Virus record (IMG/VR): IMGVR_UViG_3300010883_028422 | Location: 1 to 64,000 of that record | Source: a virus | Strand: one strand, 5' to 3' | DNA: 64,000 nt | In this document: piece after piece, positions 1 to 64,000 of the stretch | Layout of the letters: every line of letters begins with the position of its first letter | Numbering within the stretch: the stretch's first letter is position 1 | Notes under the pieces: generated by a model | What the model was told of the DNA's origin: nothing | Database searches by the model: none | What the model saw: only the letters and a program-made list of their open reading frames with translations | Made by a program: the position numbers and the translations under genes

Positions 1-3000
1 CAAGCCCTGAAAGATCATGGAAACATTCGCCCCTCAGGTCTTCAGCATTCTAAGTTTTTCTCCAACAACCAAGGGTGGATTCCCAATGACCTTGCTCACG
101 TCTCCTGGAACGCCACGTTGGAAAGCATATTTAAAGTTATTTTGGGCACAGCGGAAAGCGAGGGCTCTATCGGTGCTCGCATTGATAGTTTAACTGCCGA
201 AGACTTCATTGGCTTTAGACATTATATTGACGAGCTAGAGAGAGTGTTCTATAAAGCAACCACTGAGGAGGGCTTTAATGAGCAATTTACATCTTTAGAG
301 GAGGTCAAATCAATATATATTATGGCTAGAGAGACGGCGTATATGCTCGCAGTGCTTCGAGTTTCTGGCGCAAAAAGAGTTTCGTTTGGCCTCGGAATTT
401 CTTCTGATATAGAATATAAACTAACTTCTGTTGGCAGGGAGATTGACAATGCTGATGGCTTTCTAAAGCAAGTTGATGCTGATGGCAAATTATTGCCCAA
501 AGAGGAGCGTCTTGGTAGCTTGCTCGAACACTCAAAGACTAATCCGATTTTTAATGGTCGTGGGAATGCGCATGGATTGACAGATGACATGGGTTATGAC
601 AGTCCTTATTCTCAAATAGGTGAAACCGGTGGCCAACTTGGTGTAAAGGCAAATCGCGGAAGCTTGGCTGGTGGCACACCTAGCGAAAGTGTTGACTGGT
701 TTTTGTCGTTAGAGGTTGTATTTTATGAAAGAATAAGGATCGCAGTTTCGCGGTTTTTCTTAGGTAATCCGCACGATGGTCACTTTGAAGATTTTCTTAT
801 TTCGATGTCTATGCTGACAAGAGTACATGGCCCGGAAGAGGTGCTTAATGTTGTGACGCCCGCCGGCCGCTGGATGAACGAGGCCGAATCTAGAAAAGTT
901 GTGCTGGATATGATGGGGCCAGGCACTCTTGGTAAGCTTAGGAATAATTTTATTGATAATTTTATCGCCATGTTTACCTCAAGGCTTGATAGGTTGCCCG
1001 CAGAGGCAAAGGAGGCCGCCCTGGCAGACCTTAAAGAATTGTTAGAAACAGCGCGTCTTGGGGCTGCTGCAGAATCTGGGCATGTTGACAATTTGTTTGA
1101 TTCAATCAGGGGCTTGCTCGGAAAAGCGCATATGGCTCCGCCTTCTGATGCCTATGCAGAGCCTGTGCTGTTATTTAAAAATGGTTCATGGAAATACTTG
1201 GAGTTAGGTGAGCATGAGTCTTATAACTGGGCAAGTGGGCATCAAAAGTATATTAGAGATAATTTTTCGGAAACTGCATTTACTGGAAACTCAGGTCAGC
1301 CTACGCCGGCACGTCCTGTAATTAAAAACCAGGATGGCTCGATTGCCGAGGATCTGGACATCGGTGGGCATGGTACGGATAGTCGAATTATGGACTTAAG
1401 TGGGCTTTACGGCAACTCAGGAGAACAGTGGGCTGTTTGGGGAAATTTTGAGCTGATAGAGTATAGGGCCCTACGATTTATAGATGATGCCTATGAAGAA
1501 AAGATTGCTGATGATCGGCACGGCGTCGTCATGCTTATAGACCGTACGTTTCAATTTCATATTGCCAATGATGGTGTAGTGCTGTATGATGGGCATCAGA
1601 GCTACTTTCTTAGGACTCATATAGAAATAAACAGGAAGATGGGGAAGATCCAACGTATTTTGTTTGACTGGAACCACGCCATCATGAACGGCGACGAGAC
1701 AATCGAAGCGCCGCCCGCGAGCATAGCTGATGAATTAACGGGACTTTTTAAATTAATATCTGAATCATCTAAACATTTTAGATGGTTATATGACCATGGA
1801 TATATATCAAAAAATCAATACCTATTCTATCTTGATGAAGTATATATTTTCTCAAATAATATAGTTAGGCTGGAGAAGGTGGGCGTTCATATACCTCCCG
1901 AGGTTAAAGTGCTTGATGATACCGGCAAGCTCGGGAGTCTTTTTGCTATAACTCCAGAGGAGATAGCTGGCATAATATCTAAAGAGGAGCTGGCGAGAGG
2001 GGGTTATTGGGAAAGAGGCATCTTCTTGGGCAAAGTAAAGAATGGCGGCGCTGATCTAGACTTTGCAGGTGTCAAAGGAAGGGACCGCGGCGGGTATACA
2101 GGGTTGAGCACCGAGATTAATGAAGCTCGAAAGACTAATGATCTTTTTTCAGAACGCACCAGGGGCGCTAGATCGGGCGAGCCTGGTGGTGATATTGATG
2201 ATTTAGTTCGTGTTACTGATGATCTTGGTGAGCCGACACCAACCCCCGTAGAGTGGCTTAATCCACCTGATGCTCCTAACCCTAGAACACCTACGAGAAA
2301 TGCTGATGATCCTAGCGACCCAATGCATGGGAGATTGACGGCCGAGGGGGCTGCTTATAGTAAGTCAAGCGCCCAATTACCAAGTTTTCTTGATTACCCA
2401 GACCCCAAAGGGTTTGAGGGCGCGTATGTTTTATTCGGAAATAACCCCCTTGGTGATAAACTAATTTGGTACAGCGTTGTCCCTCCAGAAAATATACGAG
2501 AAGCATATGCCGATAGAGTATTGGCTGGTCCGCTAATCATTGACTTTAAAGAGGTTGGTCCTAGTAGGGTGCGGGTGGCTATATATTCGGGAAGTAAGCC
2601 CACCGAAGCTGCTCCGGACCCCAAAATGGTTAGGGTCTATTGGAAAGACGCACCAACAAATAGATATGCACCAGAGAGCCTGGGGGGGGGCGACCTTGAT
2701 TCATTTTTAAAAACCCTTTCTCATGAAAATTTTTCGGGCCCATATAAAGGTGTTGATAATGCTCTTGCTGATGCGGGGATAAGCTCGGCTAGAATTCCGG
2801 AGCCGGACGTTCCAGAGCCGCCTGCCGAAGGAATGGTGGTTTCGCTACATACGCTTGCATCAGAAAGGGTTGTTAGTTTGAATAAGTTGGTAGAGCATAT
2901 AGATGATGGCTTGCTGGATGCATCCGGAATGACTGATGGGCAAAAAACATATTATAAGGTTCTGAAGGGAATAACTGGCGATGCAGGGGGAGAGGCCGGC

Positions 3001-6000
3001 TTATTTAAATCTTCAGATGGGTTGTATTATGTGCAATATGATAATGGACCAATAATCGTTGTTGGAGCGGAAGCCGGAGGGCTTGAGAACCTTCGGGGTA
3101 TTGCGAGCGCTTTGGACAACATTCATTTTAGAATTACTGATGGAAACCTGCAGGTGTCTGGAAAGGCAGGTTCTTCTGCGGATGACTTTTCTCCATTATC
3201 TAACACAGGCAATGTTAGGTTCAGTGATCTTCTCTCCGGAGTGCTGGATGAGTCCAGCAGGCCTGTAGGATCTACGCAAGTATCACTTCCTATCCCGCTA
3301 AAAAATATTGATAGAGGAACTTTAGATAATATTAGTGCAGGAGTATTGGACGAGCTGCTCAGGCTAAACCCTGATATTCATGTTGCGAGAAAGAACGCGA
3401 TATATAATGGAGAAGATAATCTTGAAAGTTTTGATATAGTGTTTTTCGTACGTGAGGGTGGGGAAGAAGTTCTTATTGATCTTGGAAATCTTCCTGCAGA
3501 TGCTATTGATGCTTTTGCGCATAAGCTTTTGGGTAAGCCAAAAGTTGGAGCGGAAGCTGGGGAGGCATTTGATGATAGCATGCGCTTTGTAAAGAGCCAT
3601 TGGGAAGGCTTGTTAGATGACTCAATTGAGGCTGAGCGTGCGCATGCGAAAGCATCAGAGGGCGGAGCCGCAATTTCAAAATATAGGTTGGGAGACGAAG
3701 TTGTTGATTCGGATGGTAAAAAAGCTGTAGTTATAAAGGTTCATGGCGGGAAAGGCTCTCCAGGTCAGCAGCTTGCCGTTCGGTATGAAGATGGCACTCA
3801 AAAGATTATTGATGATGTTTCTTCGCTAAAGTTTAAAGGTGAATCGGAAGTAAGGACCGCTGTAGATGAGTCTGTTCCGGATTTGCTTAGACATAGAAGT
3901 ACTGCTGATTATCAAAATATAGTTGATAATTATCGCTTAACAACAACAATAACTTTTAATACAGGCTTGTTTGATGAGTCAGAAGGCACGCTGCTTCTTC
4001 GCCCGAATATATTAAAGAATGCAGGCTTTGAGGGTACGCCGGGTACTGATAGGTTCCCGAGACTAATTCCGCATCTTCAGGATGAAGAGATTTTTGGAAG
4101 TAAGTATTCGGGCGAGTCTGTGGTTGCCGTCTGGATTGATGATGGCCCGCTACCAGCTATGTTCGTTCTCCGCAAGACTGAGGGTTCAAATGGTTTGGAC
4201 CCACATGATGGAGACTACAGAAGCCCGCTTCGTATTGTTTCAGAAGGAACGGCTGATACAGACATTAGGTTTGCAAAATCAGAGACTGCGCCGGAAGCCA
4301 CGGTGAAGCGTCGTACGGGAATTGAATTGCAGGCTATAACTCCAGAGGGAAGGGACGGAAATTCTTATGAGTTAGATTTATTTATGACGGGCATGGGGAC
4401 CCGAGGTCCCGCTGTAAGTCGGGTTGATGGCGTGGCCGCCACATTAAGGCCTCTTGCTAGCGGAGAGGATGACCCATTTAGAACTTTTACTATGGCTGCA
4501 AAAAATCAGTATATAGCAGACGCAGAAGAGGGAAGCTTGGTTAGGCTTAGAAATCTTAATCATGAGACACAAAGAGCGGTATTGGAGCAGGCAAAAGCTT
4601 TGGGGCTCGAGCAGAGTGTGGCCACATTAAGAAGTAATGGCGTTAGTGACGGCAAGATTAGAATGCTTTTGATTAGAGATTCTGAGCTTGGAGTAGCCCC
4701 GAACGGACAGGTATTCGATTTATGGTCAGAATTGTTGGATTTGGAGGATGGTCACCTTATAGTTGCTGTTGATGGTATAAAGTTTACAACCCATCCCCGT
4801 TCTAGTCACTCAAGACAATTCACATTTGTATGGAACGCAAGAACCCCTGTGCATCGCGGAATTGGAGAGATTGATTTGTCAACAGCTGAGTTGCGTGCAG
4901 CGCCATCTAAATGGGATGAGCCTTTGTCCTACTGGGATGAGGGCCAGCCTGTAATAATAGCCAGCCCTGATGCTACTCCAGAGGGCGTAACTACAGTTAG
5001 AAATATCAAAGGATTAGCTGACTTTTTAGATTCCGCAACTGATAGTGCAGATGGCGTAAAGAAGCATACGTCTATAGTTGGCAGGAAGCCCGCGCAGGGT
5101 GAAGAGGTTAGGGTAACATTTAATGAGCCATATGAGCCTCCAAGGCGCTATACTCATAGTTATGACGGAACCTCATTGGGTCCAGATAAGTTGGGTAAGG
5201 TTTCTTATTTAGACGGAGTTTTTTACGGTATAGAGCCTCTCGATACTGATGGTGGATATAGGGCTTTTCTCAAAACATCTGAGCTTGATGCGGATGGTGA
5301 CGAGGTGGTGAGGATAATTCGTAATAAATATATTAAAGATTATAGCACTGCAAGCAATGTCTTGAGGGCTACCGATAACATCTTTCCTCACTTAGAAGAT
5401 CCAGATGCGGATAAGCTCAAAGAGCTTTGTAGTATTTTAATAACGATAAAAGATCAATTGGCCGGGAATGATGCTGTAAGAATAAATGATCCTTTCTTTA
5501 AAAAATTATTCGATAAGGCTACGAGTAAAAGATTTGCAACATTAAGCAGCTATATTGATGATAACTCTTTAAAAAATACAGCATTGGCCAAGAAGTCTTT
5601 GGAAGATACGATTGGCTCTATAGAGGTTGTTGAGGAAACAAGGGGTCTTAGCTCATTAGTCATCAGAGCTGGTAAGAATAAGTATATCAAGGTTGGCGTA
5701 GAAGTCATGTCTGACGGTGGATATAGGATTTATGGATTTCAAACATCAACTGATGGAGTAAATTTTGAAAATTTAAGTGCTGCTGTTGACATATCTGCGC
5801 TAAAAAGTCTAAAGGGGTTTGGAGCAACGCCTTCAACTGCTCATGTTGCTCGTAATCAAGCGCAGTATCTTGGAGTAGTATCTACTCCGGGTAATGTTCG
5901 CTCAATAATAACCAATCCCAATAACAACACTATACAGGTTGAGGTGGTAGAAGCAGGGCAGGTATATGTTTACAAAATATTGGGTAGTGGTGATAGTGAG

Positions 6001-9000
6001 ACCTTAGAGGGGACTCCTGCAGCAATACTCGGTAGGGCAATTGGGGACAGTTCTGTTCTTGGAGTTCCGCCAAGACTGGGGTCTGGAGACGTTATAAGAT
6101 ATAGAACGTCATCAGTAAGATCTCATATGAATATAGATGCAATATTTATAACAAATCAGAGGGGCGCGGCAGCTGGAGATATAAACTACTGGTATCAGGG
6201 TTCTAGGGCGGGAGCAGATTGGACAGACGAGGCCGCGCTAATTGGGCCAAAGAATACATATGTTGTTGGTGGAATTGCAGGTGGAGGGGTAAAGGGCCAC
6301 GTTGATTTTGTAAGTGAATTTTTTGACAACCTTCCAGAGGGTCATGGGCCTAATCCGTTTTATATTAACAATGGTCAAGGCCTGATGCATAGGACTAGGT
6401 ATGGTAAAGATGGCCGCTTGGTATCTGAATATGTATCTAGTATTTCGCAAGGCCCATCGGAGTCTGTAGGCGTGCCCGCCCCCTATGTTGATTTTGTATG
6501 GCCGCAAGCTCCAACCAGAAGGCAGCTTGATCTTTTGTCAGAAGAGTTAGCTGCGATGTGTGTAGACTGCAAAAAGGGCACCTATATACCTGGATATGGT
6601 ACAGTTGAAGAAGTAAGGTACGACCCCAGCAAGCAGTATATAGTGTCAATTTCCTTTAGAAGGCCGCTCGAAGGCGTGATTGATAGTGGTGGAAACACAA
6701 AAGACTATATTACAGAGCATATTCCAGTAGAGGTCCTTAGGGGCAGGGACACCGGCATGGACGTATTAAAGGCGCTGGTTACAGCGGATGGGACTCAGGC
6801 CCAGGCTGTAGGCGCGTTTATTGACCAAGTAACAGACGTTTTTAAGAGATACCAAGATCTTGGCATAAGGCCTGTGGATAATAAAAGGATTAAAATTTAT
6901 TTTGATAATGAAACAGGTGCGCTAAGAAATACCAACTCCAATGATGCCGTAGAGTTAGTGATAAATCTTGGCCTGCCAAGAATGGACTCTTTGGGCAAAA
7001 ATATAGATTATTATGACCAAACTATGGCAATGGTATTAGATCTGCTTCAATTTAAAAACCAGAGACTTGCTGAAGCAGAGCAGAAGATTAAGCAGGTTGC
7101 TGCATTAGCTAACTTGTTACAGCAGCGCGTAGCGAGAAAGGGCGAGGCCTATTTAGATATAGACCCTAATCTGGCCAAACTCCCGGGCGTAAGAGATGTT
7201 GGCTATAATAAACTTCCAAAAAGGCCGTCATCTATTGATTCTGCTCCATTTGCAACAAAAGAGGAGGCCGTATGGAAGATGATTTACGCCAAAAGAGGAG
7301 AGAGCGGAGGACCTGGCTTTATTGCTTTGTTGCAAGAGATAGGCTATCATCCATCTTCTAATAATTACGGAATGACATTCCAGACTGAATTTTTAGCAAT
7401 TCAAAGGCTTGGTGAATCTCTAACCGAATTGTATACGCCCAAAGGAAGAGAGCCTGGGTGGCAGGCCGGGTTGGATCATAGAGACAATATTGCAACGTTA
7501 TTTTCAAAGGAAGGAATGTTTGGAACAAGGGCTTTAAACCCCCCAGTTGACCCTGGCAACCCACTTAATTTTCAGCCTATGAGTAAAGTCAAGAGTACTG
7601 AGGCGTATGTGGACGGAATAACGGATTTTGAGCAGGCTTATGTAGCTATGAGGAACTTAGCCCTTGATTTGGATAGAGAAATTTCAAATAGAATAAAGGA
7701 TGAAGTTTTAAGGGCAGCAGGTAAGTCACTCAGAAAGATGGTTTCTGGAGATGACCCGGGTAATGTTCTTGCAAGAGAATTTTTATTGCACAATACACAT
7801 CTAAAGCCAGAAACGAAGTCTGGGCTCGGGAAAAACTATCAGGAGGCTGCAAAGAAGGCTGCAAAAGAGCGTAGCCGTTTACTCTCAGGAAATTTAAAAT
7901 ATCACACCGATCTTGACTCTCCAGTGCCGGGTTTTTCGGCTCGCATTCAGGCTGCACAAAGAGGTGGCAGAACCGATGAGGGTGTCCCGCAACTCCAAGG
8001 TGAATGGACTAGCTTGGCGAATAAGCCAATAAAGGCTTCGTACTTTTTTATGGATCATATTAGAAATGGTACTCATAGATGGATGATGGATGATTTAAAA
8101 ATACCGGTCATGAGTGAACTTGCCGGATCTGGAATGCCTCCAGAGGTAGGAGCCCCTTTCCACCTGGGAGGGCCCTTTAGCCCATGGGCTCTTGTGGGGC
8201 TACCATCACTAATGAGATATCCTGGAGCGAGTGTTGATAGGGTAAATGATCTTGGAAAAAGCCGCTGGTGGATGGGAGGAGGCCCGGCCGGCGAAGGAGT
8301 GGCAGCTGGGGTGCCACGATTGGCGTTTGGTCCAAAAAGAAAAATATTTACAACGTCTGATGGTCTTGCTAAATCTCGATTTATAAGGCTTATTGGCGCG
8401 ATGGACGAAGGTGCTTTGAGCCTCAAGGGGTGGGATGACCTCTATTGGAATGCCGGCAGGGCCAAGCAGTCGATCATGATTATCACCGGGCTTGTTCATA
8501 ATGTTATTGCGAATTTTACATCAGCAATGTCGGCTGTTATTGTGCGTGGTGGAGGATTTTGGATTAACCACTCATCCGCCAAGTCAATTTACAAGTTTTG
8601 GGAAGTGGGCAACGAGAAGGGTGCACTTAAGCTTCTTAAAGGAGCAGGAGGTTTGTGGGGGCTTTTATGCTTTGTTGACCTGTTAGACCATGTCATCGAA
8701 GGCACAACGGGGCATAATATAATCCCCGGGCACGCAGGAACTCCTTTTCGTACTTTACACCACATGACTCATACAGAGGGTGGTGGGCTAAAGACTGAGG
8801 GCACTTTACCTGTTGGAGATTTATATGAATTTTATAAAAAATATATAGAGTCTATGCCGGTTTGTGCAAATGACGTATTTCAATGGGCCAGTAATGATAT
8901 TGTATTAAAGAACATACACAGGCAGAAGGAAATGATGTCTGGTGACCCAGAGTTTACTAAACAGATTCACCAACTGGTTCATGACTTTGTTATGAAGGGC

Positions 9001-9954
9001 ATACATACCGATAAGGGAGGAAGGCAGTCCGATCCGGATAAATGTTATTTTTCACATATATCGTCTGGTACGAATTGGGCAGAAGAAGGCTTGACATCAT
9101 TGCTCCTCTCCTCAACTGGTTTTGCTCCAAACTTAGATCTTCACAGGGGGATGAGGGAGGAGACGGAATGGTGGATGGAGGATTCTGTCGGAGGCGCTCC
9201 AACAGAAGATGAGATTGTTGAGTTTATTTCTGATGCATTGTTAGCAGATACAATTAGAAAGGCATATGGCGAAGAAGGAACATGGTCGCAGATGGGAGAG
9301 GAGGGCCTGGTGGTATATGATGAAGATATTGCGGGTTGGCATAGCGAGATGGCTAGATATAGGGCGGGCATTGAGAATCCAGATGGTACCTTTAATAATA
9401 AATTAAGTCAATGCGATGCGAAGAGGATTAGGCATGAAGAAACTGGGACTGGAACGTTTAATCCATCTACAGAATGTCAGGGTGATGAGAGTACAACTTT
9501 ATACTATCATTTCCAAGCCGAAGAAAGTGATAAGGGCGAAGAAGGTAATGAGAGCCATCCAACCGGGCTTACTACAACTGCACATGATGAGTTGATGATA
9601 CAGATTGATGTACTAGCAGCAGGATTGGATAGTTTGGTCAAAGAATACGATAAGCAGTTTGACGATAACAGGGGTCTGGCCGCAAGGTATACAGATGGAG
9701 ATCTTTTTGAAACATTTAAAAATGTAACATGGGACCTCATTGCGAGTCATGATTCGGGTAGCGTAAAGGATAGAGCTCTGAAGGATGACTTGTGGTATGG
9801 AAGTTGGGAGTTTGATTTTAAAGACCCTGATAGCGCCACCCCTGCCGCCGACGACGATGATGACTCTTCGGATGATGCCGATAATCGTATACCAGTCAGT
9901 GAGCAAAAGACAATTGAGCCGCTAGATCCTAATTCCAACATCCAAAGACCATAG
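1..9954 (+). CDS. Giant virion-associated protein upstream of the capsid gene (5' end missing)
   Basis: The reading frame is open from base 1 to the TAG/TGA region at 9954, giving 3,317 visible residues. A TTG at 118 is the first possible start in the window but has no Shine-Dalgarno sequence, and the frame continues upstream of it, so the gene almost certainly begins before the window. I recognise no enzyme family. Counting from the TTG at 118, visible features are a small Tudor/KOW-like beta segment near residues 1190-1240 (GDEVVDSDGKK...), two hydrophobic stretches near 2785-2810 and 2835-2862, and a very acidic tail near 3240-3260 (ADDDDDSSDD). Its place just before the capsid genes, its size and its hydrophobic helices fit an inner-head or ejected protein. 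That is inference; a giant virion RNA polymerase was considered, but none of its motifs were found. Confidence 0.75.
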   Translation, partial: QALKDHGNIRPSGLQHSKFFSNNQGWIPNDLAHVSWNATLESIFKVILGTAESEGSIGARIDSLTAEDFIGFRHYIDELERVFYKATTEEGFNEQFTSLEEVKSIYIMARETAYMLAVLRVSGAKRVSFGLGISSDIEYKLTSVGREIDNADGFLKQVDADGKLLPKEERLGSLLEHSKTNPIFNGRGNAHGLTDDMGYDSPYSQIGETGGQLGVKANRGSLAGGTPSESVDWFLSLEVVFYERIRIAVSRFFLGNPHDGHFEDFLISMSMLTRVHGPEEVLNVVTPAGRWMNEAESRKVVLDMMGPGTLGKLRNNFIDNFIAMFTSRLDRLPAEAKEAALADLKELLETARLGAAAESGHVDNLFDSIRGLLGKAHMAPPSDAYAEPVLLFKNGSWKYLELGEHESYNWASGHQKYIRDNFSETAFTGNSGQPTPARPVIKNQDGSIAEDLDIGGHGTDSRIMDLSGLYGNSGEQWAVWGNFELIEYRALRFIDDAYEEKIADDRHGVVMLIDRTFQFHIANDGVVLYDGHQSYFLRTHIEINRKMGKIQRILFDWNHAIMNGDETIEAPPASIADELTGLFKLISESSKHFRWLYDHGYISKNQYLFYLDEVYIFSNNIVRLEKVGVHIPPEVKVLDDTGKLGSLFAITPEEIAGIISKEELARGGYWERGIFLGKVKNGGADLDFAGVKGRDRGGYTGLSTEINEARKTNDLFSERTRGARSGEPGGDIDDLVRVTDDLGEPTPTPVEWLNPPDAPNPRTPTRNADDPSDPMHGRLTAEGAAYSKSSAQLPSFLDYPDPKGFEGAYVLFGNNPLGDKLIWYSVVPPENIREAYADRVLAGPLIIDFKEVGPSRVRVAIYSGSKPTEAAPDPKMVRVYWKDAPTNRYAPESLGGGDLDSFLKTLSHENFSGPYKGVDNALADAGISSARIPEPDVPEPPAEGMVVSLHTLASERVVSLNKLVEHIDDGLLDASGMTDGQKTYYKVLKGITGDAGGEAGLFKSSDGLYYVQYDNGPIIVVGAEAGGLENLRGIASALDNIHFRITDGNLQVSGKAGSSADDFSPLSNTGNVRFSDLLSGVLDESSRPVGSTQVSLPIPLKNIDRGTLDNISAGVLDELLRLNPDIHVARKNAIYNGEDNLESFDIVFFVREGGEEVLIDLGNLPADAIDAFAHKLLGKPKVGAEAGEAFDDSMRFVKSHWEGLLDDSIEAERAHAKASEGGAAISKYRLGDEVVDSDGKKAVVIKVHGGKGSPGQQLAVRYEDGTQKIIDDVSSLKFKGESEVRTAVDESVPDLLRHRSTADYQNIVDNYRLTTTITFNTGLFDESEGTLLLRPNILKNAGFEGTPGTDRFPRLIPHLQDEEIFGSKYSGESVVAVWIDDGPLPAMFVLRKTEGSNGLDPHDGDYRSPLRIVSEGTADTDIRFAKSETAPEATVKRRTGIELQAITPEGRDGNSYELDLFMTGMGTRGPAVSRVDGVAATLRPLASGEDDPFRTFTMAAKNQYIADAEEGSLVRLRNLNHETQRAVLEQAKALGLEQSVATLRSNGVSDGKIRMLLIRDSELGVAPNGQVFDLWSELLDLEDGHLIVAVDGIKFTTHPRSSHSRQFTFVWNARTPVHRGIGEIDLSTAELRAAPSKWDEPLSYWDEGQPVIIASPDATPEGVTTVRNIKGLADFLDSATDSADGVKKHTSIVGRKPAQGEEVRVTFNEPYEPPRRYTHSYDGTSLGPDKLGKVSYLDGVFYGIEPLDTDGGYRAFLKTSELDADGDEVVRIIRNKYIKDYSTASNVLRATDNIFPHLEDPDADKLKELCSILITIKDQLAGNDAVRINDPFFKKLFDKATSKRFATLSSYIDDNSLKNTALAKKSLEDTIGSIEVVEETRGLSSLVIRAGKNKYIKVGVEVMSDGGYRIYGFQTSTDGVNFENLSAAVDISALKSLKGFGATPSTAHVARNQAQYLGVVSTPGNVRSIITNPNNNTIQVEVVEAGQVYVYKILGSGDSETLEGTPAAILGRAIGDSSVLGVPPRLGSGDVIRYRTSSVRSHMNIDAIFITNQRGAAAGDINYWYQGSRAGADWTDEAALIGPKNTYVVGGIAGGGVKGHVDFVSEFFDNLPEGHGPNPFYINNGQGLMHRTRYGKDGRLVSEYVSSISQGPSESVGVPAPYVDFVWPQAPTRRQLDLLSEELAAMCVDCKKGTYIPGYGTVEEVRYDPSKQYIVSISFRRPLEGVIDSGGNTKDYITEHIPVEVLRGRDTGMDVLKALVTADGTQAQAVGAFIDQVTDVFKRYQDLGIRPVDNKRIKIYFDNETGALRNTNSNDAVELVINLGLPRMDSLGKNIDYYDQTMAMVLDLLQFKNQRLAEAEQKIKQVAALANLLQQRVARKGEAYLDIDPNLAKLPGVRDVGYNKLPKRPSSIDSAPFATKEEAVWKMIYAKRGESGGPGFIALLQEIGYHPSSNNYGMTFQTEFLAIQRLGESLTELYTPKGREPGWQAGLDHRDNIATLFSKEGMFGTRALNPPVDPGNPLNFQPMSKVKSTEAYVDGITDFEQAYVAMRNLALDLDREISNRIKDEVLRAAGKSLRKMVSGDDPGNVLAREFLLHNTHLKPETKSGLGKNYQEAAKKAAKERSRLLSGNLKYHTDLDSPVPGFSARIQAAQRGGRTDEGVPQLQGEWTSLANKPIKASYFFMDHIRNGTHRWMMDDLKIPVMSELAGSGMPPEVGAPFHLGGPFSPWALVGLPSLMRYPGASVDRVNDLGKSRWWMGGGPAGEGVAAGVPRLAFGPKRKIFTTSDGLAKSRFIRLIGAMDEGALSLKGWDDLYWNAGRAKQSIMIITGLVHNVIANFTSAMSAVIVRGGGFWINHSSAKSIYKFWEVGNEKGALKLLKGAGGLWGLLCFVDLLDHVIEGTTGHNIIPGHAGTPFRTLHHMTHTEGGGLKTEGTLPVGDLYEFYKKYIESMPVCANDVFQWASNDIVLKNIHRQKEMMSGDPEFTKQIHQLVHDFVMKGIHTDKGGRQSDPDKCYFSHISSGTNWAEEGLTSLLLSSTGFAPNLDLHRGMREETEWWMEDSVGGAPTEDEIVEFISDALLADTIRKAYGEEGTWSQMGEEGLVVYDEDIAGWHSEMARYRAGIENPDGTFNNKLSQCDAKRIRHEETGTGTFNPSTECQGDESTTLYYHFQAEESDKGEEGNESHPTGLTTTAHDELMIQIDVLAAGLDSLVKEYDKQFDDNRGLAARYTDGDLFETFKNVTWDLIASHDSGSVKDRALKDDLWYGSWEFDFKDPDSATPAADDDDDSSDDADNRIPVSEQKTIEPLDPNSNIQRP

Positions 9955-10000
9955 GTTTGATTTATTTATTCTGTTAATTAATATTTATTATGAGTAAGCT

Positions 10001-10014
10001 AGGAGAATGCTTTG
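10001..10014 (+). promoter_or_regulatory. Ribosome binding site that decides a TTG start
   Basis: AGGAGA at 10001-10006 sits 5 bases before a TTG codon at 10012. The nearby ATG at 10007 runs into TGA after one more codon, so TTG is the credible start of the 1,002-residue gene. Confidence 0.6.
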
Positions 10015-13000
10015 ATACTTAAGCACAATAGAAATACAGAGATAGCCAAAGAAATAGAGGAATATCTGTATAAGTCAGGTTTTCACAAGATAGTGAAGCA
10101 CGCAGGCGACTCTATTGAGGAGTGGTGTCGTAGTGTTAGTATTAATACCGGTGGCACGACATGGCTGACTTATACCGGAGGGTCAGCACTCCCCGAAGCT
10201 GCAGGCGCCTCAGGAAGTACTGTTGTTAAAGATGCATTAAAAACTAAACTTGTTAAAAAATTAATAACCAATCAATTAGGTACAGCATCAAGTTTTTTCA
10301 AAGCTGAACAGAACAAACATTGGTTGGCCACAAAACACAAAACAGTTGATGGCGAATTTACATATATATTTCCCGGAGAGGACGGGTATGACACTGCCGG
10401 AACCAACTATGTCTTCGGAGATGTTAGAAGCCGTGCTTCGATTATTAGCCTTTTTACAAGCTCCAAACTTAATTCGGATTCTAAAGGGGCTTTATTTTTT
10501 GACGAATTGGCCGATGGAACATCGGCCACCGTAACTATTCATGATCGTTACGATACAAAAGATATTCCTGAAATAAATATAAATAGCACCGCAGAAGAAC
10601 ATATAAGCGTGATGAAGCATCGACATGCCGATAAGTTTAAAAAGATAAACTTTTTATTTTTGGGTCCCGACTATACCTCAGATGGAACCTCAATTAATGA
10701 AAGATTTATTAATTATTACAAAGATAATTGGTTTACAAATCTAACTGATGGTCAAGTCGCAGGCATAATCGGATGCACTACCACTGCCGAGGACGGGCCC
10801 GCCGAGGACGAGCCCCCCAAGGCCGAGCAGCCCGAGCCTGCGCCCGAGCCTGCGCCTGCGCCCGAGCCCGAGCGGTCCGAGCCCACGCCCGTTCTGGGCG
10901 GCGACGATAATCTTGAAGAACTTAAAGAAGAAGATAAGGTTGTCCCCGGTGGCACATATAGTATGAATGATAAAGCTTATGTGCCAATAACAAATGAGGA
11001 TAAGGTGTGGCATGCTGATGATTCATGGTATATTATTCCTCCAAAAGACTCTGAGGATTGTGGTGCTGTTAAAGAGTATCTTGCGATAAATACGGCATGG
11101 ATGAGTGGTAACACAGAAGAGCTTGATACATCATGGATGAGCTACGAAGACTGGTTCGGTGAGTATAATAAGCTAAATAGCTCTTCTGAAAAAGTGAAGG
11201 CCACCCAAAAGGCCCTTGCCACGTGCAAGGCAAATGCTCAAGGAGGAGCTAATGATCCAACTACTTGCGCATTAGAACAGGGCGAGTTTGATACGGCAGT
11301 GAAAAGTGCAGATTATATTGAATTTAAAAAATTATTAAAAGATGCATACGCCGTTGGCGTTGCTTATGGGTGCCAGATTGGTAGGGTTGATGCCGATTGG
11401 GTGTTGGGAGCGGCAGGAAGCGATCCCACCGGCTCTGCCACGTATGGTAAAAAAACAGCAACTAACATTGAGACTGGCGGAGAAGTTAAGAAGGAAGAGA
11501 GGACTAAATATGAGCCTGGGCTTAGTGGGTATGACCAATGGCATGGGGATTATTCCACCAGGCCACAGGGAGACAGGCCGTTATATTCGGACGATACCAT
11601 GGTCAATGTTTCTTTCGGGCCCGGCCTGGAAAGCATACAGATTCCCATAAAAAGCTTTCTTCTTGGAAAAGGAGGGAGCCGAGAGCATAACGCAAGGTCT
11701 TTTGCGAGCAAAATAGGAGATGCATTTAATGTGGGGTATCCAGGATCTTGCATAATGAATGCAATATTTGACCCAGGGGAAGCGGTAATTGTAGAAGATA
11801 ACAAGGGTGTTAATGAAGTTAGGTATGTTTATTTAAGTGGTGGGGTAACAGGCTCTCGTAGCTTGGGCCCGGATCACGCAGGCACTGCTGAATATGATAG
11901 TGCATACGGAAAAGTCATAACTAGGTATAATGAGCTTTTAAATGTATTATTTAACGCAGATCAAGTTGGAGAAATTAATGGCTTGTTTTTGCCAACAATT
12001 CTTTTGTGGTATTATGATTATAAGCTAAAGGGCCAGGGCGCTTCTGAGTTTGGGGCGGCCGTAAGAAGGTGGTGCGGCAGCGACGGCATTCCTTGGACCG
12101 CTTTAATTGATCAGGCAATTCCTTATGTGGAGCAATGGCTGAAGGACACCCCATATCTTATTAGAGATGGTAGCAAGAAGATTCTGAATCCAGATTGGCC
12201 AACAAGACCAAATGGTAAACCGTATGGTCGCGGGACTTTTGGTGGCCAGCCAACCATAGATAGGGCGGTCGAGGAAATGAGAAAGGATTGGGAGAGCGAG
12301 ATTAGCTCCAAGTTTGTTTCGTGGAGAAAGGGCGGTAGCCTTATAGATTCGCGCCAAGCAATAATAAAAAATAGCTCTGCTCCAATTTATGATAGGATTA
12401 TGACGAATGATCCTGAATATTTAAAATATAAAATAATTAAGTCAAATTCCAAAAAACTAGATGAGGATATGGCCATTAGAGAGATTCAACTTAGTAAGAT
12501 TGCATTAAATAACTTTAATCATTCTACTAATGATAATGAATTAAAACGTAATAACACAAAAACTACTAATTTTTATGATGATATTATGAAAAAGTATGCA
12601 GATGATTTTTTAAATACTTATTTGGACGACGCCTTACAGGGTCTGTCCAAGGAGTATGCTGGTTCTTTTTATACGGGGCTGGATGGCACGTATAAATTAA
12701 ACGATAATGCTGAAGAGGATAAATATAGCTCTTATTACAACGTTCATGACGAAACTGGTGCAGATTTAATTGGTTCTGCTCATCCAAAGTCAATAAACTT
12801 AGCAGATGCTATGGGTAATGGCGGATTGGTAGAAAATGCAGTTGAAAGTGGCAATAGAATGGCGGAGATTGCAAGGAATACGCCATCAGGTAACTACAGA
12901 TCAAAGCACGCAGGTATTGCTGAGAGATTAAATAAACTAGCAAAATTTGCAGGCCTTAGTGGTGACCGGCAGTCTATGAAAAAAATAAATATTGCAATTC

Positions 13001-13020
13001 GCAAATTTAAAAGGGAATAA
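10012..13020 (+). CDS. Unknown large structural-region protein with Pro/Glu/Ala linker
   Basis: This gene encodes 1,002 residues, starting at TTG with a good AGGAGA site. No family was recognised. An N-terminal part of about 255 residues is separated from the rest by a low-complexity linker at about 258-297, rich in Pro, Glu and Ala (for example EPAPEPAPAPEPE). The DNA of the linker is strikingly G+C-rich compared with the gene. The remaining part is mixed alpha/beta and highly polar, ending in a Lys/Arg-rich helix. The gene lies between the giant protein and the putative decoration/capsid genes, so a head or portal-vertex role is plausible; this is inferred from position only. The linker suggests two independently folding parts. 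Confidence 0.7.
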   Translation: MILKHNRNTEIAKEIEEYLYKSGFHKIVKHAGDSIEEWCRSVSINTGGTTWLTYTGGSALPEAAGASGSTVVKDALKTKLVKKLITNQLGTASSFFKAEQNKHWLATKHKTVDGEFTYIFPGEDGYDTAGTNYVFGDVRSRASIISLFTSSKLNSDSKGALFFDELADGTSATVTIHDRYDTKDIPEININSTAEEHISVMKHRHADKFKKINFLFLGPDYTSDGTSINERFINYYKDNWFTNLTDGQVAGIIGCTTTAEDGPAEDEPPKAEQPEPAPEPAPAPEPERSEPTPVLGGDDNLEELKEEDKVVPGGTYSMNDKAYVPITNEDKVWHADDSWYIIPPKDSEDCGAVKEYLAINTAWMSGNTEELDTSWMSYEDWFGEYNKLNSSSEKVKATQKALATCKANAQGGANDPTTCALEQGEFDTAVKSADYIEFKKLLKDAYAVGVAYGCQIGRVDADWVLGAAGSDPTGSATYGKKTATNIETGGEVKKEERTKYEPGLSGYDQWHGDYSTRPQGDRPLYSDDTMVNVSFGPGLESIQIPIKSFLLGKGGSREHNARSFASKIGDAFNVGYPGSCIMNAIFDPGEAVIVEDNKGVNEVRYVYLSGGVTGSRSLGPDHAGTAEYDSAYGKVITRYNELLNVLFNADQVGEINGLFLPTILLWYYDYKLKGQGASEFGAAVRRWCGSDGIPWTALIDQAIPYVEQWLKDTPYLIRDGSKKILNPDWPTRPNGKPYGRGTFGGQPTIDRAVEEMRKDWESEISSKFVSWRKGGSLIDSRQAIIKNSSAPIYDRIMTNDPEYLKYKIIKSNSKKLDEDMAIREIQLSKIALNNFNHSTNDNELKRNNTKTTNFYDDIMKKYADDFLNTYLDDALQGLSKEYAGSFYTGLDGTYKLNDNAEEDKYSSYYNVHDETGADLIGSAHPKSINLADAMGNGGLVENAVESGNRMAEIARNTPSGNYRSKHAGIAERLNKLAKFAGLSGDRQSMKKINIAIRKFKRE
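10786..10905 (+). repeat. G+C-rich degenerate repeat coding a Pro-Glu-Ala linker
   Basis: About 120 bases of imperfect repeats of the type CCCGAGCCTGCG lie within an AT-rich gene. They encode alternating Pro, Glu and Ala in the 1,002-residue protein. The composition differs sharply from both sides, as expected for slippage-prone linker repeats. Confidence 0.7.
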
Positions 13021-13063
13021 GGTTTAATTTTTAACTTTATTCACATTCTATTAATTAATGTTT

Positions 13064-13083
13064 TAAGGAGAAATTATTATGGC
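13064..13083 (+). promoter_or_regulatory. Translation initiation region, identical copy 1
   Basis: TAAGGAGAAATTATTATGGC surrounds the ATG at 13079. Exactly the same 20 bases surround the ATG at 17437. It has a near-perfect Shine-Dalgarno sequence and an A/T-only spacer, which favours strong initiation. Confidence 0.65.
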
Positions 13084-13852
13084 ATTAACACTTTTACAGC
13101 CGGGCATGGAGCCTCTTGGTCAATTTGACCTGGCTGATGGCGTCACCCCAGTTGGTGGCGAGTGCGCCACGTTTGGTGCAGCCGCAGGTACATCTACGGC
13201 TGACGATTGGGCAGGTTTAACAACCCTGATCCTTGACGGGCCACTAGATGTAGCCCCTACATTGGGTCTCAACGCGGGTACAGCTTTGCTTGACAGTACC
13301 ACTGCTGCTGTCGCGGGGGCTCTACCGATGCCCGAACTTCATGGACTTGTCGATGAAGGTGCAACTGGTTATGGCACACTGTTTGGTACCGTAATTGGCG
13401 GTACTGCAGGTCAGGGAACTGGTCTGGGCGGCACACCGGGAGTCGGTGTTGTCGTTGTAGGACCAAATACTAATCTTGGTTCTGGCAAGGCAACCCTTTG
13501 GGATAAGCCGGGCCTTTATGGTGCAAGCCAGCCTGCATGGGTTGGTCTTGCTGCTGCTGGAGCTGATGGTGCAGTTTTGAACTCTGCTATTTATGCTGTT
13601 ACCGCTACCTCAGCTACTGCCTTGGCCGTAGTCACGGGAGCTACTGCTGGTGAGCTTTGCTCTAACGTAGATACCGCAGGTTGTGTTGCGGGAATGATAA
13701 CAACTGACAACGAAGCCATACAGGCTGTTGGATTATTTGTTGGAACCCTCGCGGATTCATCCCTGGTATCTACGTCAAATGTTGCGGCCGGTGTTGCTGC
13801 TGTAACTGAAACACATGCAATTTACTTTTTTGGTAATGGAGGTGCAAGATGA
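13079..13852 (+). CDS. Putative capsid decoration/head protein
   Basis: This gene encodes 257 residues, very rich in Gly, Ala, Thr and Val, with only two Lys and few other charged residues, which is typical of beta-rich head-surface proteins. It starts at an ATG with a strong AAGGAG site and overlaps the capsid gene by four bases (ATGA), so the two are probably translationally coupled and made in similar amounts. Codon choice (GGT, GCT, GTT, CGN Arg) resembles the capsid gene rather than most neighbours. Genes just before the capsid gene often code for decoration or scaffold proteins. The lack of coiled coil and the beta-rich composition favour decoration over scaffold. The family was not recognised. 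Confidence 0.55.
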   Translation: MALTLLQPGMEPLGQFDLADGVTPVGGECATFGAAAGTSTADDWAGLTTLILDGPLDVAPTLGLNAGTALLDSTTAAVAGALPMPELHGLVDEGATGYGTLFGTVIGGTAGQGTGLGGTPGVGVVVVGPNTNLGSGKATLWDKPGLYGASQPAWVGLAAAGADGAVLNSAIYAVTATSATALAVVTGATAGELCSNVDTAGCVAGMITTDNEAIQAVGLFVGTLADSSLVSTSNVAAGVAAVTETHAIYFFGNGGAR

Positions 13853-14916
13853 GTAACATATTTAATACAAATGGTGAGCTTAATGCTGGTAACGTAAAGG
13901 ATGCATTAAGTCAGATCGTGAAGTATGCTTCTATTGTTGAAGAGCTTCAGTCTGCCAATGATGTTGCTTCTGCAGCGCCTTCTCTGAATGATTCTCAGAG
14001 AGATGATATGATTAAGCAGGCGCTTATGACACAAGAGGGCAAGATTGCTCTTGGTCAGGCAATGGCGAACCCAATCCGTAGGAACTTGGATTATCAAGGT
14101 GTAGGTCGCAAGGCCCTCGTCGTTGATCCTCTCCCACAGGGTGCGCTTCCAGTGTATGACCGAGATATTGATGTTGCAGCTGTCGTTGTTTCTAGCAACG
14201 GTTCTGCTCCAGAGTCTCGTGTCTTCGGTGACCGTGTGACTGTTCCTGAGTTTGAAGTTGTTTCAAATCCAACTGTCCGTATTGCAGAAGTTAAGCGCCG
14301 TCGTTTCAATGTAATCGATCGTGCTCAGCAGAAGGCAAGGCAGGAGATCCAGGCTCAAGAGGATGCTAACGTATTCGGAGCACTTGGTTTCTGTACTGCT
14401 GCCGCTGGTGGTGAAAACGCGCTTGTCAACCTTGACTATAATGCTGCTCCTGGTGCGATGATTGCTGCTGCTGCTGGTGGTGCAACACCAACTAACACGA
14501 CCATGCTATCAAAGGCTGGCCTGGTTGAGCTGAAGCGCTCTGTTGATCGCTGGGACCTTGTAACTTCTAAGTACTTCATGAATATCAATGAATTCACTGA
14601 TATGCTGAACTGGGAAGCTGCTGGTGGTGCTGGTGCGTCACAGGTTGATCCTGTAACGCAGAGAGAGATTCTTCAGACTGGACTTTATGGACACATTTTT
14701 GGTGCCGACATTGTCGTATCCAAGGTTGTTCCTGCACGTAGCGTTTTCGCTGTTGCAGATCCTGAGTTTGTCGGTGTCATGCCGGTCAGACAGGATATTG
14801 AGGTTCTTCCTGCAGATGAGCCCAAGCAACTTAAGCTTGGTTGGGTTGTTAGCGAAATCATCGGTATTGGTATCGTTAACCCACGTGGTGTCGCTGTTGG
14901 TCAGGTAACTGCCTAA
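13849..14916 (+). CDS. Major capsid protein (HK97 fold)
   Basis: This 355-residue protein builds the icosahedral shell. An N-terminal helical region (about 1-75) is followed by the segment PIRRNLDYQGVGRK and then VDPLPQGALPVYDRD at about 92-106, a pattern I know from capsid proteins of large contractile-tailed phages. The rest is consistent with the HK97 spine helix (KRRRFNVIDRAQQKARQEIQ) and the A-domain. Arg codons are largely CGT/CGC and Lys is mostly AAG, unlike the AGA/AGG-rich neighbours, which fits very high expression. The start ATG lies in an ATGA overlap with a GGAGG site. A terminator follows directly. No cleavage site for a prohead protease could be assigned by eye. Confidence 0.9.
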   Translation: MSNIFNTNGELNAGNVKDALSQIVKYASIVEELQSANDVASAAPSLNDSQRDDMIKQALMTQEGKIALGQAMANPIRRNLDYQGVGRKALVVDPLPQGALPVYDRDIDVAAVVVSSNGSAPESRVFGDRVTVPEFEVVSNPTVRIAEVKRRRFNVIDRAQQKARQEIQAQEDANVFGALGFCTAAAGGENALVNLDYNAAPGAMIAAAAGGATPTNTTMLSKAGLVELKRSVDRWDLVTSKYFMNINEFTDMLNWEAAGGAGASQVDPVTQREILQTGLYGHIFGADIVVSKVVPARSVFAVADPEFVGVMPVRQDIEVLPADEPKQLKLGWVVSEIIGIGIVNPRGVAVGQVTA

Positions 14917-14924
14917 TTTGTCGA

Positions 14925-14940
14925 TAGCCATAGTTGGCTA
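14925..14940 (+). other. Small hairpin after the capsid gene
   Basis: TAGCCA (14925-14930) pairs with TGGCTA (14935-14940) across a TAGT loop, 8 bases after the capsid stop and just before the main terminator. It could protect the capsid mRNA 3' end. Confidence 0.4.
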
Positions 14941-14950
14941 AAAATATTAA

Positions 14951-14984
14951 AGACCTCGGAGTTTTCTCCGGGGTCTTTTTTTAT
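14951..14984 (+). terminator. Rho-independent terminator after the capsid gene
   Basis: An 11-bp stem (AGACCTCGGAG with CTCCGGGGTCT, one G-U pair) has a TTTT loop and is followed by a run of T residues from 14976. It would end the head transcript. Confidence 0.9.
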
Positions 14985-15028
14985 CTTTTTTATTTATAGT
15001 ATTATATTTGTAGTAAGTGGAGGTTGTG

Positions 15029-15670
15029 ATGAATCCAAATGATATAAGGAAGAGGCAGATTTATGTCAAAGGAAGGCCGCTTGAGAATAGGCTTTCTGTG
15101 GTAAAATATCAGAGAAGAGACGCAAATTTTGTTGACACTCCGTCTGTCGAGAATATAGAGTTTGATACATTTTTTGACTATGAAGATGAGCTATCAGGCT
15201 TAAAGCCATCAAATGAACAAATAGAAGTATCTTCTAATGACAGTATGGTTATGGAGGAAAGCAATGATTATACCAAGGGCAATGGCGCGTATACGGCTAG
15301 GCCCGCAACACCAGACGAAGTAGCTGATGCGGGAATTTCAATGCAGCGGGATGATGCAGGTGCGAATAGATTTGTCCCAACAGCACAACACGGAGGGGAC
15401 GGCCATATTCTGCACGGAGAGGATGTGACGCCAGTTATAATGAGACCTGTTTATAAAAAGGCGGAAGGGGCACCTGTTAGCCTGGATATTTCCAAAGAAG
15501 TAGCGGCACCCAAGGAACACTCTTCTGATGAAAAAAGAAAGTATGATGACGTTGTTGGGTTCGAGTTTGTAAGGTGCGCGTACGTAATGAAGAGCAAGAG
15601 GCAGTGCAAGCGCCAGGCTCCAAAAAATAGCACAATATGCTCAATTCATAAAAAAATGTTAAATAATTAA
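15029..15670 (+). CDS. Unknown protein with C-terminal Cys/His zinc-type motif
   Basis: This is a 213-residue protein of unknown function. The ATG at 15029 is preferred over the in-frame GTG at 15017 because GTGGAGG forms a Shine-Dalgarno sequence 5 bases before the ATG. The N-terminal part is basic and the middle is polar and probably disordered. Near the end, C183, C193, C204 and H207 form a C-x9-C-x10-C-x2-H pattern within basic residues (KSKRQCKRQAPKNSTICSIH). This resembles short zinc-binding tails found in many phage and bacterial proteins and could bind nucleic acid. It is the first gene after the capsid terminator, and no promoter was confidently seen. Confidence 0.65.
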   Translation: MNPNDIRKRQIYVKGRPLENRLSVVKYQRRDANFVDTPSVENIEFDTFFDYEDELSGLKPSNEQIEVSSNDSMVMEESNDYTKGNGAYTARPATPDEVADAGISMQRDDAGANRFVPTAQHGGDGHILHGEDVTPVIMRPVYKKAEGAPVSLDISKEVAAPKEHSSDEKRKYDDVVGFEFVRCAYVMKSKRQCKRQAPKNSTICSIHKKMLNN

Positions 15671-15916
15671 AGATCTTAGAAGTTATTGATATACAGATAT
15701 TTTATATATGCTGTCATTTTTTTAATAAAATAATATTGCTAATATATTGAAGTTGGTCATGAAAAAGGCAGACGTATTGGTCGCCAATGGAGTATCGCAA
15801 TTACACGACCATAAGTAAGCATTATAATATTTAAATAAAAAAAATTATGGCCACCCTATATTTTAAAAGATTTAATATAAAATAGATGGCATAGGTTTAA
15901 GGGGAATCAGCAAATA
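15671..15916 (+). other. Non-coding gap with hairpins and a doubtful 19-codon ORF
   Basis: This is the largest gap in the window and very AT-rich. A possible ORF (15759-15818, starting MKKADVLVANG) has only a weak ribosome site. The same stretch can fold: TGGTCATG near 15754 pairs imperfectly with CACGACCA near 15806, enclosing a smaller ATTGG/CCAAT hairpin. It might be a small RNA or leader. No tRNA features (TTCGANTC loop) are present. Confidence 0.3.
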
Positions 15917-16138
15917 ATGAATATATATAAAACATCAGATTTAGCTTTAGCTGCATATATAACTATGAAGGGACTAAAGCTTGTATCTGCGTCAAAATTG
16001 CCAAGTGGTAATTTTAACTTTGAAATAGAAGATCCGGATGAGAACGCTCAATCTTTAGCGATAGAGTATGTTGGCAGCGATTTTTGTCAATTTGATAACA
16101 AGGTAAGGGCATTAAAAAAATTACTCTACTCAGATTAG
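15917..16138 (+). CDS. DUF5659-like small protein
   Basis: This gene encodes 73 residues. The opening YKTSDLALAAYITMKG and the later DFCQFDNKVRALKKLLYS match the pattern I know as the DUF5659 family (YKTSDL.LAAYL...F...R.LK.LIYS), small proteins common in phages and bacteria with no known function. The length is normal for the family. An AAGGGG site lies somewhat far (about 12 bases) before the ATG. The gene ends 14 bases before the J-domain gene and probably shares its transcript. Confidence 0.65.
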   Translation: MNIYKTSDLALAAYITMKGLKLVSASKLPSGNFNFEIEDPDENAQSLAIEYVGSDFCQFDNKVRALKKLLYSD

Positions 16139-16152
16139 CATGAGCGATTATT

Positions 16153-16782
16153 ATGAAAAGGAATATAAAAAGTTCATTTTTAAAGGCAAGATATTTAAAC
16201 GAAGAGTATCGGGAGGCGAAGGAGCTGTTTGACAAATACTATATGGAGTTTTTTAAAGCTTTGGATGTTTTCATAAAGGAAAATAATATTGAAGGATTAA
16301 ATGTTCTGCTTCCTGATGAAAGTAAGGAGTCTGCGGTGGCTGAAGCTGTAAATGATAAGCCCGAATCAGAGACAGAGAATGCTGACGAAGATTTTAAGAA
16401 TATAGCATCAGAAGAGTTAAAAAAATTATATAGAAAGATAGCGATGATAGCACATCCAGATAGACATCCAAAGCATATATCAGAGGACAAAAAGAAAGAG
16501 ATGATTGAGATTTACAATAAAAGCACAATGGCCATGAACGATGGCGATGTATTTTCCGTATTAGATGCAGCATCTGAGCTATATATCGATTTGCCAAAAC
16601 TTAGTGATGAAGAGATTAAAATAATAAAGGAAAAATGTTTATTTCTTGAAGACAACATAAAGGCTTTAAAAAATACTTATCCATTTATATGGGGCGAAGA
16701 AGATAATTTTAATAAAAGAAAGTCTATTATTGAAACATTTATTGATTCAATAAACAGGGAGCAACGTAATGAAGCCGACTAA
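16153..16782 (+). CDS. J-domain (DnaJ-like) protein
   Basis: This gene encodes 209 residues. Residues 88-130 contain a J-domain core: helix II LKKLYRKIAMIAHPDRH with the intact HPD tripeptide at 101-103, followed by a Lys/Glu-rich helix III. J-domains stimulate the ATPase of DnaK (Hsp70) through HPD. A typical helix I is not obvious. An N-terminal helical region (1-55) and a low-complexity acidic linker (56-82) precede it, and a helical C-terminal region follows. Its place among virion genes suggests recruitment of host DnaK to virion assembly or to another phage process; this is inference. The gene overlaps the next by 14 bases. Confidence 0.75.
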   Translation: MKRNIKSSFLKARYLNEEYREAKELFDKYYMEFFKALDVFIKENNIEGLNVLLPDESKESAVAEAVNDKPESETENADEDFKNIASEELKKLYRKIAMIAHPDRHPKHISEDKKKEMIEIYNKSTMAMNDGDVFSVLDAASELYIDLPKLSDEEIKIIKEKCLFLEDNIKALKNTYPFIWGEEDNFNKRKSIIETFIDSINREQRNEAD

Positions 16783-17323
16783 GCATTTAATAGAAAAATA
16801 TCCTGGTCTATATGATTATATATTTATACATAATGGAAAGTATTGGTTCATGAAAGAAGGTCCTGGAAGTTTTTATGTCATTCCAGCTGTTGGTGATATA
16901 GTAGAGTATCAGAATGGAGAGAGAAATATTGTTTTACATGTAGAAGCAGAAGCTGGAAGTGATGGAGGTGTTTCGTTTGACATTAGGGCATCTACAGGGG
17001 TTCAGATGGTCTTAGCGAGAAAGGGTCGTTCAACTTCAGTGCTTACAATTACATATGATCAGGATGAAGAGTGGTCCTTAGAAGATGCCAGGCTAATTAG
17101 AGACGGCACACTTATATATCCAGTTTCTAGATATTTTTATCTTTTAAATAATTTTATAATATTTAAAAATAATTTACCGAACAAGGTAAAGCATATAGTT
17201 GCACTTTCTAAAGCAAAGCTTTTAAATATTTACAATGCAACTACATCAATGATCGAAGGTATAAAAAAGAAATTAAAATCTACTTTATTAAAAATAAAGC
17301 AGGTTTGTTTCAGGAAAAAATAG
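16769..17323 (+). CDS. Unknown 184-residue protein
   Basis: No family was recognised. The first 110 residues look beta-rich (repeated short hydrophobic strands such as YDYIFIHNGKYWFMKEG). The last 60 form basic amphipathic helices (KAKLLNIYNATTSMIEGIKK), which might contact membrane or nucleic acid. It overlaps the J-domain gene by 14 bases and starts at an ATG with an AGGGAG site, so the two are likely co-translated. It may be a partner or client of the J-domain protein; this is only positional inference. Confidence 0.6.
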   Translation: MKPTKHLIEKYPGLYDYIFIHNGKYWFMKEGPGSFYVIPAVGDIVEYQNGERNIVLHVEAEAGSDGGVSFDIRASTGVQMVLARKGRSTSVLTITYDQDEEWSLEDARLIRDGTLIYPVSRYFYLLNNFIIFKNNLPNKVKHIVALSKAKLLNIYNATTSMIEGIKKKLKSTLLKIKQVCFRKK

Positions 17324-17421
17324 ATTTTTACGAATAAGTAAGTTAAGTTTGGTTTGGTTAGAGTTTTTTAATTTTATTAGTTATATTTAAGTTGTTTTAA
17401 GTTTTTAAACAAAACATAATA

Positions 17422-17441
17422 TAAGGAGAAATTATTATGGC
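17422..17441 (+). promoter_or_regulatory. Translation initiation region, identical copy 2
   Basis: This is the same 20 bases as at 13064-13083, around the ATG at 17437, while the flanking DNA is unrelated. Confidence 0.65.
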
Positions 17442-18984
17442 TAAAACAAAAATACATCCACATCAGATGGATTTCACAAAAAACCTTGGTGACATTGATA
17501 TTCAGGGCTTTAGGTTGACTGCTCAACAGCTGACCTTGGACGTTGGCGATGGTCTTGCCCCGATGCTTGTTACTTCGACAACTAAGGTTGTTAACCTTAA
17601 CGTTGATAAACTTGATGGCGCTGATTGGGCGGCTCCAGCTGATCTTGGCTCCGGCACTCCGGCCGCTGTTACTGGTACTATATTGAAGGGTAATACTTCG
17701 GTACGAACCCCTCTTATTGAATTCACCGATGGTGATGATGCTATTACCATAGTTGATGGTGGTGGTGTAACCATAGGAAATTTAACAGCTACAACTGCTG
17801 ATATTAATGGTGGTAACATTGACGCAACTGTAATTGGAGCTTCTGGTGCTCTTGCTGGTACCTTTCAAGCTCTTGTTTGTACCACAGCCGCTCCAAGCAC
17901 AAGCTTGGCAATTGCTGCTGACGGTGCTGTTGTTACTGGTATCAAAAATGAGGCCAACATGGCGTCTAACTCTGCTGTAAAGCTTGCTACCCAGGCTTCC
18001 ATTAAGTCTTATGTTGATGATCAGATTGATGCACACATTGAAGGCATAGACACAAAGCAGTCTGTTAAGCGCGCGACGACTCAAGCGCTTCCTGGTTGTA
18101 ATTACGCTAATGGAACCGCTGGAGTAGGGGCAACCTTAACTGCCACTGCCAATGGCGCTTTGGCAGATATTGACGGGTCTGCTTCGGCTGTAGGTGATAG
18201 GCTGCTTGTCAAAAACCAAGCCGCTGAGTTGCAAAATGGTATATATGAGGTTACCGTCATCGGTCCCGTTGACGAACCGTTCGTACTAACTAGGGTCCCA
18301 GGTCTCGATCAGGCCCAGGACTTCCCCGGTGCGTTTGTATTCATTGAGTCAGGTGCGGTCCATGCGGGACAAGGCTGGATTTGTAATGTGACCCCACAAA
18401 CAGTGGGTACCAACGATGTTGACTTTGCTCAGTTTTCCTATGCTGGTGTTGCTACCTATGGAGACGGTCTGGATCAATCTGGTGCAGGTCTGATAACCGT
18501 TGATGTTTCTGACCTTTTCGTCGCAGACCATGGTCTTGAAGAAGATAGCAACAACTTGAGGCTTTCTGCGCAAGGTAACGGTCTTACTGGTGGTGCTGGT
18601 GCCGTACTGTCTCTTGATCTAGATGGCGCTTCGCTGGCTCTTGGTGGTTCTGGTGTTAAAATTAACGATACTGGTGTGACCGAAGCTCATCTGAACGCTT
18701 CTGTTGCAGGCGTGGGCTTAGTCGGTGGTGCAAATAGCCCCCTCGGCATAAACTTTATAAGAGAGACATACGCTTATAATGGCGGACCTGGTAGTTCTAC
18801 TACAGTCTTTGATTTGGCGCAACAGCATGGCGCTGCTAGTGACATGCTGTTATTCCTAAATGGCATATTGCAGGAGGAAGGTGCTGGTGACGACTATGTA
18901 CGTACTGATAACAATACCATTACATTCGCGAACGCATGTGTTGCTGGTGATGTTATCCATGCTGCCTACTTTAAGAGCAACTAG
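17437..18984 (+). CDS. Fibre protein, possibly on the capsid
   Basis: This gene encodes 515 residues, rich in Gly, Ala, Thr and Asp. The N-terminal part (LDVGDGLAPMLVTS..., LNVDKLDGADW) and the middle segment at about 205-330 (IDTKQSVKRATT... GDRLLVKNQAAELQNGIYEV) follow a pattern I know from phage fibre proteins. The C-terminal end (LLFLNGILQEEGAGDDYV... then DVIHAAYF) is a small beta-sandwich module common at fibre ends. It has the same ribosome site as the putative decoration gene and capsid-like codon use, so it is probably made in large amounts. That would suit a multi-copy capsid fibre better than a six-copy tail fibre. Tail or neck location cannot be excluded. Confidence 0.7.
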   Translation: MAKTKIHPHQMDFTKNLGDIDIQGFRLTAQQLTLDVGDGLAPMLVTSTTKVVNLNVDKLDGADWAAPADLGSGTPAAVTGTILKGNTSVRTPLIEFTDGDDAITIVDGGGVTIGNLTATTADINGGNIDATVIGASGALAGTFQALVCTTAAPSTSLAIAADGAVVTGIKNEANMASNSAVKLATQASIKSYVDDQIDAHIEGIDTKQSVKRATTQALPGCNYANGTAGVGATLTATANGALADIDGSASAVGDRLLVKNQAAELQNGIYEVTVIGPVDEPFVLTRVPGLDQAQDFPGAFVFIESGAVHAGQGWICNVTPQTVGTNDVDFAQFSYAGVATYGDGLDQSGAGLITVDVSDLFVADHGLEEDSNNLRLSAQGNGLTGGAGAVLSLDLDGASLALGGSGVKINDTGVTEAHLNASVAGVGLVGGANSPLGINFIRETYAYNGGPGSSTTVFDLAQQHGAASDMLLFLNGILQEEGAGDDYVRTDNNTITFANACVAGDVIHAAYFKSN

Positions 18985-19039
18985 TAGTTCTTGAATATTA
19001 TTGAAAACTTGGTTGTATATTAATTTTTGAATAATTTTG

Positions 19040-19070
19040 AAGGGGGGAGGAGTTCCTCCCCCCTTATTTT
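19040..19070 (+). terminator. Rho-independent terminator
   Basis: A perfect 11-bp G/C-rich stem (AAGGGGGGAGG with CCTCCCCCCTT, loop AGTT) lies 55 bases after the fibre gene and is followed by ATTTT. Confidence 0.85.
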
Positions 19071-19088
19071 GATATTGAATATCTAATT

Positions 19089-19116
19089 TTGCATACTAAT
19101 TAATCTTTACTATTAT
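19089..19116 (+). promoter_or_regulatory. Candidate sigma-70-type promoter
   Basis: TTGCAT (19089-19094) and TATTAT (19111-19116) are 16 bases apart, between a strong terminator and the gene at 19144. Position supports a new transcript; sequence match alone is modest. Confidence 0.35.
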
Positions 19117-19143
19117 GATCACACCCAATAGGGTTAGGAAGAC

Positions 19144-19608
19144 ATGGGAACCACAAGCTATACACCACCAGGAATAACAATTGTAGGATCAACTGGAGAG
19201 CTTCAGGTTACGCGGTCTTATATTAGAAAAAATACAGACGGATCTTTTACAAAGGCTCTAGAGCTTATAGAAGATGTAACGCCTGATTCGTCAATTTCTT
19301 CTATTATAAATAAGGTTAATGAAGACATTGCAAACGGACATATAGACATACCGTCAAGCTCGGTTAAATTCCAGTGGGTTAATTTATCACACCTGTTAGA
19401 AAATGGAAAATACATATATGAAATAGGTGCTGATTTGAATGTAGATATTGATACAATTAATTTATATTTCAACGGACTTCTTATAAATCCAGATATAACA
19501 AAAACGGCTGATGCTGAAACGGGCGTTATATCTCTTGAGTTTGCTCCAGAGTATCCAGAGGCAGGTTTTCATGGCAGCGAATTTTCTATATTTTTTATTG
19601 AGGAATAG
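19144..19608 (+). CDS. Small structural protein with a fibre-end-type beta module
   Basis: This gene encodes 154 residues. Residues about 100-154 (INLYFNGLLINPDITKT ... GSEFSIFFIEE) have the same pattern as the end of the 515-residue fibre protein (LLFLNGILQEE ... DVIHAAYF): a hydrophobic strand, Asn-Gly turn, variable loop and final hydrophobic strand. It may be a tip, cap or connector for a fibre. The ATG follows a TAGGAAG site. It is the first gene after the terminator at 19040 and heads a compact run of genes. Confidence 0.55.
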   Translation: MGTTSYTPPGITIVGSTGELQVTRSYIRKNTDGSFTKALELIEDVTPDSSISSIINKVNEDIANGHIDIPSSSVKFQWVNLSHLLENGKYIYEIGADLNVDIDTINLYFNGLLINPDITKTADAETGVISLEFAPEYPEAGFHGSEFSIFFIEE

Positions 19609-19617
19609 GATAATATT

Positions 19618-19941
19618 ATGGCAATGGGAAGTTATACATTAGGAACATCGGTTAGGATTCCGCTTCAGGTGACGGCTGGAGGAATAGCGGAAACAAGCGA
19701 TATTTCTCCTACAATAACCTCAATAATTAAGCCAGATGGAACATCTGAATCTGGGTTTCCTGATTCAATGAGTGAGATTGATCATCATTATGGAACATAC
19801 TATTACGATTATTCGCCCGAATCTGAGGGCGATTATGTAGTAATCATTTCATATACAGTAGGGGCGCAAGAGTATGCTACTCTTGAAAACTTTACAGTTA
19901 AATCTGCATCGAGAGCGGCACCAAGAGCAGAGGCAAGATAA
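19618..19941 (+). CDS. Small beta-sandwich protein
   Basis: This gene encodes 107 residues. The pattern (TSVRIPLQVTAGGIAETS ... PDGTSESG ... GTYYYDYSPESEGDYVVII) suggests an Ig-like or BppU-like beta-sandwich and resembles the N-terminal domain of the next gene, so this may be a stand-alone copy of that domain. Its stop TAA shares one base with the next ATG (TAATG), indicating coupling. It is likely part of the neck or baseplate periphery; its role is unknown. Confidence 0.55.
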   Translation: MAMGSYTLGTSVRIPLQVTAGGIAETSDISPTITSIIKPDGTSESGFPDSMSEIDHHYGTYYYDYSPESEGDYVVIISYTVGAQEYATLENFTVKSASRAAPRAEAR

Positions 19942-20849
19942 TGGCTAATAATAGAAATAAAGCAATTCGCGGAGAAGAACTAGAGCTGAGCATTCAGTTC
20001 TTTGGCCCAGATGGGCTTCCGATGGATGCAGACTCTACCCCCCAGATACGAATAACAGATATAGATGGAAACATTGTTGTTGCATCTACATCTGATGATG
20101 TTGAAAGGGCAGGGCTCGGCCTCTACACCTACACGTATGATATTGGCAGTGGTGTTGATAAGGGCTTGTGGACAGATCTATGGTCTGCATCAGTTGATGG
20201 TGTACAGCTTATAAATGAGTTTAAATTCCTAGTCGTAGATGAGGCGTCGGCTACAGCCGGAACTGTAACGCTTGGTGATGAAGTTAATTTTGACTTTTCT
20301 GATGAAGAATTAGAGGGTCTGAATGTTTTGTTAAAATTTTTAAAGTGCAGGTTAAGATCTGAAGGTCAGAAGCCCGTAAGAGATGAATTTGGAGCGTTTG
20401 TTACAGATGGATATGGCGAGTTGGAAATGGAAGATTGCCCAGTTTTTACAGATGAAATACTTGCTTGCTTTTTGTGCCAAGCCCTTTCTGAGTTTAATAT
20501 GGTGCCGTTTTTCACGTCTTATTTGTTTTCAGACTCCATCATCAGAACTCTGTTTTCTTCTGCGATAGTAGAGGGCGCGTATGTTATTGGATTGGCGTCA
20601 CAATCGTTGATAGAGAAGGGCAGAGACTTCACTATATCTGACGGCGGAATATCATATCAGCCGCCACAGCTTGGTGACTTTTTATCGACACACTATAGTC
20701 AGTGGCTAACTGCGTATAGGGAACGGTTAAAATTTATTAAAAATAGCATCAGACCCGGACCTCGTGGCTTCGGCACATATACGAATGTGGCGAGCGGGGC
20801 CCCGGCCTTCATACGATTACGCCACCTGCGCCAGCGTAGGATAGTCTAG
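19941..20849 (+). CDS. Probable neck/connector structural protein
   Basis: This gene encodes 302 residues. The N-terminal domain (about 1-100: RGEELELSIQFFGPDGLP ... GLGLYTYTYDIG) is a beta-sandwich like the preceding 107-residue protein. A linker is followed by a helical domain (about 110-235) with several Cys and hydrophobic helices, then FTISDGGISYQPPQLGDFL and a helix with Lys/Arg. I have the impression of similar tails in structural proteins of other large phages, but cannot name the family. Position between head and tail genes suggests a neck or head-completion role; this is inference. Confidence 0.55.
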   Translation: MANNRNKAIRGEELELSIQFFGPDGLPMDADSTPQIRITDIDGNIVVASTSDDVERAGLGLYTYTYDIGSGVDKGLWTDLWSASVDGVQLINEFKFLVVDEASATAGTVTLGDEVNFDFSDEELEGLNVLLKFLKCRLRSEGQKPVRDEFGAFVTDGYGELEMEDCPVFTDEILACFLCQALSEFNMVPFFTSYLFSDSIIRTLFSSAIVEGAYVIGLASQSLIEKGRDFTISDGGISYQPPQLGDFLSTHYSQWLTAYRERLKFIKNSIRPGPRGFGTYTNVASGAPAFIRLRHLRQRRIV

Positions 20850-20865
20850 TTTTAGGGAGTAATAA

Positions 20866-21189
20866 GTGGAGAGTTTTTTATTTAAAGCGTTGATTGAGGA
20901 CGGCGGGGTGTGGGGCCTTATGGCCGCAATGTCATTCTTTTGGGCACTATATGTCGGAAAAAATTCAAGGCAGAAGCAGGAAGATGTTATCACACAAATA
21001 CAAGAGCAATCTAAAAAAATTAGAGAGCTTGAGATTATAAACACACGGAGACTTGAGGAGCTAAATGAGTGTGCAGACGAGAGGGTGTCGGATCTGAAGG
21101 TTATGCTCGAAGATTATCACAAAACAATGAGTGACATCAATCTTGTGCTGGATCATATAAAGTTTATTATGGATAATAAGTTACAATAA
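20866..21189 (+). CDS. Small membrane-anchored coiled-coil protein
   Basis: This gene encodes 107 residues. It starts at GTG with AGGGAG 6 bases upstream. One hydrophobic segment (about 14-30, VWGLMAAMSFFWALYVG) is followed by a long charged coiled coil (35-105). Such an architecture is common among phage holin-associated or other small membrane proteins. It may belong to lysis functions, although the main membrane-gene cluster lies 3 kb downstream. The function is not proven. Confidence 0.55.
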   Translation: MESFLFKALIEDGGVWGLMAAMSFFWALYVGKNSRQKQEDVITQIQEQSKKIRELEIINTRRLEELNECADERVSDLKVMLEDYHKTMSDINLVLDHIKFIMDNKLQ

Positions 21190-21211
21190 AGTTATATTTG
21201 GAGACTTTAGC

Positions 21212-21412
21212 ATGGGTTATGAGATTAAAGAGATAGATGAGTTAAAGAAAAAATGTATATTATTGCGTAAAAAGATTAAGGAATCTGTGTTGAGCTTGTC
21301 AGAATATGCATGCTTATGCGTGGATTTAGACGAAGCTGATGAGGATGCTTCTGATGCTAATAATTTAGATAATAAAGAGGAAGGTGATGATGAGAGAGCC
21401 AGAGAGTTGTAA
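21212..21412 (+). CDS. Unknown small acidic protein
   Basis: This gene encodes 66 residues. A helical first half (KEIDELKKKCILLRKKIKES) precedes a very acidic tail (DLDEADEDASDANN). A GGAG site lies 8 bases before the ATG. It overlaps the next gene. No function was recognised. Confidence 0.45.
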   Translation: MGYEIKEIDELKKKCILLRKKIKESVLSLSEYACLCVDLDEADEDASDANNLDNKEEGDDERAREL

Positions 21413-21602
21413 GGTTGATTATTGTGGGTATTTAAACCCAAGAACTCCAGATGAGGTTTCTTTTGAAATACTTGGTCTTAAAAGTTTAATAAAAACCGCA
21501 GAGCAGAGAATTTCTGTTTTGGAGCAAAGTCGATATTTGGCTGAAGCAATGGTGCTAAGTGAGTCTGAAGAAGAGGTTAAAGAGTTAGATGGAGATATTT
21601 AA
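21387..21602 (+). CDS. Unknown small helical protein
   Basis: This gene encodes about 71 residues. Three possible starts lie in a row (GTG 21384, ATG 21387, ATG 21390) behind an AGAGGAAGG site; an ATG is preferred. There are two Cys near the N-terminus (CKVDYC), then a helical region with heptad-like spacing. It overlaps both neighbours by 14-26 bases, supporting co-translation. No function was recognised. Confidence 0.45.
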   Translation: MMREPESCKVDYCGYLNPRTPDEVSFEILGLKSLIKTAEQRISVLEQSRYLAEAMVLSESEEEVKELDGDI

Positions 21603-22098
21603 ATTAGCAAAGAAAAACAATAAATATAGCATAGAAGACCGCTTATTTCATTTGTCAAATATTAGAAAATTTTTGCTTACTAACAAGGTGGCCCTTGAGG
21701 TATGCGCTGAGTTTGGATTTGAAAAAGATATTCTTCTTGGCATACCAATATCTTTTTCAGATGAATTGGATGTTTCTGCAAAAACAATAGATGGCGAAAT
21801 GTCTGTTAGTACAGAGTTGATATCAGAAGGATATGATATTATGCTTAGGTATATAATTCATGAGCTAGTTCATGTATTTCAGCATATGGATAATAAGTCA
21901 AAAAAAGACTTGTATCCAGAGCATGAATACTTGGATCGTCCAGATGAAATGCAGGCGTTTCAGTATCAAATAGAGTTTGATGAGAGTGCGCGTGGTGAAA
22001 AAAATGTTGTAGAGTATATTGAAGAACTTCTTGATTATCATGAAATTCCCAGGGGTGAAAAGAAAGAAAAGGCTGTAGAGCTTATGGAAAACATATAG
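21589..22098 (+). CDS. HExxH metallopeptidase-like protein
   Basis: This gene encodes 169 residues. Residues 86-99 read LRYIIHELVHVFQH; HELVH at 91-95 is the zinc-binding HExxH motif of gluzincin-type peptidases. Further along, RPDEMQAFQYQ (117-127) offers E120 as the likely third zinc ligand, with the Glu and the A-F/Y-Q pattern typical of small phage and bacterial relatives. Activity is therefore plausible but unproven, and the substrate is unknown: virion protein maturation or a cell-envelope target are possibilities. It overlaps the preceding gene by 14 bases and lies in the neck gene cluster. No signal peptide is seen, so it would act in the cytoplasm or in the virion. Confidence 0.65.
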   Translation: MEIFKLAKKNNKYSIEDRLFHLSNIRKFLLTNKVALEVCAEFGFEKDILLGIPISFSDELDVSAKTIDGEMSVSTELISEGYDIMLRYIIHELVHVFQHMDNKSKKDLYPEHEYLDRPDEMQAFQYQIEFDESARGEKNVVEYIEELLDYHEIPRGEKKEKAVELMENI

Positions 22099-22143
22099 TT
22101 CTAAGCTCTATTAATAAGTGGTTGTCTTATTGGAGGAACGCCA

Positions 22144-24129
22144 ATGCTTTCTTTATTAGGAAGATCTCCGTCAGAAGGGGAAAAAAATGTAGATTTAGAT
22201 TCAATTATTGAGTTTTTCATAATTGATGATGGGTCTGGCACAGATATTTCTAGTTTAATTGTATATATCGGCGGCCAGCTAGCAATAAAATCTTCGGGGT
22301 TTGAGGATGATTTCGACGGAGAGTTCTCAGAGATAGTTCCGGATGGAGATAATTACCTTATATCTATAGACCCGAATTCTGACTTTGGGCAAGGAGAGGT
22401 GGTCCTGGTAAAAATCCAGGTTAAAAATTTAGACGGAGGTTACTTTAATACATCATATGTATTCAAGACAATTCCTGCGAAGCCCATCTTGGATCTCTCC
22501 TCACCTTCAGATGGCGGTATAGTTAGATATCATCAAGTTTTATATATGGAGTTTATAGACACGCTAGATGGCATTGATAGCGATCACATCAATATAAAAA
22601 TAAATAATTTAGATGTGATAATAAATAGTGTATTTCAAAATGGATTTAACGGAACACTCTCCGATATAGATGAGATTTTAGATGGAATTTTCATAAAGAT
22701 TGACAAAGAAGAGCCGTTTAGAAATGATAATTACAAGCTTGATTATGATGTGCCAGATAATAGCGGAAATGTTTTATCTGGAAGCATAAAGTTTGAAGTA
22801 AATGTTGCTGCGGCAGTATTGCCTGCAGCATTTCCTCAGACAGGGTTTGTTGGGCCGCAAGGTGTAGTCAGGGCAACTGATATTGGAATTGGAGATTCGA
22901 TAACTTTGGAGTGGTCGCAGCCAACTAGAAGATATTACGGCAGTGATGTTTATGTGTTAATATACAAAAGCACGGATAGACTGACATTGTTTGAAGATGA
23001 ACCGTCATATTTTGTTGAAGAAAGTGTCCTTGAGGCAACTATAGATGGGCTGACGACTGGAGATATGGTTTATTTTGGGGCAAGAGCTCTCGAGACCTAT
23101 AAAAACACAATAGACGTAGATGGTATGGTGGAGATCGAAGACCATGTTTTTGAGTTTCCAGCGGAAACCACTCTGTCCCAGACAATTTTAGACTCAGACT
23201 TTCTCATTCCGGTTGAGTCTACGGACGGATACCCCGATAGCGGATTACTACTTGTGGGGGGGGAGGTTATTAGGTATTCTGATATATCAGAAACACAGGT
23301 TGCGTTTTTAGTTGATGATAACGGAAGAGGGCTGAATAATACATCTAGGTCTGCGCATGTTTCTGGAGAAGAGATCTCCTTGTTTGTTGCGTGTCAAGAT
23401 TCAAATCAAATAATAATTGGCGCAGTTCCAACCTACCATGGCGATGTTGATAGTGATAGAGAGGTTGATAATATCGGTGTTGTTGTTAATGATTACTCTG
23501 ATAATGATCGAAAGTTTTTTCAAGGCTTTGATTTTTGCGGATATCATACGCCATTGCCTCAGCAAATTTTTCAAAGTAAAAATGACTGCGGAAGTTATCT
23601 TGGTGGTGAATTTAATGGCTTTAGGGGCATGAATCTTTTTGATAGAATGTTAAATAGAGAGGAGGTCCTTTTGGACCAAGTTGGCGAACCTGTTATATTG
23701 TTAAAAAGAATATGGGACGGCCAAACATGTAGCTGCTCCACGTTAAGAAGGGAACACCCATCTGTTAAAAAATGCAAAGAGTGTTTTGGAACGGGGTATG
23801 AGAACGGGTTTGATAGGTATGTAAATCTAAGAAGAGAGGACGAGCGAGTTATGCTTAGCTTTGCAGATACGCTTGAAGACCTCGCCCTGCAGGCTCATAA
23901 AAGCCTTGAGGTTATTTATGAGCCAAGCTGCTGGACTCTGCCTATTCCGGCGATAAAGGATAGGGACCTCGTTGTTAGGTTTGATTTTACAAGTGATACA
24001 GAATATATATATGAAGTTTTAACTGTTACAAAGGAAAAGTTAATGTATAAGCATTATACAAGACAACGTCTTCAGCTCAAAAGGCTTGATAAGACCGATA
24101 TAGTTTATACTTTTCCATTTTTAGATTAG
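22144..24129 (+). CDS. Structural protein with Ig-like repeats and zinc ribbon
   Basis: This gene encodes 661 residues. Two Ig-like beta domains (about 15-110 and 115-225) of the type common in phage structural proteins come first, then a fibronectin-like region (about 230-330) and further beta segments. A four-cysteine zinc-ribbon pattern follows at C529, C531, C544 and C547 (CSCS ... CKECFGTGY), close to the CxxCxGTG knuckle of DnaJ zinc fingers. The C-terminal part (YIYEVLTVTKEKLMYKHY) is a small beta domain. The position before lysis and fibre genes fits neck or baseplate-edge protein. A GGAGG site lies 7 bases before the ATG. Exact role unknown. Confidence 0.6.
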   Translation: MLSLLGRSPSEGEKNVDLDSIIEFFIIDDGSGTDISSLIVYIGGQLAIKSSGFEDDFDGEFSEIVPDGDNYLISIDPNSDFGQGEVVLVKIQVKNLDGGYFNTSYVFKTIPAKPILDLSSPSDGGIVRYHQVLYMEFIDTLDGIDSDHINIKINNLDVIINSVFQNGFNGTLSDIDEILDGIFIKIDKEEPFRNDNYKLDYDVPDNSGNVLSGSIKFEVNVAAAVLPAAFPQTGFVGPQGVVRATDIGIGDSITLEWSQPTRRYYGSDVYVLIYKSTDRLTLFEDEPSYFVEESVLEATIDGLTTGDMVYFGARALETYKNTIDVDGMVEIEDHVFEFPAETTLSQTILDSDFLIPVESTDGYPDSGLLLVGGEVIRYSDISETQVAFLVDDNGRGLNNTSRSAHVSGEEISLFVACQDSNQIIIGAVPTYHGDVDSDREVDNIGVVVNDYSDNDRKFFQGFDFCGYHTPLPQQIFQSKNDCGSYLGGEFNGFRGMNLFDRMLNREEVLLDQVGEPVILLKRIWDGQTCSCSTLRREHPSVKKCKECFGTGYENGFDRYVNLRREDERVMLSFADTLEDLALQAHKSLEVIYEPSCWTLPIPAIKDRDLVVRFDFTSDTEYIYEVLTVTKEKLMYKHYTRQRLQLKRLDKTDIVYTFPFLD

Positions 24130-24139
24130 GGGGTGCGAA

Positions 24140-24403
24140 GTGTGGATTAAAAATACATCAGGAAAACCAGACGCTATGCTTACTTTTGCAAGCATAGCTT
24201 TCGCTGTGGTTACATTTAATGTTTTATTGGCAACAATTAATGCATTATCATTTAATGAGTGGAACATATCGTTTTCTCCAATGGAGGCCAGCACTCTTAC
24301 GGCATATCTTGGAGCAACATTTGGAGCATACGTGTCCAGAAGATGGACTTCTGCTAAATATTATAGTGAAGAAGAAGATGATGGAGAAGATAGTGATGAG
24401 TGA
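24140..24403 (+). CDS. Putative holin
   Basis: This gene encodes 87 residues. It starts at GTG with AGGGGG 6 bases upstream. Two hydrophobic segments (about 12-33, MLTFASIAFAVVTFNVLLAT, and about 50-64, LTAYLGATFGAYV) are joined by a short loop, and the tail is highly charged (EEEDDGEDSDE). Size, two membrane spans and charged tail fit small holins, which form holes in the inner membrane at lysis. It resembles proteins of large myophages that I recall annotated as holin. It overlaps the next gene by 8 bases. Confidence 0.55.
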   Translation: MWIKNTSGKPDAMLTFASIAFAVVTFNVLLATINALSFNEWNISFSPMEASTLTAYLGATFGAYVSRRWTSAKYYSEEEDDGEDSDE

Positions 24404-24743
24404 TGAACCGAAAGAAGAAGCCTCCTTTTTTTCAAAAATAGGGACAAAGATAAAGCTTATCGTGGCTGGAATAGCGGCGGCTATTGGTTTTGTTTTTATA
24501 GTTATTTTTAATAGAAGGACTAGTCGGCTAAAGATGCTTGAGCATGAGCTAAAGACAGTTCGTAGTGAGATTGAAATTGAAAAAGCATCGGAAGATATTG
24601 AAGAGAACAATAGCAGAATTCGTGAGCTGGAAGAGAAAGAGGGGGCTATTAAGAAGAAGATATGGGGGCTTGATAATAAAGCTATTTCTGATGATGTGAC
24701 GAACGAAGAACTTGATAAATTTTTTGATGAACGTGGGTTTTGA
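24396..24743 (+). CDS. Membrane-anchored coiled-coil protein (lysis cassette candidate)
   Basis: This gene encodes 115 residues from the ATG at 24396, preceded by a GGAG site. The open frame extends further upstream (to 24219), but that part is the shadow of the preceding gene. One strongly hydrophobic span (about 18-37, IKLIVAGIAAAIGFVFIVIF) is followed by a long coiled coil rich in Glu, Arg and Lys. It may be an antiholin, second holin or inner spanin subunit; the architecture does not decide between them. Confidence 0.5.
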   Translation: MSDEPKEEASFFSKIGTKIKLIVAGIAAAIGFVFIVIFNRRTSRLKMLEHELKTVRSEIEIEKASEDIEENNSRIRELEEKEGAIKKKIWGLDNKAISDDVTNEELDKFFDERGF

Positions 24744-24746
24744 TGT

Positions 24747-24974
24747 ATGAAGGATAATTATAAAGAAAAGATCCTAGATATTTATAAATATGCAAAAAGT
24801 ATAGACTCCAACTTGTCTGACAAGGTTTTGGAGATAGATAAAAGTATCATAGATGATGATGCTCTTGGTGGGAAAGAGCATATTACCTTGGACCTTATAG
24901 AGCTTATGGGCCTGGTTGACCCCGATTATGTTCAATCAGACCTTAAGGTAGATTCGGTTTTTATGGAGGATTAG
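24747..24974 (+). CDS. Unknown small soluble protein
   Basis: This gene encodes 75 residues, acidic and helical, with no membrane segment. It sits between membrane protein genes, and its stop codon is directly followed by the next ATG. No function was recognised; it may regulate the neighbouring lysis-type genes. Confidence 0.45.
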   Translation: MKDNYKEKILDIYKYAKSIDSNLSDKVLEIDKSIIDDDALGGKEHITLDLIELMGLVDPDYVQSDLKVDSVFMED

Positions 24975-25415
24975 ATGGGTTTTATATATAAAGTTTTTTG
25001 CTTATGTTTTGTTACAATATTTATCAGTAGCGTTAGTTATGCTGGCGATATAATGCCAGCAGGTACTGTTCTTGGGGAGGAGTCGTATGTCTTTACTGTA
25101 GATGAGGCGAAAGACCTTCTGAAGAGGATAGAGGAGCTTGAGATAAAAGAAGAAAAGTTAAATTATTATCTTGAGCTTGAGCCTATAAAAGAAGAAAAGT
25201 TCAGGTTAAATAATGCGAACATAGATCTTTATAAGTTTCAAATAACAGAGTATGACAGAATGGTTCATATGAATAGAATAGAGATTGACAGGCTTCAAAA
25301 AAGAGAGAAGTGGAGGTGGCTTGAAAATTACGGGATGCTCTTCTTAGGAGTGGCATTAACAACTGGTGGTTTTTTGGCCGCTGATGCTATAACAGATCAC
25401 ATGGAATCCAATTAA
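24975..25415 (+). CDS. Secreted coiled-coil protein with C-terminal membrane span (spanin-like)
   Basis: This gene encodes 146 residues. The N-terminus is a signal peptide (residues 1-23, hydrophobic core FCLCFVTIFISSV, cleavage likely after SYA). A coiled coil follows at about 40-115 (KDLLKRIEELEIKEEKL) and a hydrophobic span at about 119-138 (MLFLGVALTTGGFLAADA). A periplasmic coiled coil tethered to a membrane fits spanin-type proteins, which disrupt the outer membrane in lysis of Gram-negative hosts. No lipobox is evident, so it is not a classical u-spanin. If the call is right, the host has an outer membrane. Confidence 0.5.
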   Translation: MGFIYKVFCLCFVTIFISSVSYAGDIMPAGTVLGEESYVFTVDEAKDLLKRIEELEIKEEKLNYYLELEPIKEEKFRLNNANIDLYKFQITEYDRMVHMNRIEIDRLQKREKWRWLENYGMLFLGVALTTGGFLAADAITDHMESN

Positions 25416-25477
25416 TATTTATATTATTATTTATGGTCAGGTATATAAAGTAATTAGATTAATATGGGTGGAGAATC

Positions 25478-28400
25478 ATGCCTAAATCCAAGTATCCAAC
25501 TCAACTCGATACATCTATAGAGATACCGGTTGTTCGGGATAATATTTTAGAAATCGGCTCTGATGCTTTGAATAGCATTCGCTCTGCTATATTTCAAATA
25601 GAAAGAACTCTCGGTATAAACCCGCAGGGTGCAGTCGGAAACACTGTTGCTGACAGGCTTAATAAGGTTGTTGACGGCAATGGAAATATACTAAAAGAGG
25701 CGCTAAGCAGGGCCAATATAGTATCTGGGCCGATATCAGATTCTGATATTTCAAAGACAGCAGCTATAAGCGAGGCGAAATTAAATTTAAATTTTCCAAC
25801 TCAACTATTGCAAGATGAAATATCATATATTAATTCGCAAATAGATAAAGTAATAGCGCTTGTTGATGAGATAAATATAACGCTATCTGCGCATATAAAT
25901 CCGTTTGCCATAAATAGGCACCCCGCAACCGCAATATCTGTAGAGGGTGTTGGTGTAATTCCAAGTGACGAGGGAACAAGGCTACTTGTTGATGGGTCCG
26001 TACAGTCTATATTTGAGTTGCTTTATAATGCGCATATAAATTACACAGGCAGCACGATATCTGATGAGAACAATTCTCATCTTGCAAATCAAATATTTTT
26101 TGATACCAGCGGTTCTATATCCTCAATGACGGATGCAGGTGATGTGCAAGAGGTGATTGAAGATTTAGCCGCCTCAATGCTTAATTTTGAAATAAATCAT
26201 CAAGACTTATTTCATTCGAATGGGATATTAAGATTTGGAAGATCTGAGGATCCGGCGTTTAGTGGCGATGGAGTTGAGGTCTACTCTGAAATTTATGCAG
26301 GCTATATAAAGACTACTCTTGATGGACATAAGATATCAAAAATTACAATGTTTGATACGGTGGATTCTGTTGACTTTAATCCTGAGAGATCAGATGTCAT
26401 TAGCGTATCTGATGGAGATTTAGAGAAAGAGATGCAGATAGAGTCTATTGCTCTTTCTTTGGATGGCTCAGAGATTGACTCTATAAATGTTTTTGGTGAG
26501 TTCATTGACGATTCAACTGATGCTGCTGTAATTAGCGTAGTTAGAAATATAAATCAAAAAGTAAAGGATTCGGGGCTCTTGTGTACTGCGGGAGAGGTTG
26601 CTAATGATACATCTTCGTATGTCATACGTGTTGCGAATCCAAATTCGGTTTCAATAATATCATCTGGATTAAATCCTGAGGCATTTACATCTTCAGTTAG
26701 ATATATTTCATTATCAATAGATAACGGCGTTAATATATCAGTAGACTTATATGAAGCTAGTGAGGCAAGGCAGACTATAGACACTGTCGTTGCAAGAATA
26801 AACGAACAGGCCGTAGAGGAACACTGGGATATATTGGCGTACAGAGTTGATATAGAAAATGTAACTTCTGAAATTGCAATAGTTCATAACCTTCCGGATA
26901 CCGATACCTTTAGTCACACGCTAAAGGTAAAGAGATCTCCGCTTGATAATGCCATAGACAGTGCTGGTTTTGTATATATAGAAGATAAAGAGATTGTTGC
27001 AGAATTTGGAACAGACTATTATATACAAGGAAGATCTTATAATGGTCTTAGAGAAAAGGTTCTTACTTTTGATATAAGCTTTACTACTGGCGAAAGAATT
27101 ATTTATGCCGGAAGCTCTGCGGTCAACTTTGAAGAGTCCGGATTGTCTGCTGGTGATACAGTAACTATAAGCGGATCTTCTGATGATGATGGCTCGTACA
27201 TGGTGACCGGTGTGCGTGAAAACCAGATTGAGCTAGATATTGGACAGCTGCCTAGCGGCTTTACATCGCCAAGCTCTCTTGGAGAGACTTATTTATTTTG
27301 CTATGATAATAACTTATCTTTAGTTAATTTTAATTTTGATGCAATATCTACAACATTTGGCGCAATGCTTTTTGATGTTTTTATGAACATAGACCAGCAC
27401 ATTTTTGCCGCAAAAAGGCTAGAATACAGTGTTGTTAATTTTTCATCTCAATCCTTGATTGAAATAGTTGATTTTGATGGTGAGCTTAGAAATGATGACT
27501 CTATGAGCCTAAGTGTTTATAGCGACCCGATTGATGGAGAGTTATACGCAAGTCTTGATGGTGGTGATTCAATTAGAATAACTGGTATGAATAGCGATGT
27601 TTATTTATTATCAGGAGCAAGAAACATTAAATTAAAGATTTTATTTAAAGATGAAGACTTAATTAATGCATATATAGCTGCAAATGGCGACATATCTACA
27701 GATATTTTTTGTTATTCCCCAATAAATATTGACTACAATCTTCTTTTGTCCAGAGTTGCATTTGGTAACTTCAAAGGAAGGGTCATCGGTGGGCATGGTG
27801 CAAATTCAACACGGTCTATATCAAAATTAGAACGCGGAACAGTCGGCGTTAAAGATATTGGCACATCTGTAAAACACAAGCTGCTGGAGCAGCCAATATA
27901 TGATATAAGGTCCAATGGCGTTATACATGGCCTTGGGGTTAGCAACATACAAAAAACAACCGCTGATGGCTTTCACTTTTATACATTTGACCTCGAAAGA
28001 GGGGTGGCATATGTTATGGGTGAAAGGTTTGAGTTGGAATCTGCAACAATTATAACAGACATACCGTCTGATGGCTCGGTTGATAAATTTTTTATATTTA
28101 TAGATGAGTATGGAAATGTAAGGTTTGAAAAGGCAGATCCCGCGTGTAGTTCGCCAACAGGTGATTCTGAAGTTTGCATACTTGCGGTAATGGAAGATGA
28201 CGGAGTAACTGCAACCGCAATAGACTTGAGATTATTTATTAATGACTTAGACTTAAAAGTTCTTAACTCAATCACCGTAAGTCCGCAGCCAGGCATGGGG
28301 CACTTTAGCGAAATTGGTCCTGCTATAAAATATGCAAAGAGATTCTCTGAGATATTTCCAAATGCCGGTGTTCCAACGGTTCATTTAAAATCTGGAGTTC

Positions 28401-30616
28401 ACAAGGTTGTTATAGATACGGGGGTTAATCTGGCTGACCATACTTCTGCTGATAGCAAACAGGCATCATCAGATTATGGAGCTTGGATAAATTTTCCCGT
28501 AAATATAACCGGAGAGGGGCACTCAACGGTCTTGGATATGATCAAGATATATAGTGACCAAGGCGAAGAGAGTGATGATAGGGCTAATTCTGGCAACCCT
28601 GACCATGATTCTTTTTTATATATTGCCGGCCCGGGATTAACTTCTACGCCAGATGGAAATTCTGATGTGCTAAGCAGTGGCTTTGTAACTCTAAGCAACT
28701 TTAGAATGAGACTCTGTGCGTTGCTTCTTCTAGATCCAAGCGTCAAAGATGGCGATGGGAATAAGCTTAACTGGGGAGTTAAAGTTGATAATGTAATATT
28801 TGATCAATCGGAAAAGTCCGGTTGGGGACAATATAATCGAGGAGTAGCGTTAACCCATGTAGATACGGCGTCGTCCACCATAGGGTCTGGCAATATAGCG
28901 ATATCAAATTGCGAATTTTTAAACTCACACATACATACTAACAATTGGGACGCCGCTGATCATAGAAATATAAGTATTTTAAACAATACCTTTAGAGGAT
29001 CTGGAGACGGGGCGGAAGATGGCGAAGACCATTATGCTGTTTACGTAGCAGGAGCTGGCCATATTTTTGATTGCGCAGATGTCGCAGCAGAAAATAATAT
29101 ATACTTCATAGGAAATGTTATTGCTGATAATCATGGTTTGACCACGCCTTATATTGATTCAGGAGGAGTTCACCCTTGGGGTGATAGGGTGAGCAGAAAC
29201 TTTATTGTCGGCGGAAGTGTTGGGATTGGAACATCTACTCCGGATGAGCTTTTGCATGTGCACTCAGAGACTGGGTCTGCGTTTATAAAATTAAGTGCAG
29301 ACCCGGATGACGATCCTGCTGGTGAGGCTTTAAATGTAGGAGTAATATTTGAACAAGATGGGGGCAATACTACGGGTGAGGTGAGGCTTGAGGGCGCAAC
29401 TGGTGCAACGTATACCGGCTCATATCAAAATGCATTATGCATAAACAAAACTGGTGGTTCTGATAATAAAGTCCAGATTGGTGCTAGTAATAGCATGGTC
29501 CTTACTGTGACAAACGATAGTGTTGGAGTCGATACAACTGCTCCTACGCGCGCGCTAGATGTTGATAAAGGCACCACAAGGTCAACTGTTTTTTATAGTA
29601 ATTCAATTGCTGGTGTTGGTGGGGTGAGCGATCTACGCAGTATCAATATGGCCGCTGGCGAGAATGGGGATTCACACAGTAGACTCTTTATAGCTGATAA
29701 CTCGGGTGACCAGGATATGGTCGTCACCAATACTAGCTATATATCACCATGCGTTGGGTTTCTTGGATGCACCGATCATGGAAATGCACACATTCAAACG
29801 GGCACTACAGCGATTATTGCATATCAACCAGCCCTCACTCTTTCTGATGATATACAAACCTCAGCAATTACTGCCACCGGACTCGTACAGGCATTGATAT
29901 GGGGCCAGTTTCTCGGAGAGCGCTGGCCTGATGATGGAATGAACCTCATCGTTGGAACGGGTAAGTATGGTGATATTTTTTATAGAGTAAGTGGTGATGG
30001 TCTTGGCGGATATAGTGTAACAAATTCTTTTACCGGCTCTCATGATACAGTATGCCCAAAGAGGGGACTTTCATCAGGCCTTATAGTGGAGTCAACCGGA
30101 GAGGTTTGGGGTAAGTTAGCAACAGGTTCTGGTGGCGGACGGTATGACGTGGGGCTTCCAAAAACTAGAATTTCAAAAACAAATGGCTCAAGAACAGTTT
30201 TTGGAGTCACAGGTGTTGATCCAAAGGAGAGCGTTCTTGCTGAAGATGATTCTGATGCTGCTGAGTTATATAAATCTGTTCCGAATCCAAACTTCGGCAA
30301 AGCGCTGCGAGGATGCTTTTCTGGTTATGCTAAAAATTTTGGTGTAAAAGATAACGAAATGCACATATCTGTTATGGCCCTGGGAGAGGGGGTTGTTTGG
30401 GTTACAAATATTAATGGCGAGATACAAAATGGTGACTATATAGAGTCATCGGTTATCCCTGGCCATGGAAGGCTTCAGGATGATGACATAATGAGATCAA
30501 GAACTGTGGCGAAGTGCACTGAGAGCATAGACTGGAATTCTATTACAGACACTATAGAGTATGAGGGTAAGCTATATAAAAAACATCTTACCTGCGCAAC
30601 CTTTCATTGCGGTTAA
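25478..30616 (+). CDS. Giant fibre protein A (with C-terminal chaperone-type module)
   Basis: This gene encodes 1,712 residues. The N-terminal 150 residues are closely similar to the next gene. Long beta-rich repeats follow (for example GSSDDDGSYMVTGV near 565), then a pectate-lyase-like right-handed beta-helix at about 1130-1225 with repeated N-I-S-I strands. The fibre motif SVGIGTSTPDELLHV lies near 1247, with a second copy-like stretch at about 1350. The last 90 residues (VWVTNINGEIQNGDYIESS ... YHCG-type end, here FHCG) resemble C-terminal chaperone/trimerisation modules of phage fibres. The beta-helix and binding modules suggest host receptor binding. A GGTGGAG site lies 4 bases before the ATG. 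Confidence 0.75.
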   Translation: MPKSKYPTQLDTSIEIPVVRDNILEIGSDALNSIRSAIFQIERTLGINPQGAVGNTVADRLNKVVDGNGNILKEALSRANIVSGPISDSDISKTAAISEAKLNLNFPTQLLQDEISYINSQIDKVIALVDEINITLSAHINPFAINRHPATAISVEGVGVIPSDEGTRLLVDGSVQSIFELLYNAHINYTGSTISDENNSHLANQIFFDTSGSISSMTDAGDVQEVIEDLAASMLNFEINHQDLFHSNGILRFGRSEDPAFSGDGVEVYSEIYAGYIKTTLDGHKISKITMFDTVDSVDFNPERSDVISVSDGDLEKEMQIESIALSLDGSEIDSINVFGEFIDDSTDAAVISVVRNINQKVKDSGLLCTAGEVANDTSSYVIRVANPNSVSIISSGLNPEAFTSSVRYISLSIDNGVNISVDLYEASEARQTIDTVVARINEQAVEEHWDILAYRVDIENVTSEIAIVHNLPDTDTFSHTLKVKRSPLDNAIDSAGFVYIEDKEIVAEFGTDYYIQGRSYNGLREKVLTFDISFTTGERIIYAGSSAVNFEESGLSAGDTVTISGSSDDDGSYMVTGVRENQIELDIGQLPSGFTSPSSLGETYLFCYDNNLSLVNFNFDAISTTFGAMLFDVFMNIDQHIFAAKRLEYSVVNFSSQSLIEIVDFDGELRNDDSMSLSVYSDPIDGELYASLDGGDSIRITGMNSDVYLLSGARNIKLKILFKDEDLINAYIAANGDISTDIFCYSPINIDYNLLLSRVAFGNFKGRVIGGHGANSTRSISKLERGTVGVKDIGTSVKHKLLEQPIYDIRSNGVIHGLGVSNIQKTTADGFHFYTFDLERGVAYVMGERFELESATIITDIPSDGSVDKFFIFIDEYGNVRFEKADPACSSPTGDSEVCILAVMEDDGVTATAIDLRLFINDLDLKVLNSITVSPQPGMGHFSEIGPAIKYAKRFSEIFPNAGVPTVHLKSGVHKVVIDTGVNLADHTSADSKQASSDYGAWINFPVNITGEGHSTVLDMIKIYSDQGEESDDRANSGNPDHDSFLYIAGPGLTSTPDGNSDVLSSGFVTLSNFRMRLCALLLLDPSVKDGDGNKLNWGVKVDNVIFDQSEKSGWGQYNRGVALTHVDTASSTIGSGNIAISNCEFLNSHIHTNNWDAADHRNISILNNTFRGSGDGAEDGEDHYAVYVAGAGHIFDCADVAAENNIYFIGNVIADNHGLTTPYIDSGGVHPWGDRVSRNFIVGGSVGIGTSTPDELLHVHSETGSAFIKLSADPDDDPAGEALNVGVIFEQDGGNTTGEVRLEGATGATYTGSYQNALCINKTGGSDNKVQIGASNSMVLTVTNDSVGVDTTAPTRALDVDKGTTRSTVFYSNSIAGVGGVSDLRSINMAAGENGDSHSRLFIADNSGDQDMVVTNTSYISPCVGFLGCTDHGNAHIQTGTTAIIAYQPALTLSDDIQTSAITATGLVQALIWGQFLGERWPDDGMNLIVGTGKYGDIFYRVSGDGLGGYSVTNSFTGSHDTVCPKRGLSSGLIVESTGEVWGKLATGSGGGRYDVGLPKTRISKTNGSRTVFGVTGVDPKESVLAEDDSDAAELYKSVPNPNFGKALRGCFSGYAKNFGVKDNEMHISVMALGEGVVWVTNINGEIQNGDYIESSVIPGHGRLQDDDIMRSRTVAKCTESIDWNSITDTIEYEGKLYKKHLTCATFHCG
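25781..25846 (+). repeat. Perfect 66-bp repeat, copy 1
   Basis: These 66 bases are identical to 30932-30997 at every position, including all third codon positions. They encode residues 102-123 of fibre protein A (LNLNFPTQLLQDEISYINSQID region). The flanking codons differ by synonymous and other changes. Confidence 0.95.
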
Positions 30617-30628
30617 AGAGGAACTAGA

Positions 30629-33600
30629 ATGCCAAAATCAAATTATCCAAATAAGCTAGACACTTCGGTAGAGATACCGGTTGTGCGTGATAATATAACG
30701 GAGATTGGCTCTGACGTTCTTAATAGCTTAAGGTCTGCTATATTTAATATAGAGAGAGCTCTTGGCATAAACCCGCATGGTGCCGTTGGTGGAACTGTAT
30801 CATCAAGGATATCAAGGTCTCTTGATGACACTGGAAATATAAAAAAAGAAGCTCTTGACCGCGCAAATGTGCTTTCTGGTCCATTATCAGATTCTGACGT
30901 ATCTCTTACGGCAGCAATAAAAGAATCTAAGTTAAATTTAAATTTTCCAACTCAACTATTGCAAGATGAAATATCATATATTAATTCGCAAATAGATGAT
31001 ATTATAAATAAGATACAAGAGCTAAATGCAATAATAGCTACACACATTCATCCTGATGCAATAGGTAGTCATAAAGCATCAGCGATATCCGTAGAGTCGA
31101 GTCCCAATAATCCTAGTGACACTTCAACAAACTCTCTTGGTACGAATGATCTGCAGGAAGCTTTAAAGACATTGTATGATAATCATATAAATTATACAGG
31201 CTTGAATATAAGTGAGACAAATAACTCACATCTTGCAAATCAAGTTTATTATAATAATGAAGATACAAAAGGCATTCTGTCAGACCTCGACGTTCAGTCA
31301 GCGATTACAAGCCTATCTCTGCTCGGCGCGCAGGGAATAAGGGACTTTGTCTTAAATTTAAGCTCAAATGGGATTGTTAGAGCAGGTTCTGTTTCAAATC
31401 AATACTTACAGAGTGACCTTGGCGAAGTTATAATTGACGAAACTCCTATAACATATTTTTATAATTTTGATTCTACGACAAGTATTATGATTCCGGAACA
31501 TCCAATTCCAAACGAAAGTATATCAGAATTTGATGTTCTTACTATATCTAATGCGACAAATTCTGATGATGACGGAAATTATAAAATAAAATCTGTAACC
31601 ATCAATGCATCACTTGAGGTTACAAATATAGAGATTTATGGAATTTTAAATTCTGATTCAGAATCTGGCACGATAGGTGTTGTTACAAAAAATATTTATT
31701 CTCCATATAATGAGAATGGGCTAAACTGTGCTGTTAGGCCGAGGTCACTAAAGACGAACACCCCGGACGTTCAAGTCGCAAACCCAAACTCTGCTACAGT
31801 TATTTCATCAAGAATATCTCCACAGTCGCTCACGGTGGACAATCATGTATTTTCCATATCTATTGATTCTGGAGATTTTATAGATATAGAAACCTATGAC
31901 GAAACAGCAAGTGAGCAAACTTTATCTTCTGTTATACATAAAATAAATACTCAGTTTGTAAGCATGCATTTGAATTGCCTCGCATATAGGCTCAGGGTTG
32001 GCATGTGCTATGAGCTTGCGATATCTCATAATATTCCAAACATGGGCAGTGATCTTAAGAGGAGGATTATAACTGTAAAATCTGCAGACTCTCTTGATGG
32101 GTTAGCCGTTCTTGGTATGTTTGGGCTAAATGAGGTTGAGCATGTTGGTAGGGCGTCTAATGCGTATCACATAAATGGATACATACATTCAGATTTTGGA
32201 AGAATACAGTTCCTCACATCAGATGACTTAACGATGACAACAGGAACTACGAGGCTTGCTTTTGTGTCTGAGGCTGGCGCTCTGGAATACGATGTAAGGG
32301 TCGGAGATATTTTAGTTATAGATGGATCTTCTGAATCATCAGATGATGGAACCTATAGAATAAAGACTTTAAATGAATCATCTATATATGTTGATGATAG
32401 TTCTGTTGCATTTTCAGGTGAATTAGAGCGTGATACTTCTGTTGTATATATAATACGGTGCACAATTCCCGTTGGAGAAATGACATTTACAGAGGCCGTT
32501 CTTCCGGATGGAACAATCCTTTTTGATGGATTTTTGGATGAAGAAAAGAACGTATTTTTCAAAAAGAGAATGGAGGTTGATGGGGACTTGGTCGTAACAG
32601 GGTTTGTTGTTGGTGTAGTTGATGTGTCAAGAAACTTTATAAAAGCTGATGAAGAAGCAACGTTAAAAGTTTATCCTGATAGCACCATGGATCTTGAGGG
32701 CCCGCTTGGCATGCGCGGGCCAAAGGTATTCGCCGGTAGTAGCGGGGAGTACAAGGTATATTCCGCTGATGGATTGTCATATATAGTTGTTCATGTCCAT
32801 ACGACCAGTGCACCTCCTGTCGAAATGACAGTGACTCTTCATGGGTTTGACGAGATCATGGGTGGTGCTCTTTGGCTTTGCAGAGGTATGTTCTCTAATT
32901 CCTTGGGGTATGTTATCGGCCATGTTGATGGAGACCAGTGGGTGCCGACCGTTATAGACAAGAGGGCTACGGGCACTGTTGATGACACGATTATAAGTGA
33001 AAATATATTAGAAAGATATATACAGGGGCCAAGAAACGAGCTTCGTGGATCTGGAGTTATAAGGGGCCTTGAGATAACAAATCATACTAGTCATGCAGAT
33101 TTGCTTGATGACGGCGTTACTGTCGATTCATATCAGACTGTTGATATATCTGCTGGAGTTGCAGTTGTTAATGGAATAAGAATTGAGTTTGTTGGTGCAA
33201 ATAGTTATAGGGTAAATTTAACTGATGACTTTTATATCGCGATGGATGCATATGGATGTATAATATATGCACCTCCGACACCACCCGCACCTGTAAAATT
33301 TCCATTTAAAGATGTAAATGTTGCACTTTTAGCGCATGTAGATATTTCTGAATTTTTAGCTACAGACTTAAGATTATTTGTTGACCATATTGATTATAAG
33401 TATCTTGGAGATGTTACTGTTTCAAATGACCAGAGGTTTAGCCACTTTACAAATATACACAAAGCTGTAGATTACGCCAGGATGTTTTCTAAAATATTTC
33501 CAGACATGGGCACCCCAACTATTTTTGTAAAAGAAGGAGAGTACGAGGTAGAGGAGACGATCTTTTTAGATTTTGACTTAACTTTTCGTGGAGCAGGACC

Positions 33601-34177
33601 TCAGACTATACTAAAAAGATCTGCTGATTTTGGACTCCTCGGCTCTTCCCCGGAATGGGCTGCAAATGAAGTTATTGTGCTTGGAGCAAAGTATGATAGC
33701 TCCGGATCTCATGCGGCAGATGACATCGCAGGCGGAATAACCCTGCAAGATTTCTCTTATTATGGCCTATCTGGAGAGACTGGAGGAGATTGCACGATAC
33801 AAATTAGGCATGATACGACTGTTAATTCCGATAGTCACTTTTTTGTTATTAAAGGAATTCGATTTATTGCAGCAGATGATTATCTGCTAGACCTAGACCC
33901 ACTGGTAAGCGTTCCAAACGAAATGCCAATTCATATTGGCGCAGATGATTCTGGTAGCTTTGAAAATATTCTAATAGAAGGCTGTTATTTTGATGGTATG
34001 GGCTATATGGAGGGAGTTGTGTATTTGAACTCTGATAATGATTATAGAAATATAAATGTTGTTGGTAATATTTCAAGAAGGACAATCGACCCTGCATTTG
34101 GTATGATTATAACATCAGCTGCAGGCATAACCACATCTGGTGTGCAAGAAGTCTCCAACGTTATTGACTATGTGTAG
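30629..34177 (+). CDS. Giant fibre protein B (paralogue of fibre A)
   Basis: This gene encodes 1,182 residues. It is homologous to fibre A along most of its length: N-terminal 150 residues, the middle (NPNSATVISSRISPQSL versus NPNSVSIISSGLNPEAF in A) and the pre-helix segment (YARMFSKIFPDMGTPT versus YAKRFSEIFPNAGVPT). It ends right after the beta-helix region and lacks the VGIGT modules and the C-terminal chaperone-type module of A. It may form a proximal fibre segment, an alternative fibre, or a complex with A. An AGAGGA site lies 6 bases before the ATG. The gene starts 12 bases after the stop of A, so it arose by tandem duplication. Confidence 0.75.
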   Translation: MPKSNYPNKLDTSVEIPVVRDNITEIGSDVLNSLRSAIFNIERALGINPHGAVGGTVSSRISRSLDDTGNIKKEALDRANVLSGPLSDSDVSLTAAIKESKLNLNFPTQLLQDEISYINSQIDDIINKIQELNAIIATHIHPDAIGSHKASAISVESSPNNPSDTSTNSLGTNDLQEALKTLYDNHINYTGLNISETNNSHLANQVYYNNEDTKGILSDLDVQSAITSLSLLGAQGIRDFVLNLSSNGIVRAGSVSNQYLQSDLGEVIIDETPITYFYNFDSTTSIMIPEHPIPNESISEFDVLTISNATNSDDDGNYKIKSVTINASLEVTNIEIYGILNSDSESGTIGVVTKNIYSPYNENGLNCAVRPRSLKTNTPDVQVANPNSATVISSRISPQSLTVDNHVFSISIDSGDFIDIETYDETASEQTLSSVIHKINTQFVSMHLNCLAYRLRVGMCYELAISHNIPNMGSDLKRRIITVKSADSLDGLAVLGMFGLNEVEHVGRASNAYHINGYIHSDFGRIQFLTSDDLTMTTGTTRLAFVSEAGALEYDVRVGDILVIDGSSESSDDGTYRIKTLNESSIYVDDSSVAFSGELERDTSVVYIIRCTIPVGEMTFTEAVLPDGTILFDGFLDEEKNVFFKKRMEVDGDLVVTGFVVGVVDVSRNFIKADEEATLKVYPDSTMDLEGPLGMRGPKVFAGSSGEYKVYSADGLSYIVVHVHTTSAPPVEMTVTLHGFDEIMGGALWLCRGMFSNSLGYVIGHVDGDQWVPTVIDKRATGTVDDTIISENILERYIQGPRNELRGSGVIRGLEITNHTSHADLLDDGVTVDSYQTVDISAGVAVVNGIRIEFVGANSYRVNLTDDFYIAMDAYGCIIYAPPTPPAPVKFPFKDVNVALLAHVDISEFLATDLRLFVDHIDYKYLGDVTVSNDQRFSHFTNIHKAVDYARMFSKIFPDMGTPTIFVKEGEYEVEETIFLDFDLTFRGAGPQTILKRSADFGLLGSSPEWAANEVIVLGAKYDSSGSHAADDIAGGITLQDFSYYGLSGETGGDCTIQIRHDTTVNSDSHFFVIKGIRFIAADDYLLDLDPLVSVPNEMPIHIGADDSGSFENILIEGCYFDGMGYMEGVVYLNSDNDYRNINVVGNISRRTIDPAFGMIITSAAGITTSGVQEVSNVIDYV
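30932..30997 (+). repeat. Perfect 66-bp repeat, copy 2
   Basis: This is identical to 25781-25846, in the same reading frame and the same position of the paralogous gene. Confidence 0.95.
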
Positions 34178-34208
34178 GCTGATATGTCTATAAACAATAG
34201 AGGTTCTA

Positions 34209-34697
34209 ATGTCAGATAATAATAGAGCTGAATCTGCAATTGATATGATTTTTAACTTATCGAGTCAGATTGAGCTTTTAGATAAAAAACTAACGGTTAT
34301 TGACTCAAATTTAAAATTATTAAACAATAAAGTTTCAAAACTATCAAAGCAAGAGCAGGGAAGACCTCTTGCTTTGAATGTAGACAGAGATTTCAAAAAT
34401 AATTCTGATAATGTAATTGTAGATGACGAAGCAGGGCCCAATGGGCTGATTCTCGGAAATGTGTCAGTATTTGGACATATAATAGGTGGAAATAAAAAAC
34501 CAATAAGTGATGTATTTGTAACCCTGTATGATTCAAAAAACAAATTAATAAAAGATATATCAAGCAATAAAGATGGATTTTGGTCAGTAAGACTTCCTTC
34601 GGGAGATTATTCGGTTAAGTATGAGATAGAAGGGTATAAGGATATTAAGCGTAAATTTGAATTAAAAGACAATATGAAAAGGTATGAGGTAAAGTGA
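34209..34697 (+). CDS. Small structural protein with coiled coil and carboxypeptidase-regulatory-like domain
   Basis: This gene encodes 162 residues. An N-terminal coiled coil (about 13-52) is followed by a polar linker and a beta-sandwich at about 85-155 (GHIIGGNKKPISDVFVTLYD ... KDGFWSVRLPSGDYSVKYEI). That pattern (G.I....PI.....TL.D......DG.W...LP.G.Y.V.YE..GY) is typical of CarboxypepD_reg/CNA-B-like domains, which appear in many phage structural proteins. It may cap or link fibres at the baseplate. An AGAGG site precedes the ATG. Confidence 0.6.
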   Translation: MSDNNRAESAIDMIFNLSSQIELLDKKLTVIDSNLKLLNNKVSKLSKQEQGRPLALNVDRDFKNNSDNVIVDDEAGPNGLILGNVSVFGHIIGGNKKPISDVFVTLYDSKNKLIKDISSNKDGFWSVRLPSGDYSVKYEIEGYKDIKRKFELKDNMKRYEVK

Positions 34698-35041
34698 TGT
34701 TTTCTTTGAAAATTTTTAATAAAATAGATAATAGATCTGGTAACTTTAACGAGACATTAAAAACAATTCTTGGGATTTTAAATTCAAAATTAAAAAAACC
34801 AACAAAAGTTATTTCTGATAAAAATTGTATAGAAGTTACATTTGGCTCCTCTGAGTGGCCCATAAATGATGGGATAGTTACTGAGTTAGTTATTAAAAAA
34901 ACATTATTTATTAATAATGATGATTTAAAAGATAGGCAGAAACTTGATGCTTATATCTCCGAAATAAGAGGCTTTTGTGATGGTGCAACAAGCATAGAGA
35001 ATGTTGAATATCTTCCTTTGCATTTTAGAGAGCAAGCTTAA
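34697..35041 (+). CDS. Unknown small structural-region protein
   Basis: This gene encodes 114 residues. The ATG at 34697 shares a base with the TGA of the previous gene (TGATG); the GTG at 34694 is a less likely start. Mixed alpha/beta, no recognised family. The arrangement (helices with KTILGILNSKLKKPTK, then beta strands) recalls small neck/tail-completion proteins. Next to the probable tail terminator gene, so likely a tail or neck component. Confidence 0.5.
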   Translation: MFSLKIFNKIDNRSGNFNETLKTILGILNSKLKKPTKVISDKNCIEVTFGSSEWPINDGIVTELVIKKTLFINNDDLKDRQKLDAYISEIRGFCDGATSIENVEYLPLHFREQA

Positions 35042-35056
35042 TATAAGGGGTTAATA

Positions 35057-35863
35057 ATGTCAGATGTTCAAAACTTGCCAGGAACAGGTATCCGTGGCGA
35101 ACACAGAGTTTATTCTGATTTCTTTTCTGATAATAATATTATTCAGCAAACAGCAATCGTTGCGCCAAAAAGCCTTCTCATAGACGGGCTCAGAAGTGTT
35201 TTTAGAAATGATAATATTTTTACATATCGTGCCGATGAATATGGGTATCCACTAACTGTTGACTTGACAGGTGGAGATATAGATTCTGAAGACACCACAA
35301 AAATATTAATATCCGACGCATATAGATATGATGTAAAGTTTTTTCCTGCTATAATTATAAAGTCATCTGGTGGCACATACAAGCCATTATCGTTTAATCA
35401 AAATATGACATATAGATACAGAAGGGAGGCGGTTACGGATGAGTATGGTGCGACAAGGGTTGTTAGCACACCAACTCACAGGGTGTATTCCGGCTTTTGG
35501 GATATGAATTTTGAAGTCGGAATATATTCGGAAAGTTACTCTGAGCTGGAGGAGTTGGTGGACATAGTATCAATAGCTCTTCAGTACACACTTTGGAATG
35601 ATTTAAGAGAAAATGGTTTATTTATAAAAAGATTAAGCATTGGCGCTGAATCTGCCGAGCCATATGCTAATGACTATATATATAGTCAGAATATATCTAT
35701 AAACACTCATAGTGAGTGGAGAGTTGAAATTCCGCTGGATAATGTGATAGAAAAATTGGTGTTTTATTTTGATTCCGTTATGCACCCAATACCGGGTCAA
35801 AAAGATGAGGCGGACATGCTTAGTTTGAATTACAATGACATATTACAATTATCAGAAATATAG
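35057..35863 (+). CDS. Probable tail terminator / neck protein
   Basis: This gene encodes 268 residues. The central part (about 125-185) has a pattern of strands and a helix (GFWDMNFEVGIYSESYSEL ... LVDIVSIALQYTLWNDLRE) like tail-terminator or tail-completion proteins, in which a beta-sheet is followed by a helix with EL..LVD..S..L. It lies immediately before sheath and tube genes, where tail-completion genes commonly sit. It would cap the tail and contact the neck. An AAGGGG site lies 6 bases before the ATG. Family not proven. Confidence 0.5.
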   Translation: MSDVQNLPGTGIRGEHRVYSDFFSDNNIIQQTAIVAPKSLLIDGLRSVFRNDNIFTYRADEYGYPLTVDLTGGDIDSEDTTKILISDAYRYDVKFFPAIIIKSSGGTYKPLSFNQNMTYRYRREAVTDEYGATRVVSTPTHRVYSGFWDMNFEVGIYSESYSELEELVDIVSIALQYTLWNDLRENGLFIKRLSIGAESAEPYANDYIYSQNISINTHSEWRVEIPLDNVIEKLVFYFDSVMHPIPGQKDEADMLSLNYNDILQLSEI

Positions 35864-35936
35864 AAAATGATTTTAAAAAACAAACTACTAATAATAATAA
35901 CTCAAATGAGTTATGTATTGAATCGGAGGATGATAG

Positions 35937-38900
35937 ATGCCTAATATACCAGGAATATCAGGATACACACAGCCCGGTGTTTTTGCTAGGGATCGTGTTG
36001 TATCAAGAGGGGTTTCGATCCCTGGGGGGATACGAATTGCATGCATTATGGGCGAGGGCATTCGCGAGGAACTTGTCGTTGCTAATGCGGCAGGATCCGG
36101 TGCGGATGGGAATGCCACAATAAGCCCAACTGGGAGCGGTGATGGAAGGTATTTCAGCCTTGCCTCATCTCCCGTTATTAGCGGAAGAACAGAGCTTTAT
36201 CTAAACGGGTCTATCCTGTATGGGCAAGAGGCCTCTACTAGGGTTAACGGTGTATGGGACTCGGCTGGCTTCTCTGGAGAGTTTGACTATAGGGTTGACA
36301 TTACAAATGGGGCAATTGAGCTTCAAGGCGCATCTATAGGGGATCAAGACGGAGCTATGTTTTCTGCGTCTTCTTTAAACATAGGTGATACAATAATTTT
36401 ATCTGGTACATGCGGCACAAGTGAGCTCATATCGACCGTTGACTCAAACGCTCCAGAGGAGCGCTGGACGGTTAGGTGCGTTAGTGTCGCTAGGGATTCA
36501 AATGGCGACCCAATTGCCGGAAGAGCGACCTTTACAGTCTCCGGATCATCGTCTGGATTAGTAAGAGATAGGGCCGGCTCGCCGTATTTTTGGGATAGCA
36601 ATGCATATATGTCTGCGGCTGGTGCATTATCCGGGTCTGCAACTCCGGACGAAGGTGTTGTTGTTGCTCAAGGAGATACTACGTCAGCAGACGGCAGCCT
36701 TTCTTCTGCAGATTTTTGGCCAGATGGTACGTTAGTAGTAAGAACCATCGGGGATTTATTAACTGATGAGTTTGATGTGCCAGGAAACCTCTTAGCCGCA
36801 GGGCAGGCTATGGTCGGAGATCATTTGGCGGTTACCGGCGAAGATATTGTTACAATAAGTAATATCGCTTATAATGCCATAACAGATGTTACAACTATAA
36901 CTGTTGAAAGTGTAGTTTTAACAGCAACTGGTGCAGCTACCACCTGGGTCATCTATGCCACAAATATGTTGGTTGATGATAGCACAGAGGTTCACAACCA
37001 TATGGACGGAACTATCGATGGTGGAAGCGCGGGTAGCTTTACAAGCTCTGATGTCGGTAAGGTCGTATTAGTGTGTGCTGGTGAGGCCGAAGGTAGATAT
37101 TATATTTCTGCCGTAAATTCATCCAGAAGAGCGAGGCTTGTTTCGTTTGACGACGACTCTGCAGGCCTCCCATCTGCTGCTAGTGGGGGAGGCGGAACTC
37201 CAGTTAGTGGTGGTTTTATTGCTGGCTTTGGCGCAACTCAGTTTTATTTATTACAAACAAATGGGGTGTTGCTATTTGGACTTCAAGCTCAGACCATTCC
37301 ATCGGAAGTTGGAGATAAATTCTATATTGATATAAAGTCAAAAACACTTAGTCTTGGCGATACTCTTGAGACAAGATATATTTATCAGCTAGATTTAGAA
37401 GATCCAGAATATTTTAGTTCGGCTCAGGATTTAATGAATAAACACGGCACTCCGAGTCTTACAAACACATTATCTCTTGGTGCGCAAATGGCGTTTGAAA
37501 ATGGAGCGCCAGCAGTGCTTGCCCTCCAGTGCAGGCCACCGCTTCCAAGAAGAACTTCTTCTCATATATTGGAAGAGGCTGTAGATGGTGTTGGTGGATT
37601 TAGTGGCGGAAGTGAAATTGATGATTTATACTTCCCATTGACGCGCCCAGTCTTAGGGCTTCTTGATGGCAGGCCAGACACAGATACCCAAGTTAACATA
37701 ATGATTATAAGAAATGGCGCAGAGACACAGACCTTTCCAAATAAAATTGGGTTTTATAACTCTCAGTATGAAAACGCAGTTGGTCAGACTACATTTATAA
37801 CAGGGGCAGATACTGCGTATTCGTACACTATTGTAAATACAGAAAGAGACGTTCTCGGGACAGGTGATTCTGGAGCCATATCATCGGCCAGCAGTGAGTT
37901 TTCTTCTGCAGAGTTTGATTTTGACGGTGAAGATATAAACCCGGGATCCGCAATGATCGTTGTGCAGTCGCTGGTTGACATTACAGACACTGTATTAACC
38001 ACTCAGGCGGATATTGCAACCTATCTTTTTGGTGATGCAACTGAAACTGCCGTATTGGTTGTTTCGAGCATATCTGATGACAATACGGTTGTGGTGCAGT
38101 CAGAGAATGGGGGCTTGGCAATTTTAGCTGGACATGAAGCAACGGATGTTCAATTTTATGTTTATGATGATTCAACAACTGGCGGTGGCGCAGCTCTTAT
38201 GTTAAATGCAGATCTTGTTACAAATCAGATTTTGCAGCAAGGTGATGGGATTAGGGTCTCATATATAGATGAGCGAGATGCAAACTTTTTCGATGTTAAT
38301 TGGTTTAGCGCACTCGAAAGACTTGAGGCTGCTGATGCTCAAATGATTATTCCTCTTCCAACTAAAAATAGGTTTGGAATATTTAGAGCGGCAGTCAATC
38401 ACTGCGAAAATATGAGTACAATTGCTATACAAAAAGAAAGAATGGCTCTGTTCGGTGCACAAAGAGGCATTACAGCAGAGGCGCTTGTCGGGATGGAAGA
38501 ACTCGCTGTCGAGGATATTGGAGTTATAGAGGGAATTCAGGGCGACGATCCAGAAGAGGTCCTTGATGGGAACATCGAAGACTTGGTTAATCTGAAGCTT
38601 AGTGATAATTACACTAGTAATCGTGCAGTTTATTTTTTCCCAGATGAGATAGTTAGAAATGTAAATGGAACAAATACCTTTATTGATGGATTTTATATGG
38701 CAGCATGTGCGGCGGGCTGGCTATCTGCCAGGCAGAATGTTGCTATACCGCTAACATATAAGAAGTTGAGTGGGTTTTCCATATTGCGAGATAAGAATTA
38801 TACGAGGACTATGCAAAATTCAATCGGCTCTGTTGGCGGGACATTAGTTACGCCTGTTACTGGTGGGGGCAAGATTCTTCACGCAAGAACAACTAGTAAC

Positions 38901-39206
38901 TCAGGGTTTGTTGAGGATGAAGAGATCTCTATAATGTTCATTAGAGACCGTGTCAAGGAGATTCTGAGACAGTCCCTTCAGGGCTTTCTCGGAACTGTCG
39001 AGAACCCAAACACTCAGGGTCTCATTACTGCTCGTGTTACAAACATAATGGCAGGGTTAGTTAGCCAAGAGCTTATTACAGCTTTTGAAAATATAAGGGT
39101 AGCGCGGGACAAAGTTGACCCAAGGCAGTGGAATGTGTTTTGCAGATTCCAGCCATCATACCCGATAAACTACATCTTCGTTGATATCGAAGTTGGCGTA
39201 ATTTAA
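35937..39206 (+). CDS. Tail sheath protein
   Basis: This 1,089-residue protein forms the contractile sheath around the tube. The start ISGYTQPGVFARDRVV is the characteristic N-terminus of phage sheath proteins. The C-terminal part (from about 940: LSGFSILRDKNYTRTMQ ... NTQGLITARVTNIMAGL ... YPINYIFVDIEVGVI) matches the conserved sheath core that joins neighbours. Known sheaths are mostly 350-700 residues; the extra length lies in a beta-rich Gly/Ser/Asp-rich middle (roughly 50-520), probably surface domains. The tube gene follows by 17 bases. A GGAGG site lies 7 bases before the ATG. Confidence 0.9.
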   Translation: MPNIPGISGYTQPGVFARDRVVSRGVSIPGGIRIACIMGEGIREELVVANAAGSGADGNATISPTGSGDGRYFSLASSPVISGRTELYLNGSILYGQEASTRVNGVWDSAGFSGEFDYRVDITNGAIELQGASIGDQDGAMFSASSLNIGDTIILSGTCGTSELISTVDSNAPEERWTVRCVSVARDSNGDPIAGRATFTVSGSSSGLVRDRAGSPYFWDSNAYMSAAGALSGSATPDEGVVVAQGDTTSADGSLSSADFWPDGTLVVRTIGDLLTDEFDVPGNLLAAGQAMVGDHLAVTGEDIVTISNIAYNAITDVTTITVESVVLTATGAATTWVIYATNMLVDDSTEVHNHMDGTIDGGSAGSFTSSDVGKVVLVCAGEAEGRYYISAVNSSRRARLVSFDDDSAGLPSAASGGGGTPVSGGFIAGFGATQFYLLQTNGVLLFGLQAQTIPSEVGDKFYIDIKSKTLSLGDTLETRYIYQLDLEDPEYFSSAQDLMNKHGTPSLTNTLSLGAQMAFENGAPAVLALQCRPPLPRRTSSHILEEAVDGVGGFSGGSEIDDLYFPLTRPVLGLLDGRPDTDTQVNIMIIRNGAETQTFPNKIGFYNSQYENAVGQTTFITGADTAYSYTIVNTERDVLGTGDSGAISSASSEFSSAEFDFDGEDINPGSAMIVVQSLVDITDTVLTTQADIATYLFGDATETAVLVVSSISDDNTVVVQSENGGLAILAGHEATDVQFYVYDDSTTGGGAALMLNADLVTNQILQQGDGIRVSYIDERDANFFDVNWFSALERLEAADAQMIIPLPTKNRFGIFRAAVNHCENMSTIAIQKERMALFGAQRGITAEALVGMEELAVEDIGVIEGIQGDDPEEVLDGNIEDLVNLKLSDNYTSNRAVYFFPDEIVRNVNGTNTFIDGFYMAACAAGWLSARQNVAIPLTYKKLSGFSILRDKNYTRTMQNSIGSVGGTLVTPVTGGGKILHARTTSNSGFVEDEEISIMFIRDRVKEILRQSLQGFLGTVENPNTQGLITARVTNIMAGLVSQELITAFENIRVARDKVDPRQWNVFCRFQPSYPINYIFVDIEVGVI

Positions 39207-39223
39207 TCTAGGAGAAATAAGTA

Positions 39224-39832
39224 ATGGCCGATTATCCAAAAACAGGAAGTGTTTTAGATGAAACAATAAGGACCGCCTTATCAACACAAATTATTATTAT
39301 GGTTAATAATGAGCCTGTTGGGGCGGTACAAAGTTTTCAAGAAACACAAAACAGAACACTTAAGGCAATTACAGAGGTTGGCACTGATGGTATAATTGAA
39401 TTAGTTCCATCAAGTGCAACAAGAACATCATTAACTTTAAGAAGAATTGCTTTTGATGGCCTATCTATAACTGAAGCATTTTCTCGTGGCTTTAGAAATA
39501 TACAGGCCCAAAGAATTCCGTTTGATATCGTAGTTGTAGACCAGTTTACTGGAACAGATAATGATGCTATTATAACAACTTATCATAATTGCTTTTTTGA
39601 AAGAATTGGAAAAACCTATAGTAGCGATGACTATGTTATTGTTGAAGATGCTACAGTTCAGACTGAATATATATCATCACTTCGCGGCGGCGAGGCGGTT
39701 GTGCTTACACAAGGTGTTGGCGGTGGAAGGCAGCTGGCCGGTACTCAGACGGATAATGTCGAGATATTGGCGGATAGCGGGACGCGAAGAGGCTCTTTGG
39801 ACTTCCCGGGGCTTATATCAGCGGCATTCTGA
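39224..39832 (+). CDS. Tail tube protein
   Basis: This gene encodes 202 residues. It follows the sheath as in most contractile phages. The region QSFQETQNRTLKAITEVG then RRIAFDGLSITEAF is the gp19-like tube pattern (a beta-barrel with an exposed loop). It forms the inner channel through which DNA passes. The last 40 residues are Gly-rich (GVGGGRQLAG) and may extend beyond the usual fold. An AGGAG site precedes the ATG. The terminator at 39878 follows. Confidence 0.85.
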   Translation: MADYPKTGSVLDETIRTALSTQIIIMVNNEPVGAVQSFQETQNRTLKAITEVGTDGIIELVPSSATRTSLTLRRIAFDGLSITEAFSRGFRNIQAQRIPFDIVVVDQFTGTDNDAIITTYHNCFFERIGKTYSSDDYVIVEDATVQTEYISSLRGGEAVVLTQGVGGGRQLAGTQTDNVEILADSGTRRGSLDFPGLISAAF

Positions 39833-39877
39833 TTGATATATAATTTAACAACAAATATAATTCATTTTAAGTAAAAT

Positions 39878-39912
39878 AAAACCACCATAGCTCAAGCTAT
39901 GGTGGTTTTTTA
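39878..39912 (+). terminator. Rho-independent terminator
   Basis: A perfect 14-bp stem (AAAACCACCATAGC with its complement) has a TCAA loop and is followed by a T run to 39911. The A tract on the other side allows bidirectional use, but no opposite gene exists. Confidence 0.9.
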
Positions 39913-39937
39913 ATGCATTAAAATAATTGGAGATGGT

Positions 39938-40390
39938 ATGACTAGAAAGAAGGCTACTATAAAGTCTGACGGTGATGAGTTAGAACTTGAAAAAGAAACT
40001 GAATTGCCATTGATATCGGCACCAAACCTAAGGGACTTGATTTTTCTTGGCTCTATCGAAAAGGTTGTTGATATTGGTGGCTTTAGGTTTAAAATAAGAA
40101 CTTTAAGCGGTAGGCAGCAGAAGGCTGCGCTTGCAAAGACTATGCGGCACGATGAGGAGGAAAGACTTTCTGTCCTTAGAACCTCAATACTTGCATCAGC
40201 AATAGTTGATGTAAATGGTGTTCCGCTAGAGAATGCTTATGACGGAGATGATTTAGATACAGATTTGGACAGAAAGATGTTCGTTGTTGAAGGGCTACAA
40301 ACATCTGTTGTTGATAAATTATACTTAGCATATGATGATCTTACAAAGCAATCAAGCGCGGATGTGGAGGAAAATACGCTAAAAAAATAA
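39938..40390 (+). CDS. Tail assembly chaperone, first ORF (gpG-like)
   Basis: This gene encodes 150 residues. It lies directly between the tube and tape measure genes, where phages encode tail assembly chaperones that coat the tape measure until the tube forms. The sequence (RDLIFLGSIEKVVDIGGFRFKIRTL then a helical half) suits a small alpha/beta chaperone. It ends with ...NTLKK at a run of seven A residues immediately before TAA, exactly the layout needed for a -1 frameshift into the next ORF. A GGAG site precedes the ATG. Confidence 0.75.
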   Translation: MTRKKATIKSDGDELELEKETELPLISAPNLRDLIFLGSIEKVVDIGGFRFKIRTLSGRQQKAALAKTMRHDEEERLSVLRTSILASAIVDVNGVPLENAYDGDDLDTDLDRKMFVVEGLQTSVVDKLYLAYDDLTKQSSADVEENTLKK

Positions 40391-40411
40391 CATCTGACAT
40401 AGAGTCTATGT
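40381..40411 (+). promoter_or_regulatory. Programmed -1 ribosomal frameshift signal
   Basis: The heptamer A AAA AAA (40381-40387) is in the right phase (CTA AAA AAA TAA). A hairpin (ACATAG 40397-40402, loop AGT, CTATGT 40406-40411; extendable by one G-U pair) begins 8-9 bases later, the usual spacing for stimulatory structures. Confidence 0.75.
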
Positions 40412-40830
40412 TGCGTTGGGAGCTTTGTAAGGTTTGGAAGTGCAAGGTCGATGACGCAATATTTTCTGGCATTAATCAATATCAGTGGTCCTGGTATGCA
40501 AGAATGATACTTTTAGATAGGCAGAGCGAATCTGAAAGAGATATTAGCTATATAGAATATTTAGCATCATTCTCTAATTATGAAGCCGTTAAAGCAGTCC
40601 AAGACGCAAGGTCTCAGGATGAAGAGCACACCTTTGCCTCGGACCAAGAGTTCGATGAGCGGGTTAGGACTGGAGAGTTTAAGGATAACGAATATCTTGA
40701 TGCGGTCAGGATCTCTAAGGAAAATACTAATTTTAATACTAATAGTGACCAGAAAACTTCTTCATCAGACAGATTTAGGGCGCCAAGAAGTCTGGCTTCA
40801 TTAAGAAAGGTTATAGAGGACAATGAGTAA
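40408..40830 (+). CDS. Tail assembly chaperone, second ORF (T-like)
   Basis: This gene encodes 140 residues from an ATG at 40408 that has no convincing Shine-Dalgarno site, and its frame is open back through the slippery site. It is therefore best read as the T-like extension of the first chaperone, reached by -1 frameshifting, and perhaps never started on its own. It is helical with many charged residues; a C-terminal Ser-rich basic segment (SSSDRFRAPRSLASLRK) may bind the tape measure protein. The stop TAA shares a base with the tape measure ATG (TAATG). Confidence 0.7.
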   Translation: MLRWELCKVWKCKVDDAIFSGINQYQWSWYARMILLDRQSESERDISYIEYLASFSNYEAVKAVQDARSQDEEHTFASDQEFDERVRTGEFKDNEYLDAVRISKENTNFNTNSDQKTSSSDRFRAPRSLASLRKVIEDNE

Positions 40831-42971
40831 TGGCAGCAAATAAAATTAAACAACTTATGACCCTCCTAGACTCTGATGCTGCGGGGTCCCTAGAGAAGGT
40901 TGCGGGATCCTTCGATAAGCTCACCAGAGGTCTTACGGGGTTTTCTGACGCCGCAAATGCAGGTAGTGATAATTATCAAGCATTACTAAATGGTTTAACT
41001 AAAATTGGAGCAGCGTTTGGTGAACTAGATGAGGTCACCAAAACGTTATTTGGAGGGACATCCAAACTTGCTGGTGCATTTGGGGGGCTGCTAAAGCCAC
41101 TTAAGCTTATAAGTCAGTCAGTCGGCGCTTTTGCGCAAATCCAAAGAATATTTGGCGAGATGACCGGAGCTTTAGATTCTTTATCTGCTGGAGTTAGGGA
41201 GAATTATTCTGAATTCCATGTTTTAACAAATTCATTTGGAGGGACATACAACGAGGCCAAGAGGCTTTCTGTTTTATTTACTGAAATTCAACAAAAATCT
41301 GGCTCAAAAGAATTTGGGTTTGTAAACAGGAAGGAGCTTTTGGACACCGCAAAAGCAATGGAGTCTAGCAATCTTCAGATTTCAAGAATGTCAGAAATAA
41401 TACCTTCTGCTGGGCGAAATATGGATTTGCTTACGACATCCGTATTGCAAGCAGACGCAATGAGTATGAGTATAACTGAGCATATGGGTCTTCTATCTAG
41501 TGCTATAATGAAGACAGGCTTAAGCTCAGATGAAGCGTTTAAGCAGCTTGCTGGATTTAAAGACGTTGCGGATAAGACTGGCCTTAGCACATCAACGATA
41601 GCTACAGCTCTTCAGTCTGCTGTATCTAATTTTCAACAACTTGGTTTATCAGCAGATTTTGCAAAGCCATTAATATTGGGATTTGCAGAAAGTCTTGGCG
41701 AGGTTGGGGTCGGTATAGAAAATGCCGTTGGATTGTCACAGGCGTTAGCAAAATCGCTAGGCTCTCTTGGCGAGGATTATGGCATGTCATATCTTGTTTC
41801 GCAATTAGGAGGCCTTGACTACGGGCAGGGTGGTAACGCATTATCTTCCGGAATAGGGATGCAAAAGGCAATGCTTGATGCAGAAACAACTGGTGATTTT
41901 GAATCGCTTGGCGCGGAGCTTGCCGGTGGAATGAAAACCATGCTTGAGGGCTTTGGCGGTGGTGAAATAGTTACCGTTACAGATGCAGCAAACGACCCAA
42001 CAAAAGCTTCTGCTTTTTATACGCAACAACAGCTCTTGTCGAGTCAATTCTCAATGAGTCAGTCTGAAGCAACAAGAACTTTGGAAATGCTTAAGGGTCT
42101 TGATTCTGCCGTAGCCTCTGGGGACACAGAGACTGCCAAGAAGCTAAGGGAGCAGATCGCGGATCAGAAGTCTGGTAGGAATGATACGATTTCTTTGATG
42201 GAAAAGCAGAATATTCATACGGCAGGGATATTTGCTCAAGCCCAAATGCAGACAAGAATGCAGGCGATGATGCTTAGGGATGAGGCCGGGGGCGAGATGC
42301 TCGCACAGATGAATGCAGAAGCTACCGAAATGGCTAATGAATATTTAAAGGCAACCGAGGGGGGATTGAAGCCAGAATATATAAAGAATGCTGCTGATGC
42401 TCTAAATCAGGCATTCCAGAAGAGTGATGCCTTCGCAGGCAAGGGCAAGGGTGCGGATGCAAGAGGTACATTTACTGAGACTGGAATTGAGTTAGTTGGA
42501 AGTGCTGTCGAGGAGGCTGTGCAATATAAGCCCGAAGATGTGAGAAAGGAATTCGAGGGCTTTTTTGATGATCTTAAGAAAGCAATTTGGGGCTCCGCTA
42601 CTTTAGTGGCAGGCTCTAATGTTGGCGCGGTGGTCTCCGGCAGCGGTGTGCCGATTGTTTTAGGCCCAGTTCCGGCGCCCGGCAGCGCCGGAGGAAGTGA
42701 TATACGTTTGAAAGAAGATATAACACATATTGGAGTTTCGGAGTCTGGGTTGAATATTTATACATTTAGATATATTGGAGGCGGCATACTTTATCAAGGA
42801 GTTATGGCTCAAGAGCTGCTTGTGTCAAACCCAGAGGCAGTTCTTGTTGGTGATAATGGATATTACATGGTTGACTATAGCCTTATTGATGTTGATTTCT
42901 TCCCGGTTGAAATAAATAATATTTTACTAGAAAACAATAGTACATTAGGATATACAAATGCAAGGATATAG
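40830..42971 (+). CDS. Tape measure protein with C-terminal Peptidase_S74 domain
   Basis: This gene encodes 713 residues. It follows the chaperone pair, is Ala/Gly/Leu-rich and largely helical with hydrophobic stretches (about 75-110 and 390-420), as tape measure proteins are; these fix tail length and leave with the DNA. From residue 623 the sequence SDIRLKEDITHIG ... GVMAQELL matches the Peptidase_S74 intramolecular chaperone, with Ser623 and Lys628 placed like the catalytic Ser-Lys pair, and GYYMVDYSLI at its end. S74 domains normally end fibres and spikes, trimerise them and then cut themselves off. Here self-cleavage would leave a 622-residue tape. At about 0.15 nm per residue this predicts a tail near 93 nm (about 107 nm uncut). 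It overlaps the next gene by 14 bases. Confidence 0.8.
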   Translation: MAANKIKQLMTLLDSDAAGSLEKVAGSFDKLTRGLTGFSDAANAGSDNYQALLNGLTKIGAAFGELDEVTKTLFGGTSKLAGAFGGLLKPLKLISQSVGAFAQIQRIFGEMTGALDSLSAGVRENYSEFHVLTNSFGGTYNEAKRLSVLFTEIQQKSGSKEFGFVNRKELLDTAKAMESSNLQISRMSEIIPSAGRNMDLLTTSVLQADAMSMSITEHMGLLSSAIMKTGLSSDEAFKQLAGFKDVADKTGLSTSTIATALQSAVSNFQQLGLSADFAKPLILGFAESLGEVGVGIENAVGLSQALAKSLGSLGEDYGMSYLVSQLGGLDYGQGGNALSSGIGMQKAMLDAETTGDFESLGAELAGGMKTMLEGFGGGEIVTVTDAANDPTKASAFYTQQQLLSSQFSMSQSEATRTLEMLKGLDSAVASGDTETAKKLREQIADQKSGRNDTISLMEKQNIHTAGIFAQAQMQTRMQAMMLRDEAGGEMLAQMNAEATEMANEYLKATEGGLKPEYIKNAADALNQAFQKSDAFAGKGKGADARGTFTETGIELVGSAVEEAVQYKPEDVRKEFEGFFDDLKKAIWGSATLVAGSNVGAVVSGSGVPIVLGPVPAPGSAGGSDIRLKEDITHIGVSESGLNIYTFRYIGGGILYQGVMAQELLVSNPEAVLVGDNGYYMVDYSLIDVDFFPVEINNILLENNSTLGYTNARI

Positions 42972-43914
42972 AAAGACATTAAAGTTTTTAGTTCCAAGGA
43001 ACAAAAATGCTATTGGAAATTTCTCACTAGAAAATAGAGATATTGTTCCTATTTATATAAATCCACAGTCTATTAACATACGTGAAAGAAAGATTATAAA
43101 TAAACAACTAACCAAGGGCGGATATGTGATCCAGTATTGGGGAGAGGAGCTTCCGGTTATGTCTGTAAATGGAACAACTGGCTCCTCGGGTGTTGAGGGT
43201 ATCAACTTATTAAGAGATGTATATAGAAATGAGCAAATTGCAGTTAGAAGACAGCTTTTGGAAAAAATGGAAAATCAAACAGAGTCGATGATTGGCAATT
43301 TAACAGGACTTGCAGAGATTGGATCTAAAGCAACAAGTTTTTGGGGCGGCTTAAGCAGCGCATTTGATAATGGTGGCTTTACAGATTTGATTGGCTCACA
43401 ATGGCTTGCTGGGTCAAAAAGCGTTGTTGATTCCTGGGTTAGTGCGTTTCAAGGCACTGCTGATGATGCTGTCCAAAGAACTGTTTTGAACCCATCTCTT
43501 GGCGCATTTGCAGTAAGTATGGATGTTTATTTTCAAGCCGAAAGGTTTCGTGGATATTTTTCAAATTTTAGCTCAAGTGAAAGAGCGGGCACGCCTGGAT
43601 TATTTGAATATAATTTTGAATTTATAATAACAAAAAGAATGGGCAAGAGAAATAACTTTATGCCATGGCATAGAAGCCCCGTTGACGCAACCGGAGACCC
43701 AATACCAGCGTCAATACCTGCCGGAAAGCAGGTTGGAGGCATCGACCATGGCTTATCATATCCTCCAACATATGATTCTACTGCTATTGTCAGGTTCGAT
43801 CCAAATCCTGATAGCTTAGTGACCGAAGGTGCTTTTGCTGGAGAGTCGATACCTGATGCTGCTGAGGTTGAGGTTGCTATTGATAGACGCAGTAGTATAA
43901 CAGAAGGAGATTAA
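42958..43914 (+). CDS. Baseplate/tail-tip protein upstream of the hub
   Basis: This gene encodes 318 residues. The stretch IYINPQSINIRERKIINKQ ... GGYVIQYWGEELPVMSVNG (about 30-75) resembles a conserved pattern (NP.SI.....I.K....GG.VI.HWG..L..I...G.TG) that I recall from tail-tip proteins of large phages. It probably lies between tube and hub at the tail end. The C-terminal part is acidic and loop-rich. It overlaps the tape measure gene by 14 bases and is two bases from the hub gene. Confidence 0.6.
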   Translation: MQGYRKTLKFLVPRNKNAIGNFSLENRDIVPIYINPQSINIRERKIINKQLTKGGYVIQYWGEELPVMSVNGTTGSSGVEGINLLRDVYRNEQIAVRRQLLEKMENQTESMIGNLTGLAEIGSKATSFWGGLSSAFDNGGFTDLIGSQWLAGSKSVVDSWVSAFQGTADDAVQRTVLNPSLGAFAVSMDVYFQAERFRGYFSNFSSSERAGTPGLFEYNFEFIITKRMGKRNNFMPWHRSPVDATGDPIPASIPAGKQVGGIDHGLSYPPTYDSTAIVRFDPNPDSLVTEGAFAGESIPDAAEVEVAIDRRSSITEGD

Positions 43915-43916
43915 TT

Positions 43917-46900
43917 ATGGCAATATCAGACCCTTCCGCAATGTCAGGCGGGATTGCAGACCGTCTCGCTGCAGGCTTAGAGCAGTATTCCGACTATGTT
44001 ACGTCAAATGAAGGAGAGACTAGCTATGAGGAGGTAGGGCAAGAGGTCCAAAAGATCATAAGTGAGAAGACAAATAGGGTTGATTTGGTTGAAGATGGCG
44101 TATCAACATATTTGAATCAAAATAGATCTGAATCGATTAGACCTAATACTAGAAATATAGTCAGTATGGCTCCAGAAGCTGTAATTTTAATAAAGAAAAA
44201 AGCCTTTTCTGCGTTAAAATCAACAAACGACTTACAATGGATGGATAAAACTGAAAAGTTTTTACTTAGAGCTACCAAGACGCTCTTTGCTTACAAGGTA
44301 ACTCAAATAAGAGCGTACGAGGCTTTGACCAAGCTGGATGACTATTATGAAAAGAATAGGTCTGTAAATTTATTATTATTTTCAGAGTTTCTTTTCAACA
44401 TGAAGATGCTGGCGTTACCCGAAAGTACAAATGACCAGCAGTCTAATTATCTTATTGAACAGTTTACGCTTAGGTACGGGCCATCTGAGGCTTGGAGTGC
44501 TGCTCAGCGTGATGAGTTTCAGAGAGAGATAGGCGCTATAAGTGAGAGTCAGCTTAGCCTTTCTATTGATGGGCGAATAGACCTGCTTGTATCAAATGTA
44601 AGAAGAAATATGGGCGATATAGACTATGGCGCGATGGATGTATCTGAGTTTGCGGCCATAACTAGTATATTAAAAAGAAACGCATTTGGAGCGGACTCTG
44701 GCCTCACAACATGGATTGTTGACCCAAGCAATACCGATAATTTTACTACCGGGCCTGGAACTGGAGTTATTGAGCTAACGCTTTTTAATTCATTTTCTAC
44801 AAACTGCTCAAATACGCCAACTCCAAGCCAAACTTCTTTTACAATAGAAGATCCATACAGAATTACAGACATTATAGAGGATGACATAGAGATAGCTATA
44901 AATGAGGCCCTAAGCGGCTCTATAGGGATACTCAGTGCTATGAGTGGGCAAAGCGGCGTCATGGCTAGTCAAAAGTCAAGCGTGCCCCTTATAGACGGCT
45001 CTATGATTGGCTCATCTATGCTTGAGGTTATGGGGCTCGGAAGTATGGATGACACCCTTGATATAGATTACGTGAGAGATAGGCTTAGAACTTTTTATCT
45101 AGGAAGGCCATTTATAAATGCCGCAGATAGTGTAAATATTTTTATTCGTGGTAATAGAATGACTGATGATTATTCTAATTCTGGTGCAGCGCTAAATTCA
45201 CTATCTGTTATGGATAGTTCAGAGTTTGCAGTTGACGAAGTAATGCTTAAAGCAGAAAAGAAATTATATGCAGGAAATGTGAACGAAGATGTTCTTGATT
45301 TAGATGCATATATAAGAATGAGGGACAAGTCCTCTTTGTCAATGGTGCATGTTTTTGGTGGATTTGTTACAAATACATCTTCTTCATTTAATGGAGGCAA
45401 AAACACTGTTACCGTTAATTGTGTTGACAATATGGAGTGGCTAAAGTGGTCCAGGGTGATAGGTCAGCCAGCATTAAATGATCCGCAGGGTTTGCTCGAA
45501 GATCCCGTCACTCCTTTTGATATAAAAACAGATGCTTCTGGGTCAATGGTTTTTGAAGACGCACCAGAGCTTTTATATGAAAATAAAATTTTAATTGGAA
45601 CTGGGCTTTTGACATATAATTCTGGTATTTTAAATGGGCAATTTGCATCAGAAGGAAATATAGTACAGGGTCAATATAATCTTGGCGGTTCACTTTTTGG
45701 TGCTATGAAAGTGCAGGCTCCAAGTGGATTTGTTTATAGGTGGAAGAGTGGAATAGTCACTGCAACCGCAGGTCTTACATCGAATAATCCTATGTTTAAT
45801 GACTGGAGTAATATCAGTCAATATACCGAGGGGTATGGTGTTTCGATAGGTGATGATGTATTTAATAACTTAGATACTGCAAATATATTGAGCATGTTAA
45901 TTGTTGGTCAGCCATACAATGTTGATTCGTTTATACGTCAAGCATATGAGATACAGGGTATATCTGGAACAAATGCTTCGACTCTTAGTTCTTTAGACCC
46001 GCTTTTTTCTGTTCTTAATGCGACTAGAAAGCAAAATTTAAAATTTGGAAACTTTAAGCCATACCGAGTTATAACATTAAGTGCCAGTTCCGCAGAAAGA
46101 CTTGCTTCAGATAGTGTATTAAAAACTCAAACAAATACTAAGATAGAGCAACTTCAGAAGAGAAAGGCTGAGCTTAGCAGCATGATAAGGCAGCTAAATT
46201 CAAAAAGCACTAGTGGTGCATCTAAAAGCTCCTCGATTACATCATCTTTATTTTCAGAAATAAAGTCCATTGATGCTGGAATACAAGAGCAGCTTGCAAG
46301 AGCAAATATGGATAATAACAGCTTAAATAACGCTGGATTCGATACTAGTTTTAATTTATTTGGTGAAACTCAAGATATGGCAAATTCTGGTAATTACGAA
46401 GCTGATCAGAATATATCTAGAGCAATGACGCAAGTCGGCGCACAAAGAAGGGTTGATGACGTTAGGATGAATAATGATCAAAATCTTTTTATGATATCTG
46501 ATCAATATGATAGCAACACCGAGATAAAGCAGTATATTTTTCAGCTAAAAAAGGGCGGTTGGAATTTATTTAGTGGACAATTCTATACCTCATATGAGAA
46601 GTGTGTAGAGGCATCGGCTATAATTGATTTAGAATTCTTTTGTAATACAGCTGGGCATTTGGAACTCAGACCTCCACAGTGGAATAGAACCCCGCTTAGT
46701 GTGTTAAAAGATTATCTTGAATTATCAAAATCAGAAAATAAAAATATTATTCCTGAGTTTTTACAAAATTTATTTCAAACCAGAATACAATCTTTGAGAA
46801 GAGAGGTTCATGGTTTAAATGTAAAAATTGCGCTAACATCATTGTTGCTGGGCTTTTTCCCAGATAAATCAATAATTCCTGGTGTACCAATTAGTGGTCC

Positions 46901-49193
46901 AGACTCATTAAAGTTTTTTGGAATTTTAGTAGAAGACACGGGCTCCTCCTCTGGCGGCTCTTTTGACGGGGTTAATGCTTCGTTATATACAGAACGTCAG
47001 GGGTTTGGCGATAAGGTTCTTGGTGCATTAACAAAGGGTGCGAATCTTATAGATGCGGGAAATGACAGCGGTACCCTTGGATTTTCTATGGATATTAATG
47101 GTGGAGAGCCAGAGGGCGATATACTTCTTGGTGATACAGAGACTTTAATTGGTGATTTTGATCCAATATCTCAAGAAGTTATGTCTATATCGGGTGGTGG
47201 AAGGAATATAATAGGTGAGTTGTTTCCGACAAAATTAGTAAGCGGGCCACCAGACAATGTGAGCACCGGAGGAATGTTCGGGTCCTCATCTAAGGTGAAC
47301 GTTGTTGCGGTAGCAAGAATATCTGTAGTGGAGGGTATACGAAGATCATTTAAGAAGCTATCTGGAATAGACCCATTGTCGAGTTTTGCGAGCGGAAGAT
47401 CTATTGGGCCGGATGATTTTGCATCTGGAAATACCGCAATACCTGTTGATAGATTGTCTTCTTCAATTACAAATTCTATGAAGGCTCAAAATCAAATGAA
47501 TGAGTCTATACAGGTGACTAAAAAGTTTGAACTACTAAAGGTTCTCGAGAATGCAATTTCTGGCAGAGATAGTAAGGTTTCCACGTTAAAAAGAAATATT
47601 GCAAAACAAGAAGAGCTGGAGGAGGTCGAAAGGGCTCTTTCTAGCGGATACGAGGACCCATTTGACCAGATGCTTGAGCAGGCAGATGACCCAGATGCCC
47701 TTATTACAAACGAAAGTGGATGGCTCAATGTGGCAAAGGGCATATATGATGTAACAAAGCAGTCCATAGATATATTGACGGGTGACGCAACAGAATCAAC
47801 TTTGTGGGATCACTTGATTATAGATGATACGAGGAACTACCTTGGACCGGGGTCTGGGAAGAGATTTGTTATAAAAAATCATAATATTATACGTGCAGAT
47901 TTCAAAGAAAGACCTCCGGATTTTACAAGGATAAACGTTGTTGGTGATGCTCCAATTTATGGTGATGCATACAGAAAGTCGTTTCAGGGTGTTGCATTTT
48001 GGTGCGGAGCAACTGACTTTGATCTATGGCGACAGTACGGATACAAGCAAGGCGGAGATGTTAAGCTTAATTTTGCCAGCAACGCAGAGCTTCAATGTAA
48101 GCCGTATGCTCTTATGCAGCTTCAAATGCAGCGAGCAAAAATAAACTCTGGTTCAATAACTTTGGTTGGAAACGAATATTATCAGCCGGGAGATGTTATT
48201 TATGTTCAATATAAAAACTTACTCTACTATGTTACCCAGGTAAATCACTCCTTTCAGATGGGTGGTTCGTTTACCACAACGCTTGCGCTAACAAATGGCC
48301 ATCCAGTTGGAACATATTTGCCAAGCCCATTTGATATAATAGGACAACAATTTGTTGGGAATCCATTGCATGAAAATATATTAGTTCATAAAAATGTAAC
48401 AGGTGATGATGGCTATATTCCATTGCAGCCAGATTGCGCTATTATATTTCCCAGCAACACGGGGTCGGGAGAGGGCGATAATAAAATAACTGGAGATAAT
48501 TTAAGTACATTGTTAGATTATCAGAATAATCAGCAGAGATATTATAATATGATGTTGGATCTATCATCAAAAAGTGTTATGACGGACGATACGTATGTTG
48601 TGATAAGAGGGTTTGTTAATAATAATACGGCAAAGGCAGAGGTCCAGGATAGAATGAAGATTATGCGGGACTTGTTGGTAGACCCCGTGCAGATAACACA
48701 GGGTCAGTTCTCTTCGATGGGCGGAGATGATACTCTTGATCTTCTTAGGAGTATGGGCGGCGGTGCAAAAAATAGTACAAAAGGTATTGTCACAATGATA
48801 CTTCCAAACGGCTCTTTGGCTCGCTCTGTACCTGAAGATAAAATAATAATGCAGACCGTTAATTTATCAGGAGGAAATAAAACTGTTCAATATGATATAG
48901 AGTGTATGAACAGGGGTATATTCAATAGATATGAAATTGAGCAAGGAAACGTTTCTAGCTCTGCAGTATCAGATATATCGTCTGACTCCAGAGGTATGTT
49001 TTCATCCAGCTCCTTTTGGCTTAGTGAGGATGAAGAGAAGAATATAAAAGAAGCAACTATAAAGGAGTCAAAGAACAAATTTCCAAATGGTGGCCCAAGT
49101 CAAGGTACATGGCTTCATTTTAGGGATGCGCTTGCCGATGGTGATAACGCGGCAGTGCATAGAGTCATAGAGGTTGGAATTATAAACTTATAA
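43917..49193 (+). CDS. Baseplate hub protein (very large)
   Basis: This gene encodes 1,758 residues. Residues about 1300-1470 carry a hub-like domain (FTRINVVGDAPIYGDAYRK ... YYQPGDVIYVQYKNLLYYV ... GSFTTTLALTNGHPVGTY) as in gpD/gp27-type hub proteins, which form the ring from which the spike projects. The first 400 residues are helical; a coiled coil lies at about 735-766 (TKIEQLQKRKAELSSMIRQ). Usual hub proteins have 350-500 residues, so more than 1,000 residues are added around the core. AAGGAG lies 7 bases before the ATG. Confidence 0.7.
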   Translation: MAISDPSAMSGGIADRLAAGLEQYSDYVTSNEGETSYEEVGQEVQKIISEKTNRVDLVEDGVSTYLNQNRSESIRPNTRNIVSMAPEAVILIKKKAFSALKSTNDLQWMDKTEKFLLRATKTLFAYKVTQIRAYEALTKLDDYYEKNRSVNLLLFSEFLFNMKMLALPESTNDQQSNYLIEQFTLRYGPSEAWSAAQRDEFQREIGAISESQLSLSIDGRIDLLVSNVRRNMGDIDYGAMDVSEFAAITSILKRNAFGADSGLTTWIVDPSNTDNFTTGPGTGVIELTLFNSFSTNCSNTPTPSQTSFTIEDPYRITDIIEDDIEIAINEALSGSIGILSAMSGQSGVMASQKSSVPLIDGSMIGSSMLEVMGLGSMDDTLDIDYVRDRLRTFYLGRPFINAADSVNIFIRGNRMTDDYSNSGAALNSLSVMDSSEFAVDEVMLKAEKKLYAGNVNEDVLDLDAYIRMRDKSSLSMVHVFGGFVTNTSSSFNGGKNTVTVNCVDNMEWLKWSRVIGQPALNDPQGLLEDPVTPFDIKTDASGSMVFEDAPELLYENKILIGTGLLTYNSGILNGQFASEGNIVQGQYNLGGSLFGAMKVQAPSGFVYRWKSGIVTATAGLTSNNPMFNDWSNISQYTEGYGVSIGDDVFNNLDTANILSMLIVGQPYNVDSFIRQAYEIQGISGTNASTLSSLDPLFSVLNATRKQNLKFGNFKPYRVITLSASSAERLASDSVLKTQTNTKIEQLQKRKAELSSMIRQLNSKSTSGASKSSSITSSLFSEIKSIDAGIQEQLARANMDNNSLNNAGFDTSFNLFGETQDMANSGNYEADQNISRAMTQVGAQRRVDDVRMNNDQNLFMISDQYDSNTEIKQYIFQLKKGGWNLFSGQFYTSYEKCVEASAIIDLEFFCNTAGHLELRPPQWNRTPLSVLKDYLELSKSENKNIIPEFLQNLFQTRIQSLRREVHGLNVKIALTSLLLGFFPDKSIIPGVPISGPDSLKFFGILVEDTGSSSGGSFDGVNASLYTERQGFGDKVLGALTKGANLIDAGNDSGTLGFSMDINGGEPEGDILLGDTETLIGDFDPISQEVMSISGGGRNIIGELFPTKLVSGPPDNVSTGGMFGSSSKVNVVAVARISVVEGIRRSFKKLSGIDPLSSFASGRSIGPDDFASGNTAIPVDRLSSSITNSMKAQNQMNESIQVTKKFELLKVLENAISGRDSKVSTLKRNIAKQEELEEVERALSSGYEDPFDQMLEQADDPDALITNESGWLNVAKGIYDVTKQSIDILTGDATESTLWDHLIIDDTRNYLGPGSGKRFVIKNHNIIRADFKERPPDFTRINVVGDAPIYGDAYRKSFQGVAFWCGATDFDLWRQYGYKQGGDVKLNFASNAELQCKPYALMQLQMQRAKINSGSITLVGNEYYQPGDVIYVQYKNLLYYVTQVNHSFQMGGSFTTTLALTNGHPVGTYLPSPFDIIGQQFVGNPLHENILVHKNVTGDDGYIPLQPDCAIIFPSNTGSGEGDNKITGDNLSTLLDYQNNQQRYYNMMLDLSSKSVMTDDTYVVIRGFVNNNTAKAEVQDRMKIMRDLLVDPVQITQGQFSSMGGDDTLDLLRSMGGGAKNSTKGIVTMILPNGSLARSVPEDKIIMQTVNLSGGNKTVQYDIECMNRGIFNRYEIEQGNVSSSAVSDISSDSRGMFSSSSFWLSEDEEKNIKEATIKESKNKFPNGGPSQGTWLHFRDALADGDNAAVHRVIEVGIINL

Positions 49194-49207
49194 TGCTATT
49201 AAATAAC

Positions 49208-49256
49208 TTACTATTTTAATACCTATTTGGTAACATAGTAAGATAGACAATTGTCT
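49208..49256 (+). other. Structured intergenic region before the spike gene
   Basis: In a 98-base gap, TTACTAT (49208-49214) pairs with ATAGTAA (49235-49241) around a nested TACC/GGTA pair, and AGACAATTGTCT (49245-49256) is a perfect 12-base palindrome. No T run follows, so it is not a typical terminator; an operator, promoter element or RNA-processing site is possible. Confidence 0.35.
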
Positions 49257-49291
49257 TATGAAAATCATTTATTATTTTTATTGGTTTAGGT

Positions 49292-51703
49292 ATGATTGGC
49301 GAATTTTTTGAAGCAAAAATAGTTAAGGTTGGTAAGAGGGGTAGGAAGGCTGGCACCTGCACCTTGGTCTCCATTGTTAATGGAGAGGCTGGCAAGACGA
49401 TTGATGATGTCCCACTTCCACAGCAGTCGGGCAACTCTCACGTTGGAACGTTTGTTGACTATCCAAAGGGAACTAGAGTCCTTGCGTTTTTTGCCCCGTC
49501 TGTAACTAGGCATTCAGTCACAATATTGAATGTATTTTCCGAATCGCATCTTCCTGGAGATGGCACCCTAGATCCGATGGACATGGATGCAAACATTCTT
49601 AGCAATCCAAGAATGGGCGATTCTGTTTCGTCTCCAGACGCCATAATGAGAGGTTCCGCAGGCTCAGATGTTGGAGTTTATAAATCAGGGGATGTAAGGC
49701 TATCTACGAGCAGGGGGAGCGGTCTTTTCCTGAGAAGGCGAAATTGGGGTGATAGCATGTACCTGTCATCTCATATTATGATAGGTCATAGCAACTCTCA
49801 TAGCTCTGTATATGGAAACGTGATAAGGGTTTTTGGAGAAGATAGAGCTGCTCATCAGCCAGGAGAGTTTTATCAAAACGATCTTAAATGTGACTTTAAT
49901 CAAGATAATCCATCGGGAATGCATGAAGTTGGGATGTTCCCATTAAGCAAGTCTTGTGACACAAAAGGTGTTATGGATTATGAGAGAAACCCTAGAAGGG
50001 CCGAATATGTTTTAAAGATAAAAGAGTATGCTGAGCAATCTGTATTTAGGGGCTTTGATAGCGAAGTTAAAATGCAGAGTGGTGATTCGAGCATAGTTGA
50101 TAATGCCCATACTCACTCCAGGGATCTTAGCACCACAAATAGGCTGCATATGCCGGAAAATGAGCTAATAGAAATAATAGCGGGAAATCTTGTTGATATA
50201 AATGGAAATATATTAGATATAAATTATAACAATGTTGTTCTTGGCGATATAAATGGCGCATATCCAAGGGGTGACAACAGGCCACTAGAAGAGATCATAG
50301 GCGTTGATAGCATGTTAAAAAGCAGGCGTGAGATAGGATATCATTTTCAATTATCTACAAATGTTTTATCAACACATTCAAGCACAAATACAACAAATTT
50401 TACATTAGATATAGATAAAGAGGGCGTTTTAAAAATTAACGTTCCAAAGTCATCAAGCACTGGTAATGTTCCGTTTGTCTCTACGGCAGACTACCTGGGT
50501 CCAGGCGATAGCGTTCGGGTAACGTATGATAATCCAAGCAAGAGTGAGCCCGTACCCATAACCCTGTGGAGTGATATTCTTAAGACAAATGATACAGATG
50601 ATGATGGCACAGTAGACAAAGATGTTCAAACTATCGGTGGAGTCTTCAGAAAGCCTCTGCTGCCCAGAGCAAAGACTCTTATTAAAAGAGATACTGGAGT
50701 TGAGTATCAAAATCCTGATGAAAATCAATATTTTCCACCAACAAATAGTGGCGCAACAAAGTCTAGAATTAGGGTTAATACAACAAAATATCATAATATG
50801 TATGCGGCAGCGGAAAGAGCTATAGCCAATAGAATTGCGACAATCGAAATGCATAGAATAGGAAATAAAAGCCTGGTGAAGAGCAGCCCGTATGGGAAGC
50901 AATTTGAGGTGCTTCCTCTAACGAAATTTAACAAGGATGAGCAGCTTGACCCCCCATATCCTTACGATAGAAGCGTTGTAACTGTAAATCCCGGCTTTCC
51001 GGCCATAAACCCGGGAGGCAAAGATTGCGTTGTCGCCGGGAGTGAAGTTACTGAGTGGGAGACGTATTCTAATAGTTATACAACAACTACAGACAAGGAT
51101 GGCCCAAGGCCGGAGCAGGCTGCCAAAGGTGATGGATTTTCTAAAACATTAGATCCTGGTGGTAAAAGTGCAAATATAAACTTTGAAGGCAGCATTGAAA
51201 TGTCTGTTGGAGAAGACAATTATGATGCAAAAAGCATTGTTTTAGATACGGCAGGCTCTCTTATTGCGTGGCTTGGTAAAGATCGCGCGGGAAGGAGCGC
51301 TGTTTTACAGACAGATGGGGAGGTTGTAATTAATATCGGAGGAAGTTACGGAGACCCTGGAAATTCTATGGAATTCACAAAAATAAGTGATAGAAAGCAG
51401 TTTGAAAGTGGGTTTAATCCAGGAAGGCTTGATATAAAAGTTAATGTCGGAGATAAAGGATTTGTCGGAACATCCGGATCTAGTGTTGATGGCTCGAATG
51501 TTTATAGAACTGGAGACTATACTATATCAATAAGCGATAAGGGGCTGGTTATCGCCGGGTGCAACACTGGTGCGCCAATGATTATAAGAAATGATGGAAA
51601 TATAAGTATAGAGGCGACAAACAAGCTTAAGCTTTATGGTGGACACTCAATAGAGCTTATTGATGGAAAGCAGAAGCCAAAGACTCTTAAGGTGGACCAC
51701 TAA
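49292..51703 (+). CDS. Baseplate spike protein (OB-fold plus beta-helix)
   Basis: This gene encodes 803 residues. The N-terminal 70 residues (IGEFFEAKIVKVGKRGRKAG ...) suggest the OB-fold of gp5/gpV-type spikes, and the gene follows the hub as expected. Near the C-terminus, repeating beta segments occur (GSIEMSVGEDNYDAKSIVL ... DTAGSLIAWLGK ... QTDGEVVINIGG at about 632-684, and NISIEATNKLKLYGGHSIEL at about 767-795), as in the trimeric beta-helix of membrane-piercing spikes. No lysozyme domain or final metal-binding HxH was seen. The ribosome site is weak (TAGGT). Confidence 0.7.
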   Translation: MIGEFFEAKIVKVGKRGRKAGTCTLVSIVNGEAGKTIDDVPLPQQSGNSHVGTFVDYPKGTRVLAFFAPSVTRHSVTILNVFSESHLPGDGTLDPMDMDANILSNPRMGDSVSSPDAIMRGSAGSDVGVYKSGDVRLSTSRGSGLFLRRRNWGDSMYLSSHIMIGHSNSHSSVYGNVIRVFGEDRAAHQPGEFYQNDLKCDFNQDNPSGMHEVGMFPLSKSCDTKGVMDYERNPRRAEYVLKIKEYAEQSVFRGFDSEVKMQSGDSSIVDNAHTHSRDLSTTNRLHMPENELIEIIAGNLVDINGNILDINYNNVVLGDINGAYPRGDNRPLEEIIGVDSMLKSRREIGYHFQLSTNVLSTHSSTNTTNFTLDIDKEGVLKINVPKSSSTGNVPFVSTADYLGPGDSVRVTYDNPSKSEPVPITLWSDILKTNDTDDDGTVDKDVQTIGGVFRKPLLPRAKTLIKRDTGVEYQNPDENQYFPPTNSGATKSRIRVNTTKYHNMYAAAERAIANRIATIEMHRIGNKSLVKSSPYGKQFEVLPLTKFNKDEQLDPPYPYDRSVVTVNPGFPAINPGGKDCVVAGSEVTEWETYSNSYTTTTDKDGPRPEQAAKGDGFSKTLDPGGKSANINFEGSIEMSVGEDNYDAKSIVLDTAGSLIAWLGKDRAGRSAVLQTDGEVVINIGGSYGDPGNSMEFTKISDRKQFESGFNPGRLDIKVNVGDKGFVGTSGSSVDGSNVYRTGDYTISISDKGLVIAGCNTGAPMIIRNDGNISIEATNKLKLYGGHSIELIDGKQKPKTLKVDH

Positions 51704-54700
51704 TGAGCGCCCTTACCAGTGGATTTGTCGGGATAAAGTTATCTTACAATGTTGTAGGTGATACCAAGGTAACGGGATGCGGATCCGATTGTGTTGAGGC
51801 AGCAGAGGTTGGCGAAGATCTTGTTATGCTTTACCCAACAAAGCATGATATTAACTGGGGCGTAACCGGCAAGGTTCCCATACCTTTATCTGGCGGGGTT
51901 ATATTAAAAATACCGGGGCCAAAAGATGAGCCGAATCATGCGGCAAATGATGCTGATAGACTAAATGCACTTTTATCAGCAATAAGAGATGATGGGATGC
52001 TAGCAGCGCACCTTGCCGTAGAGGAAGAGGAAGAGGAAGTCGGGGGGAGTGGCGGCAGCTTGCTTAATCGCGGAACAACTCTTGGCTCGAGTGAGGCCGA
52101 GACCGAAGACTACCCCGCGTATTTTCTGGTCAACCAGGCGAAAAAAGAGCTGAATAGGGTTTTGTATAACATTTCAAAGAATGAAGGCCTTACTACTGGA
52201 TACAAAAACTTAGAAGATTTAAAAATTATAATAGGCACAAGCACTATTGAAGACCCGTCAAAAATTGAGACGGGCAATGATTGCGCTATTAGTTCTGATA
52301 TAAAGTCATGCTTTGAGTTAACATATATACCATTAGAAGTTATATGTGGAACAAAAAGTATAGCCCAAATGTTTGGTGAAAGATTCAAGAATGTTTATGG
52401 AGTCTGCGGGAACTCATATGATAGAATCGCAGATTATATGAATTCTGACGAACATTCAGGCCCGGATGATTTTGAAGGAGACAAGGTTCTTACGCAAGAT
52501 GGAGAGATTACTTCGGCTGTTGCAGATTTAATGGGGAAGCTTGGTGGTGGAATTGATATACTTGCGCTTTTGGCAGGATTATTTAATTTAGACTTTTTCC
52601 CATTAGACATTGAGGCAATTATTATGGCTCTTGCGGGGGATCTTGTGGCGGAAATTGCCGGCGCTATAGGTATAGAGTTTGGAGAGATGGAGTTAGCTGA
52701 AAAAAAGAGAATGCTTTTGGCACAGCTATTAGACGTGCTTAAAGAGACGCAAATTAGAGAGCTTTTGCTTGAATTTTTTCCAATACAAAATGTTGAAGAA
52801 GAGCTTGTTAGGGGCACCGGCAAGATCGCCCTAGATCGTCGTGGGTTTTATACGATGCACAAAGGGGAGATTTTTATAAAACTTCCAAACATGTCGTGTA
52901 TGGACGCCGCCGGGTTTGTGCCCGCAGGGGTTTTTTATGATACTGTAGATGGTAAAGCTGTTTTAAATAGAGTCTTCTTTATAGAGCAACACTATCAGAA
53001 AAAGATTACAAGGTGGGGTTTCCTCCCCCTGCCTCCTCCAGCTCCATTGATAGAGAATGGTAATGACATTACGTTTCCAGAGACAAGTGATGTTGAGTTT
53101 TTAGTTGACGGCATAAATCTCCCCGAGGGCCAGGGGAAGCATACATACTTTTTATCGCCAATAGCAGACCCCGTAGGAAAGCTCGATGTCAATCAGTTTC
53201 AATGCAATAAAGAGGGTAGGGAGCTATTTACTGCTCCATTAATTACAAGATTTATATTTGCACCAAGTGAAGCGAAGGCCGGCCCTTATGATGATTACCA
53301 AGCCTCTGTAGGCATAGCTATATTTGACGCTATGATCCGCAAGAGCGTAGGCCGCTATGGCGCTATGGGCGATTTGTTTGAGACATCTACGACTTTTGGC
53401 GAGAACAAGGATGGGGATAAGACGCTAATAATAAAGAAGCAAAATTTGGACGGTGCCGCTGCAGAGTCTGTAAGAAAGCTGGGCGATGCACAGATGTTGG
53501 TTGCGTTTATGCTTTATGAACTAGGAGACCTTGCTGGTGCGGAGAGCACAGTGAACACAGCTCAGGGGTTTTATGACACGGCAGAGTTTATTCTTGGGAA
53601 GGTAGATGAAACAGAAGAAATTAGGATTTTAAATATTGGATTTCCACTGACGGATCCAAGTCAGACCTTTGCCGGGGATGCAAAATATCTAATTGGCGAA
53701 AAAAATAGGGCAGACTTAATTCTTGCTCCGCTTCGAGTTGCGATGTCTGGATCGACAAAGAACAATAGGTTGCATAACAATCCTGGGATAAATGGACTAA
53801 GCAATTTATATTCATCAAATAGACCAAAGTTTTGTTCTCTTCCCAAAGATGGCGATTATGCTAGTTCACACATACCTGAGTTCTTTTGGATACCATGCTC
53901 TGAAGAAGGCAAGGTTGGAGAGAGCATAAAGTTAAAAGTAAAGGCTGATGAATTAAAGCTTAGATTTGTAAAAAGAGAGGTAAAGTTTGCTTTATACGCT
54001 GTAGACATAATGGGTCAAATAGCAAGAGCTCCAAATGGGTTAATATCTTTTGACTCTCCCGCACCATCTATAGAGGAGGTCCTTCCGTCAGGGTGCGCTG
54101 GCGGCGGAAGAATAACCACTGATACATTTTTCACGTTAAGAATTGTTGGCTCTGACCTAGGAAATGTAAAGACGATTGTGTTTGACGGACCAAACCAAAA
54201 GATTACATTTTCTTCTTCTAGTGGTGGTGATTATAATGTAAGTGTTGACGATGAGACAATACAGATAACTTTTGCTGGAAATGCATCTCCGGTAAAGTCA
54301 ACCTTTGGAAGCTGGGGCTTTACGAATGGTGAGTGGGAATGCACCCTGATTGATGGTGATAGAAGGGAGTCTAAGCAAGAGGTGTCATTATATGTTAGTC
54401 TTGCTGATGAAGAGCTTCCGAGTACATGCTCATCTAGCCTTGCATATATACCGCATGATTCATTTTCTGCACCAGGATTTGATGATGAAATTTATGGGGT
54501 TCCATTATATTTGGATGAGAGCAATAATGCAAATATAGAGATAGGGTCTAAATCTAAATTATTTAGTGGCAAATATGACGGTCTTCATGCATATTTAGCC
54601 GTACAGATTGGCGCCGGTGTTGACGAGAGATGCGATACATTTTCATTTGCAGAAGACAGGATCGAGGTATTTATAAATATTGATGGAAGAAACCAGAGGG

Positions 54701-57700
54701 TTATTCTTATAAAGTCTATTGAGTACGAGTTTTCTGCGTCCGCTCTGTCTGGATTTTATAAAAAGCCTACCTTCTGGGGCTGGGGATCTGGGAAAAAGGC
54801 AATTATCGAGTTTCCTGGCAAATATAACAAATTAAACTTTACGCCATTAGTCGATATGTCTAGTGTATTTTTTATAGTTACAAATAGAAAGATAGATGAG
54901 TACGAATATACAGACAACAGCATAATGGATGATGGAACATATTCTTTCGTTAGAGTTGGAGATAATACAAATAAAGACTCGGATGGCAACCTTAATCCGG
55001 GATTTATTGTTTCCCCAAGAATCGCCGGAATAATAGCGCTTGTTCCGGAGAAAGTTAGCGACGGAACCACGACGTATGATGGATACAATACTCTTCCGAT
55101 GGAGATATCTGCAAATTTAGAGAAGTTTATAAAAGACGACTTAGGCTTTGGGGGTTCAAAGCTTGCCCACAGGGCTGTCAAAACTCAAGGCTATTTTCAA
55201 AATTTGGCCATTATATTTACCGGCTCTATGATATCTCCAGATCCAGAAAAGAGTTATTCTTTCTTTTGGGGCAAAACTCCAGATAAAAAGAATAATTTAA
55301 AGAAGAAGCTTAAATCTAAGATAAAGAAAGTTCCCGGAATGCCAGGGTATATGTATGCGGTATTTGAAGACGTTAGTACGACAGAAACTGGTAGTGATAT
55401 CGGGTTGTTTTTAACTCATGCAGATAAGAAGTTTAATCCATTAGGACTTTATTCCTCAGAGACCTTATATTTTAAAGCAACAACTAATGATATAAATTAT
55501 GTAGAGGCAGATATTGATGATGAGGATCTCTCGCTAACTCTACCTGATGATATAAATAAGTTGCTTGAGCCATTGCTTGCGGGGCCCTCCGGCCCCGGCA
55601 ATGATGCATTAACTAAAAGAAGAGACGATGGTATTAATCATTATTTAATTCCAATTAAGGCCAGATCAAATATAGATATGGCTATGCCAGGAGCAGTAGC
55701 TAGTTCGTTAGGCGAGGTCCTTTCTTTGAAAGCTGGAGAGCCAGTTGCAAATGCTACGGGAATAGGCAATACGGTAGCTGTGACAATACCAAAGCAAAGT
55801 GTTGTGCCGCATGGTGATTATTTTACAGGCGAAGTTGGTGGAAAGCCGGTTACAAGAATCATCACCACAATACAAATATCCCCAAATCAGCCTGCATGGG
55901 TTGTCCCAGAAATATATCAGCTTCAAATTGGAGGCCAGATTGAAAATACAGAAGAGGGGATGAAGAAACTTGATTGGGGCAAGCAAGATTCTATAAAAGT
56001 GTGGGCCAGGGGCGCTTCGTTAACAAAAGATTGGGCTATTGTTTTTGATGTAGCTAACGATGGAAGGGGGGCTATACCGCTTATTAATCGCAGTGTTGAA
56101 AAAATAAAGCCTGGTGACTTTATGTTTGATGCAGAGTTGTCGCCCTTGCTTAAGGCGGCATTTGCTACAAAGCCAAAGGGCGATGGAAACACGGTCTCAT
56201 GCATGCCGGGCCTTGGGCTGTCTGACACAAATTTAAAATATGACTCCGCTAAGGCTACGCTTGGCTCTGTGGTGACTTTGGACATGACCACCGTTATGAA
56301 GAATATGATGAATGGTCCGCATAAGAATAAGCGAAGATCTCCGGGGCTATGGAAGCCTGTTCCGAAGCTTACGCTAGGACCGGTAAAGTTGCAGCTTCCC
56401 GTTATCAATCCAGCCTTAATGCAATCGTTTTGTGATTTCTCCTTTCACCTAACCGGAGAGCTAAAGGTTCACTTAGAACAATTTTATATTTTATGTATTC
56501 CGATCCAAGTTTTATTGTGCATTATTGATGTTATATGCGCATTGTTAAATCCGTTCAAACTTGTTTTGGCAATAATAAGATTATTTGAATGCCTATTTGA
56601 TTTGCTGCTTCTTTTGCCACAAATATCTATTCCGGTCATGTTTTTAAACTTAGTGCTTCATCTTCTTGAGATATTAGAGTGCATAATAAGAAAGATACTC
56701 TGGTTGATATTGGCAATTAATGCGCTGGTTATAGCGTTTAAAAATGCTATACCTATAAATCCAGAGACCAATGAGATTGACTACAGGTATATAGATTGGG
56801 AAGCGATACAGACACTCGAAGAGACCATTGGTGAGTACTTATTTGATATGGAGGCGGACTTAGACTTCCTTGGTCCAGTTATGAGCGTTCTGGGGATGTT
56901 CTTGCAGCTTCTGCAGCTATTATTTAGATTCCCATGTCGCATAAATCCAAGCGGTGGTTCATATATCTGCGGTATAGACGGCTCAATGTTGGGCGGCTTA
57001 ATCAGAGGCAAGGCGATGCCCGCTGAAGGTTCAATAGATACAAACTACTTGTTGCCGGTTGCACAGGTTTATTCTAAAGAAGAGGGCGAGATTAAGGGTG
57101 TTGGTAAGACAGATGATGAGAGGACTGTCATCTTGGGTTGTTTTTCCGGCTCTACACATCTGTACTTGCCTCATATGACTTCGGAAATTGGGAAAGTATA
57201 CGCTCAGGAGTCAGATTCTGATGGTACATTGCTAACAAACCTGATAGATGATGGAACATATGATAAAAAATCATATAGGGCCAAAGGTAGTGGAGGCGAT
57301 GTTAGTAGCATTGGTGACCTAACTTTTACAGCCTCTATAACAAAGTCTGTTGCCGGTTTTAATCTTTTTGAGAGTGACCCGAAGCTTACAACCTTTCACT
57401 TTAATAGCTCCTATGAGGGCTGGTGCTTTCCCGTTCCGTGGAAACCAGCCGATGGTGCCGGATCTTGGTCTTATCCAATTAGAAGCTATATAGATCTTCC
57501 CAGGCCGGGAGATTCGCCATTGGTTCTTTTTGATGATAGCGACATTTCTATTCTGAAGACAAAATCTGGTGGGAATTTTGTAAGCCCTCACGACGGATAT
57601 TCATTTTTAAAGGGCATTGAGACCGACTTAGAGAGAAACGTTAAGCCCCTAACGGTTACTTTTGAGTGGTCTGAGTTTACTGTTAATCCAGATACTGGAG

Positions 57701-59163
57701 AGATGGAAGAGGAGATTAAGAGTGTAACAAATACTTATGACGAAATACCTTCTTTGGCCATTATTGATGGAAACGGAGATGTCTATTTTCCAACAAAGTT
57801 TTATTTTGGAGATGATAGTAGCGATAGTGGCGCAGGAAGTGAAAAGAAGGTTATAGCGATTGATGCGAAGGTTATCAATAGAGACACGGCTCAGATGCTT
57901 GCTAAATCAAAAGAAACAAGAAAAGAGATGACGGATGCCACAAAGGCAGAGGTGGATACTTGCAATGCGATGGAGGGCAACGATGCTGATGGCTACCCTC
58001 TCTCAGACGGCTGCTTGGAAAAATTAGAATACGAGTATAATGAGTATAAGACAATTAGTTATCCACAAATTATGTTTTTTGATATGAGGCAGATAGAACA
58101 AGAGCTAGAGGACCTGTGTATGCCTGCTCAAATGAATGCAGAGGTTATACCGGATGAGGAGCCGGACGAGCTTATAGACATAGTTCAGGAGACGAGCGAC
58201 TGTATTCAGAAGTTTATCGACCAAGTTAATGAGCAGAGAACTGCGATACTTGATGCGATGGCAGAAACGCCGCCAGGAGACGGCGAAACATGGCTCACCG
58301 TTCCAGACATACCGCAGTTCGATGTTGAGGTGTTTACGTTAAATGGACAAACCCTTAAGGACTGCCTCAATGATAGTGTAGATAAAATATGCAAATTTGT
58401 TGTAAATCCATTAACGACATCATTTAAGGTTCTTGAGGACACGGACACGGCATCTGTAGGAGACTTATTCCCTGAGCTTGTTCTTAGCGAAACATATTCT
58501 GATGGTGCAGCAACAATGCTTGGTTTGTCACCAGCCCCTCCAATAACTGCAGAAACGCTAATTGATCCAGATCCGACGATAACAGATGAGGAGTTCCTTG
58601 AGGGATCCAAATTTATAGGAGCCAGAGAATATGCCGCTGGCATAGGAGATAACGCGGCTATAAAGATTGGCTCTGAGGCAACAATTCAGATTATACCTAG
58701 AGATATTTATAATGAAGCAATAAATGAAAATGCTGATTTGACTAGCAAAATAGAATTAGAGATCTTATCGGACGGAACAGGAGATGCGGAGTTTGAGCTA
58801 TATGAGCATGAAGATGGTGAAAAATATAATGTACGAAAAATGGGCGAAATATATGAAGGAAAGCTGTCTTCCGGCAAGCCAGGCGTAGTTAAATTAAAAG
58901 TATCCATATGTTTAAAAACTATAAAGGCATTTGCAAATGCCGGCCTGTCGTCAGAAGTGGAGGTTGTAGCTGAAGTTGATTGCATAGATACGGTAGAGAC
59001 AGAAGAAGAGGTTGCCGTAACTGCAATAGGCGGGATAGTGAAGGTTGATAGGATACTAACAATATTGTTTGTGTCGAAGACTGCAGCCTCAATTGGCGAT
59101 GGAGATGATGCAGCTGTCGCGAAACCGGGCCCACAGACGTTCGGCACTAGTTTGGAGAACTAA
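51703..59163 (+). CDS. Giant baseplate protein with long hydrophobic segment
   Basis: This gene encodes 2,486 residues. It overlaps the spike stop by one base (TAATG). No family was recognised overall. An acidic Gly/Ser linker lies at about 106-120 (EEEEEEVGGSGGS). There are beta-rich domains, some Ig-like (IPT/TIG-type PSIEEVLPSGCAGG near 785; invasin-like AIKIGSEATIQIIPRD near 2320). A very hydrophobic helical region spans about 1594-1690 (for example FYILCIPIQVLLCIID and LDLLLLLP-type stretches) and continues less strongly to about 1748. Many Cys residues lie within it. A membrane-inserting role during DNA delivery is plausible but inferred. The gene sits between the spike and wedge genes. 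Confidence 0.65.
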   Translation: MSALTSGFVGIKLSYNVVGDTKVTGCGSDCVEAAEVGEDLVMLYPTKHDINWGVTGKVPIPLSGGVILKIPGPKDEPNHAANDADRLNALLSAIRDDGMLAAHLAVEEEEEEVGGSGGSLLNRGTTLGSSEAETEDYPAYFLVNQAKKELNRVLYNISKNEGLTTGYKNLEDLKIIIGTSTIEDPSKIETGNDCAISSDIKSCFELTYIPLEVICGTKSIAQMFGERFKNVYGVCGNSYDRIADYMNSDEHSGPDDFEGDKVLTQDGEITSAVADLMGKLGGGIDILALLAGLFNLDFFPLDIEAIIMALAGDLVAEIAGAIGIEFGEMELAEKKRMLLAQLLDVLKETQIRELLLEFFPIQNVEEELVRGTGKIALDRRGFYTMHKGEIFIKLPNMSCMDAAGFVPAGVFYDTVDGKAVLNRVFFIEQHYQKKITRWGFLPLPPPAPLIENGNDITFPETSDVEFLVDGINLPEGQGKHTYFLSPIADPVGKLDVNQFQCNKEGRELFTAPLITRFIFAPSEAKAGPYDDYQASVGIAIFDAMIRKSVGRYGAMGDLFETSTTFGENKDGDKTLIIKKQNLDGAAAESVRKLGDAQMLVAFMLYELGDLAGAESTVNTAQGFYDTAEFILGKVDETEEIRILNIGFPLTDPSQTFAGDAKYLIGEKNRADLILAPLRVAMSGSTKNNRLHNNPGINGLSNLYSSNRPKFCSLPKDGDYASSHIPEFFWIPCSEEGKVGESIKLKVKADELKLRFVKREVKFALYAVDIMGQIARAPNGLISFDSPAPSIEEVLPSGCAGGGRITTDTFFTLRIVGSDLGNVKTIVFDGPNQKITFSSSSGGDYNVSVDDETIQITFAGNASPVKSTFGSWGFTNGEWECTLIDGDRRESKQEVSLYVSLADEELPSTCSSSLAYIPHDSFSAPGFDDEIYGVPLYLDESNNANIEIGSKSKLFSGKYDGLHAYLAVQIGAGVDERCDTFSFAEDRIEVFINIDGRNQRVILIKSIEYEFSASALSGFYKKPTFWGWGSGKKAIIEFPGKYNKLNFTPLVDMSSVFFIVTNRKIDEYEYTDNSIMDDGTYSFVRVGDNTNKDSDGNLNPGFIVSPRIAGIIALVPEKVSDGTTTYDGYNTLPMEISANLEKFIKDDLGFGGSKLAHRAVKTQGYFQNLAIIFTGSMISPDPEKSYSFFWGKTPDKKNNLKKKLKSKIKKVPGMPGYMYAVFEDVSTTETGSDIGLFLTHADKKFNPLGLYSSETLYFKATTNDINYVEADIDDEDLSLTLPDDINKLLEPLLAGPSGPGNDALTKRRDDGINHYLIPIKARSNIDMAMPGAVASSLGEVLSLKAGEPVANATGIGNTVAVTIPKQSVVPHGDYFTGEVGGKPVTRIITTIQISPNQPAWVVPEIYQLQIGGQIENTEEGMKKLDWGKQDSIKVWARGASLTKDWAIVFDVANDGRGAIPLINRSVEKIKPGDFMFDAELSPLLKAAFATKPKGDGNTVSCMPGLGLSDTNLKYDSAKATLGSVVTLDMTTVMKNMMNGPHKNKRRSPGLWKPVPKLTLGPVKLQLPVINPALMQSFCDFSFHLTGELKVHLEQFYILCIPIQVLLCIIDVICALLNPFKLVLAIIRLFECLFDLLLLLPQISIPVMFLNLVLHLLEILECIIRKILWLILAINALVIAFKNAIPINPETNEIDYRYIDWEAIQTLEETIGEYLFDMEADLDFLGPVMSVLGMFLQLLQLLFRFPCRINPSGGSYICGIDGSMLGGLIRGKAMPAEGSIDTNYLLPVAQVYSKEEGEIKGVGKTDDERTVILGCFSGSTHLYLPHMTSEIGKVYAQESDSDGTLLTNLIDDGTYDKKSYRAKGSGGDVSSIGDLTFTASITKSVAGFNLFESDPKLTTFHFNSSYEGWCFPVPWKPADGAGSWSYPIRSYIDLPRPGDSPLVLFDDSDISILKTKSGGNFVSPHDGYSFLKGIETDLERNVKPLTVTFEWSEFTVNPDTGEMEEEIKSVTNTYDEIPSLAIIDGNGDVYFPTKFYFGDDSSDSGAGSEKKVIAIDAKVINRDTAQMLAKSKETRKEMTDATKAEVDTCNAMEGNDADGYPLSDGCLEKLEYEYNEYKTISYPQIMFFDMRQIEQELEDLCMPAQMNAEVIPDEEPDELIDIVQETSDCIQKFIDQVNEQRTAILDAMAETPPGDGETWLTVPDIPQFDVEVFTLNGQTLKDCLNDSVDKICKFVVNPLTTSFKVLEDTDTASVGDLFPELVLSETYSDGAATMLGLSPAPPITAETLIDPDPTITDEEFLEGSKFIGAREYAAGIGDNAAIKIGSEATIQIIPRDIYNEAINENADLTSKIELEILSDGTGDAEFELYEHEDGEKYNVRKMGEIYEGKLSSGKPGVVKLKVSICLKTIKAFANAGLSSEVEVVAEVDCIDTVETEEEVAVTAIGGIVKVDRILTILFVSKTAASIGDGDDAAVAKPGPQTFGTSLEN

Positions 59164-59165
59164 TA

Positions 59166-61148
59166 ATGGCAGAAGTTAAACTAACAAATGTATTTGAACA
59201 GGCATTATCTGTTTTAAACAAGGCGTTTGCCGATGTTGCATTTGACGGACAAAAGGTAGAAACTTTAAATTTAAAGCACTTTGTAGAGGAGTATTCTGAC
59301 AGTCAGAAGAATGCGGTAACGTCTATAGCTGAGTACCTATCTTCATCGTCAAAGACTATTACAAAGATGCGCTCTAGTTACTTGCCGCAAGACCTTTTCC
59401 CTTCGCTATATTCGGACACCGAGGCAATGGGTGTTAACGTAGCTGGAGTTTCATTGAGTACGGTACGGGGCATCGATTCCGCTTCTGGTGGTAATTTTAC
59501 TGAGATGGAATCCTATGAGAATGCATTTATGAGAATGCTTGGTATGCCAATGAGCGATGATTCAAGGCTTAAGGGAAAAACAATAAGCTTTCTTGATCCA
59601 AAGTCTAAGAGCTTGATTGGTGACGGCAAATTTGCCCAAACAATTGAAGCTTTAGAAGAAACGGTATTAAATGAACGACAAAAAAATATTTTAACTAGAA
59701 GCAGGATTATAGATGATGCAATATTTAATAAAGATGAATCTGCATTGGCCTATAACCACAAGTGGACAGATGTAGAGGTTGAGGCTATAAAGGCGGCGAT
59801 TGACGGCTGGAAGACCTTTTCTGAGCAGAAGGCCAAAGATAAAACGACCGGCAAAGAGGCACCGACTCTCACAACAGAGAGGGGGAGGTTGATGCAGGTG
59901 ATGGAGAGGACTATAAATAATGATGAAAATATAAAAGAATTATACGGCATTCTTAATTCAACGCCAAAGCTAAGAGATGAGTACCTGTCCACCGTCAAAA
60001 CAGCAACAGAAGGGGGCGGAAATGTAAGTGATGCGATTAATAAGTTTCTTTTAGCAAATAAAAAAAATCTAAGTGTATACACTCTTCATGAAGATTTTTA
60101 TAGCTTTAAATATTTGCTTTTCCCACCAGTTCAAGATGCAAGAATATCAAAATGTTTAAATGAGCCAGAAAAGATAGTCTCTAGGCCGTTTTATGGGGCT
60201 AGCGATCACGTTAATTCAAAAAAAATAAGAATGAGTCTTCTTGAGGCCATAATAAGAATAAGAATGGACCGAGGATCTGGCGCCGGCCCAGAGATTCAGG
60301 ATTTATCGCTAGATAGTAGTGAGCGTCTTAATCCAAATACATTTGGAGTTCTCGAAGCACTTGTTATTGTTAGACTGCAAGCAGCTGTTGAGGCTTATTC
60401 GGTTAATATTCGTGATGATTTAGAGTCTTTATCAAATTATGCTTCAAAACTACATGTAGCGATCTCTGAGCATGAGGCTAGAAATGCGCAAGCAAGCCTT
60501 CTTGACGGAAGGGCACCCATTGTAACATACGAAGATGACTCATTTGATGGTGAGTTTTTGAGGAAAAGTCACTCGAAAACTGTTGAAACTGCAATATTAA
60601 CTTTGTTTGGAAATACAAATAAGGTTCCCGGCCTAAGCTCGGTTGTTCCGGCTACAAATGGAAATGTTTTAGACTCACAGGTTGGCGGCCTAAGGACCTC
60701 GTCTGTTTTAGACGCACATCTTTTGGCCCCAACCCTTGGAATAGTCGGCCTTCCGCTTAAGGCTATAAATGACAGACTTCAAGAGATGCGGGATGGAATC
60801 GAAAGGTCATCTGGGCCTGATATAAAGAAAAGTGTTGCCGGAATAAGAACAATTCTTGGCTCAACAAATGGCGTTGGCGCTATTGATGTTGCTGTTTTTT
60901 CCCTCGCACTGTTTACAATGCGCGAAGATCTGCTTCTCGGCCTAATACCAGTGGAATCTTATGATATGCTTAAAAATTCTAAAGAATTTAAGTATTTGCT
61001 CGGAAACACTGCAAATGACCAGCCAGATTTGATTGACTCATTAGAAAACTTATCTGCTCGGTTAAAGATTGGATACGACTCTTTTGTTAAAAAAATGAAG
61101 AAATTTAGGTACGAAGAAGACGTGTTGGCTAAGAAATCTGCAAAGTAA
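59166..61148 (+). CDS. Unknown baseplate-region protein
   Basis: This gene encodes 660 residues, mainly helical and charged, starting two bases after the previous stop. No family was recognised. A segment with ERTINNDENIKELYGILNS and the C-terminal basic helix FVKKMKKFRYEEDVLAKKS suggest a soluble alpha-helical structural protein. Located between the giant baseplate gene and the gp25-like wedge gene, it is probably a wedge component. Confidence 0.55.
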   Translation: MAEVKLTNVFEQALSVLNKAFADVAFDGQKVETLNLKHFVEEYSDSQKNAVTSIAEYLSSSSKTITKMRSSYLPQDLFPSLYSDTEAMGVNVAGVSLSTVRGIDSASGGNFTEMESYENAFMRMLGMPMSDDSRLKGKTISFLDPKSKSLIGDGKFAQTIEALEETVLNERQKNILTRSRIIDDAIFNKDESALAYNHKWTDVEVEAIKAAIDGWKTFSEQKAKDKTTGKEAPTLTTERGRLMQVMERTINNDENIKELYGILNSTPKLRDEYLSTVKTATEGGGNVSDAINKFLLANKKNLSVYTLHEDFYSFKYLLFPPVQDARISKCLNEPEKIVSRPFYGASDHVNSKKIRMSLLEAIIRIRMDRGSGAGPEIQDLSLDSSERLNPNTFGVLEALVIVRLQAAVEAYSVNIRDDLESLSNYASKLHVAISEHEARNAQASLLDGRAPIVTYEDDSFDGEFLRKSHSKTVETAILTLFGNTNKVPGLSSVVPATNGNVLDSQVGGLRTSSVLDAHLLAPTLGIVGLPLKAINDRLQEMRDGIERSSGPDIKKSVAGIRTILGSTNGVGAIDVAVFSLALFTMREDLLLGLIPVESYDMLKNSKEFKYLLGNTANDQPDLIDSLENLSARLKIGYDSFVKKMKKFRYEEDVLAKKSAK

Positions 61149-61176
61149 TGATTTTCTTATGAAATATGTTGGTATT

Positions 61177-61206
61177 TTGACAGACCGCTTTCTATTATTT
61201 TAATAC
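61177..61206 (+). promoter_or_regulatory. Candidate promoter before the wedge genes
   Basis: A perfect TTGACA (61177-61182) stands 18 bases before TAATAC (61201-61206) in a 92-base gap. The -10 match is poor. Confidence 0.3.
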
Positions 61207-61240
61207 AATTTAACGAATATTTAAATCTAGGTTAATACAC

Positions 61241-61672
61241 ATGTCGTTTGATTTGAGGATACAGAATGGTGATATAAAAATCTCAAGAGATGGGGACCTT
61301 GGTGTTGTTCTTGATAATGAAAAAATTAGACAAGATATAATAAAGATATTGCTTACAAAGTTGGGGGAAAATAAATATCATGCATATTACGGAAGCTCGC
61401 TTGGTGCGCTGGAAATTGGTGGAGTTCCGGATGTAGAAATCGTTGAGGGGGACTTATTAAGAATGACGGAGGAGTCGATGGCTGTATTGATGAGGCTTCA
61501 ATCAAATCAGGCCGGGGCCCAGTATATAACTCCTGGAGAAACAATTGTAGATATTTTAAATGTTGATATAAATAGAGATGTATCAGACCCAAGGGGATAT
61601 AACGTAAGCGTAACAGTTTTAACAAGAAAGCTAACAAAAGTTACAGAATCTGTAACGGTTAGAATTTTATAG
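61241..61672 (+). CDS. gp25-like baseplate wedge protein
   Basis: This gene encodes 143 residues. DLRIQNGDIKISRDGDLGVV followed by IRQDIIKILLTKLGENKYHA and YGSSLGALEI is the gpW/gp25 pattern (the T4 gp25 family). These proteins join baseplate wedges and start the sheath by copying its strand-exchange fold. Length is close to the family's usual 110-150. It precedes the J-like gene as in P2-like and T4-like arrangements. Confidence 0.85.
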   Translation: MSFDLRIQNGDIKISRDGDLGVVLDNEKIRQDIIKILLTKLGENKYHAYYGSSLGALEIGGVPDVEIVEGDLLRMTEESMAVLMRLQSNQAGAQYITPGETIVDILNVDINRDVSDPRGYNVSVTVLTRKLTKVTESVTVRIL

Positions 61673-61679
61673 GTGAACC

Positions 61680-64000
61680 GTGATATTTAGATCATTTAAT
61701 GAGATAGTAAATTCAATGCTTTCGAGGCTAAAGCTTGTTCAGCCGAATTTAGATACAAAGCCCGGTACTGTTTCCAGGGATTTGTTTGTTGACGTTCAAG
61801 CGGAGCAGCTTGAAAAGTTGCATCGCGCAATATCCTTGGTATCAAAGAAGCAGTCGCTTGCCTCTGCGACGGGTCAGGACTTAGATAGGCTATCAAGAAA
61901 CTTTTCTTTAACGAGGCGCGGCGGCTCTGTTTCGACAGGAATGGTTGTGTTTACAATATCTGATATATTTACTGATATATCCATACCCGATGGAACCATT
62001 GTTAGTTCCAGAGCCGGCGTAACGTTTAAAACAGTCGGCACTTTTAATATTAGTTCTTCAGAGAAGAATATGTTTGCTGCAAATGCTAATAGAATGAGAT
62101 CTGCGCTTGATTTAGCCGGAATAACTGATTCGTATGCGATAGAAATTCCCGTTCAATCAATGAGGGCTGGGCTGTCTGGAAATATAGGTACTATGCAGAT
62201 AGTGGATACGGCATTGCAGGAGAATATGAAGATAACAAACATTTCTGCATTTAGTGGTGGGTCAAACATTGAGGCAGACTCATCGTTTAGGGCTAGAATT
62301 TTAGCAATATTTAGTGGATCAAACATAGGCACTTCGTCTGGATATAAAAATGCCGCCTTAGATGTTAGCGGAGTTATTGATGTTTTGGTTGTAGAGCCAG
62401 GAAATACGCTGATGCTTAGAGACGGAACAGAGATAATAGAGGTTAACGACGGAACCTCTAGAATATTAAACTCTGGAACCGGCGGGAAAGTTGATATGTA
62501 TATATTGGGAAGACTTTTAAATCAAATAACAGAGTCTTTTATATATTCTGATATATCTGGTAGTGGTAACGCCTATGACGATAGGAATGATTATACGTTA
62601 GGTGTTCAATCACAAGATATAACAATGACATCTGACGAAAGAAGGCTCTATGCTTTTAAAAGTGGCAACATTCCATTCCAGCCTGTTGATTCAATAGTTC
62701 AGGCCTCTGGAACAAAGTCTGGTATATTTGCAGAAAAGTTTGTAGATGCAGATGGTGATGAGAGCGGCAACTATGAGCTTTTAGTAGATGATAATGTTGA
62801 TACCGGAGGCTCGCCGTTCGGCCTGGACCGGTTGCATTGGATCTCTAATACGAAAAATGTTATTGGAGAGATATATACAAAGTCCAATATGAATGAGATA
62901 TCTACGCTAAGCTTTTCTGATATAGATAGCATAGATCAGGTTTATCGAGATGTATCCATATTTGGAGAAAACTCTGCGCTTAGCATATCTGACAAGACGG
63001 TGATACAGATAAGTCATTATCCTGCTGTAAGAATATCTAGAGTTGTGAACAGAACAACTGGAGAAGTTTACTCTGTTGAAAATTCAAATATTGATTCAGA
63101 CCTTGGCCTAAATACAGATGGCCTTATAAGTATATCCGGAAGAACTCTGCCTACCCAGTCTGATATTTTGTCTGTTGATTATACATGGAGACATATATAT
63201 GATCCTTATATAGATTATGATGGGATGGGCTCCATATCAATTTTCAAAGATGAATCTGTTTCGGACTCAATAGATTGGGGCGCTTCATGTGGAATATTTG
63301 AAGAAGAGGCTTTGTTGACAGTATCAGATGATGGATTACAGTTTTTTGCAGAAGTAGACCATGATATAAGCAGAATTGTTTCGGCTTGTTCAAAAGAAAT
63401 ACTAAGTCTTGAGATAGAGGTGGTTGAGCTTGACGAAAAGACACTATATGGCGTAGTAATCGGGGATGACCATGATGCTGTGGATAATATTATATCAATA
63501 ACTAATTCGCATGGTGTTGAGATATACAACACTTCAGAGGCGAATGGAACGTTCTCATCTAGAACAATATATTTGCCATCAGACTGTGTTTCTGGCCCTG
63601 GAGATGAAGTTACCGTTTATTATAATAAGATTGAATTCTTTGACTTGTCGGGTGGTGATGGTGCATTTTTTGACAAAACGATTACGCTTCCATCTGCTGA
63701 CATATTAAGAACAAATGATGCTTATGATTCAGCAAAATATACTAGTGACTATGCTTTAAATGTTTATGTAAAATATGTTGGAGTAGTATCTGATACGGCC
63801 ACATCAAGTGACTTTTCTTTGCTTCCAATATCTGGTTCGGAGACCAGTCGGTCGCTCTTTGACTCAAACCTAAGCCCTATGGACGGAAGCAATCAGCCTA
63901 TATTCTTTGAATATAATTCTGATGGTACAGAAAATTATATAGCCAGATTTGGTCCATCAAGATTGAGTGTAACAACTTCAAATACCTCTAAAAGTGGAAA
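61680..64000 (+). CDS. Baseplate J-like protein (3' end missing)
   Basis: The frame opens at GTG (61680) with AGGTG 4 bases upstream and runs to the window end without a stop (773 codons). Residues 15-60 (KPGTVSRDLFVDVQAEQ ... SATGQDLDRLSRNFSL) and about 95-115 (SIPDGTIVSSRAGVTFKTVG) and about 200-245 (FRARILAIFSGS ... GVIDVLVVEPG) match Baseplate_J (T4 gp6/P2 gpJ), which forms the wedge ring. The length already exceeds typical J proteins (about 300-400) and gp6 (660), so extra beta-rich domains are present. It is 7 bases after the gp25-like gene. Confidence 0.85.
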   Translation, partial: MIFRSFNEIVNSMLSRLKLVQPNLDTKPGTVSRDLFVDVQAEQLEKLHRAISLVSKKQSLASATGQDLDRLSRNFSLTRRGGSVSTGMVVFTISDIFTDISIPDGTIVSSRAGVTFKTVGTFNISSSEKNMFAANANRMRSALDLAGITDSYAIEIPVQSMRAGLSGNIGTMQIVDTALQENMKITNISAFSGGSNIEADSSFRARILAIFSGSNIGTSSGYKNAALDVSGVIDVLVVEPGNTLMLRDGTEIIEVNDGTSRILNSGTGGKVDMYILGRLLNQITESFIYSDISGSGNAYDDRNDYTLGVQSQDITMTSDERRLYAFKSGNIPFQPVDSIVQASGTKSGIFAEKFVDADGDESGNYELLVDDNVDTGGSPFGLDRLHWISNTKNVIGEIYTKSNMNEISTLSFSDIDSIDQVYRDVSIFGENSALSISDKTVIQISHYPAVRISRVVNRTTGEVYSVENSNIDSDLGLNTDGLISISGRTLPTQSDILSVDYTWRHIYDPYIDYDGMGSISIFKDESVSDSIDWGASCGIFEEEALLTVSDDGLQFFAEVDHDISRIVSACSKEILSLEIEVVELDEKTLYGVVIGDDHDAVDNIISITNSHGVEIYNTSEANGTFSSRTIYLPSDCVSGPGDEVTVYYNKIEFFDLSGGDGAFFDKTITLPSADILRTNDAYDSAKYTSDYALNVYVKYVGVVSDTATSSDFSLLPISGSETSRSLFDSNLSPMDGSNQPIFFEYNSDGTENYIARFGPSRLSVTTSNTSKSG

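Follow-up and report, generated by a model that had tools for sequence, protein, structure and literature searches.

Tape measure gene and its neighborhood

The window, a stretch of 64,000 nucleotides (positions 1 to 64,000) of the 135,425-base IMG/VR record IMGVR_UViG_3300010883_028422, comes from an uncultured contractile-tail phage. Its tail genes are arranged in the order sheath, tube, two small ORFs, a 713-aa ORF, a 318-aa ORF, a 1758-aa ORF at the hub position and an 803-aa spike-like ORF; the features from the sheath gene through the 318-aa ORF lie on the + strand. The sheath gene (35937..39206) is identified by a match to PHROG_2839 (7.8e-14), and the tube gene (39224..39832), directly 3′ of it, by a match to PHROG_985 (9e-11). 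A tail assembly chaperone (39938..40390) is assigned from its position and a weak match to PHROG_2992 (0.0045), and the second small ORF (40408..40830), whose position is kept in relatives, is probably an assembly chaperone as well. Downstream of the 713-aa ORF (40830..42971) follows directly the 318-aa virion gene (42958..43914), with a 14-nt overlap. The sheath protein is unusually long, at 1089 aa, and known sheath families match only its last ~180 residues, so that large inserted surface domains are probable. The major head protein of the window (13849-14916) shares 49% identity with that of Bacillus phage G, a phage of 497 kb, while the present record has 135 kb.

Using the tube protein as query, we found 21 related loci, 14 of which have a complete gene at the tape measure position, encoding a protein of 581-698 aa. 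Together with the window protein these give 15 sequences that align along the body. PF20155 (TMP_3) weakly matches five of the 15 homologs (best 6.9e-4), the window protein not being among them, and PHROG_10613 matches one homolog (0.014). The first-pass annotation had called the 713-aa ORF a tape measure protein (TMP). The order of tube, two chaperone-position ORFs, TMP and hub in the relatives agrees with that call, and the assignment is well supported by synteny with the 14 relatives having complete TMP genes and moderately by profile. As a helix, 713 residues would span approximately 107 nm. In four loci (L008, L009, L014, and L023), an ORF of ~203-205 aa with paired cysteines lies between the tube and chaperone genes; it appears HNH-like by eye, may be a homing endonuclease, and is absent in the window.

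From the alignment, the TMP body common to homologs that lack an S74 domain comprises residues 1-590 (40830..42599). It is followed by a Pro/Gly/Ala-rich linker, residues 591-622 (42600..42695), and the most similar TMP in sequence, that of locus L005, stops inside the equivalent linker (APSTGSNAPPVVTP). The remainder of the window protein consists of a short S74 or intramolecular-chaperone auto-processing (ICA) domain, residues 623-690 (42696..42899), and a C-terminal tail, residues 691-713 (42900..42968), which is poorly conserved.

A short Peptidase_S74 domain at the C-terminus

As first annotated, residue 623 (nt 42696) begins SDIRLKEDITHIG, followed by FRYIGGG, GVMAQELL and GYYMVDYSL. Ser623 and Lys628 are five residues apart, which is the SDxxxK spacing of S74, and the dyad stands at the start of the domain. 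In a search with the whole protein, Pfam Peptidase_S74 (PF13884) matches residues 623-672 over the full profile (1-58 of 58) with 19.5 bits (E 0.0012), just below the curated cut-off of 22 bits; in the genome search the match reaches 24 bits, above the cut-off, and is the only S74 domain that Pfam finds in the whole record. PHROG_6121 matches the TMP C-terminus with 8.8e-16. A profile built from 60 relatives and compared with the PDB retrieves the MYRF ICA domain (7dc3), a long-tail-fiber chaperone (6f45) and the GA-1 neck-appendage chaperone (3gud), with E-values of 4e-4 to 2e-3. The AlphaFold2 monomer model, made with 54 relatives, is compact, with a pLDDT of about 88 over the S74 core, and many of its fold neighbors in BFVD are named as ICA domain proteins. 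A Foldseek search of the PDB with the same monomer model gave no meaningful match, a search that is uninformative because the known S74 structures are intertwined trimers, and a single-sequence search of the PDB with the domain gave nothing useful. TMP residues 623-713 thus carry a Peptidase_S74/ICA autoprocessing domain well beyond chance. A sequencing or frame artifact was considered and rejected, given that the ORF is open, that the relative L004 has the same architecture, and that the segment is under purifying selection.

The domain is homologous in sequence to the classical S74/ICA domains (CIMCD) of K1F endosialidase, T5 pb1, the GA-1 neck appendage and MYRF, and shares with them SDxxxK, the Asp and Gly needed for cleavage and, in the case of the phage proteins, the C-terminal position. 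An aromatic pair near the active site, F646 and Y648 in the window, aligns with MYRF Y615 and Y617. Unlike the classical domains, which have about 130 residues, the domain described here has about 65-70, and it is not preceded by a triple beta-helix as in fibers; its partner is a helical tape measure protein. The best 80 viral relatives of the domain are likewise all found at the extreme C-terminus, with about 65-90 residues only, and the last conserved strand of the short family, V[ND]Y, is followed by a median of 11 residues. In the domain model there is no helix after residue 690, and the 23-residue tail is of low confidence. In MYRF and T5 pb1, the C-terminal helix (alpha4) forms a trimeric coiled coil. 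Since that coiled coil is missing, we regard the domain as a short S74 variant rather than a classical CIMCD. For the same reason there is no support for the earlier proposal that this domain could by itself determine the trimer state of the TMP.

Invariant residues of the short form

Among 100 unique relatives (43 effective sequences at 62% identity), the only fully invariant positions are Ser623 (42696..42698), Asp624 (42699..42701), Lys628 (42711..42713), and Gly657 (42798..42800). Most of these sequences were found by a motif near the C-terminus and not by the dyad, so that the search did not itself select for an invariant dyad, although its confirmation step favors closer relatives. Conservation begins abruptly at Ser623; position 622, just before the predicted cut, is free, with an entropy of 3.4 bits across the 100 sequences.

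The four positions correspond to residues of known function. Ser623 is the catalytic nucleophile by homology, and Lys628 the second member of the Ser-Lys dyad: in MYRF, cleavage between P586 and S587 is lost with either substitution, S587A or K592A (mouse numbering; PMC8326128). Asp624 is equivalent to MYRF D579 and K1F endosialidase N912, and Gly657, the Gly of the G-x-x-A-Q motif, to MYRF G626 and K1F G956; in the profile alignment the G of MYRF TGVIAQEV falls on G657. D579A and G626A (human numbering), modeled on the K1F residues N912 and G956 that are reported to be essential, markedly reduce MYRF cleavage, and in the known trimer this Gly is supplied by the neighboring subunit (PMC3742443). 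The invariant set is consequently the set required for cleavage. The catalytic pair proposed in the first-pass annotation therefore holds, and its helper residues D624 and G657 are under the same strong selection.

Exchange of the domain between related phages

The S74 segment is a horizontally exchanged cassette that moves between related phages. Between the window and L004 it is identical in 94% of residues and 92% of bases, whereas the TMP bodies share 65% DNA identity. Its dS of 0.28 compares with values of 2.4 in the TMP body, 1.2 in the tube gene and 1.4 in the gene downstream. The break in DNA identity is sharp and falls at the Ser623 codon, which is the exact 5′ edge of the cassette: 21 of 60 bases agree upstream, and the first 30 of 30 agree downstream. 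Near its 3′ edge lies the downstream 318-aa gene. The G+C content is about 0.34 in the cassette versus 0.46 in the TMP body. Common descent of the S74 segment with the TMP body was rejected, as the body of the window protein is nearer to that of the S74-less L005 (70% residue identity) than to that of L004 (63%) and there is a roughly nine-fold difference in dS. The history of the cassette may have involved gains in two lineages, a transfer, or a loss in L005.

The S74 domain is absent from 13 of the 15 homologous TMPs, L005 included, and its role therefore cannot be essential to this tail type. One reading of this distribution is that the end of a fiber or ejection gene was pasted onto the TMP gene by recombination and is tolerated there without a function. 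The mobility of the cassette, its foreign G+C and its absence from most homologs agree with such an origin. We nevertheless consider this reading very improbable, because the core of the domain is under purifying selection (omega 0.105) while the tail, residues 691-713, drifts (omega 0.79), because the dyad is intact, and because a domain of the same kind was gained independently at the same place in a second TMP family.

This second family is represented by locus L049 (IMGVR_UViG_3300030098_004539, a 128-kb contig), in which matches to sheath, tube and chaperone are followed by a 723-aa protein with an S74 tail. Its tube relatives (L142-L145) have S74-less TMPs of 595-627 aa that end near the same place. 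The L049 locus resembles the window in its contractile-tail gene order and in the short S74 domain placed just past the native C-terminus, but its TMP sequence is unrelated. Homology between the two S74-bearing TMP families was rejected, profile comparison finding no similarity between them (6% probability). By these sequence comparisons, the S74 domain was added separately, and at the same place, to a second TMP family that is unrelated to the first. In a further locus (L105:2-1072), a 5′-truncated Gly/Ala-rich protein with a C-terminal short S74 domain could be a third tape measure; it has no family match.

Other proteins carrying the short form

The short form is also found on proteins of genome delivery. 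PHROG_4287, annotated as "DNA ejection protein," has a short S74 domain at its own C-terminal end, and the N-terminal parts of other carriers match the DNA-ejection families PHROG_4287 and PHROG_598 and the internal virion protein family PHROG_15746. In Rhizobium phage RHph_Y1_10, the S74 gene (EVB56_081) adjoins, and lies just before, the genes annotated as injection proteins; PAE2 and Mae-JY35 have their S74 gene in the matching position. Sulfitobacter phage pCB2047-A/C is a further cultured phage having the short form on an ejection protein. These domains (PHROG_4287, PHROG_6121; Pseudomonas phage PAE2_13, RHph_Y1_10 EVB56_081) are the same as that of the TMP in domain type, in their extreme C-terminal location and in their invariant residues, and here too the partner takes part in genome delivery; the partners differ in being proteins of the P22 gp7 or T7 gp14 position, unrelated to the TMP. 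The first-pass annotation had presented S74 on a tape measure as a new use. Its presence on the TMP stands, but it is not an isolated case, as many DNA-ejection proteins, and a TMP of a second family, end in the same short domain.

Several carriers depart from this pattern. In L072:3615-6222, a gp5-like baseplate hub/lysozyme occupies two separate ORFs of 409 and 455 aa; a short S74 domain ends the latter, and a gp25-like gene lies alongside. In loci L154-L162, for the most part contigs of Rhodobacterales, the short S74 domain is very conserved and forms the end of small proteins; some of these have an apparent signal peptide (L157, L158), and they are not obviously phage or fiber proteins. 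The 1186-aa "internal virion protein D" of L035:5170-8727 (MW202675.1) has its S74 domain in mid-protein, at about residues 277-339, with a long stretch C-terminal to it; if it cleaves itself there, a fused ejection protein would be divided into two parts. In L128:635-1603 and L131:5824-6675, an S74-like domain stands close to the N-terminus, instead of at its usual place at the C-terminus, and a long extension follows it.

S74 domains as such are well known, and the short form on ejection proteins is already in databases; we found no discussion of it. A survey of the open-licence literature found no description of an S74 or endosialidase chaperone on tape measure or ejection proteins, nor, in the portions of those papers available, of an intramolecular chaperone together with a tape measure; being confined to open-licence papers, this absence of reports is weak evidence.

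Proposed function of the cassette

We lean towards self-cleavage as the main function of the cassette, which would make it the cis counterpart of the processing of lambda gpH and T5 pb2. Cleavage is proposed because the four invariant residues are those whose mutation blocks or strongly reduces the self-cleavage of MYRF. During tail assembly, the Ser623-Lys628 dyad would cut the peptide bond before Ser623 in cis (Gly622|Ser623), freeing a C-terminal fragment of ~91 residues and leaving a mature TMP of 622 residues that would end in a flexible linker, like the natural C-terminus of the S74-less relatives. The TMP of L005 stops in the linker, and its natural end thus resembles the expected cleavage product. 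We infer that cleavage would occur once three TMP chains have met at the hub of the tail tip. The S74 domain would not itself make the trimer; this would be the task of the helices of the TMP together with the threefold hub, and the trimer would complete a shared active site using Gly657 of the neighboring chain.

In lambda and T5, gpH and pb2 undergo processing in the course of tail morphogenesis, and a C-terminal piece of each is found as a trimer at the tail tip (PMC10721106, PMC10038345). As proposed for the window, a tape measure is cut in tail morphogenesis and its trimeric C-terminus lies at the tip; by contrast, no S74 domain is reported for these proteins, the available portions of the two accounts name no responsible protease, and in T5 the cleaved fragment of pb2 stays in the tip.

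Some points speak against self-clipping or could account for the data otherwise. The short form has no coiled coil to drive trimerization, while MYRF depends on the trimer for its cleavage. The folded fiber upstream, from which the oxyanion Arg comes in K1F and T5, is absent in the window TMP; MYRF, however, cuts without that Arg. Most of the homologous TMPs lack the domain, and Ser and Lys might have been conserved for reasons of folding or binding instead. A tentative alternative, which overlaps with self-clipping rather than excluding it, is that the short S74 domain serves more generally in the handling of proteins that exit the virion together with the DNA. It would help aggregation-prone ejection proteins and TMPs to stay in solution or properly sorted up to the point of packaging or assembly, and its cleavage would release them; the TMP would be one of many clients. 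The short form at the ends of DNA-ejection and internal virion proteins of many podophages (PHROG_4287, PHROG_598, PHROG_15746) and next to the injection proteins of RHph_Y1_10, or in the matching position in PAE2 and Mae-JY35, fits such a role. The domain is also carried, however, by the gp5-like spike half of L072 and by the small, apparently secreted Rhodobacterales proteins, and so the clients are not all ejected.

The chief rival to self-clipping is an uncut docking cap, in which the short S74 domain would stay on the TMP C-terminus and dock to the baseplate hub or help to recruit the TMP at tail initiation. A compact and confidently modeled domain without a trimerizing helix, located at the TMP end that, going by lambda and T5, is expected to touch the hub and exchanged as far as the border with the downstream virion gene, would suit this purpose. 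A cap that stays on leaves unexplained why the Ser, Asp, Lys, and Gly of autoproteolysis are the sole invariants and why conservation starts abruptly at the Ser, and we judge it rather unlikely. Least probable of all is the classical fiber-type use, in which a coiled coil of the domain's own would trimerize the TMP before cleaving off as in endosialidase: the family and the dyad are the same, but neither sequence nor model contains the C-terminal coiled-coil helix, which already contradicts it, and a Pro/Gly-rich linker lies upstream instead of a beta-helical stalk.

Returning to self-clipping, a broader form of the proposal, which we put forward only as a possibility, is that of a TMP with a mobile built-in protease. 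The cassette would sense the assembly of three chains at the hub, clip itself off and thereby set tail maturation in cis, acting as a plug-in that phages gain and lose and that is also used on ejection proteins. The release of the S74 domain as a putative signal for the end of assembly, suggested in the first-pass annotation, is possible.

Processing of the TMP in lambda and T5 has been known for decades, and its purpose is unclear. The cassette on the window TMP suggests a built-in way of trimming the tail-length protein. S74 autoprocessing would no longer be a matter of fibers only, the short form being found mainly on proteins of the genome-delivery path, without a trimer-stabilizing fiber fold. 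In these phages a presumed protease is joined to the TMP, occurs in some close relatives and not in others, and could be killed by one substitution; this natural system makes the purpose of TMP trimming testable.
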